In this document: positions 1 through 47,718 of the stretch, one piece after another
Numbering within the stretch: the stretch's first letter is position 1
How the letters are laid out: every line of letters starts with the position of its first letter
Assembly: GCA_013388455.1 (NCBI GenBank)
Contig: JACAFF010000042.1
Location: forward strand, 1 to 47,718
Direction of reading: 5' to 3'
Length of the DNA: 47,718 nt
Origin: Nitrospirota bacterium
GTDB taxonomy: Bacteria > Nitrospirota > Thermodesulfovibrionia > Thermodesulfovibrionales > SM23-35
Translations under genes and position numbers: made by a program
Notes under the pieces: generated by a model
What the model was told of the DNA's origin: nothing
The model's input: the letters and a program-made list of their open reading frames with translations, nothing else
Database searches by the model: none

Positions 1-1607
1 TACTTCAGTTAGGCACATGCACAAGCCTTACACCAACAATCTCTCAAGGTGGAAGCTGCACTGTTACAGTAACCTTTTCTCCGACATCAGAAGGGTCAAA
101 AACTGCAACATTACAGATAATATCGAATGATTCAGATTCTTCTCCTCTAAACGTATCTCTTAGCGGGACAGCTGTAACACAAACTGTCAATCTTCCAGAT
201 CTTACAGGTCAATGGCTCACAATGACACAGACCTGCAAGGCTAAGAAGACCGGGACAAAGTGCAAGATAAACGGGACATTGAGTATTCAGAATATCGGGA
301 CTCAAAATGCCACAACTTCTTTTGTGAGATACTACCTTTCAACAGATAACACATATGATAGCCAAGATACATTTCTGAAACAGGTTGCAACTGGAAAGGT
401 GAAGGTAGGCAAACCCAAGACAAAGAAACTGAGTTACAGTTTCTCATCAGGGCAGTCAGCCTCAGGACAATATGTGATTGCTGTGATTGACGCAGACAAT
501 ACAATAACAGAGAGCAATGAAACAAATAACAACATCTCCCATTACTTTGAAGGTGAAGCACCTCCTGCTGATACAACACCACCAACTATTACATCTATCC
601 ATCCTGCAGGCAATGCCACAGGAGTTTCTGTTAGCACAACAATAAGTGCAACATTTTCAGAGGCAATGGATTCATCAACTATTAACACATCTACATTTAT
701 AGTCTCAGGAGTTTCAGGGACAGTAACATATTCAGGAAACACAGCCACCTTTACCCCTTCAGGCAATCTTGCATATAACACAACTTATACTGCAACTATT
801 ACAACAGGTGTAAGGGATTTAGCTGGAAATCTAATGGCAGCGGATTATACATGGAGTTTTACTACAACAAGTAGTTCAGAGCCCCCTCCAACAACACTAA
901 CAAATCTCTTCTTTCTACACCATTCTACTGGTGATGGTTTGATTGTAGAAGGAGATATGAGAGGAGTAATCTCAACATATAACTCCTCTCATGGGACACA
1001 GTTTGAATTCTGGGATCACGGTTATAACTCTGATGGACTTCGTAATCCTCAGGGAGAATTTACAGGCACAAACTACAATATCCCTGGTGACAATACAGAC
1101 CCTGATGGACTATATAATCTATGGACAAGTAACGAAACAGATTATGTCAATGCACGAAATCAGATTCTCAACAACCATGAGGTGATTGCCTTTAAATCGT
1201 GTTTCCCTGCATCGAATATACCTGATGCTGCAACATTAGCACAATATCAGACATGGTATCTCGGAATGAGGGATTTCTTTGACACACGCACAGACCGTCT
1301 GTTCATTGTAATGTCAACACCACCTTTACACAGGCTGGCAACTAATTCAACCACAGCAGCAAATGCAAGGGCATTTGCAGACTGGCTGTGCAGCGATACT
1401 TATCTTAGCGGGCATCCGAATGTTCGATGCTTTAACCTCTTTGATTATCTTGCACATCCTGATGATGGAAGTTCCAATGCAAACATGCTTCGTTATGATT
1501 ATGAAGGGAGCCATTCAGACAGCGATTCACATCCAAATACACTTGCAAATCAGACCGTAGGACCTATTTTTGCAGATTTCCTTTGCACTTCAGCAGCAAG
1601 TTATTAA
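1..1607 (+). CDS. Secreted multidomain protein with C-terminal SGNH-hydrolase-like domain (5' end outside window)
   Basis: The reading frame is open from base 3, so the gene begins before the window; the first in-frame ATG (222) is internal. Visible modules in order are: the end of a 'choice-of-anchor' beta-sandwich repeat (TVTFSPTSEGSKTATLQI), a CARDB-like domain (about bases 195-550), a Big_5/SbsA-type Ig-like domain (TPPTITSIHPAGNATGVSV, bases 570-870), then a roughly 230-residue C-terminal domain. The last domain opens with FLHHSTG and ends with a Ser/Asp-His-Pro block (SDSHPNTLANQTVGPIFADFL region), which resembles blocks I and V of SGNH/GDSL esterases. Seen: domain order and motifs. Inferred: an exported or surface-anchored esterase acting on polysaccharide or glycoprotein. 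The substrate cannot be told. It converges on the protease gene. Confidence 0.75.
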   Translation, partial: LQLGTCTSLTPTISQGGSCTVTVTFSPTSEGSKTATLQIISNDSDSSPLNVSLSGTAVTQTVNLPDLTGQWLTMTQTCKAKKTGTKCKINGTLSIQNIGTQNATTSFVRYYLSTDNTYDSQDTFLKQVATGKVKVGKPKTKKLSYSFSSGQSASGQYVIAVIDADNTITESNETNNNISHYFEGEAPPADTTPPTITSIHPAGNATGVSVSTTISATFSEAMDSSTINTSTFIVSGVSGTVTYSGNTATFTPSGNLAYNTTYTATITTGVRDLAGNLMAADYTWSFTTTSSSEPPPTTLTNLFFLHHSTGDGLIVEGDMRGVISTYNSSHGTQFEFWDHGYNSDGLRNPQGEFTGTNYNIPGDNTDPDGLYNLWTSNETDYVNARNQILNNHEVIAFKSCFPASNIPDAATLAQYQTWYLGMRDFFDTRTDRLFIVMSTPPLHRLATNSTTAANARAFADWLCSDTYLSGHPNVRCFNLFDYLAHPDDGSSNANMLRYDYEGSHSDSDSHPNTLANQTVGPIFADFLCTSAASY

Positions 1608-1611
1608 TATT

Positions 1612-1640
1612 AAAAAAAGGGGCGAGTTTAAACTCGCCCC
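1612..1640 (-). terminator. Rho-independent terminator of the papain-family protease gene
   Basis: Bases 1619-1640 form a perfect 22-base palindrome with a GC-rich arm (GGGGCGAG). On the minus strand it is followed directly by seven T (1618-1612). It lies 38 bases past the protease stop codon and 11 bases past the plus-strand stop, so it can also block read-through from the opposite gene, but the U-tract exists only in the minus direction. Confidence 0.9.
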
Positions 1641-1678
1641 ACTCTCTAAACTATACATCTCGATTCTTATTTTATTAT

Positions 1679-2974
1679 TTATGGCAATACCTGAAGTGCG
1701 TCAAGGTCTATATAGTATCCTGTCGAGCTTGCATTCTTCTGCCCTGATACCTCAATGCCGACAGTATGGCTTCCTGATGAAAGTCCAGTCTTTCTCAATA
1801 TTACCTGCCACTGAGGTGAAGGGCTGTAAAGGTCTACCATGCCGAGATATGAACCGTCAAGATATACCTTTGCCTTACCGAGTATAGGGGCTTTTGTGAC
1901 AATCCAGCTTATTCCTGTACCGTCAAAAGAAAAGTTTAATCTTGCTCCGATCTCATTAGAATACATCAGTGCATGATCACTGCAGGAAGAACAGTTATAT
2001 ACATTCCACGTTCCCACATAGTCAATAGAAGGTGAAGGATCGTTTTCTTCAAACCAGTTGTAGATTGCATCGCCGTAAGCAATGGTATAATCGCCGAAAC
2101 AAACTACAGAGTCTAACTCGCTGTAAGCAATCCTGAAAAACCCTGCCTCTCCCCAACCTGTTCCCCAACTGTTTTTTACGATAAAATATTGACCGGCGTC
2201 GTTATATCCTACAATCAACACCGCATGTCCACCTTCATAGGTTCCATATGTATATGAATAAATACCGGACGTGTAATAAAAAAAGTCAGTATATACATCC
2301 ATTGATGTCACCAATGGGCCATACAAATATAGCGCATTCTTGATTGCATTTACAGTAGGATTAGTAGTTGCTACATAACCCCATTCATAAATCTTGTGTG
2401 CTTTGTTTTGCCAGTTTGAACAGGCATTTGAACAGTTCCCATTCGTTGCGGTGTAAGGATAGCATATCTCTGAGGCTGTTCCAGTATTTCTGAGAAAATT
2501 CGATGCGATATCCGTATAGCCTCCATAACAACCACCAATGGGACTGCATGATACTACAATTTGTTCTGACAGGTCTCTGTTAAATCCAGAATAGGAATAT
2601 GTAATCAATTCTTTTGACTCGAGTGCCGCAGTTGTTGCAAATGCCCAACATGAACCACAGTCACCTTGATCCTTTATAGGTGTGACATAATTGCCTCCAT
2701 TAGATCTCCAATCAAGTGACGAAGGAGGTGAGATTCGAATGCCCAATGTTATAAACTTTTCTTCACCTGTAAGATCAGGTTTAATAAATCCAAGTCGAAA
2801 TCTCCTTTGCTCTTGAGATAATTCAGAGACCGAAGTTTTACCAGCAATCCACTTGGCGCCTTTCATGAGTATTTCCTTCTTTATATCATCTAATTCAGAG
2901 CCATAAACTAATGATGAAAATAGAAATATTAAGGAAAATATTAGTGCTAAAATACTGATTTTTTTGTTATACAT
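1679..2974 (-). CDS. Secreted papain-family (C1A) cysteine peptidase with C-terminal beta-sandwich domain
   Basis: An N-terminal signal peptide (residues 1-26, hydrophobic ILALIFSLIFLFSSLVYG) is followed by a short propeptide and a C1A catalytic domain. The catalytic Cys lies in DQGDCGSCWAF (about residue 109), His in GGHAVLIVGY (about 250) and Asn in VKNSWGTGWGE (about 268). The last ~120 residues form a separate domain resembling galactose-binding-like or carbohydrate-binding folds. An in-frame GTG lies at 2983, but ATG 2974 is preceded by GGGGGAG at the right spacing, so 2974 is chosen. The promoter and terminator both flank this single gene closely, so it is monocistronic. Likely an exported protease; the target is unknown. 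Confidence 0.9.
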   Translation of the reverse strand: MYNKKISILALIFSLIFLFSSLVYGSELDDIKKEILMKGAKWIAGKTSVSELSQEQRRFRLGFIKPDLTGEEKFITLGIRISPPSSLDWRSNGGNYVTPIKDQGDCGSCWAFATTAALESKELITYSYSGFNRDLSEQIVVSCSPIGGCYGGYTDIASNFLRNTGTASEICYPYTATNGNCSNACSNWQNKAHKIYEWGYVATTNPTVNAIKNALYLYGPLVTSMDVYTDFFYYTSGIYSYTYGTYEGGHAVLIVGYNDAGQYFIVKNSWGTGWGEAGFFRIAYSELDSVVCFGDYTIAYGDAIYNWFEENDPSPSIDYVGTWNVYNCSSCSDHALMYSNEIGARLNFSFDGTGISWIVTKAPILGKAKVYLDGSYLGMVDLYSPSPQWQVILRKTGLSSGSHTVGIEVSGQKNASSTGYYIDLDALQVLP

Positions 2975-3009
2975 AATAAACACTCCCCCCTCTCACTTAT
3001 TCATTGATA

Positions 3010-3038
3010 ATTATCTTTGAATCTCTTTATCTTGTCAA
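3010..3038 (-). promoter_or_regulatory. Sigma70-type promoter of the papain-family protease gene
   Basis: Read on the minus strand: TTGACA (3038-3033), 17-base spacer, GATAAT (3015-3010). The start codon lies about 36 bases downstream of the -10 and there is a good ribosome binding site between them. Perfect -35, five of six in the -10. Confidence 0.8.
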
Positions 3039-3082
3039 GACCTACAAAGGTTTTAAAAAAAATTTAAACTAAAGTCTTATTT

Positions 3083-3460
3083 TTAAGCATGTTCGATCTT
3101 TATCCTGATAGAACCCTTTACTTCTCTGAGAATTGTAGCATCACCAATAATCCGACCAACAAGATTCACATCGCTTGCAGGCACAGGATCAGAGCCTTTG
3201 CTTATAGGTGTAGGCCCGAAAAAGATTGCAAGTGCATTTCCTGGTGGCCAATAACCAATATCTCCAATTTTTACTCTGGAAGTGGCTGTTTCATCAAGTG
3301 GCAGTTCTACAGGGATTTCAAAATAGTATTCATCTCCCCATTTTTCTGGAATTGTTTCGATAGGAAGGACATTATAAATCGCAATTGCAGTCTTTGTTTC
3401 ATATAATTCTGCGAATAGGGTAATATTTTTTATAGTAATTTTTATCTTTCTCTTCTCCAT
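3083..3460 (-). CDS. Cyclophilin-like fold protein (TM1367/PF04126 type)
   Basis: A 125-residue protein whose pattern (KIGDIGYWPPGNALAIFFGPTP, then NLVGRIIGDATILREV near the C terminus) matches the small cyclophilin-like family typified by Thermotoga TM1367. The length is normal for the family. The known structures have a cyclophilin-type barrel, but peptidyl-prolyl isomerase activity is not established for this branch, so I do not assign one. ATG 3460 has no clear ribosome binding site. It sits 50 bases downstream of the acyl-CoA dehydrogenase gene on the same strand and is probably co-transcribed with it. Confidence 0.8.
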   Translation of the reverse strand: MEKRKIKITIKNITLFAELYETKTAIAIYNVLPIETIPEKWGDEYYFEIPVELPLDETATSRVKIGDIGYWPPGNALAIFFGPTPISKGSDPVPASDVNLVGRIIGDATILREVKGSIRIKIEHA

Positions 3461-3510
3461 GATGGTTAACCCAAAAATGCAATTTTAGGATTAAAAAGTC
3501 TGCCTTTTAA

Positions 3511-4665
3511 TTATTTTTTTGCAGACTCTTTTATGAGTGACTGTCCGATTATGTTCCTCTGTATCTGGTTTGTTCCCTCGTATATCTGAAGAATTTTTGC
3601 ATCACGCATCATTTTCTCAACAGGATATTCCCTCATATATCCAGAACCACCCATAACCTGCACAGCGTTTGTTGTCACCTTCATTGCCATGTCAGTTGCA
3701 AAAACCTTTATCATTGCAGATACTTTAGATATATCCTTCGCACCACTATCTATATAGCGTGCTCCACAATACAAGAATGCCCTTGCTGCTTCTATCTCTG
3801 TTGCCATATCTGCAAGCATATGCTGAACAGCCTGAAAACTGATTATTGGATGTCCGAACTGAATACGCTGTCTGGCAAATTTTATAGCTTCTTCGAAAGC
3901 TCCTTGTGCTACCCCAACACCCTGGGCTCCAACACCAGCCCTTGCATTATCGAGTGTCCTCATAGCAATAATAAATCCCATACCTTCTTTGCTTATAATA
4001 TTCTCCTTAGGAATTTTACAGTTATCAAATATCAACTCTCTTGTTGTAGATGCCCTTATACCCATCTTTTTTTCTTTCTTTCCAAACTGGAAACCAGGCG
4101 TTCCTTTTTCAACAATAAAAGCAGATGCCCCACGTGCACCCTTTGTTTTATCAGTCATAGCGATTATTGTATAAATATCCGCCTCTCCTCCATTGGTAAT
4201 CCACTGTTTTGTTCCGTTTAATATATATTCACTTCCATCAAGCTTTGCAGTTGTTTGTATGCCAGCAGCATCACTTCCAGCATTAGGTTCGGTAAGCGCA
4301 AATGCAACAAGTCTTTTGCCTATAGCAATATCAGGAAGATATTTTTTCTTTTGTTCTTCGCTTCCAAATAGTAAAATCGGATAAGTTCCAAGTGCATTCG
4401 CTGCATATGTTGTTGCAACACCAAGACAAGCCCTCGAAAGCTCTTCTACAACTAAACAGAGTTCAAGACAACCTTTACCAAGTCCACCATACTCTTCTGG
4501 AACAAAGATGCCGAAGATATCTGACTGTGCAAGAACTTTCATAATTTCCCATGGAAACTCCTCTTTTTCATCAAGTTCTGCTCTTACAGGAACAACTTTA
4601 TCTTCTGCTATTTCTCTAACAAGATCTCTTATCATTTTTTGCTCTTCAGATAAAAAGTAATCCAT
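3511..4665 (-). CDS. Acyl-CoA dehydrogenase (short/branched-chain type)
   Basis: The 384-residue length is standard for the family. Flavin/substrate signature 1 is at AFALTEPNAGSDAAG (about residues 121-135). Signature 2 is QVMGGSGYMREYPVEK (336-351), followed by the catalytic-base region IYEGTNQIQRNIIG with Glu about 363, the position used by butyryl-CoA dehydrogenases. It catalyses FAD-dependent alpha,beta-dehydrogenation of acyl-CoA and passes electrons to an electron-transfer flavoprotein; no etfAB is in the window. ATG 4665 has a strong GGAGG seven bases upstream. A promoter with a palindrome in its spacer precedes it. The exact chain-length preference cannot be read from sequence alone. 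Confidence 0.95.
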   Translation of the reverse strand: MDYFLSEEQKMIRDLVREIAEDKVVPVRAELDEKEEFPWEIMKVLAQSDIFGIFVPEEYGGLGKGCLELCLVVEELSRACLGVATTYAANALGTYPILLFGSEEQKKKYLPDIAIGKRLVAFALTEPNAGSDAAGIQTTAKLDGSEYILNGTKQWITNGGEADIYTIIAMTDKTKGARGASAFIVEKGTPGFQFGKKEKKMGIRASTTRELIFDNCKIPKENIISKEGMGFIIAMRTLDNARAGVGAQGVGVAQGAFEEAIKFARQRIQFGHPIISFQAVQHMLADMATEIEAARAFLYCGARYIDSGAKDISKVSAMIKVFATDMAMKVTTNAVQVMGGSGYMREYPVEKMMRDAKILQIYEGTNQIQRNIIGQSLIKESAKK

Positions 4666-4695
4666 CTCTGTCCTCCATAATCTATAATCTTTTAG

Positions 4696-4724
4696 AAATT
4701 AAAGGTTCACAGTGAACTTGCCAA
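4696..4724 (-). promoter_or_regulatory. Candidate promoter with palindromic operator in the spacer, upstream of acyl-CoA dehydrogenase
   Basis: On the minus strand: TTGGCA (4724-4719), 17-base spacer, TAATTT (4701-4696). The spacer holds a symmetric GTTCAC-A-GTGAAC (4705-4717), the classic place for a repressor to block polymerase. Hexamers are only moderately good; the palindrome is exact. Confidence 0.5.
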
Positions 4725-4812
4725 ATGAAAACCTTTTTAAAATTTAATTCTAACAAAAAGGAGATAGGTTTTAAAAGTTTTCTACTTATCTTTTTATTGC
4801 TGAATTTATGAC

Positions 4813-5433
4813 TTAAATAATGCAGGTATGCGATTGATTATTAATCTTGTGGTTATTCATACTAAACGCAATCAACTGAGAACGGTTCGATACATTGAAC
4901 TTCTTGTAAATTCTATTTAAATGTGCTTTAATAGTTTGTTCACTAAGCGAGAGCTTCATTGCAATTTTTTTATTATTATACCCCTGACTGACATATTCTA
5001 TAATCTCTCTTTCGCGGAATGTTAGAGATTTTATTTTACCGGATTTAGAGATAAGCCCTTTGTTATGCAGAAACTCCTTCAAAGTGCTGTTACTTATCCA
5101 GATCTGGCCTTCATGAACAACTTTTAAAGCTTTTTTAAACAATTTTAAATCTGTATGTATTGAAATAACTCCATAAATTTTATAGGAAAGCAATGCAGAT
5201 ATAATATCATCCTGATGTATCCCGATATCAATAAGTATAATTTTAGAATTAGGATATTGTGAAAAAAGTTTTTGGTTAAGATTATTAATATCTATCAAAA
5301 TAATATCAGGTTTTAAAAAAAATATTTTATTACCATCATGATAACAAAATGTTTGAAAGCCTTCTTCTTTTCTTAGAAGTTCACAAAGTCCTTCGCAAAG
5401 TAAACGATTCGTAATAAGGACAAAGATATTCAT
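4813..5433 (-). CDS. LuxR/NarL-type transcription regulator with degenerate receiver domain
   Basis: A C-terminal GerE/LuxR helix-turn-helix spans about residues 138-195 (LTFREREIIEYVSQGYNNKKIA, EQTIKAHLNRIYKKF). The first ~120 residues have receiver-domain architecture with the phospho-acceptor-position Asp in PDIILIDINN. The acidic pair that should end beta-1 is replaced (MNIFVLITNRLL), and the conserved Lys of beta-5 is missing (YGVISIHTD). It is therefore probably not phosphorylated in the usual Mg-dependent way; it may respond to a ligand or act constitutively. No sensor kinase lies nearby. Three relatives occur in this window. No clear ribosome binding site at ATG 5433. Confidence 0.85.
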   Translation of the reverse strand: MNIFVLITNRLLCEGLCELLRKEEGFQTFCYHDGNKIFFLKPDIILIDINNLNQKLFSQYPNSKIILIDIGIHQDDIISALLSYKIYGVISIHTDLKLFKKALKVVHEGQIWISNSTLKEFLHNKGLISKSGKIKSLTFREREIIEYVSQGYNNKKIAMKLSLSEQTIKAHLNRIYKKFNVSNRSQLIAFSMNNHKINNQSHTCII

Positions 5434-5460
5434 TTGAATATTTAAATAGCACTAACCCCT

Positions 5461-5621
5461 ATTATTCATAAATTTTTAAGACATTGACAGGACATAGTAT
5501 TTAAGCGGATTTATTTTGCCAACATTCAAATACACCCCTCTTGGTCCTCCCTTCGCAAAGGGGGAATTAAAGGGGGAAAGAGGCAAAATACCTGTCTTAT
5601 TAACCATAGTTTATGAATAAT
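5461..5621. repeat. MITE-like inverted-repeat element with internal GC-rich hairpin
   Basis: The ends are a perfect 12-base inverted repeat, ATTATTCATAAA at 5461-5472 and its complement at 5610-5621. Further inward the arms pair imperfectly: GACAGG (5485-5491 region) with CCTGTC (about 5591-5596), and ATTTTGCC (about 5513-5520) with GGCAAAAT (about 5582-5589). The centre is a C-run/G-run hairpin (CCTCTT 5537-5542 pairing with AAGAGG 5578-5583; TCCTCCCTT with AAGGGGGA). There is no open reading frame inside and no obvious target duplication. It fills the gap between the LuxR-type and PilZ genes and could supply a terminator or stable RNA hairpin. C-run/G-run hairpins of this kind are common dispersed repeats in bacterial genomes. 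Confidence 0.65.
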
Positions 5622-5723
5622 CAAGGCTAAAGGTATTTTTATAATTATCTATTGAAGTTTCTAAAAATTCAATTAGAAAAAAGTTGTAATTTTAGAAAAT
5701 AAAGTATGAGAAAAGATTTAAAA

Positions 5724-6116
5724 CTAAAGTTCAATAGAATTAAAACTTCCGTTTATAATTTTAAGGCCTGTCAGTGATATAGCTTCATCATGTGAAGTTG
5801 TTACCCATTTAATCTCAGCTTTAATAGGAGAATCAGCCAATTTTAATTCTAATATGTCACCTAAAGGAAAAGATGGCATGCCGAATATCTTCAAACCAAT
5901 ACCGGTATTTGAGAAATTCACAGTAGTAGCTTCCATTTGAATATCTTTATAAGTGCATACACATGGTATTTCTTTATTTTTACGATATTCTTTTCTTTTA
6001 TCAGCTCCATATTTTCCGCTAAAAATTATTCCGCAGTAAGGGCATGGCTTAAAATTTTCTACAGAAGAACTGTATGAATCCTTGTTACATTTAGGACAAA
6101 TTATCCTTAAAATCAA
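5724..6116 (-). CDS. PilZ-domain protein with N-terminal zinc ribbon
   Basis: Residues 8-29 carry two CxxC knuckles (CPKC and CPYC), a zinc ribbon. They are followed by a PilZ domain with the Arg-containing segment DKRKEYRKNKEIPC and the (D/N)xSxxG signature NFSNTGIGL (about 70). PilZ domains bind cyclic di-GMP; whether this one keeps affinity is uncertain because the RxxxR spacing is atypical. The only usable start is TTG at 6116: an in-frame stop lies close upstream, and AGGGGG sits about six bases before the TTG. It lies between two LuxR-type regulator genes on the same strand and may work with them. Confidence 0.75.
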   Translation of the reverse strand: MILRIICPKCNKDSYSSSVENFKPCPYCGIIFSGKYGADKRKEYRKNKEIPCVCTYKDIQMEATTVNFSNTGIGLKIFGMPSFPLGDILELKLADSPIKAEIKWVTTSHDEAISLTGLKIINGSFNSIEL

Positions 6117-6262
6117 ATATTGCCCCCTTAAAAATTGTTACCTCTAAGACGATGTATTTTTATTTAATTTTTAAACCATTTTTTAAGAATTTACAATTAC
6201 CCTAAAGGTTAATTTTTGCATTAAAAAGTTATGTTTTATTACAAACTAAAGTTTTAAAACTT

Positions 6263-6889
6263 TTAGATACATCCATACCACATCTTATGCGTAAACAATG
6301 CAAGCTGAAGTCTATCTGATACGCCAAACTTTTTGAAAAGCCTGTTACAATGTGATTTAACGGTATATTCACTAATATCAAGCTTCTGAGCAATCTCCTT
6401 ATTCCTGTATCCATCACAAATGAGGTTCAATATTTCCTTCTCTTTCTTGGTAAGATGCACTTTCTTTTCTGCTTGGTTTATCTGCAATATTACGTCTTTT
6501 ATTGCCTTACGATCCAGCCATAACTCTCCAGAATGAACAACCCTCAAAGCTTTCTTTAACACAGCAAAATCTGCTTCAGGAGAAAGGATTCCTGATACCC
6601 CTCTAACTATTAGTTCAGGAACATGTTTTTCATAGTCATAAAACCAGGATTTATCACTTATTAGAAGGATTTTTACTTTTTTATCATCAAACGGAAATTC
6701 TTTTGGGAAAGAGCGAAATATTTTAAAATCAGCAAGGATAATATCTGGATTTAGTTTTATTATCTCTTCAAAGTCTATACCTTCATCAAATATTCCTATT
6801 ATTTCTATATCAGGGTCACCTTTAAAAAGTCTTTTAATGCCCTCACCGAGAAGATAGCTATGGCATCCTATAGCAATTCTTATTGACAA
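6263..6889 (-). CDS. LuxR/NarL-type transcription regulator with degenerate receiver domain
   Basis: The C-terminal LuxR helix-turn-helix (LTKKEKEILNLICDGYRNKE, SEYTVKSHCNRLFKKFGVSD, about residues 146-200) follows a receiver-like N-terminal domain. Asp is retained at the phosphorylation position (PDIILADFK), but beta-1 ends in GCHS in place of the acidic pair, and beta-5 has GILSPEAD in place of the conserved Lys. The start is TTG 6889; GGGAGG lies 11 bases upstream, a slightly long spacing. The linker segment LKKALRVVHSGELWLDRKAI is near identical in pattern to the other LuxR proteins of the window, so they are paralogues. No cognate kinase is visible. Confidence 0.85.
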   Translation of the reverse strand: MSIRIAIGCHSYLLGEGIKRLFKGDPDIEIIGIFDEGIDFEEIIKLNPDIILADFKIFRSFPKEFPFDDKKVKILLISDKSWFYDYEKHVPELIVRGVSGILSPEADFAVLKKALRVVHSGELWLDRKAIKDVILQINQAEKKVHLTKKEKEILNLICDGYRNKEIAQKLDISEYTVKSHCNRLFKKFGVSDRLQLALFTHKMWYGCI

Positions 6890-6948
6890 AATGAATGAAA
6901 CCTCCCTTTTAAATATAAATCTATTATAATATTGTTTTTTATCTAAAA

Positions 6949-7320
6949 TTACTCTTCAAAATATGTAGCAGAGGCTGTTTCAGATTCCCACACAGTTACA
7001 GCAGATAAATGAACATTGTCATCGTTCAGCTTTTTTTTGAGTAAATCAAAAATCCATTTTGCAATATTTTCTGAAGAAGGATTTTTTTCAGTAAAAGGAA
7101 ATATCTCATTCAAGAAACTATGATCAAGAGGAGCGATAACTTCTTCAGTTAAGTCTTTCAGTTCATGAAAATCTATTGCTATATCGATTTCATTTAGCTT
7201 ATTTGCAAGAACATATACCTGAATTTTCCAGTTATGACCATGAATTTTTTCACAGTCACCATTATAACCTCTAAGTTGGTGAGCAGCGGAGAAATTACTT
7301 TCTATCATCAATTCAAACAC
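6949..7320 (-). CDS. queD: 6-carboxy-5,6,7,8-tetrahydropterin synthase / 6-pyruvoyl-tetrahydropterin synthase family
   Basis: A 123-residue protein with zinc ligands His14, His27 and His29 in the order HQLRGY...HGHNW. The Cys four residues before HGH (CEKIHGH) is typical of QueD rather than eukaryotic PTPS. The catalytic DHSFLN and the substrate-binding Glu in TVWESETASATY are also present. QueD converts dihydroneopterin triphosphate to 6-carboxytetrahydropterin in queuosine/7-deazaguanine synthesis. A longer frame runs 33 codons upstream inside hpt, but GTG 7320 overlaps the hpt stop (GTGTTTGA), has AAGGAT eight bases upstream and gives the family's usual N terminus. Other queuosine genes are not in the window. 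Confidence 0.9.
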   Translation of the reverse strand: MFELMIESNFSAAHQLRGYNGDCEKIHGHNWKIQVYVLANKLNEIDIAIDFHELKDLTEEVIAPLDHSFLNEIFPFTEKNPSSENIAKWIFDLLKKKLNDDNVHLSAVTVWESETASATYFEE

Positions 7321-7843
7321 TTCTGATATCCTTTTTAAAAACCGAAATATAAGGCAGATTTCTGAATTTGTTCTCGTAATCAAGCCCGTAACCGACCACA
7401 AACTCATCAGGGATGTCAAAGCCTACATAATCAAGTGGAACATCAACAAGCCGTCTATCTTTCTTGTTTAATAGCACACATATTTTTATGCTTTTTGGTC
7501 TTCTTGAAAAAACTCTCTCCCTTATTTTATTCAAAGTAATTCCAGTGTCAATTATATCATCTACAAGAATAATATCTTTATTAGTTATTTCTTCACGAAC
7601 GTCATAAAAAACCTTCACCTCACCTGATGTTTGAGTCTTTATATAACTTGAGGCAATGATGAAATCTATGGTAATTGGAATAGTTATACGCCTGATGATG
7701 TCAGAAAAAAACATTAAAGCACCTTTGAGTATTCCAATAACAATTATGTCTTTTCCTGAATAATCCTTTGAGATTCTATCTGCAAGTTCCTTAACACGAA
7801 TCTGTATTTGACTCTCTGAAAAAAGAGGTTTTCCAATAATCAT
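7313..7843 (-). CDS. hpt: Hypoxanthine phosphoribosyltransferase
   Basis: A type I phosphoribosyltransferase of about 176 residues. The PRPP-binding loop IILVDDIIDTGITL lies near residues 92-105, the flexible-loop region SSYIKTQTSGEV near 65-77 and the purine-contacting DFVVGYGLDYENKFRNLPYI-like C terminus is present. It salvages hypoxanthine and guanine to IMP and GMP. The ATG at 7843 is preferred; a TTG nine bases upstream (7852) is possible but neither has a good ribosome binding site. The stop overlaps the GTG of queD, so the two are translationally coupled. Confidence 0.93.
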   Translation of the reverse strand: MIIGKPLFSESQIQIRVKELADRISKDYSGKDIIVIGILKGALMFFSDIIRRITIPITIDFIIASSYIKTQTSGEVKVFYDVREEITNKDIILVDDIIDTGITLNKIRERVFSRRPKSIKICVLLNKKDRRLVDVPLDYVGFDIPDEFVVGYGLDYENKFRNLPYISVFKKDIRSV

Positions 7844-7908
7844 ATTACCCAACTATACATAAATTTTGTATATAATATAAATAAAATTTAACTAAAATTC
7901 AAAAATTC

Positions 7909-8625
7909 TTATTCTAATTCAATAGCTTTCTTCGTCCTTTCTTTCCTCTTCTCTTCTTTTTCTGTATATTCTTGCATACATTCATCATCTTTACCTTTCA
8001 CAAGAGAGCATTCGAGATATTCTGCAATCTCAATTATACAGGCTCTAATTGCTTTTCCTGTAGGTGTTTTTTCATGTTTGGCAAGGCTGCCTGAAAAAAT
8101 TCCAACACCACCACCTAAACTGATTCCTTTTGCAGCCGAGGATGCCTCTATGGTCCTTGCATCTACTATCTCAGCGGTTTCGGTGTCAATAACCTTTAAA
8201 TCAACTGCAATATAGGCTTTTTCTTTGGAACCACCTATTCTAAAACCTGCAATGCCAAACCCTGCGCCTGAACCGCTTGTTTCTTCTTCATATGCAGAAA
8301 CAGTAGCTGCAACAAGATATTGTGCGCCTTTTATTTTCCCTATCTTTGCTTTAGTTTTGTTGTCTATTCTTCCTGATTCACCCAGATCCTGCTCGCCTAA
8401 AACAGCATCTAACTCCTTTCTTTCGAGCACCTGAAATGCTTTAGTGCTTACAAGTTCTGCAGCTAACATATCCTGTAACTCCCTGCCAACCTGCCATGAC
8501 CACCAACCTGCACTAGTGTGGTTTGTGAATCTTAAAACGCCGACTCGTGGTTTTTCATCTGCAAAAATGTTTGAAACTAACGTTAACATAAAACACATTG
8601 TCATAAAAAAGATAAATTTTTTCAT
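7909..8625 (-). CDS. CsgG-family exported protein
   Basis: The signal peptide (residues 1-22, ending IFADEKP) is not a lipobox, so the mature protein is likely periplasmic and not lipidated, unlike classical CsgG. The CsgG-family core runs from KPRVGVLRFTNHT through ELQDMLAAELVSTKAFQVLERKELDAVL to KIKGAQYLVAATVSAYEE and VDLKVIDTETAEIVDARTIEA. The tail is highly charged (TEKEEKRKERTKKAIELE). CsgG in curli systems is an outer-membrane channel, but most distant homologues have no established function and no curli genes are nearby. A strong AGGAGG seven bases before ATG 8625. It closes the tat/HEAT/HD-GYP gene series, 14 bases after the HD-GYP stop. Confidence 0.8.
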   Translation of the reverse strand: MKKFIFFMTMCFMLTLVSNIFADEKPRVGVLRFTNHTSAGWWSWQVGRELQDMLAAELVSTKAFQVLERKELDAVLGEQDLGESGRIDNKTKAKIGKIKGAQYLVAATVSAYEEETSGSGAGFGIAGFRIGGSKEKAYIAVDLKVIDTETAEIVDARTIEASSAAKGISLGGGVGIFSGSLAKHEKTPTGKAIRACIIEIAEYLECSLVKGKDDECMQEYTEKEEKRKERTKKAIELE

Positions 8626-8639
8626 ATGTTAACCTCCTC

Positions 8640-10043
8640 TTAAAGTAAATATTCAGCAAGATTTATCTTATATTTATTCGGATCAAGGGTTTTTACTATT
8701 GATCTGATATATTTTCCTTTTTCATTCTTTTCATTAAGATCTACAACCGGTCCACGGACATTTTCACCATTGCTATCTATAATAATCATTACCCGAGGTC
8801 TATCAGCAAAAACAACATCACTCTCATATACAAGTCCAAGTTCTCTTGTATCAAGCATTACTAAAGTTCCAATTGGGAATACTCCGACCATATTAATAAA
8901 AAATTTAAACAAAAGAGGGTCAAGCTGTGAGCCGGATCTTTCCATCATAACACTCAATGCTTTATCTGGAGCTAAAGGTATTCTTGAATATACCCTGGCA
9001 GAAGTCATTGCATCATACTGATCCACCAGACTTACTATTCTCGAAAAAAAGTCGAGCTCAGAATAACGTCGGACTTTTGGATATCCTGAAAGATCATAAT
9101 TCATATGATGTTCGAATGCAACAATAGATGAACGAATGGATATATTATCAACTGATCTTAATTTTAAAATTGCTATAACACCCCATATCGGATGGCGCTT
9201 GATAAGCTTCCACTCATCCTCGGTGAAGTTAGTTGATTTATTAAGAATATCATTCGGAATTTCGATCTTTCCTATATCATGAAAAAGTGCTACAAGTCCA
9301 AGTTCTGTAAGTATCTTCTTACTCAATCCAAGTCGTTGTCCGAGGGCTACAGATAAAATGCTAACATTAACCGAGTGGTGATAAGTATATTCGTCGTAGT
9401 CTTTTATAGCTGTCATACCTAAAAGGAGCTTTTCTTCTTCTAATATTTGATCAACCATCGTTTCAACTATTCTCTTTGCCTTTTTGATATTAACTTTTTC
9501 TCCAGCCTTTATTTTTGTTATAACACCCTTTGAATAAGAAACTGCGTTGAAATATACTTTTTTAATTATTTTGCGCCTGTCTACTTCTTCCCCTTCCTTT
9601 ATCTTTTTCAGTATACCTATCTCTATATTATCTGATTCCTCAAGTCCATCAGACATTATCTCATAAGGAGAATCTGAGATTCCTGCTGCAAGAAATGCCT
9701 TTATGAATAATTGAATATCTTTCTTACTAATAATATTTTTAAAAATAATACTCCCGATCCGACGTTTCTTTAATTCTCTCGTTAAATAATCAAAGTTCAG
9801 TAGATGTTCAAGTGAGTAACGAACCCTGTTATCATTTATATAGAAAAATTCACCTATGAGATCAAGTGAAATAATATTTTCATAACGCAAAAGAGAATTA
9901 ATAAGAGAAAGAAATCTTTCAATAGCAGTTACAACAGCAATATTATCTGTATCATGAATTTGTGCAGTTCGAAGAATAACAGATAAATGATTGATAATGT
10001 CCTGGTAGTTTTTTCTTATTTCTTTTTCTTCTTTAACTTCCAT
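8640..10043 (-). CDS. HD-GYP domain protein (predicted cyclic di-GMP phosphodiesterase) with novel N-terminal module
   Basis: The C-terminal HD-GYP domain is complete: HHSVNVS (222-228), FHDIGKIEIP (His255, Asp256, Lys259), RHP (283-285), FEHHMNYDLSGYP (HH 312-313, GYP 320-322) and DQYDAMTS (341-348). With all metal ligands present it should hydrolyse cyclic di-GMP. The N-terminal ~120 residues resemble the N terminus of the adjacent HEAT-repeat protein (same spacing of aromatic and IND/ILYD positions, then F-K-x-x-I/L, then a Leu/Phe-rich helix), suggesting a shared, undescribed module. The first 11 bases overlap the HEAT gene's end, so the two are coupled. The last ~60 residues hold a small beta-rich extension typical of many HD-GYP proteins. 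Confidence 0.9.
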   Translation of the reverse strand: MEVKEEKEIRKNYQDIINHLSVILRTAQIHDTDNIAVVTAIERFLSLINSLLRYENIISLDLIGEFFYINDNRVRYSLEHLLNFDYLTRELKKRRIGSIIFKNIISKKDIQLFIKAFLAAGISDSPYEIMSDGLEESDNIEIGILKKIKEGEEVDRRKIIKKVYFNAVSYSKGVITKIKAGEKVNIKKAKRIVETMVDQILEEEKLLLGMTAIKDYDEYTYHHSVNVSILSVALGQRLGLSKKILTELGLVALFHDIGKIEIPNDILNKSTNFTEDEWKLIKRHPIWGVIAILKLRSVDNISIRSSIVAFEHHMNYDLSGYPKVRRYSELDFFSRIVSLVDQYDAMTSARVYSRIPLAPDKALSVMMERSGSQLDPLLFKFFINMVGVFPIGTLVMLDTRELGLVYESDVVFADRPRVMIIIDSNGENVRGPVVDLNEKNEKGKYIRSIVKTLDPNKYKINLAEYLL

Positions 10044-11682
10044 ATTCTATTCTTTTGAGTGCTGCCTGAGTGTAATCTCTTAGAAGTTTATTCCCGGAAT
10101 TTTTGAATTCATCAAGTATTGGCAAAACATCTTTGCTTCCGATTAATCCGAGACAAAATACAGCACATGCCTTATTTTCATATAGTTTTGCCCTGTTGAA
10201 GAACGTTTTTTTTCTTAAGATTTTAACTAAAAAATCAAGAACATCTTGATCTTTCCATTTTGATAATACTTCAAAAAAATCCTTTTTTTCTTCAATGTCC
10301 TTATCCTTAAATGCCTTATCCAAAATTTTTTCAAAAATTATTTTTTTAGCTGCCTCTGAACCTGTATTGCCAAGTGATTTTACTGATGCAATTCTCACTT
10401 GCATATCTGTATCATCGAGAAATTCCTTAAGAATCTGGATCACTTCTTTTCCACCAAGTTCCCCTAATGTTTTTATAACCTCTTTCCTGACCCTTATATC
10501 TGGATGTTTTACTGTTTTTATTAAATAATCAAGAGATCTTCTATCACCAATTCTTCTGAGAATATAAATAATATTTCTTACAACATACCATCTTGGATCA
10601 TTTAATCCTTTTGCTATTGACTGTATGTCTTTAGATCCCAGAATTATAAGAGCCTCGATGACGCTCTTCCTCGCACGGATAGTTTTTAATTCGCCAAGAA
10701 ACTTTATGAAAGCCGGAATAGAATTTTTGTCAATAAATCTAATGAATTCCTCAAAAATGCCTCCTTCAATCTCGATACCGCTGTCAAGAATCTCTGCAAG
10801 AAGACTTATAATTTCCTCACTACCTGTATATGAATAAAGCATTTTCACATATTTCTTGTCTTCTTCTTTAAAAGATGGTTCTTCTATAAACTGCTGAGCC
10901 ATTTTCAATATATTCACTATTATCTTTAATTCCCCATGTTTCATTGAAAATTGAATAATATCTTTGAGAAATAAAGAAACGTTTTCTAACTCACTTTTAT
11001 TTTCGTATTGGTAAATAATTTCGAAGAGAATGTTTACAAGTTTTTCTAACTTATTATCTGTGTCTTTTTCGAGTTTTTCAACAAGTAATTTTAAGTCATT
11101 ATCTGTAAGTGATACAATTGAAATTTTTTTCACATCTTCTTCTTGAAAACCTTCTGAATAAGCTCTCATAAGGTCATTTAAGTCTGTAACCTTTTCTTTT
11201 ACCTTTTCTTCTACGGTTGATGCATAATCTTCTTCGTCAATATCAATAAGAAAATTTTCGTCTACAATATAACTGATATTTTGAAAATCTTTTTCCCACA
11301 AAAGAGTTACTATATCGTCATCTATTGCCTCTCTATCAAAATCCATTGCAATTATTTTTAAAAATTCCTCAAGTTCTTCCTGTGTCAAACCATTTTTAAA
11401 TGTTAATTCTCTTAAACCATCTTTAAAGAAAAATAGGGCAATATTATCTTCTTTGTCAGGATTGTAATAAATCTGTTCTGTATCATAAAGAATAGAATTC
11501 TGTTTAAATTTAAATGTTAGATGATCCTTGTAAACGAGGAAATCTTTAAATTTTGCATATGTGTCATCCAGCGTCTTTAAGTAAACAGGATTGTTTCGAG
11601 GATACATCCTAAAAGTTTTTTTTGCTTTTAAGATATTCTGAAGGATATCCTTCACTTCCTTTATATCATCAGAAACTTCCAT
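10033..11682 (-). CDS. HEAT-repeat protein with N-terminal module shared with the HD-GYP neighbour
   Basis: A soluble, acidic protein of about 549 residues with no signal peptide. Residues ~5-115 form the module also seen at the start of the HD-GYP protein. A linker rich in Asp and Glu follows, then HEAT/PBS-lyase-type helical repeats in the C-terminal half (for example GLNDPRWYVVRNIIYILRRIGD, KHPDIRVRKEVIKTLGELGG, DDTDMQVRIASVKSLGNTGS). HEAT repeats are protein-docking solenoids. Overlap of 11 bases with the HD-GYP gene suggests the two proteins work as a pair, perhaps scaffold and phosphodiesterase. ATG 11682 is chosen; GTG 11697 is an alternative and neither has a recognisable ribosome binding site. 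Confidence 0.8.
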   Translation of the reverse strand: MEVSDDIKEVKDILQNILKAKKTFRMYPRNNPVYLKTLDDTYAKFKDFLVYKDHLTFKFKQNSILYDTEQIYYNPDKEDNIALFFFKDGLRELTFKNGLTQEELEEFLKIIAMDFDREAIDDDIVTLLWEKDFQNISYIVDENFLIDIDEEDYASTVEEKVKEKVTDLNDLMRAYSEGFQEEDVKKISIVSLTDNDLKLLVEKLEKDTDNKLEKLVNILFEIIYQYENKSELENVSLFLKDIIQFSMKHGELKIIVNILKMAQQFIEEPSFKEEDKKYVKMLYSYTGSEEIISLLAEILDSGIEIEGGIFEEFIRFIDKNSIPAFIKFLGELKTIRARKSVIEALIILGSKDIQSIAKGLNDPRWYVVRNIIYILRRIGDRRSLDYLIKTVKHPDIRVRKEVIKTLGELGGKEVIQILKEFLDDTDMQVRIASVKSLGNTGSEAAKKIIFEKILDKAFKDKDIEEKKDFFEVLSKWKDQDVLDFLVKILRKKTFFNRAKLYENKACAVFCLGLIGSKDVLPILDEFKNSGNKLLRDYTQAALKRIEYGS

Positions 11683-11718
11683 AGTTAAAATTAACACACT
11701 TTTTTAAGGTGGTCAAAC

Positions 11719-11997
11719 TCATATAATAATTATACGACGTTCTCTTGCAAAGTTTTTTATTATCATGACCGCTGAATTCATTCGCTGCAGCCTTGTATTT
11801 CTCCATCGGATTGCCTGTGTATCTCCCTGAGGAAATTTTTGGCCTCGAATTTCTATTTGAGCCTTTAAAAGTTCATGATAGAGTCCTTTTAAAGATTCTG
11901 CATCAAGAGGCTTTAAAAAGAGAGGATTAACAACTACATAACCCTCTGCTATATCGTAGGCAATAGCCTTCAGACTCTTACCTCTTATTGTCGTCAT
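11719..11997 (-). CDS. Small protein of unknown function coupled to tatC
   Basis: A 92-residue basic protein that I do not recognise. It has no signal peptide or membrane segment. It contains a helical middle (LDAESLKGLYHELLKAQIEI) and an Arg-rich stretch (IRWRNTRLQRMNSAV), ending ARERRIIII. Its ATG overlaps the tatC stop (ATGA), so it is translated together with tatC. The next gene, the HEAT protein, starts 36 bases downstream. A nucleic-acid or membrane-surface role is possible from the basic charge but is only a guess. Confidence 0.7.
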   Translation of the reverse strand: MTTIRGKSLKAIAYDIAEGYVVVNPLFLKPLDAESLKGLYHELLKAQIEIRGQKFPQGDTQAIRWRNTRLQRMNSAVMIIKNFARERRIIII

Positions 11998-12779
11998 TGG
12001 ACTAAACTCCGACTGATGAATATTCTTGACATCAAGATCCCTACTTCATATAAAACAATCATGGGGATAGCCATCAATGTCTGATTAAAAACATCCGGCG
12101 TAGGGGTTAGGATTGCTGCAGCAACAAATGCGAGCAAAATAGCGTATTTTCTCTTTTTTGCTAATGTATCAGGAGTAACAAAACCCATGCGTGTGAAAAA
12201 AATTATTATGATCGGTAGCTCAAAAACAAGGCCAAATGCAAGGATAAACTTAAGGCAAAAATCAACATACTTTCCAACGGAAAGCATAGGCATCATATAG
12301 TTCCCAATTTTATATGTCAATAGAAATCTTAATGCATAAGGAAGGACAATAAAGAAACAAAATGCAGCTCCTATCAAAAAAAGCATAGTCGCTGAAATTA
12401 TAAAAGGTAAAATATATTTTTTTTCCTTCATGTGAAGACCTGGAGATACGAAACTCCAGAGTTGCTGAAAAATAAGAGGCAAGGAGATGAATATTGCGGC
12501 AACCAGTGCAACTTTCATATTGATCCAGAATCCTTCTGTAGGAGATAGAAAAACGAGCTTTGTATCCTTCAGTATATCCTGGAATATAAAATACATGTAT
12601 TTATTTTTCAATGAAACAGTTAAATGGTAATGGAGAGGAAACATTAGAAACTCAAATATATATTCAGAAAAATTAAATGAAATAAAGAAAGTTATAATTA
12701 GTGCTATAGTTGATATAAACAGCTTTTTCCGTAACTCTCCAAGATGTTCCATGAAAGACATCGTTTTAGGATCTGTCAT
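11994..12779 (-). CDS. tatC: Sec-independent protein translocase TatC
   Basis: A 261-residue polytopic protein with the TatC hallmarks: the N-terminal signal-recognition motif MSFMEHLGELRKKLF, a conserved Pro-rich first periplasmic loop, LPLIFQQLWSFVSPGLHMKEKKY between TM2 and TM3, FELPIIIIFF and AAILTPTPDVFNQTLMAIPMIVLYE in the last helices. With TatA it exports folded, twin-arginine substrates. ATG 12779 has GGAG about eight bases upstream. tatA lies 84 bases upstream, the gap being filled by a possible 28-codon frame, and the following gene overlaps by four bases. Confidence 0.95.
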   Translation of the reverse strand: MTDPKTMSFMEHLGELRKKLFISTIALIITFFISFNFSEYIFEFLMFPLHYHLTVSLKNKYMYFIFQDILKDTKLVFLSPTEGFWINMKVALVAAIFISLPLIFQQLWSFVSPGLHMKEKKYILPFIISATMLFLIGAAFCFFIVLPYALRFLLTYKIGNYMMPMLSVGKYVDFCLKFILAFGLVFELPIIIIFFTRMGFVTPDTLAKKRKYAILLAFVAAAILTPTPDVFNQTLMAIPMIVLYEVGILMSRIFISRSLVQ

Positions 12780-12862
12780 ACTATTGCTCCAGATTCAGTC
12801 GTCGTCATAATCTTCCATTTTTCAAGAGGAATTTTTGTAAAGATATGCTCATAAATTAACAT
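12776..12862 (-). CDS. Possible 28-residue small protein between tatA and tatC
   Basis: An ATG immediately follows the tatA stop (TAAATG) and opens a 28-codon frame whose TGA overlaps the tatC ATG (ATGA). The product would start MLIYEHIFTKIPLEKWK and has no membrane helix. Both junctions look translationally coupled and the frame exactly fills the gap. A stop-free frame this short is not unlikely by chance, and its own ribosome binding site is weak, so this is a candidate only. Confidence 0.3.
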   Translation of the reverse strand: MLIYEHIFTKIPLEKWKIMTTTESGAIV

Positions 12863-13207
12863 TTATCCAGCTTTATCTTTCGTATTAGTATCAAGAGCTT
12901 TATTGACTTCTGCTGTCTCTTTATCCATTTGTTTTTTTACTTCCCCTAAGGTATTGTCTATCGACTTCCCAGTTTCTTTCACATCACTCTCTATTTGTTT
13001 TTTTACATCTGAAAATGATTTACGTATTTCAGAGGTAGTATCTTCAAATTCTGTTTCAACCTGCTCTTTAACATCCTGAAATGCCCTTTTTAATTCTCCA
13101 AGACCTTTACCTAAAGTTCGTCCTAATTCAGGAAGTTTTTTAGGACCAAAAACGAGCAGAGCAACGATAAATATTACTATTAGTTCGGGCATTCCGATGT
13201 CAAACAT
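12863..13207 (-). CDS. tatA: Sec-independent translocase component TatA/TatB family
   Basis: A 114-residue protein with the canonical form: a short N-terminal transmembrane helix (ELIVIFIVALLVFG), the FGPKKLPELGRTLGKGLGELKRAF hinge and amphipathic helix, then a long charged tail (residues 45-114) with regular Glu/Lys heptads. The Glu at position 8 and the Pro-Glu start resemble TatB, while only one TatA/B-type gene is seen here, so it may serve both roles as in minimal Tat systems. GGAGG lies 11 bases upstream of the ATG. It begins four bases after the end of the outer-membrane protein gene and leads to tatC. Confidence 0.9.
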   Translation of the reverse strand: MFDIGMPELIVIFIVALLVFGPKKLPELGRTLGKGLGELKRAFQDVKEQVETEFEDTTSEIRKSFSDVKKQIESDVKETGKSIDNTLGEVKKQMDKETAEVNKALDTNTKDKAG

Positions 13208-13211
13208 GGAA

Positions 13212-13997
13212 TTACTGTTCCTCCTCGTATATCTTTTTAACCTCTTTCTTTTCTGACGGTGAAAGGAAAGTTACAAGAAACATTATTCTTGTTTCAGGGT
13301 TTCTGTTCTTAAAATCGAACCCGGCACCGAAAGTAGTATAAATAAAGTCTGTCGTTTTTATACGGTATCCAAATCTTCCTTCGATTAGATCTATATTTTC
13401 ACTCCAGTTACTTTTTTTACAATAAAGTTCTGCAAGAATTTTAAAATTGTGTGAAGCTGAAAAATCAAGACCTGCCAGAAATGATATTTCTTCATCAAGG
13501 CTTTTTGTGCCCGATTCTATGTAAAAAAGATTAAAATGACCGTTAACAGGCCCTACTCTTTTACTCATAATGAAACCAGCACCGTATCTACCATCTGTAC
13601 TTATTTCATCTCGACCTGTTGGAATTGAAGCTGTAATTAGGTATGCTAATGAAGGTCCGTATTTCCCTTCTTCAAAAAAACGATGTTTGAACCCGAGGGA
13701 GATATCTTCAAAAGCATCAACAGAAGCTGAACCAAAAACAAATGGAATAGTAATTTCAAGTTCAACATTATCTTTAACACCATAAGCAGTTTTAAAAATA
13801 AGCCTGTAAAAATCAGGATCAATTGATATCTCAGCACCAGTAGAAACAGCAACTTTTCCCTTTGAAAGACTTTCTGCACTGAAGGTAGAAAATATACCGT
13901 AAGGATCTACTGGCTGGAGCCCTTTTATTTCAAATCCAAATGTATTTCTGCATAATATGACTGAGATTATAGAGACAAATAAGAAACATTTCTTCAT
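13212..13997 (-). CDS. Putative outer-membrane beta-barrel protein
   Basis: A signal peptide (MKKCFLFVSIISVILCRNTFGFE) precedes about 240 residues of alternating amphipathic strands ending with an aromatic-rich last strand (TRIMFLVTFL). This pattern (SKGKVAVSTGAEISI, NVELEITIPFVFG, GPSLAYLITASIPTG) is that of a transporter-like outer-membrane barrel; no specific family is recognised. ATG 13997 is chosen over the TTG at 14033 because that TTG is part of a -35 box; the ATG lies about where transcription should begin, so the message may be leaderless. It is the first gene of the tat operon. It may be unrelated to Tat and merely share the promoter. Confidence 0.7.
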   Translation of the reverse strand: MKKCFLFVSIISVILCRNTFGFEIKGLQPVDPYGIFSTFSAESLSKGKVAVSTGAEISIDPDFYRLIFKTAYGVKDNVELEITIPFVFGSASVDAFEDISLGFKHRFFEEGKYGPSLAYLITASIPTGRDEISTDGRYGAGFIMSKRVGPVNGHFNLFYIESGTKSLDEEISFLAGLDFSASHNFKILAELYCKKSNWSENIDLIEGRFGYRIKTTDFIYTTFGAGFDFKNRNPETRIMFLVTFLSPSEKKEVKKIYEEEQ

Positions 13998-14003
13998 CGT
14001 TAA

Positions 14004-14033
14004 AAAATAGCAGAAAAAACTAAATAGTGTCAA
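14004..14033 (-). promoter_or_regulatory. Candidate promoter of the outer-membrane protein/tat operon
   Basis: On the minus strand: TTGACA (14033-14028), 18-base spacer, TATTTT (14009-14004). The ATG at 13997 starts seven bases past the -10, the usual distance to the transcription start, so a leaderless mRNA is predicted; the absence of a ribosome binding site agrees. Confidence 0.55.
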
Positions 14034-14065
14034 TGAATTAAAGATTTCTGATTAAAAAAATCCAC

Positions 14066-14084
14066 GTCAATTCGTAGCATTGAC
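14066..14084. promoter_or_regulatory. Inverted repeat overlapping the trxA -35 box
   Basis: GTCAAT (14066-14071), seven bases, ATTGAC (14079-14084). The right arm overlaps the TTGACA -35 of the trxA promoter, so a dimer bound here would exclude polymerase. It lies between the divergent trxA and outer-membrane protein genes. No regulator is assigned. Confidence 0.4.
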
Positions 14085-14109
14085 AAAAAATGTAATGAAA
14101 AAATATAAT
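14080..14109 (+). promoter_or_regulatory. Consensus sigma70 promoter of trxA
   Basis: Both hexamers match consensus exactly: TTGACA (14080-14085), 18-base spacer, TATAAT (14104-14109). Transcription would begin near 14116, giving a ~40-base leader that contains the AGGAGG used by trxA. It probably drives the downstream series trxA-ffh as well. Confidence 0.85.
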
Positions 14110-14156
14110 TAAAATGTATTAAAAAATAACTGCTAAAAATTAGGAGGATGACAGAA

Positions 14157-14480
14157 GTGGTACATGAGGTTACATCATCTACATGGGAAACTGAAGTAAT
14201 AAAAGCTCAAGGCCTTGTGATGATTGATTTCTGGGCAGCGTGGTGTGGGCCTTGCAGAATGATTTCTCCAACAGTTGAAGAATTGGCTAAAGAGTATATG
14301 GGTAAAATAAAGGTTTTAAAACTGAATACAGATGAGAATTCTGATATTGCAACCAGGTATAAGATAATGGGAATACCTACTATTATGTTCTTCAAAGACG
14401 GCGTCAAACTTGACCATATAGTTGGGGTTGTTCCTAAACAACAACTCAAAGATCGAATTGATTCTTTCCTGAATTCATAG
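14157..14480 (+). CDS. trxA: Thioredoxin
   Basis: A thioredoxin of 107 residues with the canonical active site WCGPC (Cys about 30 and 33), the preceding FWAAWC strand end and the cis-proline loop MGIPTIMFF. It reduces protein disulfides in the cytoplasm (no signal peptide). The start is decided by the ribosome binding site: ATG 14148 directly abuts AGGAGG (14142-14147) with no spacing, whereas in-frame GTG 14157 lies nine bases beyond it. I choose GTG 14157; the ATG form would add three residues. A consensus promoter lies upstream. ffh follows 71 bases later. Confidence 0.95.
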   Translation: MVHEVTSSTWETEVIKAQGLVMIDFWAAWCGPCRMISPTVEELAKEYMGKIKVLKLNTDENSDIATRYKIMGIPTIMFFKDGVKLDHIVGVVPKQQLKDRIDSFLNS

Positions 14481-14551
14481 AGGTTTTTCTTCAAAACTTT
14501 ATTACAAAATTTATAAAAATACAAAATTTGAGAAAATTCGCAACTCTATAA

Positions 14552-15871
14552 ATGTTTGAATCACTAACAGAAAAATTAGAATCTATTTTTAAGCGTTTAA
14601 AAGGCAAAGGTCTTCTGAAGGAAGAAGATGTTGATATTGCCCTTAAAGAGATACGCCTTGCGCTTTTAGAAGCAGATGTTAATTTCAAAGTAGTCAAAGA
14701 TTTTATAGAGAAGGTAAAAGAAAAAGCCATCGGCAAAGAAGTTCTCGAAAGTCTTACACCGGGACAGCAAGTAATAAAAATAGTTAATGAGGAACTCTGT
14801 GAACTCCTGGGTAAAACGAATAAAAAGATACAACTGTCACCGAATCCACCAACAATTATAATGATGGTAGGATTGCATGGCTCAGGAAAAACAACTACAG
14901 CAGCAAAATTAGCAAGGCTTTTGAAAAAAGAAGGCAGAAGGCCTATGCTTGTAGCAGCTGACCTTCAGAGACCTGCTGCAATCGATCAGCTTATCACTCT
15001 TGGAGCACAAATTGAAGTTCCGGTATTCAATTCAAAAGAATCCAGAGACCCTGTATCACTATGTAACGATGCGGTCAAAAAAGCAAAATCTGATGCAAGG
15101 GATGTTTTGATAATTGACACAGCAGGCAGATTACATATTGATGAGTCACTTATGGATCAACTCCGCAGGATAAAGGAAACAGTTTTACCAAAAGAAGTTA
15201 TTTTAGTGGCTGATGCCATGACAGGACAAGATGCAGTGAATATTGCTAAAAATTTTGAAGAACAGATAGGTATTGATGGCATTATTCTTACAAAGATGGA
15301 CGGTGATGCCAGAGGGGGAGCAGCAATTTCGATAGTATCTGTTACAGCTAAACCAATCAAATTTATTGGCACAGGTGAAAAGATCGAAATGCTTGAGCCT
15401 TTCTATCCCGAAAGGGTTGCTTCAAGAATTCTTGGAATGGGTGATGTTTTGAGCCTTATTGAGCAAGCTCAGAAGACTTTTGATCAGAAGGAAGCAGAAA
15501 AACTTCAGAAAGCAATTTTGGATGAATCATTTACTTTTGATCATCTCAAAGAGCAGCTTGCAAAGATGCGCAGTATGGGACCTCTTGAAAATTTAATTAA
15601 TATGATTCCAGGTTTGAATAAAGTAAAAAATCTAAATATAGATGAAAAAGAGCTTATAAAAGTAGAAGCTATTATTAATTCAATGACTAAAAAGGAAAAA
15701 AAAGATCATACTATTATTAATGGAAGCAGACGTAAAAGAATTGCAATAGGAAGTGGGACAACAGTTACTGATGTCAACAGGGTTATAAAGCAGTATATTG
15801 AAATAAAGAAAATGCTAAAGATGTTCAAAGGAAAGAAGGGATTCAAATTGCCTAAATTTCTACCCTTTTAA
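14552..15871 (+). CDS. ffh: Signal recognition particle GTPase Ffh (SRP54)
   Basis: A 439-residue protein with the N domain (1-90, including LEADVNFKVVKDFI), the G domain with GLHGSGKTTTAAKLA (107-121), ADLQRPAAIDQL, DTAGRLH, TKMDGDARGGAA, and the C-terminal M domain with the 4.5S-RNA-binding helix GSRRKRIAIGSGTTVTDVN. It targets nascent membrane proteins to FtsY/SecYEG. The length is close to the bacterial norm. ATG 14552 has no recognisable ribosome binding site. The C-terminal methionine-rich tail is short (KMFKGKKGFKLPKFLPF). Followed after 47 bases by a HAD phosphatase gene. Confidence 0.97.
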   Translation: MFESLTEKLESIFKRLKGKGLLKEEDVDIALKEIRLALLEADVNFKVVKDFIEKVKEKAIGKEVLESLTPGQQVIKIVNEELCELLGKTNKKIQLSPNPPTIIMMVGLHGSGKTTTAAKLARLLKKEGRRPMLVAADLQRPAAIDQLITLGAQIEVPVFNSKESRDPVSLCNDAVKKAKSDARDVLIIDTAGRLHIDESLMDQLRRIKETVLPKEVILVADAMTGQDAVNIAKNFEEQIGIDGIILTKMDGDARGGAAISIVSVTAKPIKFIGTGEKIEMLEPFYPERVASRILGMGDVLSLIEQAQKTFDQKEAEKLQKAILDESFTFDHLKEQLAKMRSMGPLENLINMIPGLNKVKNLNIDEKELIKVEAIINSMTKKEKKDHTIINGSRRKRIAIGSGTTVTDVNRVIKQYIEIKKMLKMFKGKKGFKLPKFLPF

Positions 15872-15918
15872 AATCTACCCTTAATATTGTTGTATAAATA
15901 CCACAAATAAAAATAACG

Positions 15919-16596
15919 ATGAATTTGACAGAACTCCGATTAAATAATATAGATTTTGTTCTGCTTGACATGGATGGAACCTTGCTTGATAAATACTTTG
16001 ATGATTATTTCTGGGAACATCTGGTGCCTGAGAGATATTCTGCTAAACACAATATAGAATTTTCTAAAGCAAAAAAAGAGCTCATAAAAAAATATAAAAT
16101 CCACGAAAAAACATTGAACTGGACAGATTTAGACTTCTGGTCTGAAGAATTGCGTCTTGACATTCCTGCCTTAAAAAAACAGATAGAGCATCTTATAAAT
16201 GTTCATCCTCATGTAGAAAATTTTTTAAAGCTTTTGAAGCAAAAGAAAAAGTGTGTATATCTTGTTACAAACGCCCATTACAAATCAATCAACCTTAAAC
16301 TGAAAAAAACTATGATTGGAAAATACTTTGATTCAGTTCTTTCTTCGTTTGATACAGGTTATCCTAAGGAAACAATTGATTTCTGGCTTGAAGCGGAGAA
16401 AAGGCTTGGGTTTGATAAACGGAGAACACTTTTTATTGATGATACTCATGATAATTTAATAACTGCAAAGCAATTCGGGATTAAATATATCCTTTTTAAA
16501 GGCAGGTCAAACTCAAAAATAGACCCTGAAAAATCTGAAGAATTTTTATACATTACTGATTTCGATGAGCTGATAGATGCTTTTCTCAATTGTTAA
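15919..16596 (+). CDS. HAD-superfamily hydrolase (YrfG-like GMP/IMP nucleotidase)
   Basis: A 225-residue HAD hydrolase with motif I LDMDGTLLD (Asp about 17 and 19), motif II Thr in VTNAH, motif III Lys in the C-cap region and motif IV FIDDTHDN. The helical cap domain between motifs I and II with YFDDYFWEHLVPERYSA is characteristic of the YrfG group, which in E. coli dephosphorylates GMP and IMP. The substrate is assigned by family only. It lies in a plus-strand run after ffh; no functional link with ffh or glgP is evident. No ribosome binding site is seen at ATG 15919. Confidence 0.8.
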   Translation: MNLTELRLNNIDFVLLDMDGTLLDKYFDDYFWEHLVPERYSAKHNIEFSKAKKELIKKYKIHEKTLNWTDLDFWSEELRLDIPALKKQIEHLINVHPHVENFLKLLKQKKKCVYLVTNAHYKSINLKLKKTMIGKYFDSVLSSFDTGYPKETIDFWLEAEKRLGFDKRRTLFIDDTHDNLITAKQFGIKYILFKGRSNSKIDPEKSEEFLYITDFDELIDAFLNC

Positions 16597-16627
16597 TATA
16601 TATATAAATATCATAGAATAGTTACTT

Positions 16628-18346
16628 ATGAAAAACGCATGTCCTATTGAATTAACAAAAGACCCCAAGATTGCATATTTTTCTATGGAGATTGGTATTC
16701 ACAATGATATTCCTACTTATAGTGGAGGTCTTGGCGTGCTTGCAGGCGATACTATCAGGACTGCAAGTGACCTTAAGCTTCCTATGGTTGCAATAACGCT
16801 TCTAAGTAAAAAAGGATACTTTATACAGGAACTTGATGAATATGGAAAACAAAAGGAATATCCTGTTATATGGAATCCAGCAGATTATATGACGCTACTG
16901 CCTACAAAAATTTCTATTCAAATTGAAGAACGTGATGTTATTGTGCAGGCATGGCAGTACAATGTGAAAAGCCTGACAGGTGGATGTGTACCTATATATT
17001 TCCTCGATACAGATACCCAGGAGAATATACCAGAAGACAGGGAAATCACATCATACCTTTATGGTGGAGATATTGCTTATAGGTTAAAGCAGGAGATAGT
17101 TCTTGGTATAGGTGGTGTGCGAATGCTACATGAGATAGGTTATGAAATTAAGAAATATCATATGAATGAAGGTCATTCAAGTTTGCTTACGATAGAGCTT
17201 CTTAATAAATTCAAGCGTCCGATAGAAGATGTCTGGGATGAAAGGCTTGTATGGGATACTGAAAAGGTTAAAGATCTTTGTGTTTTTACAACACATACAC
17301 CCGTTGAAGCAGGACATGATAAATTTCCATATGATATTGTAAAAAGGATTCTTGGAGAACCAATACCTTTAAATGTCTTAAAAGAGCTTGGCGGGCAAGA
17401 TTGTTTAAACATGACACGTCTTGGTTTAAACCTTAGCGAATTTATCAATGGTGTTGCTAAGAAACACAGCGAGGTATCCAGAAATATGTTTCCAGGCTAT
17501 GAAATCACTGCAATAACAAATGGAGTTCATACATACACATGGACCTGTGATAGTTTCAAGCGCTTGTATGATAAATACCTTCCTGGATGGGCTAATGAAC
17601 CTGAACTATTTGTGAGGGTAGGACGAATACCAGATGAAGAAATCTGGCAAACTCACCTTGAAGCAAAAAAGGTTCTTTTTGACTATATCAGGGAAAAGAC
17701 AAATATCGATATGAGCCTTGACATACTTACTATAGGATTTGCAAGAAGGGCAACAGCTTATAAACGGGCTGATTTGATCTTCAGTGATATTGATAGACTT
17801 GAAAGGATTGGGTCTAATAAACTACAGATTATTTATGCAGGAAAGGCTCATCCAAAAGATGAAAATGGGAAGAAACTCATAGAGAAAATATTCTCAATTA
17901 AAGAAAGATTAAAAGATAAAATTAAGATGGTATACCTGAATAATTATGATATGAATATCGCACTGATGATGGTATCTGGTGTAGATGTATGGCTAAATAC
18001 TCCTTTAAGGCCAAGAGAGGCATCAGGTACAAGCGGAATGAAGGCAGCACACAATGGAGTAATTAATTTCAGCGTTCTTGATGGATGGTGGATAGAAGGA
18101 CATATTGAGGGATATACTGGATGGTCAATTGGACCAATTCCTTCAGAAACAATTCTGGTAGATAATATGGATACCCAGGATGCTGATGACCTTTATAATA
18201 AGCTTGAAAGAATAATAATCCCCATGTTTTATGAAAACAGACATACATGGGTTAGAATGATGCAGAATGCTATAGGGAAAAATGCCTATTATTTTAACAG
18301 TCACCGCATGATGCGCCGTTATGTTACCGATGCATATATAAGGTAA
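16628..18346 (+). CDS. glgP: Alpha-glucan (maltodextrin/glycogen) phosphorylase
   Basis: A 572-residue member of the shorter glycosyltransferase-35 group found in Thermotoga, archaea and many bacteria (classical glycogen phosphorylases are >800). Seen: the start segment IAYFSMEIGIHNDIPTYSGGLGVLAGD, the substrate-site MNEGHSS, THTPVEAGHDKFP, the pyridoxal-phosphate Lys in EASGTSGMKAAHNGV (about residue 472) and FARRATAYKRADLIF. It releases glucose-1-phosphate from storage glucans using phosphate. No other glycogen genes lie in the window. No ribosome binding site at ATG 16628. It is followed by a non-coding region of about 480 bases. Confidence 0.93.
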   Translation: MKNACPIELTKDPKIAYFSMEIGIHNDIPTYSGGLGVLAGDTIRTASDLKLPMVAITLLSKKGYFIQELDEYGKQKEYPVIWNPADYMTLLPTKISIQIEERDVIVQAWQYNVKSLTGGCVPIYFLDTDTQENIPEDREITSYLYGGDIAYRLKQEIVLGIGGVRMLHEIGYEIKKYHMNEGHSSLLTIELLNKFKRPIEDVWDERLVWDTEKVKDLCVFTTHTPVEAGHDKFPYDIVKRILGEPIPLNVLKELGGQDCLNMTRLGLNLSEFINGVAKKHSEVSRNMFPGYEITAITNGVHTYTWTCDSFKRLYDKYLPGWANEPELFVRVGRIPDEEIWQTHLEAKKVLFDYIREKTNIDMSLDILTIGFARRATAYKRADLIFSDIDRLERIGSNKLQIIYAGKAHPKDENGKKLIEKIFSIKERLKDKIKMVYLNNYDMNIALMMVSGVDVWLNTPLRPREASGTSGMKAAHNGVINFSVLDGWWIEGHIEGYTGWSIGPIPSETILVDNMDTQDADDLYNKLERIIIPMFYENRHTWVRMMQNAIGKNAYYFNSHRMMRRYVTDAYIR

Positions 18347-18409
18347 AATTTAAACTAAGTATATTCAATCATTGAATTATAACTCTTATTTAAAAAACAA
18401 TTTGACATG

Positions 18410-18438
18410 TTGACAAATTACAGAAGATTTTTTATATT
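18410..18438 (+). promoter_or_regulatory. Promoter of a candidate small RNA
   Basis: TTGACA (18410-18415), 17-base spacer, TATATT (18433-18438); a second TTGACA lies eight bases upstream (18402-18407). Transcription would start near 18445. The only structure downstream before the next gene is the hairpin at 18490-18535. Confidence 0.55.
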
Positions 18439-18444
18439 TTTTTA

Positions 18445-18545
18445 AATCATTCTGGATATGAAATTAAGAATGCATACTATAAAAGATATAAGCCACGAAG
18501 GCAAATATGCAATGAAGGCATTTCTTTCGTGGCTTTTAATTTTCG
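18445..18545 (+). ncRNA. Candidate ~100-nt small RNA or short leader
   Basis: It is bounded by a good promoter and an intrinsic terminator and overlaps no convincing gene. A 32-codon open frame (18458-18556, starting MKLRMHTIK) runs through the hairpin but lacks a proper ribosome binding site. The 3' hairpin has an internal-loop structure with a second inner stem (ATGC/GCAT). No known RNA family was recognised. An alternative is that the hairpin is only the terminator of glgP. Confidence 0.4.
18490..18545 (+). terminator. Rho-independent terminator downstream of glgP
   Basis: AAGCCACGAA (18490-18499) pairs perfectly with TTCGTGGCTT (18526-18535); an inner stem (AAAT/ATTT and GC/GC) lengthens it. 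The T-rich TTTTAATTTT tract follows at about 18534-18543. It can end both glgP transcripts and the candidate small RNA. Confidence 0.75.
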
Positions 18546-18688
18546 GAATCCATTAATTAGTATAAGAAAGATTTTCTATTGTAATGCTAACTCTCAATAA
18601 AATAGAGGCACCACTAAAATTATATTATACTTTTGATAGAATATTATGATATGAATATTTTTGATTAAAAGCAAAATTTCAATGTATT

Positions 18689-18704
18689 TGTGATTTAGAT
18701 CACA
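18689..18704. promoter_or_regulatory. CRP/FNR-superfamily operator (perfect CRP half-sites)
   Basis: TGTGATTTAGATCACA matches TGTGA-N6-TCACA, the classical CRP palindrome, with no mismatch. It is centred about 110 bases upstream of the probable transcription start of the small-secreted-protein/pilY1 operon and downstream of the glgP terminator, so it most likely controls the pilus-tip genes. CRP-type regulators in this lineage may respond to cAMP, cyclic di-GMP or redox signals; the ligand is not given by the site. Confidence 0.75.
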
Positions 18705-18757
18705 GATTTTTCAAAATTATAGAGTTAATAAAATAATTATAGTAACTGTAAAAATAA

Positions 18758-18776
18758 ATATATATATATATATATA
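18758..18776. repeat. AT dinucleotide microsatellite in the pilY1 upstream region
   Basis: Nineteen bases of uninterrupted alternating A and T, between the CRP-type site and the -10 box at 18798. Slippage would change the spacing and helical phase of the operator and promoter. Confidence 0.85.
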
Positions 18777-18797
18777 GATATAAATAGTATAGTATGA

Positions 18798-18803
18798 TAT
18801 AAT
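18798..18803 (+). promoter_or_regulatory. -10 box for the pilY1 operon
   Basis: TATAAT, with no good -35 at 16-18 bases (the position holds the end of the AT repeat). A promoter lacking a -35 and carrying a distant CRP-type site is what an activator-dependent promoter looks like. The start codon at 18829 is 26 bases beyond it. Confidence 0.5.
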
Positions 18804-18828
18804 TATTATAAAAAATATGAGGTGTATA

Positions 18829-19155
18829 ATGAAACGTGAAAAAGAAACATATTGGATTTTTTTAATATTTACATTGTTTTTTATTATATTTTGCAGCACG
18901 TCTCCAGTTTATTCAGAAGATGAGCTTTACTTGACAGGAATAGTTAAAGAGGTCGATTTTAAGAAGGGGGTTGTAACTGTAGAAGTATTGTCAAAAACAT
19001 GTTCAGGGATTAAAACTTTTCAAACAGAAGATATAGAAAAACTCTTAGATAGTGAAGGGAAAAAAATCTCTTTTTTTATTAATACTTCAACATGCATTCC
19101 AAACGAAATTTATACAATGCATGGTTGTAATTTTCATAAGGAGTTCAAGAAATGA
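18829..19155 (+). CDS. Small secreted protein of unknown function, coupled to pilY1
   Basis: A 108-residue protein with a signal peptide (WIFLIFTLFFIIFCSTSPVYS, cleavage likely before EDEL), followed by a small beta-rich domain (LYLTGIVKEVDFKKGVVTVEVLSKTC) with three Cys residues (TCSG, TCIP, GCNF) that could form disulfides. An in-frame ATG at 18817 exists, but GAGGTG lies ahead of ATG 18829, so the latter is chosen. Its stop overlaps the pilY1 ATG (ATGA). It does not look like a minor pilin (no type IV pilin cleavage motif). It may be a periplasmic helper of PilY1; this is inferred only from coupling. Confidence 0.7.
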   Translation: MKREKETYWIFLIFTLFFIIFCSTSPVYSEDELYLTGIVKEVDFKKGVVTVEVLSKTCSGIKTFQTEDIEKLLDSEGKKISFFINTSTCIPNEIYTMHGCNFHKEFKK

Positions 19156-19817
19156 AAAAAAATCCATTAATAACTATTGGATTAATCATTATATTAATGT
19201 TATCAATTTCTTTTTCAGAAACTAAAGCGCAAACAATGAATGATTATTGTCAGATTCCTCCATTTGTCGGTTTTGCCGTTGAGCCAAATATTTTATTTGT
19301 AATAGATGTTAGCGGTAGTATGAGCTGGAAAGCGTATTCTTATAACGACACTGATACTGACGGAGATGGTTATCTTGACAATTATAACCCAAATGTTTCT
19401 TACGAAGGATATTTCAATCCTTCAAAAATATATAAATTAGATGCTAACGGAATATATGAGGAAACAACACCTACAGGGGTCCCCTGCACCTGTACTTGCA
19501 TTAGATGGAGATGTAGAAATTTTAACTGGGGAGGATGTGTTTGGCATGGAGGAGGTTGTAGCAGATGGGGTTGTTGTATTGAGGAACAATGCACAGGAGA
19601 CTGTAATCTGGAGTCAGGAAATTATCTTAATTATTTGAATATGGCAAGAATAGATTTGCTCAGATGGGCTATTACAGGAGGCACACCAAGTTCCTGCACC
19701 GGGAGCCAAACTTTCAATTCAGGATATTGCAATCCTGAATTATGGGATCAACCAGGAAATGATGTTAAGGTAGGAAATGTTTGTAACAATAACCTTATGT
19801 TAATGGTGATGGAATAG
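19152..19817 (+). CDS. pilY1: PilY1 N-terminal part (gene broken by a frameshift)
   Basis: A signal peptide (1-26, to ETKAQT) leads into a von Willebrand factor A domain with the metal-site start DVSGSM (about residue 52-57). The domain carries an unusual Cys-rich insertion (about residues 113-155, with CTCTC and GCCIEEQC). The frame stops at 19815-19817 soon after CNNN. The continuation (NGDGIADGG...) is in the next frame from about 19793. The later metal-site residues of the same domain are in that other frame, so this piece cannot be a complete protein. ATG 19152 overlaps the upstream gene's stop. In intact form PilY1 is a secreted type IV pilus tip adhesin and mechanosensor. Confidence 0.85.
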   Translation: MKKNPLITIGLIIILMLSISFSETKAQTMNDYCQIPPFVGFAVEPNILFVIDVSGSMSWKAYSYNDTDTDGDGYLDNYNPNVSYEGYFNPSKIYKLDANGIYEETTPTGVPCTCTCIRWRCRNFNWGGCVWHGGGCSRWGCCIEEQCTGDCNLESGNYLNYLNMARIDLLRWAITGGTPSSCTGSQTFNSGYCNPELWDQPGNDVKVGNVCNNNLMLMVME

Positions 19818-22800
19818 CTGATGGTGGATGTATCCTTTTAGCCGATAACGGGACTCAAGTTAAGGTACCATGGGACAGGATTTATGCTGGTTTGTCTTTT
19901 AAGTTTAAAACTTTAGAATTAAGACCAAGAGTAGGGGCAATGTTTTATAGTGGTACCAGTATAAGAGCCCAAAAGATATACATTGGAGATTTTACAGCTC
20001 CTAATTCTACTTCTGATGAATTTCCATATATGAATTTTATAACATATGTAAATTCAGCTTCACCATCTGGTTCCACGCCTACAGGACCTGCTATGTGGGA
20101 TGCTTTGAATTACTTTGCCCAGAAGGCACCTGAATACAATGGTTTTTCACCTCAATCAGGTGCAGAAGATAGATGGAAGAACCCACTTTATGTTTGTGCC
20201 CAGGGTGGGATAAATTGCCAATACGTTCCATGTGCTAACAATTTCGTAATATTATTATCAGATGGACAATGGAATACGGGAGGTGGTCCGCCGGCCTATT
20301 TTACCTGTTCAATCAATTCTGGGTTTGAAAATCATTCAGCAGATCCTGTAGTCCCAGCATATAAAATGCATATGGGATTTGATAATACCATAACAAATGC
20401 TCACATAAACGTAAAAAATGTATATACAGTAGGGCTTTTTCTTGGTGGTACTGGAGAGCATTCTATGAAGAACGTAGCGGTCTATGGTTCATTTGATAAT
20501 CTTGCAAGAACATGGCCTGCTAATTTAAATGGATACCCTAATGATACATGTTATATGGATGACTGTGGAAATGGTAGAGGTAGTCCATGTGAACCCTTAC
20601 CAGAGTCATCTCCTGATTGGGATAAAGACGGAGACAGCAACCCAGATACTTTTTATAGCGCGACAAACGCTTTGGAGATTAAAGACAACCTTCTGGATGC
20701 TGTGCTTTCTATTCTTCAGCAGATAGCATCAGGGACAGCGGCTTCAGTGCTTGCTTCTGGTGAAGGCAGCGGTGCAAACCTGGTTCAAGCCGTCTTTTAT
20801 CAGCAACGCTCTTATGGCTCAACTGATCTCTCATGGACAGGTTCTCTTAAGAACCTTTGGTATCATATTGACCCAATGCTTAGCGATGCAACAATAAGAG
20901 AAGATACATCTTCTCCTAAAGTTCTAAATTTGTCGAATGATTATATTATTAAATTCTTTTTTGATGAGATAGATTATACTACCAAGGCAAAACTTTTTTC
21001 AGATGCAAATGGGGACGGTGTCGCTGATAGCACTACTCCGGAAGCTACAGTTCTTTTTGACAATGTAAAATCACTTTGGGAAGCGGGAAAGGTATTACAT
21101 CAGACAGATCCTGCAAATAGGACTATTTATACATATGATGGAACAAGTCGAATTCTTCTGCCAGACACTATATCTGGTAGTTCTCCATTAATTTCCCTTA
21201 TGCAGGCAACAAATGCAAACGAAGCAACTGCAATATCAAGATACACAAAAGGGATTGATTTGAAAATTTGTTCTATATTAAAGAATATATGCGATGATGA
21301 TACTGATTGCATTGAAATTGGTGAAACATGTAAAGCGTATAGGAATAGAACAGCAACTTATGATGGTGTAACAAATACCTGGAAGTTGGGCGATATTGTC
21401 AATTCTACTCCAAGAATAGTTTCATGGAGCCCATTAAATTTATATTATAAAACATACCTTGATGCAACTTATAAAAAATTTACTGAGACACCTGCCTATT
21501 TAACCAGAGGTCTTGTACTTGTAGGGGCTAATGATGGAATGCTCCATGCTTTTAAATTTGGTAATTTGAAGTTGTTTGAAGAAAAATTTAAGAAAGCAGA
21601 ATTAACAGGAGCGGAACTGGGAAAAGAAGAGTGGGCTTTTATTCCTAAAAATGCATTACCTTATTTAAAATACATAGCAGATACAAATTACTGTCATATT
21701 TACACTGTAGACATGACCCCATATGTTTTTGATGCCAGTATTGGTGCTCCTGGAACAGGTGATATCTCAAATGATATAAAACCCTCAGACGGCTCTTCGT
21801 GGAGGACGATTGTTATAGGTGGAATGAGATTAGGCGGTGCATGCAAGGATGTTGCGACAGAATATGGGGTGCAAGCACCAGCATCTGGAATAGGATATTC
21901 ATCATATTTTGCGCTTGACATTACAGACCCGGCAGATCCAAAAGTCCTGTGGGAATTTTCTAATCCTAATCTCGGTTTTTCAACGACTGGACCTGCGATT
22001 ATCAAAATAAGTGAAAGAACAGATGGCATTCCTGATAATAATAAAAATGGCAAATGGTTTGTTGTATTTGCATCTGGGCCAACAGGACCAATAAATACTG
22101 TAGCACATCAGTTCAAGGGCTATTCAGACCAGAATCTGCGCATCTTCATTCTCGATTTAAAAACTGGCCAGCTGCGAAGAACAATTGATACTGGTATACA
22201 GAATGCTTTTGCTGGTTCAATGATTGGAGCTATGGTAGACTTTGATCAGATTAATACAACAAGTTCAGGTTTTTATCAGGATGATGCTCTATATTTTGGT
22301 TATACAGAAGCAGAAAATAATCCAATAACAGTAAATACGAGATGGTCAAAGGGTGGAATAATACGGATAATTACAAAAGAAGACCCTGATCCTAACAATT
22401 GGATCTGGAGCAAAGTTATAGACAATATAGGACCAGTCACAACATCTGTTAAATTATTGCAAAATTACAAAACAAAGGTTGTACGTCTCTACTTCGGGAC
22501 AGGAAGATATTATTATAAAATTGCAGATGAGATTGACGACGCAAATAATATAAGGAAACTATATGGCATAGTAGAGCCCTGCTATACAACATCGGGTTTC
22601 AATAATAATTGTGCTATTACTGTTTCTGAAAGTTCTCTTAGTTTAGCTGATACTGCTGAAGGAACAACAGACTCAGAGGGCTGGTATTTAGTGTTAGATT
22701 CATGTACCAATGAAGCAGGAGAAGAGGTTTCTTGTGCAGATTCTTCTGTGTTTTATAAGACTGAACGGATGGTTACAGACCCTCTTGCTAGTGTTATTGG

Positions 22801-23101
22801 AGCAATTTTCTTTACCACTACAAAACCAGCTTCTGATATATGTGGATTTGGAGGAATAACTCATCTGTGGGCTTTAAAATATGACACAGGAGGTGCTGTG
22901 TCAAGTTCAATTCTTAGAGGACAGGCGCTTTTGCAAGTGTCAACAGGGAGTATAGAGGAAGTCGACCTATCATCAGCTTTTACTCAAAAGGAGGGCAGGA
23001 GAACTGCTGCTATTCAGGGAGTGCCTCCTCAAGGAAATCCTCCGGGGATTCTTGTTCCGCCTACACCTATAAAAAAGATTTTTCATATAAGGGAAAGATA
23101 G
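19793..23101 (+). CDS. pilY1: PilY1 C-terminal part (downstream frame of the frameshifted gene)
   Basis: The frame opens after an in-frame stop at 19790-19792 and has no proper start; the first usable codon is a TTG at 19892. It continues the A domain (NGDGIADGG, then STPTGPAMWDALNYF and FVILLSDGQWNTGG), followed by the PilY1 C-terminal beta-propeller (PRIVSWSPLNLYYKTY, LVLVGANDGMLHAFKFG, EEWAFIPKNALPYLKYIAD, YTVDMTPYVFDA, WRTIVIGGMRLGG). The TDPL...GAIFFTTTKP and ITHLWALKYDTGG segments near the end are typical of the family. One extra base in the CC at 19793-19794 would join the two parts. Combined length ~1,315 residues, normal for PilY1. No pilV, pilW or pilX genes are next to it. Confidence 0.88.
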   Translation, partial: PYVNGDGIADGGCILLADNGTQVKVPWDRIYAGLSFKFKTLELRPRVGAMFYSGTSIRAQKIYIGDFTAPNSTSDEFPYMNFITYVNSASPSGSTPTGPAMWDALNYFAQKAPEYNGFSPQSGAEDRWKNPLYVCAQGGINCQYVPCANNFVILLSDGQWNTGGGPPAYFTCSINSGFENHSADPVVPAYKMHMGFDNTITNAHINVKNVYTVGLFLGGTGEHSMKNVAVYGSFDNLARTWPANLNGYPNDTCYMDDCGNGRGSPCEPLPESSPDWDKDGDSNPDTFYSATNALEIKDNLLDAVLSILQQIASGTAASVLASGEGSGANLVQAVFYQQRSYGSTDLSWTGSLKNLWYHIDPMLSDATIREDTSSPKVLNLSNDYIIKFFFDEIDYTTKAKLFSDANGDGVADSTTPEATVLFDNVKSLWEAGKVLHQTDPANRTIYTYDGTSRILLPDTISGSSPLISLMQATNANEATAISRYTKGIDLKICSILKNICDDDTDCIEIGETCKAYRNRTATYDGVTNTWKLGDIVNSTPRIVSWSPLNLYYKTYLDATYKKFTETPAYLTRGLVLVGANDGMLHAFKFGNLKLFEEKFKKAELTGAELGKEEWAFIPKNALPYLKYIADTNYCHIYTVDMTPYVFDASIGAPGTGDISNDIKPSDGSSWRTIVIGGMRLGGACKDVATEYGVQAPASGIGYSSYFALDITDPADPKVLWEFSNPNLGFSTTGPAIIKISERTDGIPDNNKNGKWFVVFASGPTGPINTVAHQFKGYSDQNLRIFILDLKTGQLRRTIDTGIQNAFAGSMIGAMVDFDQINTTSSGFYQDDALYFGYTEAENNPITVNTRWSKGGIIRIITKEDPDPNNWIWSKVIDNIGPVTTSVKLLQNYKTKVVRLYFGTGRYYYKIADEIDDANNIRKLYGIVEPCYTTSGFNNNCAITVSESSLSLADTAEGTTDSEGWYLVLDSCTNEAGEEVSCADSSVFYKTERMVTDPLASVIGAIFFTTTKPASDICGFGGITHLWALKYDTGGAVSSSILRGQALLQVSTGSIEEVDLSSAFTQKEGRRTAAIQGVPPQGNPPGILVPPTPIKKIFHIRER

Positions 23102-23139
23102 GAGATAGTCCATATTAATTCAAGGGATTCTCCATCTTC

Positions 23140-24393
23140 TTACTCTTTCACTCTTCTAATATCAGCCCCGATCTTTTTTAGTTTTTCTTCCATTTTTTCA
23201 TATCCTCTGTCAAGATGGTATATTCGGTGTATTGTTGTTTCTCCCTTTGCAGCAAGAGCTGCAATAATAAGAGATGCACTTGCTCTGAGATCAGTAGCCA
23301 TAAGTGGTGCACCTTTTAATATTGAGACTCCTTTTACTGTAGCAATTCCACCTTCAACGGTTATATCAGCTCCCATCCTGTTTAGTTCAGCAACATGCAT
23401 AAACCTATTTTCAAAAATCGTTTCTCTAATAACACTTATACCGTCAGAGATGCACATGAGCGCCATGAATTGTGCCTGCATATCAGTAGGAAAACCTGGG
23501 TAAGGCATAGTTTTTATATCAGTAGATTTTAGTCTTTGTGGTCCTACAACACGGATATCATCTGATGAATATTCAAAATGTAGGCCGGCTTCCTTCAACT
23601 TCATAACGATTGAGTCAAGATGTTCTATATTACATCCTTTTAGTAACAACTCTCCACCTGTGATACCGGCGATTGTCATGAATGTTCCTGCTTCTATCCT
23701 GTCGGGAATTATAGAATATTGAATCGGTTTTAAATCGTCAACACCTTCGATTTCAATAACACTTTCACCTGCTCCATGTATCTTAGCGCCCATTGATATG
23801 AGAAACTGTGCAAGATCTCTTACTTCTGGTTCTCTCGCAGCATTTTCAAGTAAAGTTTTTCCCTTTGCAAGGGTGGCAGCCATCATAAGGTTTTCAGTTC
23901 CTGTTACTGTTGGGATATCAAGGTATATTGAGTTTCCTTTTAATCTTTTAGTCTTTGCAACTATATATCCTGATTCAAGCTTAATATCAGCACCCATCTT
24001 TTCAAGCCCTGTTAAATGAAGATTTACAGGTCTTGCTCCTATAGCACATCCTCCAGGAAGTGATACCTTCGCTCTTCCAAATCTTGCAAGCAAAGGCCCG
24101 AGAATAAGTATTGAAGCGCGCATTGTTCTTACGAGATCATACGGTGCATCAAAATTACTGATTTTGCTTGTGCTTATAACAACTGAATTATCTTTATAGT
24201 TGAAAAAAACTCCCAGATGTGAGAGAATTTTACCCATCGTAAGAATATCTTTTAAATAAGGTACCCTTTTAATCTCGGTATTTCCACTTGTTAGAAGGGA
24301 TGCTGCCATAATAGGAAGAGCAGCATTTTTTGCACCGCTTATTTCAACTATCCCTTTTAATTTTTTACCACCATGGATTACAAGTTTATGCAC
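23140..24393 (-). CDS. murA: UDP-N-acetylglucosamine 1-carboxyvinyltransferase
   Basis: The first committed enzyme of peptidoglycan synthesis, adding enolpyruvate from PEP to UDP-GlcNAc; 417 residues, the family norm. Seen: ISGAKNAALPIMAASLL (Lys22 region), LPGGCAIGARPVNLHL with the catalytic Cys (about 116), which means the fosfomycin-target residue is kept, PDRIEAGTFM, PYPGFPTDMQAQFMAL and RASASLIIAALAAKG. The start is GTG 24393 with GAGGTG about six bases upstream. It is convergent with pilY1 and divergent from the PRC/MgtE-N gene, so it appears to be its own transcription unit. Confidence 0.97.
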   Translation of the reverse strand: MHKLVIHGGKKLKGIVEISGAKNAALPIMAASLLTSGNTEIKRVPYLKDILTMGKILSHLGVFFNYKDNSVVISTSKISNFDAPYDLVRTMRASILILGPLLARFGRAKVSLPGGCAIGARPVNLHLTGLEKMGADIKLESGYIVAKTKRLKGNSIYLDIPTVTGTENLMMAATLAKGKTLLENAAREPEVRDLAQFLISMGAKIHGAGESVIEIEGVDDLKPIQYSIIPDRIEAGTFMTIAGITGGELLLKGCNIEHLDSIVMKLKEAGLHFEYSSDDIRVVGPQRLKSTDIKTMPYPGFPTDMQAQFMALMCISDGISVIRETIFENRFMHVAELNRMGADITVEGGIATVKGVSILKGAPLMATDLRASASLIIAALAAKGETTIHRIYHLDRGYEKMEEKLKKIGADIRRVKE

Positions 24394-24595
24394 TTTACAC
24401 CTCTTTAATAAGTAATTCTTGAGATTGACTAAATTTTAAATATTTTGACAGCTAAGAGTTAAATTATAATACTAAATTGAAGGAATTTAGAATATTGCAA
24501 ACTATATGTTGCTTTTAGCCGTGCAAATTTGGAAAATATAGCAATCTAAAACTATTTAATTTTATGTTATTAATAAAAGGTTGGGGGGTTCCATA

Positions 24596-25858
24596 ATGCC
24601 CTTTTTCGGTGAACTTTTTGTCAGTGAGATATTGAGGAAACCAGTACTTGATCCAAAAGGTGAAGAACTTGGCAAAGTAAAAGACCTTATTGTCATAAAG
24701 GGAGAACCGTTACCAAAGATATCTGCTTTGATTATTGAAAGAAGAAAAAAGATTTATAAGCTCCCATGGTATGAGCTGAATATATTCAATAAGAGAATAA
24801 TATCTTCTAAAATATACCCAGAAGGATTAACTCCTTATGAATATGATGAAAAGGACCTTTTAATACTGAGAGATATACTCGATAAACAAATCGTTGATGC
24901 AAATGGAGCAAAAGTTGTAAGAGTGAATGACGTGAAACTTGAAGGTTATAAAGATGAAGCTATACTTATTGCAGTGGATGTTGGAATGAGAGGTATTATG
25001 CGAAGATTGGGTATGGAAAGAAGTGGAGAGGACTTAATGAAACTCTTTAAAAAGCACCTTCCTTACAATTTGATAAGCTGGAATTATATTCAGCCACTTG
25101 AACCAAAACTGACACAGATATCACTAAAAGTTCCAAGGCAGATGCTGGCTGAATTACATCCTGCAGACATTGCAGAGATTATAAGTCAAGTTTCACATAA
25201 AGAAGGGGCAACTTTCTTCAAAGGGCTTGATATCGAAACAGCAGCAGAAGCACTTTCAGAACTCCAGCCAGATGTGCAGGTGGATATCATAAGCGATATG
25301 GAAACAGATAAGGCTGCTGATATAATCGAAGAAATGCCACCTGATGAAGCTGCTGATATACTAAGTGACCTTCCCGCAGACAAAGCAAAAGAAATACTTG
25401 AACATATTGAAAAAGAGGATGCAGAAGATATACAGGAACTCTTGAGCCATGAAGAGGATACAGCAGGAGGTTTGATGACTAACGAGTATATTGCTTATAC
25501 TCCTGATACTACTGTGAGAAAGGCTATTGATAATTTTAAGAAAGATGCAGAAGAGGTTGAAACTGTGTATTACATATATATAATAGATGACGAGGAAAAG
25601 CTCTGTGGGGTTGTATCATTAAGGGACTTACTTCTTGCAAGGCTTGATGATAAGCTTTCAGAAATTATGGAGACAAAATTAAAAACAGTAACGCCTGATG
25701 TGGATGAAGGTGAGGTAGCTGCAATTATTTCAAAATATAATCTTGTGGCCATTCCTGTTATAGACAATGAAGGACATTTACTCGGGATAGTAACAGTAGA
25801 TGATATTATGGATAGGATACTTCCACCAACAGCTAAGCGCAAAAGGAGAATGGTGTGA
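24596..25858 (+). CDS. Cytosolic PRC-barrel / MgtE N-domain / CBS-pair protein (predicted divalent-cation sensor)
   Basis: A 420-residue soluble protein with two PRC-barrel-like segments (about 8-75, KPVLDPKGEELGKVKDL; and 80-150, DKQIVDANGAKVVRVNDV), the MgtE N superhelical domain (about 165-285, repeated DxxxADIIEEMPPDEAADIL-type units) and a CBS pair (about 285-405, ending VAIPVIDNEGHLLGIVTVDDIMDRILPP). MgtE N plus CBS is the Mg-sensing gate of MgtE channels, but the channel domain is absent. Instead the next gene, an Nramp-type transporter, starts within its stop codon. ATG 24596 is chosen over TTG 24581 because GGGGGG lies seven bases before it. Likely a regulator of that transporter. 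Confidence 0.88.
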   Translation: MPFFGELFVSEILRKPVLDPKGEELGKVKDLIVIKGEPLPKISALIIERRKKIYKLPWYELNIFNKRIISSKIYPEGLTPYEYDEKDLLILRDILDKQIVDANGAKVVRVNDVKLEGYKDEAILIAVDVGMRGIMRRLGMERSGEDLMKLFKKHLPYNLISWNYIQPLEPKLTQISLKVPRQMLAELHPADIAEIISQVSHKEGATFFKGLDIETAAEALSELQPDVQVDIISDMETDKAADIIEEMPPDEAADILSDLPADKAKEILEHIEKEDAEDIQELLSHEEDTAGGLMTNEYIAYTPDTTVRKAIDNFKKDAEEVETVYYIYIIDDEEKLCGVVSLRDLLLARLDDKLSEIMETKLKTVTPDVDEGEVAAIISKYNLVAIPVIDNEGHLLGIVTVDDIMDRILPPTAKRKRRMV

Positions 25859-27087
25859 AACTCTGGAAAAAGTTCTCAATCTTTCTTGCTGTTATGGGAC
25901 CTGGAATAATAACTGCAAATATTGATAACGATGCAACCGGTATTACAACTTATTCTGTGTCAGGTGCACATTTCGGTTATTCTCTTTTATGGATGCTTAT
26001 CCCTACTACAATTGCCCTAATAGTCATACAAGAAATGATAGGAAGAATGGGTGTTATAACAGGAAAAGGGCTTTCAGATCTTATAAGAGAAAATTATGGC
26101 ATAAGATCAACATTTTTCGTTATGGTCGTTTTACTCATTGCAAACTTTGGGACAACCGTTGGTAATTTCTCAGGATTGGCAGCAAGTACAGAAGCCATCG
26201 GACTTAGCAAATATATAATCGTTCCCATAGGAGCTATATCCATATGGATTCTTGTTACAAGAGGGGGGTATAGAACTGTTGAAAAAATACTTCTTATAGC
26301 GTGTCTTCTATACTTCGGTTATGTTATCTCTGGTTTTATTGCCAAACCAGATTGGGCTGAAGTCTTTAAAGGGACTTTTATTCCTCAAATACAATGGAAT
26401 TTTGGATATATTTTCCTTACCATAGCAATTATCGGGACAACGATAACTCCATGGATGCAATTCTATCTTCAAGGTTCTATTGCGGATAAGGGTATAAGAC
26501 AAGAGGACTACAAATTATCAAGGCTTGATGTAATAATAGGTTGTTCTATGACAGATATTATAGCCTTTTTCATAATGGTTACCTGCGCAGTAACTCTTTT
26601 TGCACACGGTATTAAAATAAATGAAGCTTCAGAGGCAGCTTTGGCACTTAAACCGCTTGCAGGCACTTATGCTTCTTATCTGTTTGCCATCTGCTTGGCA
26701 AATGGCTCACTTCTTGGAGCAATAATTGTTCCTCTTTCGTCCGCCTATTGTATATGTGAAGCTATGGGATGGGAAAGAGGTGTGAATAAAACATTTAAAG
26801 AGGCGCCACAATTTATGTGGATATATACCTTATTAATAGTTATACCTGCCCTATTAGTACTCATACCCGGAGCTCCTCTTGTCTTACTCATGGTTTTAGC
26901 ATCTTTTCTAAATGGAATACTCTTGCCTATAGTTTTAGTCTATGCAATATCACTCGTGAATAATAGAAACATAATGGGAGATTATGTTAATTCAAAAAAT
27001 TATAACTATATTTCATGGGGAACAGTGATAATTATCATAGCTCTAACAGTATTTATATTAGTAACTATGTTTTTGCCAATAAGTTAA
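25855..27087 (+). CDS. Nramp-family divalent metal transporter (divergent metal-site motifs)
   Basis: A 410-residue, ~11-helix Nramp (SLC11) protein. The first helix reads GPGIITANIDNDATGITTYS: the canonical metal-binding DPGN of MntH/DMT1 is replaced by NIDND-ATG. The sixth-helix MPHN is replaced by TPWMQFY, losing the usual metal-site Met. Loss of that Met and a changed DPGN are features known from Nramp-related Mg transporters, so Mg (or another hard cation) is a reasonable substrate. The GTG start overlaps the previous gene's stop (GTGTGA) with AAGGAG just upstream, so sensor and transporter are translationally coupled. mtnA follows 25 bases later. Confidence 0.85.
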   Translation: MKLWKKFSIFLAVMGPGIITANIDNDATGITTYSVSGAHFGYSLLWMLIPTTIALIVIQEMIGRMGVITGKGLSDLIRENYGIRSTFFVMVVLLIANFGTTVGNFSGLAASTEAIGLSKYIIVPIGAISIWILVTRGGYRTVEKILLIACLLYFGYVISGFIAKPDWAEVFKGTFIPQIQWNFGYIFLTIAIIGTTITPWMQFYLQGSIADKGIRQEDYKLSRLDVIIGCSMTDIIAFFIMVTCAVTLFAHGIKINEASEAALALKPLAGTYASYLFAICLANGSLLGAIIVPLSSAYCICEAMGWERGVNKTFKEAPQFMWIYTLLIVIPALLVLIPGAPLVLLMVLASFLNGILLPIVLVYAISLVNNRNIMGDYVNSKNYNYISWGTVIIIIALTVFILVTMFLPIS

Positions 27088-27112
27088 TAATTTATGGGAC
27101 TATATTTAAAAT

Positions 27113-28183
27113 ATGTTTAAAACTATAAACTGGGTTGATGGAAAAGTTGTAATGCTCGATCAGACAAAACTACCTTTCGAGGTTGTTTATATAGAATGCT
27201 CTGATTACAAAAAAGTCGCGGAAGGAATCAGGAAATTATGGATTCGCGGTGCTCCAGCGATTGGAATAGCAGCCGCAATGGGTATAGCAATTGGAGCACA
27301 GGAAATAAAAGCAGACAATTTTGAGGAATTTGTTAAAAACTTAGACATTATTTTTAATGAAATGCTTTCTACAAGACCTACCGCAGTAAATATTCACTGG
27401 TCTATAGAGAGGATAAAGAGTATTTTAATAAGAAATAGGGAAGAATCAATAAGCAGATTAAAAGAAATCATTATTGAGGAATCTCAGAAAATACTATCAG
27501 AGGACATCTTAGCAAATAGATCTATAGGAAGGTGGGGTGCAGAATTCATCAGTGACGGTGACACAATTCTGACACATTGTAATGCTGGCGCTCTTGCAAC
27601 AGGAGGATACGGAACTGCAACAGCGCCTATACTTGTAGCAAAAGAACATGGAAAAAAATTTCAGGTTATTGTGGACGAAACAAGGCCTGTTTTACAAGGA
27701 GCAAGGTTGACAGCATGGGAACTCATGCAGGAGGGAATACCTGTAACTCTTATAACTGATAATACAGCCGGAGCACTTATGCAAAACAAAGAAATAGACT
27801 TTGTTATTGTTGGGACTGATAGAACAGCAAAGAATGGTGACGTTGCAAATAAGATAGGCACTTATCCCCTGGCGGTTCTCTGCAAAGAAAACAAAATTCC
27901 ATTCTATGTTGCTGCACCATTAAGCAGTATTGACTTTGAAATTCCATCAGGAGAATATATTCCTATAGAAGAACGTGGACCAGAAGAAGTTACAAACATA
28001 TTTGGTAAATGTAGGATTGCACCTGAAGGTGTAAAGGTAAGAAACATTGCTTTTGACGTTACTCCACATAAATATATAACAGCCATAATTACTGAAAAAG
28101 GAGCATTTAGACCAAAAGATATAAGAAAGTTGATAGAACCAAAAATAGATATCGAAAAGTATAGATACAAACCAACAGATTAA
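27113..28183 (+). CDS. mtnA: S-methyl-5-thioribose-1-phosphate isomerase
   Basis: A 356-residue protein with the family's RGAPAIGIAAAMG motif (45-57), the catalytic Cys in LTHCNAGALATGGYGT (Cys156) and the catalytic Asp in GTDRTAKNGDVANKIGTY (Asp236). It isomerises methylthioribose-1-phosphate to methylthioribulose-1-phosphate in the methionine salvage pathway; both catalytic residues distinguish it from eIF2B subunits. No other salvage genes are in the window. No clear ribosome binding site at ATG 27113; the gene probably depends on the upstream transcript. Confidence 0.95.
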   Translation: MFKTINWVDGKVVMLDQTKLPFEVVYIECSDYKKVAEGIRKLWIRGAPAIGIAAAMGIAIGAQEIKADNFEEFVKNLDIIFNEMLSTRPTAVNIHWSIERIKSILIRNREESISRLKEIIIEESQKILSEDILANRSIGRWGAEFISDGDTILTHCNAGALATGGYGTATAPILVAKEHGKKFQVIVDETRPVLQGARLTAWELMQEGIPVTLITDNTAGALMQNKEIDFVIVGTDRTAKNGDVANKIGTYPLAVLCKENKIPFYVAAPLSSIDFEIPSGEYIPIEERGPEEVTNIFGKCRIAPEGVKVRNIAFDVTPHKYITAIITEKGAFRPKDIRKLIEPKIDIEKYRYKPTD

Positions 28184-28254
28184 AAATCTTAATATTATTA
28201 ACAATATTGACCATGCTCTTGACTTTAAAATATCAGCTACCCTACCATTAAAGA

Positions 28255-29226
28255 ATGCAACTTGAGGATATTTTCACAAGCTACGAATCTGAACTTAGAA
28301 AAGTGGAAGAGAGATTAAGGAGTTTATTTAAAAGTCCAGTTTTTACAATACCACTCATTGGAAAGCATATACTTGATGGTGGGGGAAAAAGACTCAGACC
28401 ACTGATTCACATACTCAGTTGTGAACTGGCAGGTTTTAAGAGTGATATTTGTTTAACAATTGCAGCAATTATTGAATCTATTCATACTGCTTCGTTATTG
28501 CACGATGATGTGATTGACGGTGCTGAAATTCGTAGAGGCAAAAAACCCGCTCATGCTATATGGGGAAACCAGATTGTTATCCTTGTTGGAGATTTCCTAT
28601 ATTCAAATGCACTAAGGATTGCTGTTATGCAGAATAACCAGAGAATTATGGAAACTCTTTCAGAAGCAACAACAAGAATGACAGAAGGCGAAATACTTCA
28701 GCTTTCAAAAGTTAGCGACCCTGATATTACAGAAGAAGAATATATGAATATAATATCTGCGAAGACTGCCTCTTTAATATCAGCTGCCTGTAAATTGGGT
28801 GCTATACTCGGGTCGCTTACAGAAGAAAAGGAAAATGCCCTTACGAGATTCGGAACAAAAATAGGTATTGCTTTCCAGATGGCTGATGATATACTTGATT
28901 ATATGGCAGATGAGAACAACCTCGGAAAAAAACTGGGAAAAGATTTGAAAGAAGGTAAAATAACCCTTCCGCTTATTTATCTTCTTAAAGTAGTAGATGA
29001 TAATGAGAAAAAAGAACTCAGGGAAATAATAAAAACAGGCTCACGAAAAGCAGGGCTAATTAAAATACTAAGACTGTTTAAAAAGTATAATTCCATTGAG
29101 CTTTCTCTCCAGAGGGCAGAAAAATTAATAGATGAAGCCAAGGTTGACTTATCCATTTTCCCTGACTCATCGGCAAAGACTGCACTTTTTACTATTGCTG
29201 ACTATACTCTTCAAAGAGGAAAGTAA
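28255..29226 (+). CDS. Polyprenyl diphosphate synthase (long-chain, IspB-type)
   Basis: A 323-residue trans-prenyltransferase with GGGKRLRPL (isopentenyl-diphosphate binding), the first Asp-rich motif DDVID (84-88) and the second DDILD (about 212-216, in QMADDILDYM), plus GKDLKEGKITLPLIYLL. Small residues (Ala, Ser) four and five positions before the first Asp motif favour long products (C35-C50), as needed for quinone side chains. The exact chain length cannot be read. The stop TAA is followed immediately by the ATG of the AMMECR1 gene. ATG 28255 lacks a clear ribosome binding site. Confidence 0.92.
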   Translation: MQLEDIFTSYESELRKVEERLRSLFKSPVFTIPLIGKHILDGGGKRLRPLIHILSCELAGFKSDICLTIAAIIESIHTASLLHDDVIDGAEIRRGKKPAHAIWGNQIVILVGDFLYSNALRIAVMQNNQRIMETLSEATTRMTEGEILQLSKVSDPDITEEEYMNIISAKTASLISAACKLGAILGSLTEEKENALTRFGTKIGIAFQMADDILDYMADENNLGKKLGKDLKEGKITLPLIYLLKVVDDNEKKELREIIKTGSRKAGLIKILRLFKKYNSIELSLQRAEKLIDEAKVDLSIFPDSSAKTALFTIADYTLQRGK

Positions 29227-29733
29227 ATGCATCCATTAGTAGAGCTTGCAAGGAAGACTGTAGAGACATATGTCAGAGAAGGGAAAATAATAGAATTGCC
29301 GGATAATCTTACACCTGAAATGTCTGAAAAAGCTGGTGTATTTGTATGTATAAAAAAAGGTGAACAGTTGAGAGGTTGCATCGGCACATTTATGCCTACC
29401 AAAGAATCTATTGCAAGTGAGTTAATTTCAAATGCAATTGCAGCTTCAACAAATGATCCACGATTTGAGCGTGTTCAGGAAAATGAGCTTGCAGATCTAA
29501 ATTATACTGTTGATGTCCTCTCCAGTCCCGAAAAAGTAAATAGTATTTCTGAACTTGATCCTAAAAGGTATGGAGTTATCGTAATATCTGGATTCAAAAA
29601 AGGTTTATTACTGCCAGATCTTGAAGGGGTTGATACTGTTGAAGAACAACTAAAAATAGCAAAAATGAAGGCAGGGATCATGCCTGATGAAAATGTTGAA
29701 ATATATAAATTCGAGGTGAAAAGATACAAATGA
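29227..29733 (+). CDS. amrA: AMMECR1-domain protein (AmmeMemoRadiSam system protein A)
   Basis: A 168-residue protein with the invariant LRGCIGTF (about 49-56) and [23 protein letters not shown], and the [27 protein letters not shown] segment typical of bacterial AMMECR1. The family is one of three proteins (AMMECR1, Memo, radical SAM) that co-occur; the biochemical role is not established. GAGG lies seven bases before the ATG, which directly abuts the preceding stop. The Memo partner is encoded 3 kb away on the other strand (32666-33469). No radical-SAM gene lies between or beside them. Confidence 0.9.
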
Positions 29734-31166
29734 TAGAAATCCCGCTTAAAGGAAATCTCAAAACATTTAGTCTGCCAAAAATTCTCTCTTATCTTAATAA
29801 AAAAAGGTATACAGGCACATTAATAATCAATACACCTGTTTTTACTAAAAAGGTCTTTCTTATAAAAGGTGATGCAATCTTTGCGGCTTCATCTTATGAA
29901 GACGACAGATTGGGAGAAATGCTTATCAAAGCAGGTAAAATTACTTTAGAACAATTGGATCAATCAGTTAATCTTCTTAAACAAACAGGTAAAAGGCAGG
30001 GTGCAATCCTTGTAGAACTTGGGTATCTTACTCCCAAAGATTTATTCTGGGGTGTAAAATATCAGGTTAAAGAAATAATTTACAGTCTGTTTCAGCTTGA
30101 AGATGCAGATTATGAATTTGTTCATGGTGAAATACCAGCTAATGAAGTAATTACCTTAAAGATGAGCATGGGCAATCTGATTTATGAAGGAGTTAAAAGA
30201 ATAGATAACCTGACACGTGTCAGAAATGAAATGCCACCAGCAGAATCTGTTCTGAAACTTAGTACTGATCCTGCAATGCTTTTTCAGGACATTGAACTTT
30301 CTTCGCAAGACAAGAAAATGATTTCATTGATTAATGGCAAAAGAACTATAAAAGAACTTGTTGATAGTTCATGGTTTGGCACTTTTGAAGCCATGAAGAT
30401 TTTATATGTTTTATGGTCTGTTGGAATACTCGAAGAGCAGGAAATCCCTGATAAATTCCCTCAAAAAGATATTTCTGAAGAACCCATTTCTATTAAAGAG
30501 ATATTCCAGCCATCTATAACTGAAGAAAGTGAAGCAGAATTTATACATAAAGTAGACAGGCTCTATATGAGTCTCAATAGTTTAACGGAGTATGAATTAC
30601 TTGAGGTTGAACGAGACGCGGATGAAGAAACACTGAAAAAGAACTATTATAAGCTTTCAAGAGAGTTTCATCCTGACAGATATTTTTCTTCTTCTGATCC
30701 AAATATAAAAGATAAGCTTCAGGCTATCTTTGATACCATAACAAAGGCTTATGAAACTTTACGAGCAAATCTTATGAAAGAACCTTCTGATTCCCGTATG
30801 AATATCCCGGATTATCAAAATGCAGAAGAATTTTTCAGAAAAGGACTTGAGGAATCAAAAGTAGGACAATTTAATGCTGCTATTGATTTATTCAAGAAGG
30901 CAACTGAGTTAGACCCCAAAAATGCAAAATATTGGAGCTATCTGTCACTTTCACTGGTGAAAACAAATAACCTAAAAAAGGCAGAAGAAGCAATATTCAA
31001 AGCTATAAATATACAACCTGATAATGCAGACTTTTATGCAAACTTGGGCATAATTTACATCAAGGCTGGTATGAAGAAAAAGGCATACAATCAATTTAAG
31101 ACTGCTCTCGAACTTGACCCTGAGAATACGAAAGCAAAAAAGGGAATTGATAAGACAAAAAACTGA
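29730..31166 (+). CDS. DUF4388 (PATAN-like) - J-domain - TPR protein
   Basis: A 478-residue cytosolic protein. Residues 1-110 form a DUF4388/PATAN domain ([41 protein letters not shown]), then a GspE-N-like middle ([18 protein letters not shown]). A J domain with the HPD motif ([14 protein letters not shown], about residue 313) spans ~285-345, and three TPR units (~360-470) close the protein. DUF4388 occurs in signalling proteins linked to gliding and motility; the J domain implies recruitment of Hsp70. The stop/start overlap (ATGA) with the AMMECR1 gene shows coupling. It could be a stress- or motility-linked co-chaperone. There is a GAGGTG at a slightly long spacing. Confidence 0.85.
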
Positions 31167-31174
31167 TTGTTTGA

Positions 31175-31651
31175 TTATCTTCTTTTATAAACACCACTTT
31201 TGCCGCCGCGTTTTTCTTTTAGTATGATATCAGAAATTTGCATATCTTTATCAACTGCTTTGCACATATCATAAATTGTCAGAGCTGCAACTGATACTGC
31301 TGTCAAGGCTTCCATCTCAACACCTGTTTGACCTTCACATTTCACTTTTGCTTCTATATCTATCTTATTCTGTCTGATTTTAATATGAAAATCTATATTT
31401 ATTGAGGTTATATTTAAAGGATGACACATTGGAATAAGCTCACTTGTTTTTTTCGCTGCCATTATGCCTGCAACCTTTGCTACACATAACACATCTCCTT
31501 TTGGAACTTTCTTATCAATAATCAATTGTAAAGTTTCTGGTTTCATTGTAATAGAACCACTTGCAATTGCTTCTCTTCTGGAAACAGGCTTTTCAGTAAT
31601 GTCAACCATTTTTGCCTTTCCCTCTTCGTCAAAATGAGTAAGTCTTTTCAT
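31175..31651 (-). CDS. moaC: Cyclic pyranopterin monophosphate synthase
   Basis: A 158-residue MoaC, the second step of molybdenum-cofactor synthesis (with MoaA). Seen: [34 protein letters not shown] (the substrate-binding His/Cys), [29 protein letters not shown] (Glu and Met conserved) and the C-terminal KRGGKSG. The length is standard. ATG 31651 has no ribosome binding site and lies only 23 bases past the tRNA-Leu CCA end on the same strand, so it may be expressed from the tRNA transcript. It converges with the DUF4388 gene, leaving eight bases. Confidence 0.95.
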
Positions 31652-31674
31652 AATATTTTTAATTTTTAAAAATC

Positions 31675-31761
31675 TGGTGCCGAAGGCGGGAGTTGAACCC
31701 GCACAGTCTTTCGACTACTAGACCCTGAACCTAGCGCGTCTGCCAGTTCCGCCACTTCGGC
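31675..31761 (-). tRNA. tRNA-Leu (anticodon CAG)
   Basis: An 87-base class II tRNA read on the minus strand. The acceptor stem GCCGAAG pairs with CTTCGGC, the discriminator is A and CCA is encoded. The anticodon stem is CTAGG/TCTAG with the loop TTCAGGG, giving CAG, which reads CUG. A long variable arm and T-arm GCGGGTTCAACTCCCGC follow. Leu identity comes from the long variable arm and the anticodon. Confidence 0.96.
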
Positions 31762-31780
31762 AAATAATTACTATCTAACT

Positions 31781-31786
31781 ATTATA
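31781..31786 (-). promoter_or_regulatory. -10 box of the tRNA-Leu/moaC transcript
   Basis: TATAAT read on the minus strand, ending about 20 bases upstream of the tRNA 5' end. No good -35 at 17 bases. Transcription would begin near 31774. Confidence 0.45.
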
Positions 31787-31915
31787 CACATTATTTCAAA
31801 AAAACAGGTATGTTTAAGCCGAAAAATGCAATTATCTTGATAACTTAACCTTTAACTGATGGTTTTAATTTCATCGAGTTAAAGAAATTTTTGAGCAATG
31901 TCTGCATTATTCGGG

Positions 31916-31931
31916 TTAAGCGGATTTATTT
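31916..31931 (+). repeat. 16-base sequence repeated from the element at 5461
   Basis: TTAAGCGGATTTATTT occurs here and at 5501-5516 in the MITE-like element. In both cases it lies 3' of a minus-strand PilZ gene. Here it is flanked by GGGTTAA direct repeats. The rest of the ~180-base gap between the tRNA and the PilZ gene shows nothing firm. Confidence 0.4.
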
Positions 31932-31948
31932 GGGTTAAACTGCTATAT

Positions 31949-32632
31949 TTAGTCTAAACTGATGGATTCGAGAAAAAGTTTTAATTTTTTCTTATCTTCA
32001 TGAGGTATATTTAAAAATTCTATACCTATATTATATCTGTATACCGAAGGTTCTTGTGACTCAAATTTTTCACAATTAACAACCCTACAGTCTGCAATTA
32101 TAACATCCTCATTTAAATAAAGCTCTATTTGATGCTGAGCATCTTTTTTTAATGGAAATTCTGTCTCGATAAGCATTCCTGAAAGACTTAGCTTTTTTAC
32201 TTTATATTTTTGGGGATAATCTATTTTCACTTTTTCGCTATCAGTAATCTGAAATCTGACTCCGCCCAACCTGCTTTCTATTTTCTTTATCCTGTTTTCC
32301 TCTATGAATTTTATTAACTGATTTGCTTTCTCACTTAATGTATCAGTAAATTTAATGCCTGCTCGATATACGGGAATCAAAGTCTTTGACCCCTTTTTTT
32401 CCTTAGAAATAAGAACCGCCCATACTACCCGCCCCCTTAAATTCAGATTCTTATCTTTAAGTTGCACTTTGAATGTGTACTCCCTGTTGAGATCAAGTCT
32501 CTTGGTCGTTTCTATAGCTGCTCCGTCTATACTTATATTTATGACCTCGAGATCAGAAGTATAAAGAATATTTCCTGTAACACCTTCAACATCATATCTT
32601 TGTTGTCTCCTCCCTTCAGTACCCTTCGTCAT
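31949..32632 (-). CDS. Tandem PilZ-domain protein (predicted cyclic di-GMP effector)
   Basis: A 227-residue soluble protein with two PilZ-like barrels. The first has the switch-region Arg residues in GRRQQRYDVEG (about 7-17) and NISIDGAAIET (the (D/N)xSxxG motif). The second has LSLSGMLIETE (about 150) with the leading Asp replaced and no preceding Arg pair, so only the first is likely to bind cyclic di-GMP. This architecture is common in flagellar brakes and related regulators, but no flagellar gene lies nearby. GGAG lies nine bases before ATG 32632. The Memo gene ends 33 bases upstream, so it may be the last gene of the rplI-dnaB-memo series. Confidence 0.85.
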   Translation of the reverse strand: MTKGTEGRRQQRYDVEGVTGNILYTSDLEVINISIDGAAIETTKRLDLNREYTFKVQLKDKNLNLRGRVVWAVLISKEKKGSKTLIPVYRAGIKFTDTLSEKANQLIKFIEENRIKKIESRLGGVRFQITDSEKVKIDYPQKYKVKKLSLSGMLIETEFPLKKDAQHQIELYLNEDVIIADCRVVNCEKFESQEPSVYRYNIGIEFLNIPHEDKKKLKLFLESISLD

Positions 32633-32665
32633 TTTTATTGACTCCTATGAACATAATATCGAAAA

Positions 32666-33469
32666 TCATCTCAAGACAATCCCTGCATAACCTACAACAT
32701 GATCATAATCTCCACTTATTTCAGCTGACGTAGCATATTTTATAAGGCGTGCAGAACGAGCACCTAACGCCTTTGCTGCGAAAATCATTGATACAACTGG
32801 CAGATAACCACACATTGATATCCTCTCTTTTAAAACAGTCTCATAGAGACCTTCAGGATCAAGAGATAATATTTTCTGTATTGCTTTTTCATCTTTATTT
32901 CTAGCAACTTTGTCCGGTACATAATGACTCATATCAGAACTTGCAACAACTACAACAGAATAATTAGCTTCTGTAACTGCTTTAGCAATTCCTTCACCGA
33001 GTATTTTACATTCTTCTAACAAAGCTGATAATATAAGGATAGGAACGATCTTTACATCTTGCGAAAAAAACCCTATAAATGGCAATTGCACTTCAAGGGA
33101 ATGTTCGAACATATGTGCCTGTATATCTTTCTCTACTATAGGAGTATTAATGGAGATTCTGTGAGAAATTTTCTCATCTATACTAAAAGTTCCTGTTGGG
33201 ATTTCCCATTCTCCTTTTGCCATCATGGATATTCTTGGACCAATGCCTGTGTGATTAGGACCGATTAATACAAGGGTCTCCGGGAAGTCTATTGATGAAT
33301 AAACAGCACCTGCAACATGTCCTGAATAAATTAATCCAGCATGAGGGGACACCACTCCGATGACTTTTTCTTTCTTAGTATTTTTATCTATATAATTCTC
33401 TACCTGCTGTTTCAGTTTGGAAGGGGTACCATAATAAAATTGTCCTGCAACAGCTGGTAGTCTCTTCAA
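32666..33469 (-). CDS. amrB: Memo-family protein (AmmeMemoRadiSam system protein B)
   Basis: A 267-residue protein with the Memo family's metal-dioxygenase-like residues: PHAGLIYSGHVAGAVYSSI (His49), IGPNHTG (His81), FEHSLEVQLPFIGF and VVASSDMSHY, SGDYDHVVGYAG. The enzymatic activity of bacterial Memo proteins is not settled. The ATG overlaps the dnaB stop (ATGA). The partner AMMECR1 is 3 kb away on the opposite strand. The family often shares genome neighbourhoods with a radical-SAM protein, which is not here. Confidence 0.92.
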   Translation of the reverse strand: MKRLPAVAGQFYYGTPSKLKQQVENYIDKNTKKEKVIGVVSPHAGLIYSGHVAGAVYSSIDFPETLVLIGPNHTGIGPRISMMAKGEWEIPTGTFSIDEKISHRISINTPIVEKDIQAHMFEHSLEVQLPFIGFFSQDVKIVPILILSALLEECKILGEGIAKAVTEANYSVVVVASSDMSHYVPDKVARNKDEKAIQKILSLDPEGLYETVLKERISMCGYLPVVSMIFAAKALGARSARLIKYATSAEISGDYDHVVGYAGIVLR

Positions 33470-34830
33470 AATACTTCCTCCTCAAAATCCTGAAAATCTC
33501 TGTCAGTCATGTTCATAAACCTTGTGCAATTAGATACGAAAGCAAGGTTTACCGAACCAGTGGGTCCATTTCTCTGTTTTGCAATAATAATTTCTGCAAT
33601 TCCTTTTCTTGCATCTTTGTTATAGATCTCGTCCCTGTATAAGAACAAAATTACATCTGCATCCTGTTCAATTGCACCCGATTCTCTCAAATCTGCCAAT
33701 ATCGGCTTTGGGGGTCTTCGCTGTTCAACGCTTCTATTAAGCTGACTGACTGCAATGAGTGGCACATTCAATTCTTTTGCAAGTGCCTTTAGAGAGCGGG
33801 ATATGTCTGATATTTCCTGCTCTCGCCTCTCAAAACTACCCTTCCCTCTCATAAGCTGAAGATAGTCTACAATGATGAGTGATAGCCCGTGTTCCATTTT
33901 AAGCCGTCTTGCTTTTGCCCTGAGCTCAAGCACTGTAATACTTGAAGAATCATCAATAAAGATTGGTGCACCTGTTAGGTTACTTGCTGCACTTGTTAAT
34001 TTATGCCAGTCCTCCTTTTTTATAAACCCTTTTCTGATACTGTTCGAATTTACCATTGCTTCTGAACAGAGCATTCTGAATGCAAGCTGCTCTTTTGCCA
34101 TTTCAAGACTGAATATAGCAATCGGTTCTTTTAATTCAAGCCCAACATACTGAGCAATATTAAGAGCAAATGCTGTTTTACCCATTGACGGTCTTCCGCC
34201 TACTATTATCAAATCTCCTCTCTGAAAACCTGTTGTAAGGTCGTCAAGGTCCCTAAATCCTGAAGGAATGCCTGTTACTGTATCTTTTTTATCATAGAGA
34301 TGCTCTATCATTTCAAAGCTTCCTTTTATTACATCCCTTAAGGTAACAAACGATGTCTTGATTCTTTTATCTGATATTTGAAAAATAGTTCTCTCAGCGA
34401 AGTCTACAAGATCCTCTGCGTCTAAATTATCTTCATAAACTTTTCCAGAAATCTCATTTGCTGACCGCAGAAGACCTCGTAACAAAGATTTTTCTCTGAC
34501 AATTTTTGAATGATATTTTATATTTGCAGAAGTTGGCGTCAGATTAATAAGCGATGAAAGATATGATATGTTGCCAACTTCTTCAAGCTCATCCTTTTTC
34601 CGTAGATAATCTGTCAGTGTGATCAGGTCTATAGGCTCACTCTTATCGAAAAGTTCTGTCATTGCATTGAATATTTTCCTGTGGGAATGCTTATAAAAAT
34701 CTTCTGGGTCGAGTATTTCAAGTGCTTTTGGCAATGCATCATTATCAATAAGAATAGCACCAAGTATAGACTGTTCAGCCTCGATATTCTGGGGTGGGAG
34801 TCTGTCCAAATGCAAATTTACATCTTTCAT
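33466..34830 (-). CDS. dnaB: Replicative DNA helicase DnaB
   Basis: A 454-residue hexameric helicase: N-terminal domain (1-150, PPQNIEAEQSILGAILID), then a RecA-like domain with Walker A GGRPSMGKTAFALN (about 203-216), Walker B LIIVDYLQLMRG, and Q-loop SQLNRSVEQRRPPKPILADLRESGAIEQDAD. No intein is present. Upstream is rplI, the well-known rplI-dnaB order; the 127-base gap before it shows no gene. ATG 34830 has no evident ribosome binding site. Overlaps the Memo gene. Confidence 0.97.
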   Translation of the reverse strand: MKDVNLHLDRLPPQNIEAEQSILGAILIDNDALPKALEILDPEDFYKHSHRKIFNAMTELFDKSEPIDLITLTDYLRKKDELEEVGNISYLSSLINLTPTSANIKYHSKIVREKSLLRGLLRSANEISGKVYEDNLDAEDLVDFAERTIFQISDKRIKTSFVTLRDVIKGSFEMIEHLYDKKDTVTGIPSGFRDLDDLTTGFQRGDLIIVGGRPSMGKTAFALNIAQYVGLELKEPIAIFSLEMAKEQLAFRMLCSEAMVNSNSIRKGFIKKEDWHKLTSAASNLTGAPIFIDDSSSITVLELRAKARRLKMEHGLSLIIVDYLQLMRGKGSFERREQEISDISRSLKALAKELNVPLIAVSQLNRSVEQRRPPKPILADLRESGAIEQDADVILFLYRDEIYNKDARKGIAEIIIAKQRNGPTGSVNLAFVSNCTRFMNMTDRDFQDFEEEVF

Positions 34831-34957
34831 ATTCGAGCAGCTTTTTTAAAAGATAACTTATTTTTTATTAATAATGTATTTTTCTTCCTTAAAATTTTTT
34901 GATATAGGAAATTTATCTCCTCAAGAATATTCAAACTACAAATCCATTGCAAACTAT

Positions 34958-35401
34958 TTACTCTGGTAAAACTTCGATATTAAGTTGTGATAATATATCC
35001 GAATGTAATTTTATAGTCACAGTATATTTACCAAGCCTTTTAATTGGCTCTTCAAGAAGAATTTTCTTCTTATCAATTTCAAACCCTTCATTCTTCAGTT
35101 GTTCAGCAATATCCATAGAAGTGACTGAACCAAATAGTTTTCCTTCTTCACCAGACTTTGCCTTAATTATGATAGACATATTTGCTATTTTGTTTGATAG
35201 TTCCTGTGCGGAATTTCTTATTTTTCTGAGTTTCTCCTGTATTACTTTTTTCTCATGTTCCAATGATTTAATATTTTTTTCGTTTGCTTCGACAGCAAGT
35301 CCTCTGGGTATAAGATAATTCCTTGCATATCCATTTGACACATTAACAACTTGACCCATGTCACCTAATTGCTTAACTTCTTCTTTAAGTATGACCTTCA
35401 T
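34958..35401 (-). CDS. rplI: 50S ribosomal protein L9
   Basis: A 147-residue L9 with MKVILKEEVKQLGDMGQVVNVSNGYARNYLIPRGLAV, the diagnostic N-terminal rRNA-binding domain, a long connecting helix and the C-terminal domain (SGEEGKLFGSVTSMDIAEQL). GGAG lies seven bases before ATG 35401. rpsF, ssb and rpsR, its usual neighbours, are not here, so this L9 gene is separated from the S6/S18 operon and has its own promoter. Confidence 0.97.
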   Translation of the reverse strand: MKVILKEEVKQLGDMGQVVNVSNGYARNYLIPRGLAVEANEKNIKSLEHEKKVIQEKLRKIRNSAQELSNKIANMSIIIKAKSGEEGKLFGSVTSMDIAEQLKNEGFEIDKKKILLEEPIKRLGKYTVTIKLHSDILSQLNIEVLPE

Positions 35402-35441
35402 GAAACGTCTCCTTATAAATTCAAAATTTCGTGGATGGTAT

Positions 35442-35450
35442 AGTATAACA
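35442..35450 (-). promoter_or_regulatory. Extended -10 promoter of rplI-dnaB
   Basis: On the minus strand TGTTATACT, which is TG-n-TATACT, an extended -10 that does not need a strong -35. Transcription would begin near 35435, leaving a 35-base leader with the L9 ribosome binding site. Confidence 0.6.
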
Positions 35451-35482
35451 TGTCTCGTCTATTATTTATCAGCAGTCTCACC

Positions 35483-36316
35483 TCATATAAGCTTAAATGG
35501 TACGGGTATAAATGTAATTATTAAAATCATCAGTGAAAGCCATCCAACAAATCTTCTTCTATGGTCTAATGGAATTTCCCAGTATATTACAGGCGGATGT
35601 CTGAGCCCCAGGATAAGCATCAATATAGCCCATAAAGCCCAGCCTTCCCATAATAACAAACCCAGCGCAAACATAGCAAGAACAAGAAGCATTGAAATAT
35701 GTTTGTGTTTCTCACCAAGAAGTGCATATGCTATATGTCCTCCGTCAAGTTGGCCGATAGGTATTAGATTAATAGAAGTGACAAAGAATCCTATCCACCC
35801 TGCAAAGGCAACAGGATGAAGCATAATATCGTAATCGGCGGGGATTATTCCGATTATCAATTTAGCCAAAATTGAAAAAAGCATAGAATCACCGAGACTT
35901 AATCCTCCTTCATATTTTTCCATTGATACAACCTCTGACATATTGAGCCCTATAACTGATACAATAATAGAGACTATAAAACCTGCTATAGGTCCCGAAG
36001 CACCTATGTCTATCAGGGATTTTCTGGAAATAATCGGCGATTTCATTTTTATAAATGCCCCGAATGTTCCTATAATCGTTGGGGCTGGAATAAAATACGG
36101 AAGTGTTGCTTTTACTTTGTGCTTTTTTGATGCAAAATAATGTGATAATTCATGACTGAGAAGAATAGTTATCAGGGCACCTGCAAAAGGAAATCCTTTA
36201 TATAGTTTCCCCGGTTCTTTTGTCAGGTCTACACCCACATGCATCGCACCTACAGTAAGTGTAGTTAAAAGAGTGAGAACAAACAGGAAAAGGTGCAAGA
36301 ATGGGAACTTTTTCAT
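35483..36316 (-). CDS. Site-2-type intramembrane protease (M50 family)
   Basis: A 277-residue polytopic protein with HELSH (His55, Glu56, His59) in a membrane helix and the third zinc ligand in NLIPIGQLDGGH (Asp191), the site-2 protease signature. At least six hydrophobic segments are visible; no PDZ domain, unlike RseP. The architecture resembles the EGY1-type (sll0862) branch. Substrates of such proteases are usually membrane-anchored transcription factors; none is identifiable here. The ATG 36316 has GGAGA about ten bases upstream. It lies between lspA (150 bases upstream on the same strand) and rplI. Confidence 0.9.
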   Translation of the reverse strand: MKKFPFLHLFLFVLTLLTTLTVGAMHVGVDLTKEPGKLYKGFPFAGALITILLSHELSHYFASKKHKVKATLPYFIPAPTIIGTFGAFIKMKSPIISRKSLIDIGASGPIAGFIVSIIVSVIGLNMSEVVSMEKYEGGLSLGDSMLFSILAKLIIGIIPADYDIMLHPVAFAGWIGFFVTSINLIPIGQLDGGHIAYALLGEKHKHISMLLVLAMFALGLLLWEGWALWAILMLILGLRHPPVIYWEIPLDHRRRFVGWLSLMILIITFIPVPFKLI

Positions 36317-36466
36317 CCTTGATAATCTCCTTTCTCATTTTAAATGACATAACATAGAGGGTCCTGATATTCTTAATTATAGTCTAATTTTTGGTTCTTA
36401 TCCAATTTCTTTGCTAAAACAATTAAAGTAAAAAGCATTTTTAAATGGTCTTTTAAATTCGGTAAT

Positions 36467-36910
36467 TTACCTTTTAAAAAGAGAGGTGAGCAAAATAATC
36501 CCGATTCCGATTGTTAGACAAGAGTCAGCTAAGTTGAATGCAGGCCAATGGAAAGTACCTATCGAAAAGTCCATAAAATCTACAACCTTACCATATAAAA
36601 TTCTATCAATCAGGTTGCCTGCAGCTCCACCAAATATAAGAGAAAGGCCTACAAAATTATAAGCATTCTTTTTAAGGAGATAGATTACAAAGATTATGGC
36701 AATAATTGAAATAGTTATAAAGAAATGGGTATTCATGTCTTTTAATATTCCAAAAGCAGCACCTGTATTTCTTACATTAACAATATGAAGGAACGGTAAT
36801 ATCTCTATTGAATCAAAAACATCCACATATCTGATAATAAGATATTTGCTAGCCTGATCCAGAAGAATTACAAGTAAGATTATAAAGATGATGATTGTTG
36901 ATCTTTTCAT
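36467..36910 (-). CDS. lspA: Lipoprotein signal peptidase
   Basis: A 147-residue, four-helix aspartyl protease of the inner membrane that cleaves prolipoproteins after lipidation. Both catalytic Asp are visible: Asp111 in GKVVDFMDF and Asp129 in WPAFNLADSCLTIG; NVRNTGAAFG and GGAAGNLIDRI are the other conserved boxes. Its ATG overlaps the ileS stop (TAATG), so it is translated with ileS, the order known from many bacteria. Confidence 0.96.
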   Translation of the reverse strand: MKRSTIIIFIILLVILLDQASKYLIIRYVDVFDSIEILPFLHIVNVRNTGAAFGILKDMNTHFFITISIIAIIFVIYLLKKNAYNFVGLSLIFGGAAGNLIDRILYGKVVDFMDFSIGTFHWPAFNLADSCLTIGIGIILLTSLFKR

Positions 36911-39729
36911 TATGAAAAGAGAACCTTATAGCATCTTTCACATATATCCGGTTCTTCGCTGAATGAGCCCACAGACTCACTCCAATTCCAGCAACGCTGG
37001 CATTTTTTCCCTGATGCACGTTCAACAAGAATCTCGATACCAGGCATCTCTGCACTTTTGTAAGAATCTTTAAAACTTTGATCAGATATTTCAACTGCTG
37101 AAACAATAAAGAATGTTGGCAGAAAATCTATCTTCTGCATAAGAAGATCTTTATATTTATCTGATAAACTGAGGACAATCTTTGCTTCAAGCGAATTTCC
37201 GATAAAACGTTCTGCCCTTTTTAATTCAAGAGCCTTATTTACTTCATTTCTTAAAATAAACAATTCATCCCACATCTTCTCGAGCTTTTCATCATAGTAT
37301 TTTTCATTAAATTCTGGAAATGATGCAAGAAATACAGATGGCACAATCTCAGGGATATCTTGTTTGTATCCTTTTGTCTTTTTTAGTATGCTCTGCCATA
37401 CCTCTTCTGCAGTAAAAGATAGTATAGGTGCCATTAATCTTGTCATAGTTGAAAGAATATTATAAAGAACCCATTGTGCAGCAAGCCTTTCTGCTGAATC
37501 TGATCTAAATGTATAGAGTCTGTCTTTCAATACATCAAGATAAAAAGAGCTCATATCAATAACACAGAAATTGTAAATATTATGGAATACATCATGGAAA
37601 TTAAATCTTTCATATGCTTCTATAACCTTTCTTGTAAATGTCTGCAATCTGCTAATCGCCCATCTGTCTATTTCAAGCATATTATGGCTGTAATCTTTAC
37701 CGTCATAGTCATTAAGATTGCCAAGGAGAAATCTGCATGTATTACGAATTTTCCTGTATGCTTCAGTAAGTCTGTCGATGATTTCTTTTGAAATCCTGAT
37801 ATCATCTCTATAGTCTTCAGCAGATACCCACAAACGTAAAATCTCAGCACCGTTTGTCTTAATAATTTCCTGAGGGGCAATCACATTCCCAAGAGACTTA
37901 GACATTTTCTTACCTGAACCGTCAACAACAAAACCATGTGTAAGAACAGTTTTGTATGGTGCTTTTCCGCGTGTACCTACTGAAGCTATGAGTGAACTCT
38001 GGAACCATCCTCTATGCTGATCGCTGCCTTCGAGATAAAGGTCTGCTGGCCACGATAACCTTAAATCTTTCTCCATAACAGCAGCATGACTGACGCCTGA
38101 GTCAAACCAGACATCGAGTATGTCTGTCTCTTTCGAAAAAAGAGACCCTCCGCATTTTTTGCATTTATATCCTTCAGGAATTAATTCCGCCGGCTCCTTT
38201 AGAAACCATATTTCAGCACTCTGTGCTTCAACTAAATTAACTATACCTGTAAGAATTTCAGTATCTTTAACAAATTCTCCACAATCTTTGCATTTTAAAA
38301 GAGTAATCGGCACTCCCCAAGACCGTTGCCTTGATAAACACCAATCAGGCCTGTTAGAGATCATTCCATAAATCCTGTCTTTACCCCATCTGGGTATCCA
38401 TGTTATATGCTCTATATTTGAAAGACAATGTTCCCTGAGTTTATTTTTTGTAATAGATAAAAACCACTGTTCTGTTGCTCTGAAAATTACCGGCTTTTTA
38501 CATCGCCAACAATGGGGATATGAGTGTGTAATTTTTTCTTCTTTAAGCAAAGCATTTTTATTCTTCAAAATTTCGATAATATCTGCATTTGCTTTGAAGA
38601 CATGCTTACCTTCCAAAGAAGATATTTTTTCATTACCAGTGAAATCAAATTTACCATAATCATTTACCGGAGCATAAATATCAAGACCATATTGCAAGCC
38701 GATTTCATAGTCATCCTCTCCGTGTCCTGGAGCAATATGAACAATTCCTGTTCCTTCCTCAAGTGATACAAATTGACCCAGAATTATTTTTGACTTTCTT
38801 TGAATAAATGGATGCAGTGTATACATCCCTTCGAAATCCTTTCCGGGAATTTTAGCAATAATATCTCCATTTAACTTGAGTTCTTCTCTGAGTGATTTTA
38901 ATCTGCCCTCGGCAACTATATAAAATTCACTTCCCTGCTCAATCACAAGATACTCAAAATCAGGATGGAATGCGAGTGCAAGGTTTGCAGGTAGTGTCCA
39001 GGGTGTAGTAGTCCAAATGATAACATATATATTTTTCCCTTTTAGTAAAGGAATAATTTCCCCAATACTATCCTGATCAAGTGCAAATTTTACAAAAATT
39101 GAAGGTGATTCTTTTTCATTATATTCTACTTCTGCTTCTGCAAGTGCTGTAACACATGAAGGACACCAGTGAACAGGCTTTTTACCCTTATATACATAAC
39201 CACCATCTACAAATTTGCAGAATTCTCCCACAATCGTTGCCTCATAAGAATTAGACATGGTTAAATAAGGATTTTCCCAATCAGCGAAGACACCGAGACG
39301 TTTGAACTCCTCTTTTTGTATATTTACAAATTTTTCTGCGTATTCTCTACACAGTTTTCTCTTGTCTATAATATCAAGCGTATCTTTTTTTTCACCTAAA
39401 TTCCTGTCAACTTGAAGTTCAATCGGTAAACCATGACAGTCCCATCCAGGAACAAAAGGAGAATAGAAACCCTGCATGGATTTATATTTGACGATAATAT
39501 CTTTTAGTATTTTATTCAGTGCATGACCGATGTGAATATGACCATTTGCATAAGGCGGCCCATCATGAAGAATATAATGACGGTTCCCGATGTTCTTCTG
39601 TTGAAGCTTTTCGTATATCATTTGCTCTTCCCAGAATTTTATGACTTCTGGTTCTTTCTGGGTAAGATTAGCCTTCATAGGAAAATCTGTTTGTGGAAGG
39701 TTAAGTGTATCTTTAAAGTCTTTCTTCAT
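36910..39729 (-). CDS. ileS: Isoleucyl-tRNA synthetase
   Basis: A 939-residue class I synthetase. Seen: the HIGH box in DGPPYANGHIHIGHALNK (about 56-73), the editing (CP1) domain with VIIWTTTPWTLPANLAL, KMSKS in GSGKKMSKSLGN and the C-terminal zinc motif CQRCWNW...CERC (residues ~908-933). The type with a C-terminal zinc finger is the common bacterial form. Starts 12 bases after the EF-G2 gene, with the order fusA2-ileS-lspA on the minus strand. A weak GAG lies upstream of ATG 39729. Confidence 0.98.
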   Translation of the reverse strand: MKKDFKDTLNLPQTDFPMKANLTQKEPEVIKFWEEQMIYEKLQQKNIGNRHYILHDGPPYANGHIHIGHALNKILKDIIVKYKSMQGFYSPFVPGWDCHGLPIELQVDRNLGEKKDTLDIIDKRKLCREYAEKFVNIQKEEFKRLGVFADWENPYLTMSNSYEATIVGEFCKFVDGGYVYKGKKPVHWCPSCVTALAEAEVEYNEKESPSIFVKFALDQDSIGEIIPLLKGKNIYVIIWTTTPWTLPANLALAFHPDFEYLVIEQGSEFYIVAEGRLKSLREELKLNGDIIAKIPGKDFEGMYTLHPFIQRKSKIILGQFVSLEEGTGIVHIAPGHGEDDYEIGLQYGLDIYAPVNDYGKFDFTGNEKISSLEGKHVFKANADIIEILKNKNALLKEEKITHSYPHCWRCKKPVIFRATEQWFLSITKNKLREHCLSNIEHITWIPRWGKDRIYGMISNRPDWCLSRQRSWGVPITLLKCKDCGEFVKDTEILTGIVNLVEAQSAEIWFLKEPAELIPEGYKCKKCGGSLFSKETDILDVWFDSGVSHAAVMEKDLRLSWPADLYLEGSDQHRGWFQSSLIASVGTRGKAPYKTVLTHGFVVDGSGKKMSKSLGNVIAPQEIIKTNGAEILRLWVSAEDYRDDIRISKEIIDRLTEAYRKIRNTCRFLLGNLNDYDGKDYSHNMLEIDRWAISRLQTFTRKVIEAYERFNFHDVFHNIYNFCVIDMSSFYLDVLKDRLYTFRSDSAERLAAQWVLYNILSTMTRLMAPILSFTAEEVWQSILKKTKGYKQDIPEIVPSVFLASFPEFNEKYYDEKLEKMWDELFILRNEVNKALELKRAERFIGNSLEAKIVLSLSDKYKDLLMQKIDFLPTFFIVSAVEISDQSFKDSYKSAEMPGIEILVERASGKKCQRCWNWSESVGSFSEEPDICERCYKVLFS

Positions 39730-39741
39730 ATTTGCTCTAAG

Positions 39742-41844
39742 TTACTTTTCTTCAGCTCTTTCTTTCTTCTGTGCTTCACGTTCAGCAATAATTTTCTGTG
39801 CCAGATGACTTGGCAGTTCCTCGTAATGAGAAAATTCCATTGAATAAAGCCCTCTGCCAGATGTCAAACTATGAATTTGATTTGCGTATACAAGCATCTC
39901 AGACATAGGAACAAGTGCAATAATCTTCTGATTACCACCAGCCTGAGGTTCAACACCCTGAACTTTTCCCCTTTTTGAATTCAGATCGCCAATAACTGCT
40001 CCCAGTGTATCATCTGGTGTGATTACTTCTACTTTCATTATAGGTTCAAGTAGAATTGGCTTGGCATCTAACATTGCTTTCTTCAATGCCATAGACCCTG
40101 CTATCTTGAATGCCATTTCGGATGAATCTACTGAATGATATGATCCATCATATAAAGTTACTCTAATATCAACTATAGGATAGCCTGCAATAACTCCCTC
40201 TCTCATGGTTTCAACTACTCCTTTTTCAACTGCAGGTCTATATTGTTGTGGTATAACACCGCCGACTATCTTATCTACAAACTCATAACCACTCCCTCTC
40301 GGCATAGGTTCTATTTCTATCCAGCAGTCTCCGTACTGTCCTCTACCACCTGATTGTTTTTTATATTTTCCCTGGGCACGAGTAGAGACTTTGATCGTTT
40401 CTCTATAAGGAACTTTGGGGGTCTTCATAATGACTTCAACCCCAAATTTTCTCTTTAAACGTTCAAGTGTAACCTCAAGATGTACCTGTCCCATTCCTGA
40501 AAGAAGCATTTCCTTTGTCTCTTCATCACGCTGAAATCTTAAAGTTGGATCTTCTTCAAGAATCTTGTGAAGTCCACCACTTACCTTCTCTTCATCGCCT
40601 TTGCTTTTTGGTGCAATCGCATATGAAATAATAGGGTCTGAAAACTTTACTTTTTCAAAAACTATTGGATGAGCCTCGTCAGATAGGGTATCCCCAGTAT
40701 ATGTTTCTTTAAGTTTTGCAACAACACCTATCTCCCCTGGTCCCACAATCTGGGCAGGTATTTGCTTTTTCCCCTGAAGATAGTAGACCTGCCCTATCCT
40801 TTCCTTTACACCTGTTGTTGCATTAAGAACATTAGAGTCGGCTTTAAGCACTCCTGAATAAACCCTGAAGATCGATAGCCTTCCCGCAAAAGGGTCTGCT
40901 ATTGTCTTAAAAACATATGCTGATAAAGATTCATCCTTAAGAGGCTTTTTTTCGACGTCTTTTCCATCCTTTATATTCTTTCCCTTTATCGGTGAAATTC
41001 GCGACATTTCTGTTGGAGACGGAAGACAGAGAATAATCGCATCGAGGAGATTAGCAATAGCAATATTATTTATTGCAGAACCACACGTGACAGGAATAAA
41101 TCGTTTTGTAATTGACCCTTCTTTTACTCCTTTAATTATCTCATCATCTGAAAGAGCCCCTCCTTCAAGGTATTTTTCTAATAGCGTATCGTCGGATTCT
41201 GCAATCTTTTCAACAAGTTTTTTTCTATATGCTTCGACATCTGGGATAATATCAGATGGAATATCAATTTCTTCAGGTTTACTATTTTTAAAATTAAAAG
41301 CCTTCATCTTTATCAGGTCAACAATACCTTTAAAGTTTTCTCCGGAACCTAATGGAACCTGAAGCGGTATGGCTTCAGTCTCAAAAGCCTTTTCTATGTC
41401 ACCAACTGCTCTCGAAAAACTGGCATTTTCTTTATCCATTTTATTTATAAAGATCAGTCTCGGAAGTTCATAATCAGAAGCGTATTTCCATATCTTTTGC
41501 GTTTCAGCTTTTACTCCGGAAATAGCACTCACAATTAATACTATTCCATCAACAACACGCAGACAACTCCTCGTGTCTTCTATAAAATTAATAAAGCCAG
41601 GAGTATCAATAAAATTAATGCGGTAGGTATTCCAGTCACAAAATGCAACAGATGAGGAAATGGTTATCTTCCTTGAAATTTCCTCGGGTTCAAAATCTGT
41701 TGTAGTCGTTCCATCCTCAACATGACCGAGTCTATCAATAGCTCCTGCATTAAATAACATAGTTTCTACAAGAGAAGTTTTGCCTGCACCTCCATGAGCT
41801 ACAACAGCAACAGTACGTATTTTTTCTACCTCAAAATTTGCCAT
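39742..41844 (-). CDS. fusA2: Elongation factor G-like protein, type 2 (EF-G2)
   Basis: A 700-residue translation GTPase with the EF-G domain order, but with the divergent P-loop VVAHGGAGKTSLVETML in place of AHIDAGKTT, the mark of the EF-G2 subfamily (Thermus EF-G-2, mycobacterial FusA2). Other G motifs are present: DTPGFINF, NKMDKE and, in the second half, YRETIKVSTRAQGKYKKQSGGRGQYGD. The function of EF-G2 is not settled; a ribosome-dependent GTPase without full translocase function is reported for some. GGGGG lies four bases before ATG 41844. The canonical fusA with rpsL/rpsG/tuf is not in the window. Confidence 0.9.
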   Translation of the reverse strand: MANFEVEKIRTVAVVAHGGAGKTSLVETMLFNAGAIDRLGHVEDGTTTTDFEPEEISRKITISSSVAFCDWNTYRINFIDTPGFINFIEDTRSCLRVVDGIVLIVSAISGVKAETQKIWKYASDYELPRLIFINKMDKENASFSRAVGDIEKAFETEAIPLQVPLGSGENFKGIVDLIKMKAFNFKNSKPEEIDIPSDIIPDVEAYRKKLVEKIAESDDTLLEKYLEGGALSDDEIIKGVKEGSITKRFIPVTCGSAINNIAIANLLDAIILCLPSPTEMSRISPIKGKNIKDGKDVEKKPLKDESLSAYVFKTIADPFAGRLSIFRVYSGVLKADSNVLNATTGVKERIGQVYYLQGKKQIPAQIVGPGEIGVVAKLKETYTGDTLSDEAHPIVFEKVKFSDPIISYAIAPKSKGDEEKVSGGLHKILEEDPTLRFQRDEETKEMLLSGMGQVHLEVTLERLKRKFGVEVIMKTPKVPYRETIKVSTRAQGKYKKQSGGRGQYGDCWIEIEPMPRGSGYEFVDKIVGGVIPQQYRPAVEKGVVETMREGVIAGYPIVDIRVTLYDGSYHSVDSSEMAFKIAGSMALKKAMLDAKPILLEPIMKVEVITPDDTLGAVIGDLNSKRGKVQGVEPQAGGNQKIIALVPMSEMLVYANQIHSLTSGRGLYSMEFSHYEELPSHLAQKIIAEREAQKKERAEEK

Positions 41845-41871
41845 AAAACCCCCTTAATTTTTTAATAAAAT

Positions 41872-42330
41872 TTAAATCCAATCTTTCTCATTCAATACTT
41901 TTTCAATGACAGATTTATTATGTTGTTTTTTCCCTGATGAAATACTCCATATTTTTATAAATAAAAAAGATATTATTAATGCACCAAATCCAAAGAGAGC
42001 GGATAAAGTATCTGAATCAATATTACTGAAGTAACTGCTGAAGATTTCTTTTCCACTAATAGCTCCTATTACAAGGGAAAGAGCTGGAATACCATAAACA
42101 ATAAAAGACTCCTTGAGATAAGTATAAGGCTTAATAACAACTTTTACTCTTTGTCCAACCTGGGCATCAATAGGATTAAATGCCTCAATTTCCATTGATT
42201 GTTCCGCAGGTTTACAAGTTCCTAAACTGCATCCCTCACACATTGTTTTCCTGGGAATTTTCACTGTAGCTGTCTTACCATGAACGCTTTCAATAATACC
42301 AAATTCTTCCATAGATTTGAATTTTACCAT
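41872..42330 (-). CDS. RseC/MucC-type membrane protein (SoxR-reducing-system family)
   Basis: A 152-residue protein with an N-terminal soluble part (GIIESVHGKTATVKIPRKTMCEGCSLGTCKP) carrying the Cys cluster CxxCxxxxC, and two membrane helices (ESFIVYGIPALSLVIGAISG and TLSALFGFGALIISFLFIKIW), the RseC architecture. It may take part in redox or Fe-S handling at the membrane, as proposed for RseC with Rnf. The frame extends 64 codons upstream into panC's promoter and start, so ATG 42330 is chosen; ATG 42312 is possible. It is divergent from panC. Downstream, 27 bases later, comes the EF-G2 gene. Confidence 0.78.
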   Translation of the reverse strand: MVKFKSMEEFGIIESVHGKTATVKIPRKTMCEGCSLGTCKPAEQSMEIEAFNPIDAQVGQRVKVVIKPYTYLKESFIVYGIPALSLVIGAISGKEIFSSYFSNIDSDTLSALFGFGALIISFLFIKIWSISSGKKQHNKSVIEKVLNEKDWI

Positions 42331-42370
42331 ATAAAGTCTTAAAAATTCCTGTTGAACTACACAAACCAAT

Positions 42371-42398
42371 TTGACAAAAATATCTTTATTTTTATAGG
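42371..42398 (+). promoter_or_regulatory. Promoter of panC
   Basis: TTGACA (42371-42376), 16-base spacer, TATAGG (42393-42398). Transcription would start near 42405, leaving a 29-base leader before ATG 42434. Confidence 0.6.
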
Positions 42399-42433
42399 GT
42401 ATATCAAAGACGTCGATTAATGGGAACATAGCT

Positions 42434-43282
42434 ATGGAAGTTATCCGAATACCCAGAATAATGCAGTATACTTCAAAAAACCATCTGCTTAAAGGGAAGA
42501 CAATAGGTTTCGTCCCAACCATGGGCGCACTTCATGAAGGCCATCTAAGTCTTGTTAGAAGGGCAAGACAGGATAATAATATTACGGTGGTTAGCATATT
42601 TGTCAATCCAATACAGTTTGGCCCTTCAGAGGATTATGCAAAATACCCAAGAGATATCGAAGAAGATACCAAAAAACTACAGAAGGAAAACATTGATATA
42701 CTTTTCCTTCCTGATGTCTCTGGAATGTATCCAGAGGATTTCCTCACCTATATTGATGTTGAGAAAATTTCGACAAAACTCTGCGGAGCATTCAGACCCG
42801 GCCATTTCAGAGGTGTTGCAACAGTTGTAATGAAATTATTCAATATAGTAAAACCTACAAGTGCATACTTCGGTCAAAAAGATTTTCAGCAGACGGTCGT
42901 TATAAAGCAGATGGTTAAAGACCTCGATCTTGATATTGATATAATCATATGTCCTACCGTTAGAGAGACTGATGGTCTTGCCATGAGTTCGAGAAATGTA
43001 TACCTCGATACTGAACAAAGAAAAGCAGCAACAATTATTTATAAAACCCTTCTGGAAGCTTCAAACCTTATTAAATCTGGTATAATAGACGGCAGGAAAA
43101 TTCAAAAAATAATGCAGGAAAAAATACTGAAAGAACCTGCTGTAACAAAAATTGATTATATCGGTGTATATGATCCAGTAACGCTTGAAGAAATTTATAA
43201 TATTAAAAAAGATGTATTACTGGCAGCAGCTATACGTATAGGTTCTACAAGGCTTATTGATAATATGATATTAAATTTATAG
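42434..43282 (+). CDS. panC: Pantothenate synthetase
   Basis: A 282-residue enzyme that joins pantoate and beta-alanine using ATP. Seen: VPTMGALHEGHLSLV (HIGH-like, about 27-41), VNPIQFGPSEDY, HFRGVATVVMKLFNIV, AYFGQKDFQQTVVIKQM and GLAMSSRNVYL (KMSKS-equivalent). The length is standard for the family. It has only a weak ribosome binding site (GGGA eight bases before the ATG). The other coenzyme-A genes (panB, panD) are not in the window. It leads a plus-strand run that ends at the UDP-glucuronate decarboxylase. Confidence 0.97.
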   Translation: MEVIRIPRIMQYTSKNHLLKGKTIGFVPTMGALHEGHLSLVRRARQDNNITVVSIFVNPIQFGPSEDYAKYPRDIEEDTKKLQKENIDILFLPDVSGMYPEDFLTYIDVEKISTKLCGAFRPGHFRGVATVVMKLFNIVKPTSAYFGQKDFQQTVVIKQMVKDLDLDIDIIICPTVRETDGLAMSSRNVYLDTEQRKAATIIYKTLLEASNLIKSGIIDGRKIQKIMQEKILKEPAVTKIDYIGVYDPVTLEEIYNIKKDVLLAAAIRIGSTRLIDNMILNL

Positions 43283-43298
43283 AAAAAAGGATAACTTT

Positions 43299-43637
43299 AT
43301 GTTACAAAGAATTCATATTCAGGTTCTTGATAATCCTGAAGAAGATATATTTTATAATGAATATAGCTCTGAAATAGCAGTAACAAATAAAGCTCTAACA
43401 GAGGACCTCTCTAAGGAGATGAAATATTCTTATCCTTATGTGGTATTTGTTGAATATATCGATCTTTTTATGGACGGTGAAGAAGAATTTGATGATATCA
43501 GGGATCTCTTAAGACTTGGAGCAGTAAATACGCCAGTTGTTTTGATTAATGGTGTATTAAAAATACATGGGGGTATCCCTTCTACTATAATTAAAAACGA
43601 GGTCGAAAAGTTACTTTCTTCAGGGCCTATTCATTAA
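43299..43637 (+). CDS. Thioredoxin-fold protein lacking the CXXC active site
   Basis: A 112-residue protein whose C-terminal half (YVVFVEYIDLFMDGEEEF...GAVNTPVVLINGVLKIHGGIPS) follows the thioredoxin-like fold, including the Thr-Pro loop before a beta-strand, and resembles the YuzD/DUF1462-like branch. There are no cysteine residues at all, so a dithiol redox role is ruled out. AAGGAT lies six bases before ATG 43299. It starts 16 bases after panC. It may be a binding or scaffolding partner of the following PP-loop protein. Confidence 0.6.
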   Translation: MLQRIHIQVLDNPEEDIFYNEYSSEIAVTNKALTEDLSKEMKYSYPYVVFVEYIDLFMDGEEEFDDIRDLLRLGAVNTPVVLINGVLKIHGGIPSTIIKNEVEKLLSSGPIH

Positions 43638-43687
43638 ATCGTTATGAACCAGTGGATTTTTAATCTTTTTATTTAAAGGGGGATTTT

Positions 43688-44515
43688 GTGATTAATGACC
43701 ATGAACAAAAATATTTAGAAGGTCTCAATATTGATGAAAAAATTGATTTTTCAAAAAAAATTATAAATGATGCTATCAGCAGGTTTGGTCAAGAAAAGAT
43801 TGCCCTTGCAATTACAGGAGGCAAGGATAGCACAATGCTTTTATGGCTTTTCAAAAATGTATGCAGTGAACTTTCTATTAAGATTCCTAAATGCATGTTT
43901 ATCGATGAAGGAGATGTTTTCACTGAAATCCTCGAGTTTGTCGAGACTTTAAAAAAACAATGGAATCTTGATATTGTCATTGCAAAAAATACTGATGTCG
44001 CAGGAAAAGTGAAAAAGATAGGTGATATTATAAAAGTAAAAGACCTTAACGAATCGAACAGACAGGAACTCAGAAATCTAAATTTCAACGAGGATGAATT
44101 CACTTTTGAGCCAGAATCATATATCGGCAATCACCTGATGAAAACAGTCCCGATGAAGACGTTTATTCAAGAATATAAGATTGCAGCTTTGGCAACAGCT
44201 ATCCGATGGGATGAACAGGAAGCGAGAAAAAATGAGGAATATTTTAGCCCGCGAACAAATCCAGATCATTATCGTATCCATCCGATTCTACATTTTAAGG
44301 AAAGAGATATATGGACTGCTATACATAAATATAAAATTCCATACTGTATTCTTTATTCACAGGGTTACCGTTCACTCGGTGCTAAAAGCACAACTTATAA
44401 AAATTCAGATATTCCAGCATGGCAGCAGGATCTGGAACATACTACAGAAAGAAGTGGTAGAGGACAGGACAAAGAACTCGTAATGGAAAAATTAAGGGAT
44501 TTAGGTTATATGTAA
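43688..44515 (+). CDS. PP-loop ATPase of the PAPS-reductase/CysD family
   Basis: A 275-residue adenine-nucleotide alpha-hydrolase with the PP-loop ITGGKDSTMLLW (about residues 42-53; SGGKDS is the usual form) and a C terminus (QGYRSLGAKSTTYKN...TERSGRGQD) close to that of CysD, the small subunit of ATP sulfurylase. CysN, the GTPase partner of CysD, is missing. The central part keeps the TAIRWDEQEARKNEEYFSPR segment typical of this family (Arg and Glu for PPi binding). The start is GTG 43688 with GGGGG five bases upstream. The stop overlaps the next ATG (TAATG). Possible activity: AMP activation of sulfate or of a substrate carboxyl or keto group. Confidence 0.75.
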   Translation: MINDHEQKYLEGLNIDEKIDFSKKIINDAISRFGQEKIALAITGGKDSTMLLWLFKNVCSELSIKIPKCMFIDEGDVFTEILEFVETLKKQWNLDIVIAKNTDVAGKVKKIGDIIKVKDLNESNRQELRNLNFNEDEFTFEPESYIGNHLMKTVPMKTFIQEYKIAALATAIRWDEQEARKNEEYFSPRTNPDHYRIHPILHFKERDIWTAIHKYKIPYCILYSQGYRSLGAKSTTYKNSDIPAWQQDLEHTTERSGRGQDKELVMEKLRDLGYM

Positions 44516-45843
44516 TGTTCGATTTTCTGAAAAAAGGTAAAAAAAAGAAAGTTGTAATATTGGGAATCGATGGAACACCCTGCAGTCTGCTGAGGGATTT
44601 AATTCAAGCAGGCGACATGCCTAATCTATCCTCACTTACAAGCACTGGTACTCTATCCCCGATGTTTGCCTCAATCCCTGAAGTTTCTTCTACTTCATGG
44701 ACAACCTTCATGACCGGTGTAAACCCTGGAAAACATAGTATTTATGGATTTATGGATTTAAAGCCAGGCACCTATGAACTTTTTTTCCCTAATTCTCACA
44801 ATATTACTTCACCCACTTTATGGGATATTCTGACCGAACATGAGAATAAGTGTATTGTCCTCAATGTTCCTTCTACATATCCTGCCCGACCCCTTAATGG
44901 AATTCTAACAGCAGGATTTGTTGCTATAGACCTTAAGAAAGCTACCTATCCTGAATCGGCTTATGAATATCTGAATTCTATAAATTATAAAATGGATGTT
45001 GATGCACAAAAAGCGAAACAATCTCTCGAAACATTTTGTGAAGATGTGCTTGTAACTTTTTCAAAAAGGACAGAGGCTATTCTTCATTTCCTGAAGAATG
45101 AAGAATGGGATCTATTTGTCGGAACTATTACAGAAACTGATAGGCTTCACCACTTCATGTGGGATGCATATGAAAACAAAGAGCATAAGTTTCATAATTT
45201 TTTTATTGACTTCTATAGAAAGGTTGATTCGCTAATTGGAGAAATTGCTTCAGTCTGCAATGATATCCCATTCATGATAATATCTGATCATGGTTTTACT
45301 TCCATAAAACAAGAAGTCTATATAAATTACTGGCTTTGTGATAAAGGATATCTAAATTTTACAAAAGCTCCTCCGGATTCACTTGAACAGATTGATTCCA
45401 ATACAAAAGCATTCGCACTCGATCCTGCTAGAATTTATATTAATCTTAAAGGAAAATTTCCACGTGGCATTGTCGAAAGTGGTTCTGAATATGAAAAACT
45501 CAGGATGAAAATTAAAGAAGAATTGCTTGCATTAGAGATTAATGGCAGTAAGGTTATCAGGAATATATATACAAAAGAAGAGATATATAAAGGAACATAT
45601 ACAGATAGAGCACCAGACCTCGTTGTAGTAGGGAACCATGGTTATGATCTTAAAGGAACTCTAAATAAATCAAGCCTTTTCGGAAGGAGTATTTTTACAG
45701 GTGCTCATACACAGGATAATGCAACATTCTTTATAAACAGAACCATCAATGACAGCAAAATTCATATTATGGATGTTTCACCTACAGTATTGAAATTAAT
45801 GGGTATAAAATATGAATTTTTTGATGGCAAACCACTAATTTAA
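44515..45843 (+). CDS. Alkaline-phosphatase-superfamily phosphodiesterase/nucleotide pyrophosphatase-like protein
   Basis: A 442-residue protein without a signal peptide ([12 protein letters not shown]). Seen: the first metal Asp LGIDGTPC (Asp19), the nucleophile region [25 protein letters not shown] (Thr), [12 protein letters not shown] and ISDHGF with the later HTQDNA. These are the metal ligands and nucleophile of the PF01663 type (nucleotide pyrophosphatases, phosphonate monoester hydrolases). The substrate is unknown. It overlaps the PP-loop gene at TAATG, which argues for a joint pathway. Lack of a signal peptide means a cytoplasmic substrate. Confidence 0.82.
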
Positions 45844-45862
45844 AAACAGAGGTAAATGCGTT

Positions 45863-46816
45863 ATGAAGCATAAGCGTTATTCTTTGAAAAGAATTTTAGT
45901 CACTGGAGGCGCAGGGTTTTTAGGCTCTCATCTATGCGAAAGACTTCTTAAGGATAATTTTGAAGTTCTATGTGTCGACAATTTTTATACAAGCAGACGT
46001 TCTAATATAGCACATTTGTTATCCCACCCAAATTTCGAAATTCTACGTCATGATATTTGCTTTCCTCTTTATGTTGAAGTGGATGAAATATATAACTTAG
46101 CCTGTCCTGCTTCACCTATCCACTATCAGCATGATCCAGTACAGACTATAAAGACCGCTGTGCATGGTGCAATAAATATGCTTGGATTGGCTAAAAGATT
46201 AAAAGCAAAAATTTTTCAGGCATCCACTTCTGAAGTATATGGAGACCCAACTATTCATCCGCAGCATGAAGATTACTGGGGCAATGTAAATCCCATAGGT
46301 GTTAGATCCTGTTATGATGAGGGTAAACGCTGTGCAGAAACACTTTTTTTTGATTACTACCGTCAACATAAACTCAGGATAAAGGTTGCCCGTATCTTCA
46401 ATACTTACGGTCCCCGGATGCATCCTCGGGATGGTCGTGTTATAAGCAACTTTATTATCCAGGCATTGAAAGGTGAAGATATAACAATTTATGGAGATGG
46501 AAGTCAGACAAGAAGTTTTTGCTACGTTGATGATATGATAGATGGTTTTATTAAAATCATGGAAAGCCCTGATAATTTCACCGGTCCTGTTAATCTGGGG
46601 AATTCTTCAGAAATTCCTATCATTGAACTTGCCAGAAAGATTATTAAACTGACAAAATCAAAGTCTGATATTGTTTTTAAACCACTTCCTCATGACGACC
46701 CGAAACGCAGGCAACCAGATATATCATTAGCTAAAAAAATATTAAACTGGGAACCTACAACAAGCCTTGAAGAAGGCTTGGGAAAAACTATTGCATATTT
46801 TAAAGAAATATTATAA
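45863..46816 (+). CDS. UDP-glucuronate decarboxylase (UDP-xylose synthase)
   Basis: A 317-residue SDR protein: the NAD-binding [15 protein letters not shown] (15-30), [10 protein letters not shown] and [14 protein letters not shown] (typical of UXS), catalytic Ser/Thr in [10 protein letters not shown] and YDEGKR (Tyr-x-x-x-Lys), then [21 protein letters not shown] and [14 protein letters not shown]. The segment following GSQTRSF with [14 protein letters not shown] is characteristic of UDP-glucuronate decarboxylases rather than epimerases. The product UDP-xylose feeds surface polysaccharides. AGAGGT lies nine bases before ATG 45863. It follows the phosphodiesterase-like gene by 19 bases. Confidence 0.93.
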
Positions 46817-46883
46817 TTTATTTTGTTTAAAATTATATAAAATTCAAAACCTTGAGGGTGGAATTATAAGATAATAAATTGTA

Positions 46884-47462
46884 ATGATAAAAGTTGCAAT
46901 AATCTCAAAAAAAATCGATAAAGATAAAATTCAATCTTTTAAAAATGCCTTTTTACAATCATATGAAAAACTATCAGATGCATTAATGTGGCATCCTGAT
47001 ATTATTATAATTGATGATGAATTCCTTCATGAAAATATTCCATCTAATATCAAGATTCTTGTAGTTGGTTATTCAACAAGAGATAAGATTTTACATTATA
47101 TTCATTATTCTTTTTTTTGCGGTTTTATAAACCCCGACACATCACCTCAGTTACTGGAAAAGGCTATTAAAGCAGTCCAGAAAGGTGAAGTTTGGGTAAA
47201 TAGAGAGTCTATTTCCGTAGTATTTGATGAATTTTCTAAACATGTAAGAAGGAAAAATTATAATCTGGATCTATTGAACGGTCTCTCGAAGAGAGAACGT
47301 GAAGTCCTGAATTTGATGTTAAACGGATTCAGTAATAAATCCATCGCAGAAAAACTTTTCATCAGCGAAAAGACCGTAAAAACACATATCTATAAATCTT
47401 ATAAGAAGCTTGGTATCAGCAGACGAGCAGAGGTAATGTCTCTTTTATTGAATAAAAGCTAA
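46884..47462 (+). CDS. LuxR/NarL-type transcription regulator with degenerate receiver domain
   Basis: A 192-residue regulator with a C-terminal LuxR helix-turn-helix (LSKREREVLNLMLNGFSNKSIA, EKTVKTHIYKSYKKLG, about 130-188). The receiver-like part keeps Asp in PDIIIIDDEFL but has IISKK in beta-1 where an acidic pair is expected and GFINPDTS where Lys of beta-5 should stand. The linker AIKAVQKGEVWVNRESIS matches the two LuxR proteins at 4.8-6.9 kb. No kinase is nearby. The promoter region (46817-46883) has GAGGGTGGAATT but no close ribosome binding site before the ATG. Confidence 0.85.
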   Translation: MIKVAIISKKIDKDKIQSFKNAFLQSYEKLSDALMWHPDIIIIDDEFLHENIPSNIKILVVGYSTRDKILHYIHYSFFCGFINPDTSPQLLEKAIKAVQKGEVWVNRESISVVFDEFSKHVRRKNYNLDLLNGLSKREREVLNLMLNGFSNKSIAEKLFISEKTVKTHIYKSYKKLGISRRAEVMSLLLNKS

Positions 47463-47527
47463 AATTATGCGTTTTAAATATAAACTTATTTTAAAAAACA
47501 TTTAATCTATGGAGACCTATTAATTTC

Positions 47528-47718
47528 ATGCATAATGTTTTTTTAGCCATAACGAATAGTCTTCTTTCTAAGAGGATTAAAAGATGTATCCCGAAAAACC
47601 TTAAAATCCTCAATGGCAATAGCCGAAGAAATGGAGATGGGCTAAAAGAGGCCATTGAAGGTGGCGCTGATCTGATATTTATGGATTGCAAATACATCTG
47701 TCTTCTCAAAAAGACTCA
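47528..47718 (+). CDS. Receiver-like regulator N terminus (truncated by the window edge)
   Basis: A frame open to the end of the window (63 codons). It starts MHNVFLAITNSLL, close to the start of the regulator at 5433 (MNIFVLITNRLL), and continues to GGADLIFMDCKY, where the single Asp stands at the receiver phosphorylation position. The beta-1 acidic pair is again missing. GGAG lies 13 bases upstream, a long spacing. Likely the fourth member of the LuxR group; the DNA-binding end is outside the window. Confidence 0.6.
   Translation, partial: MHNVFLAITNSLLSKRIKRCIPKNLKILNGNSRRNGDGLKEAIEGGADLIFMDCKYICLLKKT

Follow-up and report, generated by a model that had tools for sequence, protein, structure and literature searches.

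Two genes overlap in a 47,718-nucleotide stretch of Nitrospirota DNA (the window): one encodes a protein resembling the cytosolic Mg2+-sensing part of the channel MgtE, the other a transporter of the Nramp family. Do they form one Mg2+ uptake system, with a sensor freed from its own channel controlling an unrelated carrier? The core of this idea, that an MgtE sensor without its channel exerts feedback on an Nramp-like Mg transporter, is already published: most NrmT genes have a gene for the cytoplasmic domain of MgtE beside them, and feedback regulation was proposed (Shin et al., 2014; PMC4072509).

Layout of the locus

The sequence-only reading placed the start of the transporter gene within the stop codon of the sensor gene, and the two reading frames do share 4 bp (Table 1). 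The same -4 overlap occurs at 17 of the 24 loci of the Nitrospirota clade described below. A murA-like gene lies upstream of the sensor gene in divergent orientation, mtnA follows 25 bp downstream of the Nramp gene, and the nearest named relatives are Nitrospirota/Thermodesulfovibrionia genomes.

Table 1. Genes, domains and metal-site positions of the sensor-carrier locus, in window coordinates.
Feature	Position	Strand	Details
Sensor gene: PRC - PRC-like - MgtE_N - CBS - CBS	24596..25858	+	ATG start; 420 aa; soluble; no channel domain
First PRC-barrel unit, sensor residues 5-69	24608..24802	+	PF05239, 29.1 bits (cut-off 21.2)
Second, PRC-like unit, sensor residues 89-170	24860..25105	+	sub-threshold PRC match; beta-rich by prediction
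MgtE N superhelix, sensor residues 187-288	25154..25459	+	Mg-site residues E218, D250, D254
CBS pair, sensor residues 289-410	25460..25825	+	Mg-site residues D403, D406; stops short of plug helix
4-bp overlap of the two genes	25855..25858	+	sensor stop (TGA) / transporter start (GTG)
NRMT-type Nramp transporter gene	25855..27087	+	GTG start; 410 aa; full length
TM1 metal-site motif of carrier, NIDNDATG	25918..25941	+	D26, G29
Asn104 of carrier	26164..26166	+	TM3 Glu position (Glu133 in EleNRMT)
TM6 metal-site motif of carrier, IGTTITPWMQF	26431..26463	+	T195; T198 at Met position
Ser350 of carrier	26902..26904	+	TM10 Gln position (Gln379 in EleNRMT)

A detached MgtE sensor

Pfam recovers PRC (8.7e-08), MgtE_N (3.3e-29) and two CBS domains (5.5e-21) in the sensor. 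Neither the MgtE channel domain (PF01769) nor the plug helix was found by Pfam and alignment, the protein terminating after the CBS pair, which agrees with the original description of an MgtE N domain and CBS pair without a channel. That description also counted two PRC units; the first is secure, whereas the second scores 14.2 bits by sequence, below the cut-off, and is a probable unit that structure prediction renders as a beta-rich domain. Only MgtE and CBS entries were among the matches listed in a structure comparison, in which PRC folds were barely covered. A broken MgtE that had recently lost its channel was dropped as an explanation, since the shortened protein is conserved in different phyla.

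The N superhelix and CBS pair resemble the cytosolic domain of Thermus thermophilus MgtE (2yvy/2zy9; 34% identity, Z 27.8). Taking the Mg-site definitions from PMC5882242 and the functional roles from PMC5882242 and PMC5529423, the alignment retains the ligands of Mg4 (MgtE D91/D247, here D250/D403), Mg6 (D95, here D254, in 91/91 sequences) and Mg7 (E59, here E218), and the Mg-bridging Asp across the N-CBS interface is kept in 84-91 of 91 sensor sequences. The ATP-site residues Tyr170, Arg187 and Asp188 are also shared. Unlike Thermus MgtE, the sensor has PRC units added at its N terminus, a naturally occurring Asn382 for the Mg5 residue Asp226, and Leu383 for the adenine-stacking Phe227; with the channel and plug helix it also lacks the Mg2 and Mg3 ligands E258/D259. 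Because Mg4, Mg6 and Mg7 are cytosolic sites that help to close MgtE, a Mg-closed clamp is plausible even without the channel.

Conservation within the sensor peaks in the PRC-like unit, with 22/82 columns conserved at 90% or more against 16/102 in the MgtE part; its invariant residues are D96, Q98, D101, R109, N111, D112, D128, G133, R136, R137 and W162. On sequence grounds, this unit is a candidate docking surface for the carrier.

An NRMT-type carrier

The carrier matches the Pfam Nramp family over its full length (2.7e-95). Its best solved relative is EleNRMT from Eggerthella lenta (7qia; PMC8806188), at 352 bits and ~43% identity along the whole length, against 111 bits for MntH, and a model of a relative from the same order (L075) superposes on 7qia with Z 59.1 and 1.6 Å over 391 residues. 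The aligned ion site comprises Asp26, Gly29, Thr195 and Thr198; relative to canonical Nramp, Thr198 takes the place of the Met and Trp that of the His. The motifs first read from the sequence alone, NIDND-ATG for DPGN and TPWM(QF) for MPHN with loss of the Met, were therefore correctly described, and the carrier did not turn out to be a canonical Mn transporter with an intact metal site.

NRMTs are defined by a DxxG-TxxA/T signature in TM1/TM6 (Ramanadane et al., PMC8806188), and because the site of the carrier (D26-x-x-G29, T195-x-x-T198) fits this definition, its sequence assigns it to NRMT and not to MntH/Nramp. The canonical signature (DxxN in TM1, A/CxxM in TM6) is not present in the carrier, and the tree, in which EleNRMT's own branch is long, splits off all canonical Nramp rows at 100. 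We dropped a canonical Mn/Fe MntH identity, with which the metal site and tree disagree. The carrier shares the LeuT-type fold and family PF01566 with canonical MntH/Nramp, such as DraNramp (8e60) and the paralogues L003-L007 from five genomes of the order, but those paralogues have the DPGN/MPHN site that it lacks, and no adjoining sensor gene.

The likeness to EleNRMT extends to the fold and the metal-site Asp/Gly/Thr, but the carrier has Thr198 for Ala at the Met position, Ser350 for Gln379 and Asn104 for Glu133. The last two replace the TM10 Gln and TM3 Glu, which are typical of NRMTs and lie outside the published definition. EleNRMT requires Gln379 for transport, and in the outgroup the TM3 Glu is the sole conserved charge (PMC9606685). 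The alignment of 113 proteins contains 52 in which Ala at the Met position goes with the TM10 Gln, and 48 in which Thr goes with Ser/Ala at TM10, most of these also with Asn in place of the TM3 Glu; Ala with a lost TM10 Gln occurs in 0/113. Other sampled NRMTs retain the TM10 Gln, and nearly all retain the TM3 Glu. The Nitrospirota clade forms 44 rows in the thinned tree, with full support. Its changed positions (Thr at the Met site, Ser/Ala for the TM10 Gln, mostly Asn for the TM3 Glu) are new here, and no description of a Thr/Ser-Ala subtype was found in the literature searched. Compared with nearby Nitrospirota pairs of the Ala/Gln type, the clade's sensors are 66-73% identical and its carriers only 57-60%; the signal may have stayed constant while the carrier changed.

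Linkage of sensor and carrier

Sensor and NRMT genes are adjacent in 35/41 genomes of the order. In one more (G023) both are present on different contigs, and the remaining five have no bona fide MgtE_N match (four lack Nramp, and G035 has a canonical Nramp only). In a set of 80 related genome loci spanning many phyla, the sensor is directly upstream of the NRMT in 66 and in another adjacent arrangement in 4; it is missing despite an adequate upstream flank in 5, with 5 undecidable at contig ends, and none of the 80 holds a natural single-ORF fusion. On plasmids, 16 of 18 full-length sensors stand beside an Nramp gene and the other two beside DUF1003, counting two Streptomyces clavuligerus records assumed to resemble the third. 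A survey of this pairing had been proposed from the sequence, and the pairing proves neither rare nor random but far beyond chance. Since the gene order of adjacent pairs varies (sensor first, Nramp first or convergent, across phyla and plasmids), we argue for a functional tie. Sensor and carrier distances over 79 pairs correlate at r = 0.74, a value reached by 0/2000 permutations, which species history explains equally well.

Full-length PRC-MgtE_N-CBS sensors of Nonomuraea and Nocardia (L139:3989-5678 and L137:2156-5859) are followed by a DUF1003 membrane protein, not an Nramp. The partners of the sensor thus belong to two families or more, and its pairing with DUF1003 is also new here.

The order contains a second, divergent pair in reversed arrangement, Nramp first (L147:1881-4629), which is close to Citrobacter and Serratia plasmid pairs. 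Plasmid pairs L134, L132, L133 and L136 have ArsR regulators, heavy-metal P-type ATPases or MgtC/SapB genes in their vicinity. At two loci (L119:3374-4946 and L122:3585-4887) the sensor beside the NRMT occupies two overlapping frames, a split also reported for C. acetobutylicum; it is either natural or a sequencing error.

Magnesium importers in the genome

The window genome (99.4% complete) has one Nramp gene and one MgtE_N gene. Family searches, the means by which importers were sought, found no CorA, MgtE channel or ZIP in this genome and no MgtA above the cut-off. It carries FeoB and encodes a CNNM/CorC-type protein, a class usually linked to Mg efflux. From these searches the NRMT/sensor pair seems to be the only recognisable Mg importer of this branch. 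An unrecognised Mg importer could nevertheless be present, because three near-complete genomes of the same order (G026, G028, G040) show no CorA, MgtE channel, NRMT or MgtA above the cut-off. Elsewhere in the window genome, a ZnuA-type binding-protein operon behind a Fur-family regulator gene (L148; G000:C34:14500-19500) is apparently frame-disrupted.

Rfam gave no M-box match at positions 22500-28500, and 0/41 genomes of the order have one, so we dropped an M-box-controlled operon. M-box riboswitches, a feature of some NRMTs and not a defining one, do lie upstream of related NRMT loci (L081, L095, L101, L114, L117), which favours the Mg2+ reading below. Two of these, the Peptococcaceae genes L101 and L114, have the M-box directly upstream and no sensor in the flank, an arrangement of riboswitch control without an adjacent sensor.

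A proposed mechanism

We consider it on balance probable that the locus encodes a Mg2+ importer and its detached Mg2+ feedback sensor. This reading rests directly on domain make-up, linkage, residue conservation and the absence of other recognisable Mg importers, and from these we infer the substrate, the docking surface and the direction of control. Of the two-part uptake system suggested by the sequence-only reading, the parts stand, as a detached MgtE sensor with an NRMT-type carrier (by recurrent linkage and conserved Mg-site residues); its Mg substrate and its gating belong to what we infer.

The carrier would import Mg2+, and probably Mn2+ too, largely hydrated and without proton coupling. 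The upstream protein would be the MgtE cytosolic Mg2+ sensor cut before the plug helix, with PRC domains replacing the membrane anchor. At low cytosolic Mg2+ its N and CBS domains would be loose and the carrier active; at high cytosolic Mg2+, ions at the N-CBS interface (the equivalents of Mg4, Mg6 and Mg7) would close the clamp, and the closed sensor, docked through its PRC part, would inhibit the carrier. The sensor thus probably switches the carrier off once cellular Mg is sufficient. A fused sensor-carrier model, made by reading through the stops of the in-frame relative L075, had a pTM of 0.68, which without inter-domain error establishes no interface. Its PRC-like unit was modelled with higher confidence than in the window sensor alone, which is no evidence for docking as sequence and alignment differ.

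Against this best reading we count the published Acidobacterium capsulatum test, the activity of EleNRMT, which transports in liposomes without any sensor (PMC8806188), the five sensor-less NRMT loci, the lost TM10 Gln and the missing M-box.

Other explanations

The main rival reading, which we think unlikely but the strongest of the alternatives, is that the carrier descends from NRMTs and imports mainly Mn2+ (or Fe2+), beside an MgtE-like protein that responds to Mn2+ or to the total divalent load. In A. capsulatum, ACP_2977, encoded beside the same type of sensor, gave full rescue of Mn uptake and weak rescue of Mg uptake (PMC4072509). The window genome has no second Nramp and its sole ZnuA-type operon looks broken, so that it offers no other obvious candidate for Mn import. 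However, the carrier has lost the soft Met ligand, the sensor ligands match the Mg sites of MgtE, and the genome would be left with no recognisable Mg importer; for the Fe2+ version, FeoB is already available.

The sensor might instead be an assembly, stability or scaffold partner or a metal chaperone, docking by its PRC part, with an MgtE part that passively buffers Mg or acts as a tether. The greater invariance of the PRC-like unit fits this, as does the presence of sensors beside DUF1003 proteins, and co-expression of the MgtE-like gene with its neighbour (ACP_2976/2977) made no difference to rescue (PMC4072509). A passive tether would have no need of the near-universal Mg-bridging Asp, however, and we judge this explanation quite improbable. 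That adjacency is merely an inherited operon accident is hardly credible: linkage within one order is not independent evidence and the two genes persist apart in G023, but adjacency recurs in differing gene orders, across phyla and on plasmids, and sensor and NRMT are absent together.

Relation to known pairs and implications

The preferred reading, an importer with a detached feedback sensor, puts the locus beside the published NrmT/MgtE-like pairs (the C. acetobutylicum Ca_c0685 operon and ACP_2976/2977; PMC4072509), with the same two families side by side and the same proposed role. It differs from them in lacking an M-box, in its replaced TM10 Gln and TM3 Glu and Thr at the Met site, in the 4-bp gene overlap and in the absence of any other Mg importer found in the genome. 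Two further points are new here: by alignment, the sensor keeps the N-CBS ligands of Mg4, Mg6 and Mg7 without the plug helix, and the searches of the window genome gave no CorA, MgtE channel, MgtA above the cut-off or M-box.

More tentatively, and with doubt prevailing, the clade may be a distinct NRMT subtype with a rebuilt ion path, acting as the principal Mg2+ importer of the cell and controlled post-translationally by the detached MgtE sensor, itself a reusable module that regulates, at the least, NRMT and the unrelated membrane protein DUF1003.

The regulation of NRMTs has been a standing question since 2014. Across these pairs the sensor retains the N-CBS Mg clamp and the PRC-like unit but can dispense with the plug helix, which opens the gating idea to direct test. 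Its pairing with DUF1003 is a hint that this uncharacterised membrane family has a part in Mg homeostasis. A Mg2+ carrier that lacks the TM10 Gln, a residue regarded as essential to transport, would, if the reading is true, also offer a useful way to probe NRMT function.
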